Position numbers and translations under genes: made by a program. Positions 1 through 13,877 of a DNA stretch of 13,877 nucleotides are shown piece after piece (the stretch's first letter is position 1; each line of letters opens with the position of its first letter). Under the pieces are notes generated by a model that worked only from the letters and a program-made list of their open reading frames with translations, ran no database searches and was not told the origin of the DNA. Source of the DNA: Oscillospiraceae bacterium (GTDB lineage: Bacteria; Bacillota; Clostridia; Oscillospirales; Ruminococcaceae); the NCBI GenBank assembly GCA_016303195.1, contig JAEDMD010000027.1:1-13877 (forward strand), in the 5' to 3' direction.

Positions 1-32
1 AGGGGACGCCCTGCACGAGAGGGCGTCCCCTT
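1..32. repeat. Perfect hairpin, GGGGACGCCC type
   Basis: A 12-base arm (AGGGGACGCCCT) is followed by a 7-base spacer and its exact reverse complement at the window edge. There is no long T-run directly after it, so it could be a terminator for a gene left of the window or a dispersed palindromic repeat. The core GGCGTCCCC recurs at about 13768-13776. Confidence 0.6.
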
Positions 33-60
33 AATAAAATATGACTTTTTTGACAAGCTG

Positions 61-83
61 AAAGACCGCCTTTGGCGGTCTTT
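61..83. terminator. Hairpin terminator after the metallophosphoesterase gene
   Basis: AAAGACCGCC, a TTT loop, then GGCGGTCTTT make a perfect 10-bp stem that begins 12 bases beyond the stop codon of the minus-strand metallophosphoesterase gene. The A/T ends of the stem give a short U-tract in either direction, so it may end transcription from both sides. Confidence 0.7.
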
Positions 84-94
84 GTAAATATTTC

Positions 95-1216
95 TCACTG
101 ATCTGCATTTATGTGATTTACTTCCATGATGACATATTCGCTTTTTGCGCCTGTCTTGAATGGGATAGCCCAGCCTGAAATGCCTGATGTTACGATAAAG
201 CCTGTGCCGTTATATTCCTCAGCGCCGTAAAATGCATCGTTGGCACGGAGAAGCAGTCCGATATAGCCCGCAGGCCAGATGTGACCGCCGTGAGTGTGTC
301 CCGAAAATACAAGGTCGATATTCGCTTCTGATTCATTTTTGTAATCGTTAGGCTGATGGTCAAGAACGATGGTATATTTTGATTCGTCAAGCCTGTTCAT
401 CAGTTCGGAAATCTCCATTCTGCTTTCGTCGGACTTGTCTTTTCTGCCAACGATGTAGAAGCTGTCATTGACCAGTACAGCCTCATCTTTGAGAACGGTG
501 ATATTGTTCTTTTTCAGTTCGGAAATAAGTTCGGCATATGTAAAATCACGTCCGCTCTGATAATAGCCTTTGTCATGGTTGCCGTCGATGTAATATACAC
601 CATAGGTGGACTTCATTTCGCCAAGTGCCTGACAAGCTCTTAACATATCCTCACGGCATGAGTCATCGTCAACGAAATCGCCTGCAAGCACAACTATATC
701 AGGATCTTCTGCTTCCATTTTCTTCACCTCAGCGGCAAATTCCTCGCCGTCGAGGGTGATTCCGAGGTGAGAATCGGCGAATCCGCAAATGCGTATCTTA
801 TCCGCACCGATGTCTTTTGCAGTTTGCAGGTCGTACTGAGTGCGGTAGACGGTGTGAGCAAAGTGCCAGCCTGACAGCAGGTAGAAGAAAGTTGAGGCGA
901 TTGCGAGAACTCCCTCTATATTGCGCTTTCGCTCCTCCTTGTAGCTTCTTCTGAGGTGACCGATGATGATGTCGAAAATTATCCAGAAGAATATCAGGTG
1001 CAGGATGATGACCATAGCCGACCACACGTTTATCAGCAGGGCAGACAGTGCGAAAACGGCAATAACAGGAATTACCGAAACTGCCCATGACAGGGCTTTT
1101 TTCTTTTCAGCCAGTTTTTCGATGAAAGAGAATCGGTGAAAACGGGTGACGAGATAGAATCCGCCGCCCAGCGAAGCCAGTACCACAACGGCGAACAGTA
1201 TTAACCAGAAAGACAT
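95..1216 (-). CDS. Membrane-anchored calcineurin-like metallophosphoesterase
   Basis: 373 residues. The first ~125 residues hold about four hydrophobic segments (near 3-23, 43-63, 66-87 and 102-122), so the protein sits in the membrane. The catalytic domain follows with the full metallophosphoesterase signature: D148-x-H150, G179-D180-x2-D183, G212-N-H-D215, H286 and G306-H-T-H-G-G. These residues bind two metal ions and hydrolyse a phosphoester. The layout resembles the YkuE/YaeI branch, whose substrates are often lipid-linked or cyclic phosphates; the substrate here cannot be read from sequence. The start is supported by GTGAGG about 8 bases upstream and by a consensus promoter (1242-1270). 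It appears to be a single-gene transcript ending at the 61-83 hairpin. Confidence 0.9.
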   Translation of the reverse strand: MSFWLILFAVVVLASLGGGFYLVTRFHRFSFIEKLAEKKKALSWAVSVIPVIAVFALSALLINVWSAMVIILHLIFFWIIFDIIIGHLRRSYKEERKRNIEGVLAIASTFFYLLSGWHFAHTVYRTQYDLQTAKDIGADKIRICGFADSHLGITLDGEEFAAEVKKMEAEDPDIVVLAGDFVDDDSCREDMLRACQALGEMKSTYGVYYIDGNHDKGYYQSGRDFTYAELISELKKNNITVLKDEAVLVNDSFYIVGRKDKSDESRMEISELMNRLDESKYTIVLDHQPNDYKNESEANIDLVFSGHTHGGHIWPAGYIGLLLRANDAFYGAEEYNGTGFIVTSGISGWAIPFKTGAKSEYVIMEVNHINADQ

Positions 1217-1241
1217 AGAATTACCTCACGTTTTTTCTTCT

Positions 1242-1270
1242 ATTATACCCTTTTTGGCGCTTTCTGTCAA
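1242..1270 (-). promoter_or_regulatory. Sigma-70 promoter of the metallophosphoesterase gene
   Basis: Read on the minus strand, a perfect TTGACA (1265-1270) is followed by exactly 17 bases and a perfect TATAAT (1242-1247). The start of transcription should fall near 1235, leaving a leader of about 20 bases that holds the ribosome binding site. No operator is evident, so expression is probably constitutive. Confidence 0.88.
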
Positions 1271-1290
1271 CCGTCGCTGTTTAATGCTCC

Positions 1291-1555
1291 ACGGCAACAG
1301 CATTTACATTTAAAAAATATAAAAAAGCGCCGCAGGCGCACGTTCTGGGGTCAAGGGTGACTCCCCACAGTGTGGGGAGATGTCAGCGTAGCTGACAGAG
1401 GGGACGGGCTCCCGTTGGGAGATGTTATCTCCCTTGCAGGGGGTGAATGAGGGGGACAGAGTCCCCCTGACAAAGTAGTAAAGCAAGCGCAGCAATGCTT
1501 TACGGACGTTTCACAAGAAATTTGCCTTGCCACAAAAAGTAAATGCTGATGCCGT
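1291..1555. mobile_element. MITE-like repeat with terminal inverted repeats
   Basis: The left end ACGGCAACAGCATTTAC (1291-1307) and right end GTAAATGCTGATGCCGT (1539-1555) are inverted copies differing at one position. Between them lies a string of hairpins: GCGCC/GGCGC (1327-1339), CTCCCCACA/TGTGGGGAG, TGTCAGC/GCTGACA, GGGAGA/TCTCCC, AGGGGGAC/GTCCCCCT and GTAAAGCA/TGCTTTAC. Short open frames inside have no ribosome binding site and no coding character. The left end may start slightly earlier, because ATGCTC at 1284-1289 also precedes the other copy (13815). No clear target duplication is visible. It resembles the non-autonomous dispersed repeats of gut Clostridia; no transposase is nearby. 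Confidence 0.7.
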
Positions 1556-1576
1556 ATATTCTCGATTCATTAATAG

Positions 1577-1954
1577 TTATGTGAGGCTTAGTGCCAGATA
1601 CAGAATTATCTCGGTGATTATCGGGAATACCAGATATGTTACCTGAGTGTGAGAGCTGTATTTTTCGATGTCTCTGCCTTTTTCATTGGCAAGATATAGT
1701 ATCATAGCCAATATAAGCGCTGTTATTGCACGTAATGCGAAAAATACCACAACAGGATTCAGGAATACTATGAACATCAGAAAGCCTCTCGCCATGCCTT
1801 CCAAAAGTGATACACAAGTTCCGAAAAATCCGTCTCCCGATCTGTCAGGCGGTGCTGATGCGGAATATAATATTACTGCTGAGGAAAAGTAAACAGCCAG
1901 ATATATGAAGCCGTGCCATGCCTTTTTGCTTATCCAGTCCCATAATTCAGTCAT
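1577..1954 (-). CDS. Small membrane protein, unknown function
   Basis: 125 residues from the chosen ATG at 1954, which has AAAGGGTGA about 6 bases upstream; a longer frame beginning at 2002 would run into the preceding gene and has no such site. Hydrophobic segments lie near residues 15-32, 48-85 (one or two helices) and 104-123, with a charged loop (near 88-98) before the last. I do not recognise a family. It follows the 110-residue membrane gene by only 16 bases, so the two are very likely co-transcribed and may act together. The nearest boundary on its 3' side is the 1291-1555 repeat, whose right-hand end lies about 20 bases away. Confidence 0.7.
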   Translation of the reverse strand: MTELWDWISKKAWHGFIYLAVYFSSAVILYSASAPPDRSGDGFFGTCVSLLEGMARGFLMFIVFLNPVVVFFALRAITALILAMILYLANEKGRDIEKYSSHTQVTYLVFPIITEIILYLALSLT

Positions 1955-1970
1955 TCCGCTCACCCTTTCT

Positions 1971-2303
1971 TTATTGATATGAATGTTTGATGGAGTATAC
2001 AATATCCGTTATTTCAATGGCGGCTGATATCACAATAGCCACAAGCGATACAGGAAATGTGCCCAGTGCATATATAACTCCCAGAGGCAATGCCAGTATC
2101 ATGAACAAGTCAATCAGGAAAATGCCTGAATGAAGCCCTGTAATAAGTACCAGTGAGAAGCCGAGGAAGAAGATAAGGAGTATTATCTCTATGATCTTTG
2201 ATATGATTTTCAGTGTTTTCAGCCATTGCGGTCTTTCATATGTCGCAGGCTTTCTGTATTTACAGAAGAATTTATTCAACATCTCGGATAATGTCTCTTT
2301 CAT
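1971..2303 (-). CDS. Small membrane protein, unknown function
   Basis: 110 residues. A basic, hydrophilic N-terminus of about 28 residues (including KFFCKYRKP) is followed by long hydrophobic stretches near 33-60 and 62-102, probably three helices. The ATG is preceded by a good AAAGGAG about 9 bases upstream. It is the first gene of a two-gene minus-strand unit and is divergent from the phage-type block. I recognise no family. Its size and topology would also fit a holin or immunity-type membrane protein, but nothing specific supports that. Confidence 0.72.
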   Translation of the reverse strand: MKETLSEMLNKFFCKYRKPATYERPQWLKTLKIISKIIEIILLIFFLGFSLVLITGLHSGIFLIDLFMILALPLGVIYALGTFPVSLVAIVISAAIEITDIVYSIKHSYQ

Positions 2304-2364
2304 AATATCAGCTCCTTTGTGATGTGTTTTTATTGTAACTATATTCTATCATGTCAGCTTTGAA

Positions 2365-2399
2365 ATTATAAGATGTGTACTGTCACTATCTGAGTGACA
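2365..2399 (-). promoter_or_regulatory. Possible promoter and operator of the membrane-protein pair
   Basis: On the minus strand a TATAAT (2365-2370) lies about 60 bases upstream of the 110-residue gene. There is no good -35 box. Instead a perfect inverted repeat, TGTCACT-5 bases-AGTGACA (2381-2399), covers the -35 region. This is the pattern of a regulator-dependent promoter, but it is an inference from two short motifs. Confidence 0.35.
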
Positions 2400-2630
2400 A
2401 ATGTAATGCGTGAAGGAATTGAGAATGTAGGGGAGTATTCCGTGAGCCCTTTTTTGTGTTATTGTATGTTTTGTGCATAAGCAAAACAAATCACTTGTTG
2501 CATTTGTGCATTTATACAAAGTGAAAATTATTTTTTCCAATATTCAACGGGTTTGCGTTGAAAATATGTCCTTTTCCGCCCCCTTATGAACGGACGCTGA
2601 AAAAGCCGTTCGGAAAGGAGGTTTTTTATT
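2400..2630. other. Intergenic leader of the phage-type block
   Basis: No credible gene. It holds inverted repeats TGTTTTG/CAAAACA (2467-2488), TTCAACG/CGTTGAA (2543-2562) and GAACGG/CCGTTC (2588-2611). The last sits just before the ribosome binding site AAAGGAGG (2614-2621) of the terminase small-subunit gene and could sequester or present it. I found no convincing plus-strand sigma-70 promoter; TATACA at 2513-2518 has no matching -35 box. Confidence 0.45.
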
Positions 2631-3137
2631 ATGTCTGACAGAGCAAACAAAGCCCGACGGGATGCGTTCTGCTGTTGGTATGTGATGCTCGGCAATGCCG
2701 CCGAAGCTGCCGAAAAAGCAGGTTTCCCGAAAGAGAATGCACTAAGCGAGGCTGTGAAATGTCTCAGGTCGCAGGAATGTCGCAAGACCATCTCGTCTCT
2801 GAGGGAACTTCTCTCGGACAGCGGTAATGTTGCCGCAGGTCTGAAAAGGCTTGCTTTCGGAAAATGCACCGATGCTGTGTATCTGGTGTTCGCCGATGAA
2901 CTGCCGCCGCCTTCGGTCATTGAGGGACTTGACCTGTTCAATGTTTCCGAGATAAAACGTGTCAAGGGCGGCGGTGTTGAAGTCAAGCTGTTCGACAGGC
3001 TGAAGGCACTGGAAAAGCTGTTCGAGCTGGAAAATTCCTGTTCTGACCATGACAAAGCCGCTGACCTTATAAGGGCGCTGACAGAGAATACGGTTGAGGA
3101 GGGAGAATGTGATGAGGATAAGCAGTCTTTCAGCTAA
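2631..3137 (+). CDS. Phage terminase small subunit
   Basis: 168 residues. In tailed phages this protein recognises viral DNA and regulates the large subunit during packaging. The N-terminal region (about 10-37) reads like the usual TerS helix-turn-helix, with the pattern of an alanine-rich helix followed by K-A-G-F (AAEAAEKAGF). The C-terminal stretch KLFDRLKALEKL (about 120-131) matches the oligomerisation helix typical of Firmicutes TerS. Length fits the family. The start has AAAGGAGG 9 bases upstream. Its 3' end overlaps the terminase large-subunit gene by 26 bases, so the two are translationally coupled. Family assignment is from pattern, not a search. Confidence 0.82.
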   Translation: MSDRANKARRDAFCCWYVMLGNAAEAAEKAGFPKENALSEAVKCLRSQECRKTISSLRELLSDSGNVAAGLKRLAFGKCTDAVYLVFADELPPPSVIEGLDLFNVSEIKRVKGGGVEVKLFDRLKALEKLFELENSCSDHDKAADLIRALTENTVEEGECDEDKQSFS

Positions 3138-4359
3138 ACAAAAGCTGACAATGAACTGGTGGAGCGATACGCATTACAAGGATCATGACGCTATCATATG
3201 TGACGGCGCTGTAAGAAGCGGCAAAACTCTTTCAATGTCGCTGGGATTCGTGCTGTGGGCTTCATACAGCTTCAACGGCGGCTCGTTTGCCATATGCGGC
3301 AAGACTGTCACTTCTCTCCGCAGAAATGTCATTACTCCGCTTCTTCCGATCCTCAGAAGCTACGGTTTCATCTGCATTGAAAAGGTCAGCAGAAGCTATA
3401 TTGACCTGACCTTTCTCGGCAACACAAACCGCTTTTATCTTTTCGGCGGTAAGGATGAGGGTTCGGCTTCGCTGATACAGGGAATGACTCTTTCGGGAGT
3501 ATTCCTCGATGAAGCGGCGCTCATGCCTCGTTCATTCGTTGAGCAGGCACTTGCAAGATGTTCTGTCAGCGGCTCGAAAATGTGGTTCAACTGCAATCCC
3601 GACAATCCTGCTCACTGGTTCTACAATGAGTGGATAAAGAAGGCGAAAGAGAAACACGCTCTTTATGTTCACTTCACAATGGACGATAACCCTTCGCTGT
3701 CGGAATCGCTGAAAGAACGTTACAAAAGGCTGTATTCGGGAACATTCTATGAGCGCTTCGTGCTTGGAAAATGGACTGCTTCACAAGGCGTCGTCTATCC
3801 CATGTTCAGCGAGAAAAAGCACGTTTACAGCGGAGATGTGCAGTGCGAAAAATACGTCATATCCTGTGACTACGGCACTGTTAATCCATCCTCATTCGGC
3901 TTGTGGGGACTGAGTAACGGAGTGTGGTACAGACTTAAAGAGTACTACTATTCTTCAAAGCGAGAGGGTATTTCACGTACAGACGAGGAGCATTACACCG
4001 CTCTTGAACAACTGGCAGGTGACAGGGATATCTCAAAGATAATCGTTGACCCGTCTGCCGCCAGCTTTATAGAGTGTATCCGCAGGCACGGAAGATTCAG
4101 AGTGGTAAAGGCTGAAAATGATGTTATTTCGGGAATAAGAAACGTGAGTACCGCCCTCGGCGAGAACAGGCTCAGATTCCATGAGTCATGCAGGGACATC
4201 ATTCGTGAGTTCCATCTTTACAGCTGGAACGAAAAATCAGGCACGGACGTTCCCATAAAGGAGAATGACCATGCTATGGATGATATGCGCTACTTTGTGG
4301 CGGATATCATGAAGGACAGGGGAGAGGATGAATTCTTCGCCCTGTCGGTATCAAGATGA
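3112..4359 (+). CDS. Phage terminase large subunit (packaging ATPase-nuclease)
   Basis: 415 residues from the ATG at 3112, preceded by GGAGGGAG; an in-frame TTG at 3094 lies before that site and is unlikely. The ATPase domain shows Walker A GAVRSGKT (32-39), Walker B VFLDEAA (about 130-136) and the conserved WFNCNPDNPAHWF (158-170). The RNase H-like nuclease domain keeps its acidic residues: D253 (SCDYGT), D313 (IIVDPS) and D390/D391 (NDHAMDD). It is of the Terminase_3/PBSX-like type that powers DNA into a procapsid and cuts it. All key residues are intact, so it should be active if expressed. Translation is coupled to TerS upstream and the portal gene downstream. Confidence 0.95.
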   Translation: MRISSLSAKQKLTMNWWSDTHYKDHDAIICDGAVRSGKTLSMSLGFVLWASYSFNGGSFAICGKTVTSLRRNVITPLLPILRSYGFICIEKVSRSYIDLTFLGNTNRFYLFGGKDEGSASLIQGMTLSGVFLDEAALMPRSFVEQALARCSVSGSKMWFNCNPDNPAHWFYNEWIKKAKEKHALYVHFTMDDNPSLSESLKERYKRLYSGTFYERFVLGKWTASQGVVYPMFSEKKHVYSGDVQCEKYVISCDYGTVNPSSFGLWGLSNGVWYRLKEYYYSSKREGISRTDEEHYTALEQLAGDRDISKIIVDPSAASFIECIRRHGRFRVVKAENDVISGIRNVSTALGENRLRFHESCRDIIREFHLYSWNEKSGTDVPIKENDHAMDDMRYFVADIMKDRGEDEFFALSVSR

Positions 4360-4373
4360 AAGGAGGTCAGAAT

Positions 4374-5513
4374 TTGCTATTCGGAAAAAAGAAAAAGGAA
4401 ACTGCCGTAACTCCTCAGCTTGTGTCTGCTCAGCGCTCTCCGACGGGGAATATGGTTCTTCCTGCGGCTGTTGAGCCTTATGAAAAGGAACTGTATGACA
4501 GGCTCAGAGCCGCTGTTCCCATCATTGATGCGGCTATCATGAAGATAATCCGTCTTACAGGCGGTTTCAGAGTGATATGCTCCGATGAGACGTATCAGGA
4601 CAGTCTTGACAGCTTCCTTGAAAATGTTCCTGTCGGGATATCGGGATGCTCTGTCGGTACTTTCGTGGACAATTTCCTTGACAGTATGCTCACTTACGGA
4701 AGCGCCGCAGGCGAGATAGCATCAGACCCCGACAGTCGGCGTATCGCAGGACTGTGGATAGGCGATATCTCAAAGATACGCATTTCCGTCGGTAAAGACC
4801 CGTTTGCAAGACGGTATGATATGATACTTCCCGATGGCAGTGTAAGGGCTGTTGAGCATCCCGAAAATATTCTTTATGCATCGCTGACAGGAGGGAAGTC
4901 GCTTCTTCGGGGACTGCCTGCGCTTAGCAGTATCCTGCTGAGGATATATGAATGTATCGGTCAGAATTTTGACAGAGCAGGAAATGTCAGGTATGCGGTG
5001 ACTTATAAGCCCTCAGGCGATCAGGGGGATATGGTCTATACCCGTGAAAGAGCAAAGCAGATAGCCCGTGAATGGGCGGACGGTATGAATTCCGCTAAGT
5101 ACGGACAGGTAAAGGACTTTGTTGCAGTCGGAGATGTTGACATAAAGGTCATAGGTGCTGATAATCAGCTTTTCGATACAAATGTACCTGTGCGTCAGCT
5201 TCTTGAACAGCTTGTGGCAAAGCTGTCTATACCGCCTTTCCTGCTCGGTCTGAGCTGGAGCAGTACGGAGAGAATGTCCGCTCAGCAGGCGGATATCCTC
5301 ACTTCGGAGCTGGAATATTACCGCAGACTGCTCACACCTGTTATCTGCGAAATAGGCAATTCCTACCTTTGCTCTGTGGGCAGTGAGGCTGTGTGCAGAG
5401 TGGAATGGGATAACATCAATTTACAGGACGAATCAGCTCTTGCAGATGCAAGACTGAAAAATGCTCAGGCTCTTGAAATAGAGCTTAGAAATCAAAGATC
5501 AATAACTGAATAA
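4374..5513 (+). CDS. Phage portal protein
   Basis: 379 residues from the TTG at 4374. A frame-opening ATG at 4356 exists, but a perfect AAAGGAGGT (4359-4367) lies inside that extension, 6 bases before the TTG, so the TTG is the better start. Portal proteins form the dodecameric ring at one head vertex through which DNA passes. Supporting features are the position straight after terminase, the length, and the C-terminal half: FDTNVPVRQLLEQLVAKLSI, then PPFLLGLSW and STERMSAQQAD (about 270-310), which is characteristic of SPP1/PBSX-type portals. The family call is confident, though the residues that contact DNA cannot be picked out by eye. Confidence 0.9.
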   Translation: MLFGKKKKETAVTPQLVSAQRSPTGNMVLPAAVEPYEKELYDRLRAAVPIIDAAIMKIIRLTGGFRVICSDETYQDSLDSFLENVPVGISGCSVGTFVDNFLDSMLTYGSAAGEIASDPDSRRIAGLWIGDISKIRISVGKDPFARRYDMILPDGSVRAVEHPENILYASLTGGKSLLRGLPALSSILLRIYECIGQNFDRAGNVRYAVTYKPSGDQGDMVYTRERAKQIAREWADGMNSAKYGQVKDFVAVGDVDIKVIGADNQLFDTNVPVRQLLEQLVAKLSIPPFLLGLSWSSTERMSAQQADILTSELEYYRRLLTPVICEIGNSYLCSVGSEAVCRVEWDNINLQDESALADARLKNAQALEIELRNQRSITE

Positions 5514-5526
5514 CGGAGGTAAATCT

Positions 5527-6486
5527 ATGTATAACGATATCAGACTTGAAAAAGGTATGTACGATCTCAGCGGTAAGTCTTTCACTGCTGCTCTTGAGGA
5601 GCTTGACCCATCTTCTGCATATGCAGGAACTCCCCTTGAAAAGCTGGATGCTTTCGAGAGACAGCTCAAGCGCTTCAATATCCGTGTAAGCGGTCAGGAC
5701 TGCGACCGTGTTGAGAAGTTCTTCTCATCAACCGAGAGTGCGGTGCTGTTCCCTGAATTCGTCACAAGAAGTATCAGAAAGGGCTTCGATGATATGGTTC
5801 TTTCAACTGTATGCGCCGCCAAGACTGTGAACTATTCAAGCCAGTATCTCGGCTGTGTCCTTGACGATACCGCAAACTATTCGCCGTCAGATCAGGCTGA
5901 CACACTCCCGACAGCGACCGTGACCGAGGCTTCAACTCCCGTTACTCTCGCAAAGTACGGCAGACTTATCAATGCTTCATATGAGGCTGTACGTCAGCAG
6001 AGACTTGATGTGTTCGGTGTAATGCTCAGAAGTATTGGTGTAAAGCTGGCTGTTGCAGTTATCAAAAACGCTTTCTCTGTACTGAAAACAGGTGCAGTTC
6101 CTATCACATCGCCTGAGCTTACTTATGCAAAGCTGGCTGAACTCTACGGCGCTTTCGACAGTTTCGACATGACAACTGTTATCGCTCCGCCTGCACTTGC
6201 CGCAAAGATAGCCGCAATGGAGCAGGTTGCGGAAAGCTGTACAATGACCGAGGGCAGAATGATACTCCCGTTCGGTGCGGAGCTTATCAAGACTGCCGCC
6301 GCTGACGAGAATACCATTATCGGTATCGACCGCAGATTCGCTCTTGAATTCATTACAAGTACCGATCTTGTGATGGAGACGGATAAGCTCATTTCCTGTC
6401 AGCTCGATCAGATCACCGTTTCGATCACCTGCGGTTTCAGAAAGATAACTCCCGATGCGGTAAAGGTGCTTACTATCGGAAGCTGA
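5527..6486 (+). CDS. Phage major capsid protein, HK97-fold type
   Basis: 319 residues, start supported by GGAGGT 6 bases upstream and only 13 bases after the portal gene. The N-terminal ~70 residues are charged and helical (for example LEKLDAFERQLKRF), like a scaffolding delta-domain. Next comes the strand-rich core beginning near VLFPEFVTRSIRKG, a segment found in many HK97-fold capsids. Further core features are the T-V-T-E-A-S-T-P-V motif (about 134-142), the A-domain stretch with APPALAAKIAAM (about 219-230), and a C-terminal strand set with FRKITPDAVKVL. No separate scaffold gene is present, consistent with a built-in scaffold cut off by the downstream protease-like protein. I place it by position and pattern. 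Confidence 0.85.
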   Translation: MYNDIRLEKGMYDLSGKSFTAALEELDPSSAYAGTPLEKLDAFERQLKRFNIRVSGQDCDRVEKFFSSTESAVLFPEFVTRSIRKGFDDMVLSTVCAAKTVNYSSQYLGCVLDDTANYSPSDQADTLPTATVTEASTPVTLAKYGRLINASYEAVRQQRLDVFGVMLRSIGVKLAVAVIKNAFSVLKTGAVPITSPELTYAKLAELYGAFDSFDMTTVIAPPALAAKIAAMEQVAESCTMTEGRMILPFGAELIKTAAADENTIIGIDRRFALEFITSTDLVMETDKLISCQLDQITVSITCGFRKITPDAVKVLTIGS

Positions 6487-6505
6487 TTTTATAGTGATTA
6501 TTTTT

Positions 6506-6574
6506 AGCCGTTAGCTGTTAGCCATTAGCTGTTAGCCGTCGGGCGCACGATAGCTAATGGCTCACGGCTTTTAT
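6506..6574 (+). terminator. Long hairpin made of TTAGC repeats, terminator-like
   Basis: Three related units (AGCCGTTAGCT, AGCCATTAGCT, AGCCGT) are followed by the complementary AGCTAATGGCT (6552-6562) and ACGGCT (6564-6569), then TTTTAT. The inner arms 6520-6530 and 6552-6562 pair perfectly for 11 bp; AGCCGT (6506-6511) pairs with the outer arm. It lies between the capsid and protease-like genes, so it may partially stop transcription after the capsid gene, or protect the capsid message from 3' decay. Confidence 0.55.
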
Positions 6575-6604
6575 CAACTGCTTACTCAAAAAGGAGGTAA
6601 GAAA

Positions 6605-7429
6605 ATGACAAAGGAAATACTCGAACAGATAAACCGATTCACCCGCAGACCTTTGACTGAGGATGAGGTATACACATTCTCGGTCATCCTCTGCGATAAC
6701 GATATCGACCGTGATATGGAGCGTTTTTCCGATGATGCTCTCGAAACTCTGAAAAACAGCTTCATCGGCAGAACAGGGATATCCGACCATAATGCCGCTG
6801 CCGCAAATCAGAATGCACGTATCTTCGATGCCGAGGTAGTATCGGACAGCGAAAGGACTACCGTTGACGGCCGACCTTACAAATTCCTTAAAGGCAAGGC
6901 TTACATGGTACGCACCGATGACAACAAAAACCTCATTGCCGAGATAGACGGCGGAATTAAAAAGGAAGTCAGCATTTCCTGTTCGGCGGCTAAGAGGATA
7001 TGTTCCGTTTGCGGCTGTGAACGCAGTTCAGGCGGATGCGCTCATGAAAAGGGCAGAAGCTATAACGGAAAGCTGTGTCATACCATTCTTGACGATATCA
7101 CCGATGCCTATGAATGGAGCTTTGTTGCTGTTCCTGCTCAGGTAAATGCAGGTGTCACAAAGCGATTCACCGAGGGCGAAAGAGTTTACAGCAATGCTGT
7201 AAGGGAAATGAATGATGCCGATGACGGGATGCGCCGTGATATCCGCAGACTTGCGTTCTTTGCAGGCGGCAGGGATATGGCGGATATGGCTTCGCTTTCG
7301 GCTAAGAATATGAACACCGAACAGCTTGTCAGCTATAAGCGTTCACTTGAAGAACGCTGTAAGGGAGGTGTGCGTTTACAGCTTGCACCCGATGAAAAGT
7401 CTGACAGTGTTGACGGATTTATCATGTGA
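6605..7429 (+). CDS. Prohead-protease-like protein with Cys/His cluster
   Basis: 274 residues from the ATG at 6605, preceded by AAAGGAGGT; a longer frame from 6557 overlaps the hairpin and is rejected. The first ~125 residues follow the phage prohead serine protease plan: a strand with VILCDNDIDRD, a His in SDHNA (H62) and a Ser in KKEVSIS (S123), the likely catalytic pair. After the Ser comes a cluster C133-x2-C136-x-C138, C145-x-H147 and C158-H159, which may bind zinc. Then comes DAYEWSFVAVPAQ (about 167-179), a segment seen in this family in Firmicutes phages. Its role would be capsid maturation by trimming the capsid N-terminus. Placement after, not before, the capsid gene is unusual. Confidence 0.72.
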   Translation: MTKEILEQINRFTRRPLTEDEVYTFSVILCDNDIDRDMERFSDDALETLKNSFIGRTGISDHNAAAANQNARIFDAEVVSDSERTTVDGRPYKFLKGKAYMVRTDDNKNLIAEIDGGIKKEVSISCSAAKRICSVCGCERSSGGCAHEKGRSYNGKLCHTILDDITDAYEWSFVAVPAQVNAGVTKRFTEGERVYSNAVREMNDADDGMRRDIRRLAFFAGGRDMADMASLSAKNMNTEQLVSYKRSLEERCKGGVRLQLAPDEKSDSVDGFIM

Positions 7430-7442
7430 AAGGAGGATATCT

Positions 7443-7823
7443 ATGGAGATGCGAACTGTAAAACTGCTGTTCCGCTTGTTTTCCGGTGTCGATACCGAGA
7501 CTGAAACGGAATATGTCCCCATTGTGGAAATGGCAGTTACGGAGGTCGAAAAAATGTTAAAGGAGGGTGCTGACAGGAGTGATATTCGCCTTTGCTATAT
7601 CAGTGCCGCTCTTGCAAATTATCGTTACCGACAGATAATCTGCGGTCAGGACAGGACGGAAGTGACATATGCAGGAAAAATGTCACGTGCCGAGCATGAT
7701 ATTTCCCTTGAATATGCGGAAAAGATGTTCAGGGACTATGTTCATCTCTGCGAGGATATCATTGTTTCATCCGATTTCGTTTTCATGGCATTCGGTACGG
7801 AGGGAGGATGCGGAAATGCTTAA
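7443..7823 (+). CDS. Putative phage head-tail connector protein
   Basis: 126 residues from the ATG at 7443, which has AAAGGAGG 6 bases upstream and lies 13 bases after the previous stop; a longer frame from 7326 lies inside the preceding gene. The protein is mostly helical, beginning with a short hydrophobic strand and an acidic segment. It then has VEMAVTEVEKMLKEG and a Tyr-rich helix (YISAALANYRYRQI), the look of small head-completion (gp6/gp15-like) proteins that sit under the portal. There is no diagnostic motif; the call rests on size, helical content and position between head and tail-like genes. Confidence 0.5.
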   Translation: MEMRTVKLLFRLFSGVDTETETEYVPIVEMAVTEVEKMLKEGADRSDIRLCYISAALANYRYRQIICGQDRTEVTYAGKMSRAEHDISLEYAEKMFRDYVHLCEDIIVSSDFVFMAFGTEGGCGNA

Positions 7824-8223
7824 AATTGTTATAAACAGGATCATCGAGGTGCTTGAACAGGCAGGAAATGAAAATGTTTACAGTGCATTCGATGCTTATT
7901 CCATTGATAAAAAGGGAAGTCTTTTCACAGTTGTCAGTGTGGGTGCGTTTGAAACTTCAGCGCCTATCTATTCCATGTATTACGCTTATCTTCCGTTCAA
8001 GGCGGAAGCTGAACAGAATGTGACTGCGGCAAAGAGTATGTCAATGGCTGAACTTTATGATTATTATGAAACATTTGTCGAGCCTGCGCTTGTGAAGCTG
8101 ACTGATATCAACTGCTCGCTGAAAAAGGTCGCTATGAAGTATGACAGCAACATTCAGCGGCTTGTGCTGACAGTGAAGATAGATGTCAGCGGTATCAACA
8201 GGATAGAAAGGGGAAACGAATGA
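7816..8223 (+). CDS. Putative phage neck or tail-terminator-type protein
   Basis: 135 residues from the ATG at 7816; AGGGAGGA is 7 bases upstream. It overlaps the previous gene by 8 bases and the next by 4 (ATGA), so translation is coupled on both sides. A helical N-terminus (INRIIEVLEQAG) is followed by alternating strands with many Tyr and Phe and a C-terminal strand ending VLTVKIDVSGI. Size, position and the helix-then-sheet plan suit a tail-terminator or stopper protein, but I do not recognise the family. Confidence 0.45.
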   Translation: MLKIVINRIIEVLEQAGNENVYSAFDAYSIDKKGSLFTVVSVGAFETSAPIYSMYYAYLPFKAEAEQNVTAAKSMSMAELYDYYETFVEPALVKLTDINCSLKKVAMKYDSNIQRLVLTVKIDVSGINRIERGNE

Positions 8224-8609
8224 GTTCTTCTGCTGTTATTTCCCGAAATGAAGCCTATCCCGTTACTGTCGGGTATTGTACGCTGTTCTGTGACCGATTC
8301 AAGGCTTCGGCTGTAAAGGTCATTAATGAGGAAACTACCGTCAACAGCGGAAGTATCTTCACATCGTCGGGACTTCGTGCGCTCAGGCTTGAACTTTCGG
8401 GACGTATTTATAATGAAAATTCGCCTCTTGATCTTTTGTTCCGTCTTAGCAATGAGATACAGGGGCAGACGTTCACTATCGAGTATAAGGGACTTATATT
8501 CAGCGATTGCGTGATGCAGAAATATGAAGTCACCGACAGCGGAAAAGGCTGGACAGAAGGCAGTTTCACTCTGCTGACGCACAGCGCTGTAAGGGAGGTA
8601 ACACCATGA
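8220..8609 (+). CDS. Putative small phage tail-like protein
   Basis: 129 residues, overlapping its neighbours by 4 bases on each side. A purine-rich GAAAGGGG site lies in the end of the preceding gene. The sequence is strand-rich: TVGYCTLFCDRF near the start, a Gly/Ser-rich turn (about 40-50), then LRLELSGRIY, a short helix PLDLLFRLSNEI (about 69-80), QGQTFTIEYKGLIF, and a C-terminal strand ending SFTLLT. This pattern fits a small beta-barrel tail or hub-adaptor protein. It is too short for most major tube proteins. Function is inferred from context only. Confidence 0.42.
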   Translation: MSSSAVISRNEAYPVTVGYCTLFCDRFKASAVKVINEETTVNSGSIFTSSGLRALRLELSGRIYNENSPLDLLFRLSNEIQGQTFTIEYKGLIFSDCVMQKYEVTDSGKGWTEGSFTLLTHSAVREVTP

Positions 8610-9532
8610 GTGTGAGCCTGATATTTGTAAACAAGGATATGACTACCGCTGTAAAAGCCGATATCCTTTCATTTTCTTTCCGCAAGGATGCATATCTTCC
8701 ATATACGAAGCTGAGTGTGTCATTTGTGACGAACGGAGAGGATATTGACGAGTATGCGGAAATGAAGCTGTTTATTGGTGAAAAGCTCATTCATCACGGT
8801 TATATCGAGACTCTTGAACGCAGAAAAAGCGGTGGGAAATATACAATGTTCGCTGTTTCAAACGGCTTCACCGCACAGCTTTGCAGAGCGCAGATAGAGC
8901 CGGGACTGAAAATGTCTGTATCCCTTAACAGCCTTATGGACGGCTTCTATACACTGCCTTATGTCGAACATGAGAATAATTCCGACACAAGCAATTATAT
9001 CTACGTCAGGAAAAATACCGCAATGTGGGATGCAGTGGCTTCTCTTTCATATAAGCTGTGCGGAACATATCCCTATGTCAGGGGAGCGAATACTGTGAGG
9101 ATAACGGCATTTCCCGAACCTGTCTCATATGTTTACAGCGAGGGAGAATGTACCGAAACAGGTATCGGAAGCGATCACCGCCGATTGAATACAAATTACC
9201 ACATGGCGGATATCAACGGCGAATACGGACATTATGACCTTACGGACAGCGATGCGGCGGCATACAGGCTGGTGAGACATATCTACATGGATCTTGATAT
9301 GCGTTTTCTGTATTCTCCTCAGCAGGCATTGGAATACCGTGACAAACTGGACAACAGGGGAATGAGGAAAAGATACTGCGTATACAGCGGTTACAGAGGC
9401 GAGGATATTTCGGACATTATGACAATCGGGAGCGATCAGCCTGCAAGGATAATGTTCATAGAAATAAAGGGCAGTTCAAAGGGGATTTTTACTAAAGTCG
9501 GAACATATGAGGACAAGTTTCAGGGCAGTTGA
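8606..9532 (+). CDS. Phage baseplate-hub-like protein (GpD/XkdQ type)
   Basis: 308 residues, preceded by GGGAGG and overlapping the upstream gene by 4 bases. The N-terminal half is beta-rich with the plan of the gp27/late-control-D hub: two barrels with segments such as KLSVSFV, KLFIGEKLIHHGYIETLERR (about 53-72) and YTMFAVSNGF. A central stretch NTAMWDAVASLSYKL (about 136-150) and a following TVRITAFPEP match the XkdQ-like arrangement of PBSX-type tails. Hubs normally cap the tail tube and support the spike. It is a little shorter than common XkdQ proteins but shows no obvious break. It is the last phage-type gene; no tape measure or fibre gene is present. Confidence 0.62.
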   Translation: MSVSLIFVNKDMTTAVKADILSFSFRKDAYLPYTKLSVSFVTNGEDIDEYAEMKLFIGEKLIHHGYIETLERRKSGGKYTMFAVSNGFTAQLCRAQIEPGLKMSVSLNSLMDGFYTLPYVEHENNSDTSNYIYVRKNTAMWDAVASLSYKLCGTYPYVRGANTVRITAFPEPVSYVYSEGECTETGIGSDHRRLNTNYHMADINGEYGHYDLTDSDAAAYRLVRHIYMDLDMRFLYSPQQALEYRDKLDNRGMRKRYCVYSGYRGEDISDIMTIGSDQPARIMFIEIKGSSKGIFTKVGTYEDKFQGS

Positions 9533-9565
9533 GTGGGGAATATACTGATACAGGAGGAAATATAT

Positions 9566-9796
9566 ATGTATCAGAGATCACTCAGCACTCTTGCGGAAGG
9601 CGAAAAAGCAAGGGTGAGAACAATAGAGACAGGCGGAAGTATAAGCGGCAGGCTTCGTGCATTGGGGCTGATAGAAGGACGGGAGGTCAAATGTCTCCAC
9701 AGAAGCAAATGTGGAAGTATTGCCGCATATTTTATCTGCGGTGCAGTTATAGCGATCCGCCGTGAAGATGCGGAACGTGTCGGATTGGAAATATAG
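9566..9796 (+). CDS. FeoA-domain protein
   Basis: 76 residues from the ATG at 9566, with AGGAGG 7 bases upstream; a GTG at 9533 lies before that site and is not needed. The whole protein is one FeoA (SH3-like barrel) domain: LAEGEKARV at the start, GRLRALGLIEGREVKCL (about 28-44), and CGSIAAYFICGAVIAIRRED (about 49-68). FeoA normally assists the ferrous iron transporter FeoB at the inner membrane, but no feoB is present here. It sits 33 bases after the hub gene on the same strand, with a terminator right after it, so it is probably read from the phage-type block unless a promoter is hidden in that gene. Confidence 0.85.
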   Translation: MYQRSLSTLAEGEKARVRTIETGGSISGRLRALGLIEGREVKCLHRSKCGSIAAYFICGAVIAIRREDAERVGLEI

Positions 9797-9806
9797 GAAA
9801 GCAAAC

Positions 9807-9847
9807 AAAAACTCCCACATGACCAAAAATCATGTGGGAGTTTTTTT
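9807..9847. terminator. Bidirectional rho-independent terminator between feoA-like gene and recR
   Basis: ACTCCCACATGA (9811-9822) and TCATGTGGGAGT (9830-9841) form a perfect 12-bp stem with a CCAAAAA loop, extended by AAAA/TTTT. Seven Ts (9841-9847) follow on the plus strand and a T-rich tract on the minus strand. It ends the plus-strand block and the minus-strand recR operon; its last bases overlap the recR stop codon. Confidence 0.95.
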
Positions 9848-10448
9848 ACATAGAATTTCTGTTTTCAAGCGCTTTGTAGAGCGTTACCTCGTCGGCATAT
9901 TCAAGTATTCCGCCGACAGGAAGTCCGAATGCAAGTCTCGTGACCTTTATGCCCATAGGTTTCAGCAGTCCTGCCACATACATAGCAGTTGCATCACCTT
10001 CAACAGTAGGGTTGGTAGCCATTATGACTTCATTCACTCCGCCCTGTGCGATTCTCGCAAGCAGTTCCTTTATTCGGAGCTTGTCGGGAGTTATGCCGTC
10101 CATTGGTGACAGCAGTCCGTGAAGCACATGGTAGACACCGCTGTATTCCCTTGTTCTCTCAAAAGCTGTAACATCTTTCGGAGTTTCGACAACGCATATG
10201 ACGCCGTGGTCACGGTCATTGTCGGAGCAGATGGGGCACAGATCTCTTTCGGTGAGATTCTGACAGCATTTACAGCAGTGGACATTCTTTTTCGCATCCA
10301 CAAGTGCCTTTGCAAAAGCCTCCACGGAAGCCTCGTCCATCGACATTACATGATAAGCAAGCCGCTGGGCGGATTTCATGCCTATTCCGGGGAGGGATGC
10401 AAACTTTTCCGCCAGTATCACCAGCGGCAAAGCATTATGGTCAGCCAT
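9846..10448 (-). CDS. recR: Recombination mediator protein RecR
   Basis: 200 residues, the usual RecR length. With RecO (and RecF) it helps load RecA onto SSB-coated single-stranded DNA at gaps and stalled forks. Visible domains are a helix-hairpin-helix (LPGIGMKSAQRLAYH, about 19-33), a zinc finger C59-x2-C62-x8-C71-x2-C74, and a Toprim domain starting at VICVVETPKDV (about 83-93) with VLHGLLSPMDGI. Two additional cysteines (C58, C61) flank the finger. The ATG overlaps the ybaB stop codon by one base (TAATG), so the pair is coupled. It is the last gene of the dnaX operon. Confidence 0.98.
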   Translation of the reverse strand: MADHNALPLVILAEKFASLPGIGMKSAQRLAYHVMSMDEASVEAFAKALVDAKKNVHCCKCCQNLTERDLCPICSDNDRDHGVICVVETPKDVTAFERTREYSGVYHVLHGLLSPMDGITPDKLRIKELLARIAQGGVNEVIMATNPTVEGDATAMYVAGLLKPMGIKVTRLAFGLPVGGILEYADEVTLYKALENRNSM

Positions 10449-10798
10449 TAAAACAGTCCTGGGAGAGATACACCGCCTGTGATCTTGCCCATTTCGTTTT
10501 CGGTAGTAGCTTCGATATTGTTAACAGCCTCGTTGATAGCGCTGATGATGAGATCCTGAAGCATCTCAACGTCCTCAGGGTCAACAGCCTCAGGCTTGAT
10601 GTTGAGGGTCTTGATAGTCTTCTTACCTGTGAGAACAACTTCAACTGCGCCGCCGCCTGCTGTTGCAGAGAACTCTCTTGCTTCGATGTCTTCCTGAAGC
10701 TCAGTGATCTGATCCTGCATCTTCTGAGCCTGCTTTATCATCTGGTTCATGTTCTGAGCGCCGCCGCCGCCGATATTTCTTGGTATTCTTGCTTTCAT
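10448..10798 (-). CDS. ybaB: Nucleoid-associated protein, YbaB/EbfC family
   Basis: 116 residues from the ATG at 10798, which has AAAGGAGA 7 bases upstream; an upstream in-frame ATG at 10822 precedes that site and is rejected. Family features are a Gly-rich start (NIGGGGAQNMNQM), a coiled-coil helix (IKQAQKMQDQITELQEDIE, about 22-40), the beta segment ATAGGGAVEVVLTGK, and PEDVEMLQDLIISAINEA (about 73-90). The protein forms dimers that bind DNA and help shape the nucleoid. The dnaX-ybaB-recR order is the classic conserved arrangement. Confidence 0.96.
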   Translation of the reverse strand: MKARIPRNIGGGGAQNMNQMIKQAQKMQDQITELQEDIEAREFSATAGGGAVEVVLTGKKTIKTLNIKPEAVDPEDVEMLQDLIISAINEAVNNIEATTENEMGKITGGVSLPGLF

Positions 10799-10836
10799 TT
10801 TAAATTCTCCTTTAATAATCAAAATAATTATATATC

Positions 10837-10855
10837 AAGCAAATATTATTTGCTT
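10837..10855. repeat. AT-rich inverted repeat between dnaX and ybaB
   Basis: AAGCAAATA and TATTTGCTT are perfect 9-base arms around a single base, in the 73-base gap between dnaX and ybaB. The minus-strand transcript would form a weak AT hairpin without a proper U-tract. It could be a minor attenuator, a processing site or a regulator site; nothing decides this. Confidence 0.35.
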
Positions 10856-10871
10856 TTTAACATTGTATATA

Positions 10872-12497
10872 TCATATCTGAGGAGTGCTGTTGTCAACAG
10901 CGACCTCGATGTTGCTCTTGATAGCCTTCTGCACAAGCTGTTCAGCCATGCTTTTCTGCTGGTCTACGGTAGTAGCGCATCTCGCCTTGATGATGTACCG
11001 CTGACCGAGGACACGGTTTATAGTGCTTCCGAGAGAAACTGCATTTTCTCTGACCTTGAAAAGGGTGATGAAAAAGCGGTTCTGGGAAGTGATGAATATG
11101 ATATTTCCTGCCGTAGCCGCAATCGAACCGTCAAGGCTTCCTGCGACAGCGGGGTTGACCTGTTTGAATTCCTCCAGAACTTCGGGCCATCTTTCGCATG
11201 GGATGAGATCGGAGGGCTTGAGATTTTTGATATCCACAGTTGGAACAGGGTCAGACTCGGTCTGCGGAGCATTTGCCGTAAGCACCTCAGGCGGTTTCTG
11301 AGCCTGCTGAGGAGCGTTATTCTGCATCTGCAACGGAGCATTTCTGAGCTTGTCCTCCAACTGTTTTATTTTATCATAAATTTCGGAATTGTCAATAGCT
11401 TCGGTATTATTCCTGATATTGCCGCACAGCTTTATAAGTGCCATTTCAAACTCCACACGGCGGTTCATAGCCCTGTTCATGTTCTCACTGCATTCCTGTA
11501 ATACCGAAATATGGGACATGACTGTGTCAAGCTGAGTTTTATCCGCAAGTTCACGGAGTTTCTGCATTTCATCCGCAACGCATACGATAAGGCTTTCAGC
11601 GGTATCGGGTGAAACTTTTATCAGCATGATATTTCTGAGCTGAACGATAAGTTCTTCGCAGAGTCGGCTGATATCCTTTGACATATCGTAGAGGGAAGCG
11701 GTGATGGACAGAGCCTTTGCGGTATCGCCGCTGTCGATGGCTTCGAGCAGACCGAAAAGGTATTCCTTTCCTGCGATGCCTGCCGCCGCTGAAACTACAT
11801 TTTCGTCGATCACCTCGTCGCCGACCGAGCATCTGTCAAGGAGCGAAACAGCGTCACGCATACCGCCGTCAGCGAGTTTTGCTATCATAGCCGCACCGCC
11901 GTCGGTGAGACTCAATTGTTCCTGTTCAGCGATGAATTTCAGCCTTGAAGCGATATCCTCTGGCTTTATGCGTCGGAAGTCGAATCTCTGACAGCGTGAG
12001 AGGATGGTCGCAGGAACTTTGTGTATCTCAGTGGTAGCGAGGATGAATTTTATATACGGAGGCGGTTCTTCCATGATCTTCAGCAGGGCATTGAAAGCGC
12101 CTGCGGAGAGCATATGCACCTCGTCGATGATATAGATTTTGTATTGTCCACGGTCGGGAGTGTAGACTGCGGCATCACGCAGATCACGGATATTATCAAC
12201 ACCGTTGTTTGAAGCAGCATCTATTTCGACGATATCGGTGAGAGCGCCGCTGTCGGCATCACGGCATATGTCACATTCAAGGCATGGGTTGCCGTCTTTC
12301 ATATTGCGGCAGTTTACAGCCTTAGCGAGGATACGGGCGCAGGTAGTTTTACCTGTGCCACGGGAGCCTGTAAAAAGGTATGCATGGGCAGTTTTTCCGC
12401 TCATTATCTGATTTTTCAGCGTATCCGTAGTCTGCTGCTGCGAGATAACGTCATCGAAGGTCATAGGTCTCCATTTGCGGTAAAGAGCCTTGTACAT
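10872..12497 (-). CDS. dnaX: DNA polymerase III subunit gamma/tau
   Basis: 541 residues. It is the ATPase of the clamp loader, which opens the beta sliding clamp and ties the replisome together. The AAA+ module shows Walker A GSRGTGKT (44-51), zinc-binding cysteines C63, C72, C75 and C78, Walker B IIDEVHM (about 123-129), sensor LATTE (about 153-157) and the arginine finger SRC (167-169). Domain III and a Gln/Pro-rich linker (about 385-415) lead to a C-terminal tau-like domain. I saw no obvious A6G slippery site for making gamma by frameshift. The start has AAAGGAGTGA 6 bases upstream. It lies 17 bases after the TPR gene in the same operon. Confidence 0.97.
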   Translation of the reverse strand: MYKALYRKWRPMTFDDVISQQQTTDTLKNQIMSGKTAHAYLFTGSRGTGKTTCARILAKAVNCRNMKDGNPCLECDICRDADSGALTDIVEIDAASNNGVDNIRDLRDAAVYTPDRGQYKIYIIDEVHMLSAGAFNALLKIMEEPPPYIKFILATTEIHKVPATILSRCQRFDFRRIKPEDIASRLKFIAEQEQLSLTDGGAAMIAKLADGGMRDAVSLLDRCSVGDEVIDENVVSAAAGIAGKEYLFGLLEAIDSGDTAKALSITASLYDMSKDISRLCEELIVQLRNIMLIKVSPDTAESLIVCVADEMQKLRELADKTQLDTVMSHISVLQECSENMNRAMNRRVEFEMALIKLCGNIRNNTEAIDNSEIYDKIKQLEDKLRNAPLQMQNNAPQQAQKPPEVLTANAPQTESDPVPTVDIKNLKPSDLIPCERWPEVLEEFKQVNPAVAGSLDGSIAATAGNIIFITSQNRFFITLFKVRENAVSLGSTINRVLGQRYIIKARCATTVDQQKSMAEQLVQKAIKSNIEVAVDNSTPQI

Positions 12498-12514
12498 ACT
12501 TTCACTCCTTTAAA

Positions 12515-13417
12515 TTATTGCTTTTCCTTATTATGCGCTTCAAGGAGAACAGCCGCCTGAATTTCCTTATAGTAGACTGTGTAGCCGTTGGGGTCATCGA
12601 TATTATTGAGGAGAGCCATGCGGTACATTTCCTCGCCCTTGTCGAAATGACGCAGGAGAGTATGGGCGATAGCAGCGCCGCCGAGGGCATTTGCATAGGA
12701 TTCACGGCGGTCGATGGCTTCATTGAACCATTTCAGCGCAGTTTTTCCGTCATTGAGCTTGATGTACATTCTTCCAATCTCCACACGCATATGGTCGCTG
12801 TATTTCTGGTCTGAATCCATCAGCGAAGTGAACATTTCCAGAGCCTTTGTTGTGTTGCCTGTTTTTGCATAGCAGCGAGCGAGGAAAATGGGCAGTTCGG
12901 GAATGTTGAATCCGAATTTCTCGGCATTTTCGTAGCAGTTGACCGCATTCGGATTCCAGTCCATGAAGTCGTAACAGCGACCCTTGTAGAAGCTGAGAAC
13001 ACCCTGTTCTTCGGGAGTTTTGCTGAAATCGTCGCCGTCTATCTGAGCAAAAACTTCAAGTGCATCGCCGAAATAGCGCTGGTGGAACATTTCCATGCCT
13101 ACCTCGAAAAGAGAGGATTTGCGGTTCATCCCTGTGAAGGCATTGCCGATGATATCCTCATCATATCGGTGAAAGACTGAGCCTGCATATTTCAGCGACT
13201 CAAAAACGCACAGACTGCACCATGAGCCTACGAAAAACATAGCCATCCACAGGATAAGCGACTTGAAACCGATGCTGTCGGCATTTGAGAATATAGCCAT
13301 AGCCGCAGTGAGGACGACAGTCAGCAGAGCGGTGGCGGCGAGAGCCTTGACGAGTACCTTTTTGAAGCAAAGGAGTACTCTTTTTGTACGTGTGAGAAGA
13401 ATAGTTAAAAAAAGCAT
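12515..13417 (-). CDS. Membrane-anchored tetratricopeptide-repeat protein
   Basis: 300 residues from the ATG at 13417, with AGGAGAG about 9 bases upstream. A longer open frame to 13555 would read straight through the SRP RNA gene and is an artefact. The N-terminus has a basic segment and two hydrophobic helices (about 24-43 and 52-71). A soluble part follows with several TPR units from about 95 to 285, for example MFHQRYFGDALEVFAQID, FLARCYAKTGNTTKALEMF, IKLNDGKTALKWFNEAID and LLRHFDKGEEMYRMALL. TPRs mediate protein contacts; no enzyme domain is visible. It is co-transcribed with SRP RNA and dnaX, but its partner is unknown. Confidence 0.82.
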   Translation of the reverse strand: MLFLTILLTRTKRVLLCFKKVLVKALAATALLTVVLTAAMAIFSNADSIGFKSLILWMAMFFVGSWCSLCVFESLKYAGSVFHRYDEDIIGNAFTGMNRKSSLFEVGMEMFHQRYFGDALEVFAQIDGDDFSKTPEEQGVLSFYKGRCYDFMDWNPNAVNCYENAEKFGFNIPELPIFLARCYAKTGNTTKALEMFTSLMDSDQKYSDHMRVEIGRMYIKLNDGKTALKWFNEAIDRRESYANALGGAAIAHTLLRHFDKGEEMYRMALLNNIDDPNGYTVYYKEIQAAVLLEAHNKEKQ

Positions 13418-13442
13418 AGGTCGATCTCTCCTAAAAGAAAAA

Positions 13443-13568
13443 TTCCGGAACATAGATGTGCAGGCTTGCTGCGGCACACAAAACGATCCGCTTAATGCTG
13501 CTCGGTCTCCCGCCTGACATGGTTCACGGGGCTTCGTTGCACAGGGCCCGCACATCTATATTTCGGAA
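13443..13568 (-). ncRNA. ffs: Signal recognition particle RNA (4.5S-like)
   Basis: The minus strand holds the SRP domain IV core: GTCAGG (13513-13518), a CGG-GAGA-CCG hairpin with a GNRA tetraloop, then AGCAGC (13497-13502), the two sides of the Ffh-binding internal loop. The ends pair over a long helix (TTCCG...ATAGATGTGC with GCACATCTAT...CCGGAA), giving a hairpin of about 126 bases without the extra Alu domain of Bacillus. With Ffh it targets membrane and secreted proteins to the Sec machinery. Exact mature ends are approximate. It lies just ahead of the TPR and dnaX genes, as in other Firmicutes where SRP RNA precedes dnaX. Confidence 0.92.
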
Positions 13569-13613
13569 TTTTCATTGAAAGTCCTGATTGAGCAGACATA
13601 CGCTCTATATGAC

Positions 13614-13642
13614 ATTATAGCACAATGCAAGGGGTTTGTCAA
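13614..13642 (-). promoter_or_regulatory. Consensus promoter of the SRP RNA-dnaX-recR operon
   Basis: On the minus strand, a perfect TTGACA (13637-13642), exactly 17 bases, then a perfect TATAAT (13614-13619). The start of transcription should be near 13607, about 40 bases before the paired 5' end of the SRP RNA, so a short leader is probably trimmed. Such strength fits a stable RNA. No strong terminator separates the RNA from the TPR gene, so the same promoter likely feeds the whole operon. Confidence 0.93.
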
Positions 13643-13822
13643 GGATTTTTTTGCAATAATATGACATTTTTTGTCGGCAGAAAAAATGCATTGAGAATAA
13701 TTTGCAGGGACAGGTTCTAAATAATTGAAGGTTGCAGCATTATCTGTTTTATAAAGTTGTAGGGGCTGGCGTCCCCGACAGCCCACACCATTTCCTCGGA
13801 TAACAGAACAAAGTATGCTCAG
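13643..13822. other. Intergenic region with a GGGGCTGGCGTCCCC hairpin
   Basis: No gene is seen. An imperfect palindrome, GGGCTG-10 bases-CAGCCC (13763-13784), with a nested GGGG/CCCC, shares GGCGTCCCC with the hairpin at bases 1-32. Such TGTAGGGGC-type repeats are widespread in gut Clostridia. The rest is AT-rich without recognisable signals. Confidence 0.45.
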
Positions 13823-13877
13823 GGCAACAGCATTTACTTTTTTGTGGTAAGGCATAGTTATTGAGGAACGTCCGTAA
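13823..13877. mobile_element. Partial second copy of the MITE-like repeat
   Basis: GGCAACAGCATTTACTTTTT, then GTGGTAAGGCA and AACGTCCGTAA, aligns with the reverse complement of about 1499-1553 with a few mismatches and small gaps. It is therefore an inverted copy of the 1291-1555 element, cut off by the end of the window. The preceding ATGCTC (13815-13820), also found before the first copy, can pair with AGCAT inside the end to form a small hairpin in both copies. Confidence 0.7.

Follow-up and report, generated by a model that had tools for sequence, protein, structure and literature searches.

The gene transfer agent of Rhodobacter capsulatus (RcGTA) is encoded at dispersed loci and inherited vertically, in which it resembles the system proposed here, whereas its tail gene content differs. 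Few gene transfer agents (GTAs) are known outside the Alphaproteobacteria, according to the available part of PMC12946183. The same text describes FpGTA from Faecalibacterium, a Gram-positive gut relative of the host of our locus, as a ten-gene operon (TerS, TerL, portal, scaffold, capsid, and small genes) without replication genes, with a separate baseplate, fibre, and lysis operon ∼125 kb away in one strain and with particles lacking visible tails (PMC12946183). It also reports GTA-like packaging of 4.6-kb DNA in Ruminococcus callidus, from which FpGTA differs with 8.4–8.9 kb, and does not, in its available portion, describe a gene cluster for R. callidus (PMC12946183). R. callidus and R. 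flavefaciens share one clade, as stated in the accessible part of PMC5359413. In the literature excerpts at hand, only PMC12946183 bore on a Ruminococcus GTA or domesticated block. PBSX of Bacillus subtilis packages random 13-kb host fragments and has a bacteriocin-like action, as far as the available text of PMC7667829 goes.

We analyzed a 13,877-nucleotide stretch of an Oscillospiraceae genome (contig JAEDMD010000027.1; hereafter the window) that carries a nine-gene block. Like that of PBSX, its TerL belongs to the family TIGR01547 (219.9 bits; cut-off 105.05). Unlike PBSX, the window form lacks genes for sheath, Baseplate_J, tape measure, lysis, and repressor, and lysis and fibre-like genes sit elsewhere in some relatives of the block. 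The likeness to FpGTA, compared by its description, appears to be one of organization. The FpGTA TerS is described without an obvious DNA-binding domain in the available text (PMC12946183), whereas that of the window retains a Terminase_2 match over residues 12–133.

Weak matches only, inside large frames, were obtained with phrog_2 for the FpGTA comparison. A site for what we take to be the F. prausnitzii 16S primer is present in three genomes. In two of these (G178 and G243), neither the portal nor the TerL of the window found a match, and the third (G094), which may be mixed, has a TerL match at 61% and a portal fragment.

Gene content of the nine-gene block

The initial annotation had described a packaging and head block of nine consecutive, open plus-strand genes, each behind a ribosome binding site and most overlapping or separated by fewer than 15 bases. 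An ORF survey of the window bears out this layout. The nine plus-strand genes at 2631–9532 are all open and overlap or are spaced by ≤13 bases, except for a 118-base gap between mcp and g5 (6487–6604), and a Shine-Dalgarno-like sequence precedes each of the seven genes whose upstreams were read (all but portal and mcp). The block is beyond chance, because it is conserved in 80 species-level loci, and family, fold, or position marks each of its nine genes as phage-type (Table 1). Packaging and head genes are present as annotated, but the description was too narrow: by predicted structure, the content is that of a head and a minimal tail, with a tail-tube-like g8 (moderate likeness) and a baseplate-hub-like g9.

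Table 1. Features of the block and its flanks (window positions; aa, amino acids)
Feature	Position	Strand	Basis
Imperfect dyad TTTGTGCA-N-TACAAA	2503..2520	.	conserved, alignment of 66 upstream regions
Leader ending at terS start	2522..2630	+	covariance model R1, 79.8 bits (window in training set)
49-base cis element	2541..2589	+	palindrome TTCAACGG-N4-CCGTTGAA type + CCCCCTTATGA box
terS, terminase small subunit (168 aa)	2631..3137	+	PF03592 8e-12
terL, terminase large subunit (415 aa)	3112..4359	+	TIGR01547 PBSX family 7e-65; PF03237 6e-17; conserved motifs
Portal protein (385 aa)	4356..5513	+	phrog_30703 4e-132
mcp, major capsid protein (319 aa)	5527..6486	+	phrog_3922 5e-60; PF25209 6e-11
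g5, probable prohead protease (inferred; 274 aa)	6605..7429	+	phrog_16951 1e-88 (function unknown)
g6, probable head-tail connector (by position; 126 aa)	7443..7823	+	in 77/80 loci
g7, probable tail terminator/completion protein (by position; 135 aa)	7816..8223	+	in 74/80 loci
g8, tail-tube-like fold (129 aa)	8220..8609	+	predicted-structure likeness, moderate
g9, baseplate hub, Mu gp44/T4 gp27 type (308 aa)	8606..9532	+	AlphaFold + Foldseek
FeoA-domain gene, operon membership uncertain	9566..9796 (frame open from 9533)	+	PF04023 8e-13

The annotated terminase motifs are indeed kept: DGAVRSGKT, the D-E pair, SCDYGTVNP, DPSA, and NDHAMDD of TerL are each identical in ≥95% of 76 sequences (window included). 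A narrow Walker B pattern matched 19 of 73 sequences, and alignment of TerL showed the D-E pair conserved. Several NCBI entries label the portal "serine/threonine protein phosphatase," and the system may have been hidden by this label. In g5, which most likely starts at 6605 rather than 6557, one His and one Ser are identical in ≥97% of 78 sequences. Family scans of g6 and g7 gave no convincing match. The g8 model resembles a protein in the RcGTA entry 6tba (4.7e-04), and the g9 model (pLDDT 93.0) matches Mu gp44 (PDB code 1wru, 1.1e-16).

In agreement with the initial annotation, family scans of 17 window proteins revealed no integrase, excisionase, repressor, phage replication protein, holin, or lysin, and of the 26 direct-repeat families, the 20 listed include none that links the two flanks. 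Tape measure, sheath, and lysis genes are absent from the nine-gene block, and no tRNA was found in the window. Neither an integrase of its own nor attachment sites, the marks of a capsid-forming chromosomal island, are present in the window.

Beyond g9 comes a tenth plus-strand gene, which encodes a FeoA-domain protein. In 38 of the 68 loci with room for it, such a gene shares the strand of g9 and lies no more than 700 bases away; a role in gene transfer is not evident.

Distribution, descent, and tail variants

A species-genome scan yielded 176 portal relatives, 80 of which were kept (72 titled Ruminococcus), and all 80 loci have the same genes in the same order as the window. The portal is present in 126 of 297 family genomes (no match in 171) and in 70 of 394 order genomes. 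It occurs once per genome in 8/8 genomes, in 125 of the 126 family matches, and in 70/70 order matches; G015 has two partial portal pieces, and partial portal matches only were found in G094, G255, and G292. The carriers include R. flavefaciens FD-1, Y1, and YL228 (L003, L006, and L077). Among the 64 loci on long enough contigs, 57 have all nine genes by a strict rule. Four of the remaining seven have open terS frames lacking a common start codon at the expected place, mcp of one is interrupted by an assembly gap, L080 has no recognizable g7 or g8, and terS of L070 is shortened.

Clustering of flanking ORFs in the relatives found no family besides FeoA that recurs in more than 22 loci. The initial annotation had suggested searching relatives for the same block beside recR: the block occurs in 80 relatives, but within the sequence covered recR is near it in only one, R. 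flavefaciens FD-1, with the block oppositely oriented. A tie between the block and recR was hence rejected. No full-length phage carrying the block was found: 42 IMG/VR contigs span 2.6–15.5 kb, and the six matches in the phage collection are all ≤47% identical.

Median dN/dS of the block genes is 0.10–0.27, far below 1, with a single-pair maximum of 0.83. Among 30–31 Ruminococcus-type genomes, divergence of the block follows that of DnaX (r 0.69–0.84; Mantel 0/2000), and the two trees have 18 of 27 splits in common (0.25 on average after shuffling). The block tree recovers all 13 supported DnaX splits, with no supported conflicts. By these measures, the block is vertically inherited under purifying selection in Ruminococcus, as a GTA is. 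The combination of relaxed selection and broken copies typical of a decaying prophage was not seen. Of the signs of a prophage that the initial annotation had named, confinement to one strain did not appear, the block being found in scores of species, and broken copies are rare.

Relatives such as L142 encode a protein resembling a sheath (PF17482 match at 2e-4, under the cut-off), a LysM tube-cap protein, a hub, and Baseplate_J, which suggests a contractile-type tail; the gene order of L142-like loci is presumably PBSX-like. The sheath, tube, and Baseplate_J proteins of L142 had no match in the window or in L003, L006, L027, L050, L066, L075, L079, and L080, and g8 did not match the LysM protein by BLASTP (E 0.23). 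Baseplate_J was found in 4 of 22 genomes searched (G139, G121, G012, and G059) and is absent genome-wide from all 16 Ruminococcus-like or short-form genomes (the layout of G027 was unseen). The window has no cluster of a contractile tail with lysis genes, as would be found in a PBSX-type element. A midpoint-rooted tree of the long and short forms does not tell which is ancestral.

The upstream element and other operons that carry it

The annotated lack of regulatory genes holds for a repressor but not for cis elements: the conserved 49-base element 5′ of terS is, by its sequence, of regulatory type. It scores 58.2 bits with an ungapped matrix trained on block leaders. Scores above its threshold were obtained for 63 of the 66 block upstreams (the training set), for all 30 upstreams of gene family C0, and for none of 889 control frames. 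The leader contains a Shine-Dalgarno sequence able to pair with upstream pyrimidines, and its folding z-score is −1.2 in the window and −1.8 to −7.1 in seven relatives. A known RNA leader was rejected, Rfam giving no family and one chance-level match (E 0.8), and RNAalifold predicted no pairs on a MAFFT alignment of leaders. The R1 pairs are not independent evidence, because the structure was hand-set from L005; no R1 leader was found in 20 wider-family loci. SOS control was also rejected, an SOS-like box lying upstream in 3 of 65 loci only.

Of the 30 C0 loci, 28 have an R1 match immediately 5′ of C0. Eighteen of the 30 C0 genomes were new to the R1 search, 17 of which have R1, and 5 of the 30 loci had already been found with R1. 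Of 40 further R1 matches examined, 17, from 17 of 33 genomes, stand before fibre-like or lysis genes (13 via shared C families, 2 lysis, and 2 by eye only), 7 precede mobile-element replication-type genes, and 16 no clear gene. Because some mobile-element genes also carry it upstream, the 49-base element is not exclusive. Block and second copies from the same genome are alike beyond chance (0/5000 shuffles). This likeness is not special to fibre operons, because the own-genome copy ranks first for 3 of 13 fibre/lysis copies versus 5 of 7 other copies.

The C0 operon is probably a fibre operon, although phrog_25888 (function unknown) is weak ground for this label, as is PF06605 in 2 of 84 C4 relatives. 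Otherwise the C families are labeled fibre-like by motifs, which are likewise weak ground. Tested members of C1, C3, C4, and C8 gave no convincing family match, and C0 and C4 found nothing in the phage collection. Lysis cassettes are preceded by the element in two genomes (G143 and G314). PF05105 holins occur in 12 of 16 genomes, many of the loci being ordinary prophages that also encode tape measures and recombinases. In G143, the PF05105 holin is an orphan and carries the element.

Interpretation and alternatives

We propose, with a probability of roughly 70%, that the block is an operon for the head and minimal tail of a domesticated, GTA-like element, the terminase of which is of the PBSX family. 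The domesticated particle that the initial annotation had preferred over a dying prophage is supported because the block is single-copy, has no mobility genes in the window, descends vertically, and is under selection. As in a GTA, the packaging and structural genes are chromosomal and have no replication or integration genes beside them, by scans of the window and, for the flanks of relatives, by ORF clustering. "GTA-like" is the best reading of a putative particle whose packaging and transfer are predicted from gene content, and a dispersed system that would include the separate element-bearing operons is the best reading of the loci together.

Such a system might operate as follows. A common regulator, which we infer, would switch on the head operon and the receptor-binding/fibre operon and, in some genomes, trigger a holin-lysin cassette. 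The capsid would be assembled and then matured by g5, and TerS/TerL would load it with chromosomal DNA. Connectors, the tube-like adaptor g8, and the hub g9 would form a stub replacing sheath, tube, and tape measure. Small particles would be freed by lysis and might deliver their DNA.

The PBSX-family TerL, the contractile-type tail of L142-type relatives, and the bacteriocin-like action of PBSX on random 13-kb host fragments (PMC7667829, available text) could suggest a killing or decoy particle that packages host DNA without delivering it and is selected for killing competitors. We consider this improbable, given that the L142 sheath, tube, and Baseplate_J are unmatched in the window and eight close loci and that 18 of 22 genomes, among them the 16 Ruminococcus-like or short-form ones, have no Baseplate_J. 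A capsid retained by the host for another use, such as blocking infecting phages or forming a DNA-filled compartment, is less probable still: exit from the cell is a prediction only and the FeoA-domain neighbor has no evident gene-transfer role, but terminase motifs, portal, and tube-like and hub proteins are all under selection, and the block shares its element with lysis and fibre-like operons. Nine phage-type genes without tape measure, sheath, or lysis functions would also fit the remnant of a prophage that is decaying or was integrated recently. The dying prophage is close to refuted, however, by dN/dS, the DnaX-congruent tree, and the few broken copies, and the spread over scores of species and the lack of a long phage with the block also speak against a remnant.

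A separate doubt concerns the element, which could be a repeat or general regulatory element rather than the mark of one regulon. R1 matches (E up to 10) number 58 in G002, 17 in G003, and 16 in G004, many of those examined having no following gene, and mobile-element genes bear copies whose own-genome likeness exceeds that of the fibre/lysis copies. Against this stand the contrast between C0 upstreams and control frames and the 2–10 matches in 30 of 33 genomes, so that we regard a general element as rather unlikely.

Extended beyond the block, the preferred GTA-like reading becomes more tentative, somewhat short of even odds. It would be a gene-transfer system of gut Oscillospirales that spans the order, is inherited vertically, and has at least three chromosomal operons (head, receptor-binding fibre, and lysis), co-regulated via the 49-base element and tapped by satellites. 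In Ruminococcus, the head would lack a sheath and carry the tube-like adaptor and hub, a form that may have arisen by reduction from one with a contractile tail. The system would also account for the R. callidus 4.6-kb particles and move genes among rumen cellulose degraders. The block supplies candidate genes for R. callidus-type packaging that can be tested in cultivated strains, and the element a sequence tag leading to further operons. They also provide a means of asking whether rumen and gut fibre degraders exchange genes via such particles.

Among six small genomes (0.7–0.9 Mb), G287 has no mcp match, mcp lies away from the portal gene in four, and in G251 the two are on different contigs.

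Conservation and descent of the block

The nine-gene block comprises terS, terL, portal, mcp (major capsid), g5 (probable prohead protease), g6, g7, g8 (tail-tube-like fold), and g9 (baseplate-hub fold). That it is a domesticated particle, as the initial annotation had proposed, is well supported by its intactness, dN/dS ratios, and descent with the chromosome, and we assign this reading a probability of about 0.85.

A genome collection of 84,980 species was scanned with the portal, and the best 80 of 176 relatives were retained as loci, 72 of which are titled Ruminococcus. Among these best 80, terS is present in 75, terL in 77, portal in 80, mcp in 79, g5 in 78, g6 in 77, g7 in 74, g8 in 73, and g9 in 76, and many absences arise because the contig ends. 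A gene was scored strictly as intact if its frame was open, began with a common start codon, and reached at least 85% of its length in the window; on this criterion 59 of the 80 loci carry all nine, and among the 64 loci whose contigs extend far enough the number is 57. In the remaining seven of these 64, terS is shortened in L070, an assembly gap affects L046, g7/g8 are not recognizable in L080, and terS is open but lacks a common start codon at the expected place in L013, L029, L041, and L045. ATT start codons are possible in these four.

Whole-genome searches found a single portal in each of eight genomes. The portal matched in 126 of 297 family genomes (two partial pieces in one genome, nothing beyond partial matches in three, and one internal stop in five entries) and in 70 of 394 order genomes, one apiece (four with an internal stop; 11 of the 70 also belong to the family set). 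A long phage bearing the block was not found: the IMG/VR matches were 42 contigs of 2.6–15.5 kb, and 50,697 phage records gave six matches of at most 47% identity. Several NCBI entries (P0002, P0018, and others) name the portal "serine/threonine protein phosphatase," a label that may hide the block from annotation searches.

Ratios near 1 together with broken copies elsewhere had been put forward as the mark of a recent or decaying prophage. Nei-Gojobori dN/dS, calculated for pairs with dS of 0.15–1.2 (59 to 378 pairs per gene), instead gave medians of 0.12 (terS), 0.10 (terL), 0.11 (portal), 0.14 (mcp), 0.12 (g5), 0.17 (g6), 0.24 (g7), 0.27 (g8), and 0.14 (g9), with a highest single-pair value of 0.83 across the block. 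Distances of five block proteins correlate with those of DnaX in 30–31 genomes (r = 0.69–0.84; Mantel, 0 of 2000). The block and DnaX trees of 30 taxa have 18 of 27 splits in common (0.25 upon shuffling). At a support of at least 90, the DnaX tree has 13 splits and the block tree 17; every one of the 13 recurs in the block tree's set, and no supported conflict was found between these trees, indicating that the block descended with the chromosome.

Genomic neighborhood

Despite this descent, the position of the block on the chromosome varies between genomes. Its location next to recR, noted in the initial annotation, holds for the window and for R. flavefaciens FD-1 (L003), in opposite orientations; elsewhere, other genes adjoin the block. 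The block of FD-1 keeps to the side of recR that it occupies in the window but is inverted, which suggests a local inversion. ORF clustering revealed no non-block gene family in more than 22 of the 80 loci except FeoA, which recurs in 33. Of 68 loci that have room for it, 38 carry the FeoA-domain gene behind g9 in the same orientation, and L157 has it after g9 as well. The mcp–g5 gap is the sole long gap in the operon.

Features in and around the block in the window
Feature	Coordinates	Location
Conserved element, palindrome of TTCAACGG-N4-CCGTTGAA type plus CCCCCTTATGA box	2541-2589	upstream of terS
Short TTAGCTGTTAGCC-type repeats	6510-6567	mcp–g5 gap
FeoA-domain gene	9566-9796	3' of g9, same strand as g9

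A shared upstream element

A covariance model of the block leader (R1; 38 leaders) was searched against 33 genomes, with matches listed to near E 0.004. In all 33 the block leader ranks first, judged either by bit score or by its position, and the matches listed also include second copies that score lower. Of the first 20 second copies, picked by match length and blind to content, 13 lie upstream of fibre-like or lysis genes. Shared families (C0-C1-C3, C4, and C8, loosely called fibre-like) identify ten of these, one (L271) was assigned by eye, and two are lysis cassettes, consisting of a PF05105 holin with a GH25/M15 lysin in G143 and a small phrog_1863 protein with an M23 peptidase in G314. 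Four others precede mobile-element replication-type genes, and three precede neither. A second batch of 20, partly from a shorter match class, contained four fibre-like cases, of which L303 was assigned by eye and the rest by family, along with three mobile ones and 13 without a clear gene. Altogether, fibre-like or lysis genes stand behind 17 of 40 second copies, in 17 of 33 genomes. The stem hiding the terS Shine-Dalgarno sequence is poorly conserved in the second copies shown, which suggests that the common part may act as DNA.

The C0 protein occurs in 57 of 125 genus genomes, as a single match in 48 of the 57. An R1 match lies directly upstream of C0 in 28 of the 30 C0 loci examined; 18 of the 30 genomes were new to the R1 search, and 17 of these 18 have the match. 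Five C0 loci (L309–L311, L313, and L328), previously reached through R1, do not count as independent. When an ungapped matrix of 49 bases was trained only on the leaders of the block, the regions upstream of C0 scored 22–53 bits in all 30 loci, above the 99.9% shuffle level of 5.5 bits (900 shuffles, maximum 13.6). This level is exceeded in 63 of 66 block leaders, which are the training set, and in none of 889 regions upstream of other frames in the 80 loci (maximum 0.03; these frames span roughly 200 or more codons, and not all are real genes). Across the collected loci (6.3 million positions, both strands), the matrix gave 178 matches above 12 bits; among those listed (without L209–L268 and L309–L338), only L074 (22.6), L077 (12.5), and L144 (12.6) are isolated, being neither block leaders nor copies reached through R1 or C0. 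Holin-endolysin pairs occur without a tape measure or other recognized phage tail genes nearby at L192, L199, L200, and L201, where the matrix scan found no element.

Block and second copies of the same genome are more alike than in any of 5000 shuffles, and the own-genome copy ranks first in 8 of 20 cases. Upon splitting, this likeness is weaker for the 13 fibre/lysis copies, where 10 of 20000 shuffles reach it and the own copy ranks first in 3, than for the seven others, where none of 20000 shuffles does and it ranks first in 5. The likeness fits either a trans-acting regulator also used by mobile elements or shared descent and composition, and alone it is no evidence for a GTA regulon. The split also lends more weight to the alternative that the element is not the mark of one regulon, since the likeness is stronger for copies outside the fibre/lysis set; we still regard this alternative as unlikely. 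Primase or replication-type genes, assigned by eye, stand behind the element at L270, L304, L305, L308, L280, L286, and L288, as if satellites or prophages were tapping the same control. Copies without a clear gene (L290–L300, L306, L307, L273, and L276) could represent repeats, binding sites, or sequences next to terminators that resemble the element. G002 has 58 R1 matches at E up to 10. Neither R1 nor the matrix found the element at L156.

Relation to known GTAs and the wider family

A GTA-like packager is probably the best mechanism for the block, and delivery of DNA by the encoded particles is a more tentative proposal. The block would work like a GTA and is a candidate, not an established, member of the GTAs. 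GTA-like packaging is reported in Ruminococcaceae (PMC12946183). According to the accessible portion of that report, Faecalibacterium packages 8.4–8.9 kb of DNA and has two operons, one for the head and one for baseplate, fibre, and lysis, whereas R. callidus packages 4.6 kb, with no cluster described for it in that portion. PMC5359413 places R. callidus, R. champanellensis, and R. flavefaciens together in a single clade. The block terminase is of the PBSX family, and an indirect comparison leans toward a different terminase in the Faecalibacterium GTA.

Twenty further family loci were found, 17 with more than the portal alone. Outside the Ruminococcus side, the gene order is portal-g5-mcp. 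Sheath-like and tube-like genes lie between g6 and g9 in L140, L142–L145, L149, L150, and L126, most of which carry Baseplate_J past the hub. Every Ruminococcus-side locus tested has the short form, without sheath or Baseplate_J. In three genomes of 0.7–0.9 Mb (L151, L152, and L154), the portal stands alone within 20 kb, and g5 and mcp lie together at another place in the genome. Retention of portal, g5, and mcp through genome reduction would be hard to explain without a function. The loci representing this separate placement of g5 plus mcp and of the portal in very small genomes (0.7–0.9 Mb) are L151, L152, L154, and L167–L170.
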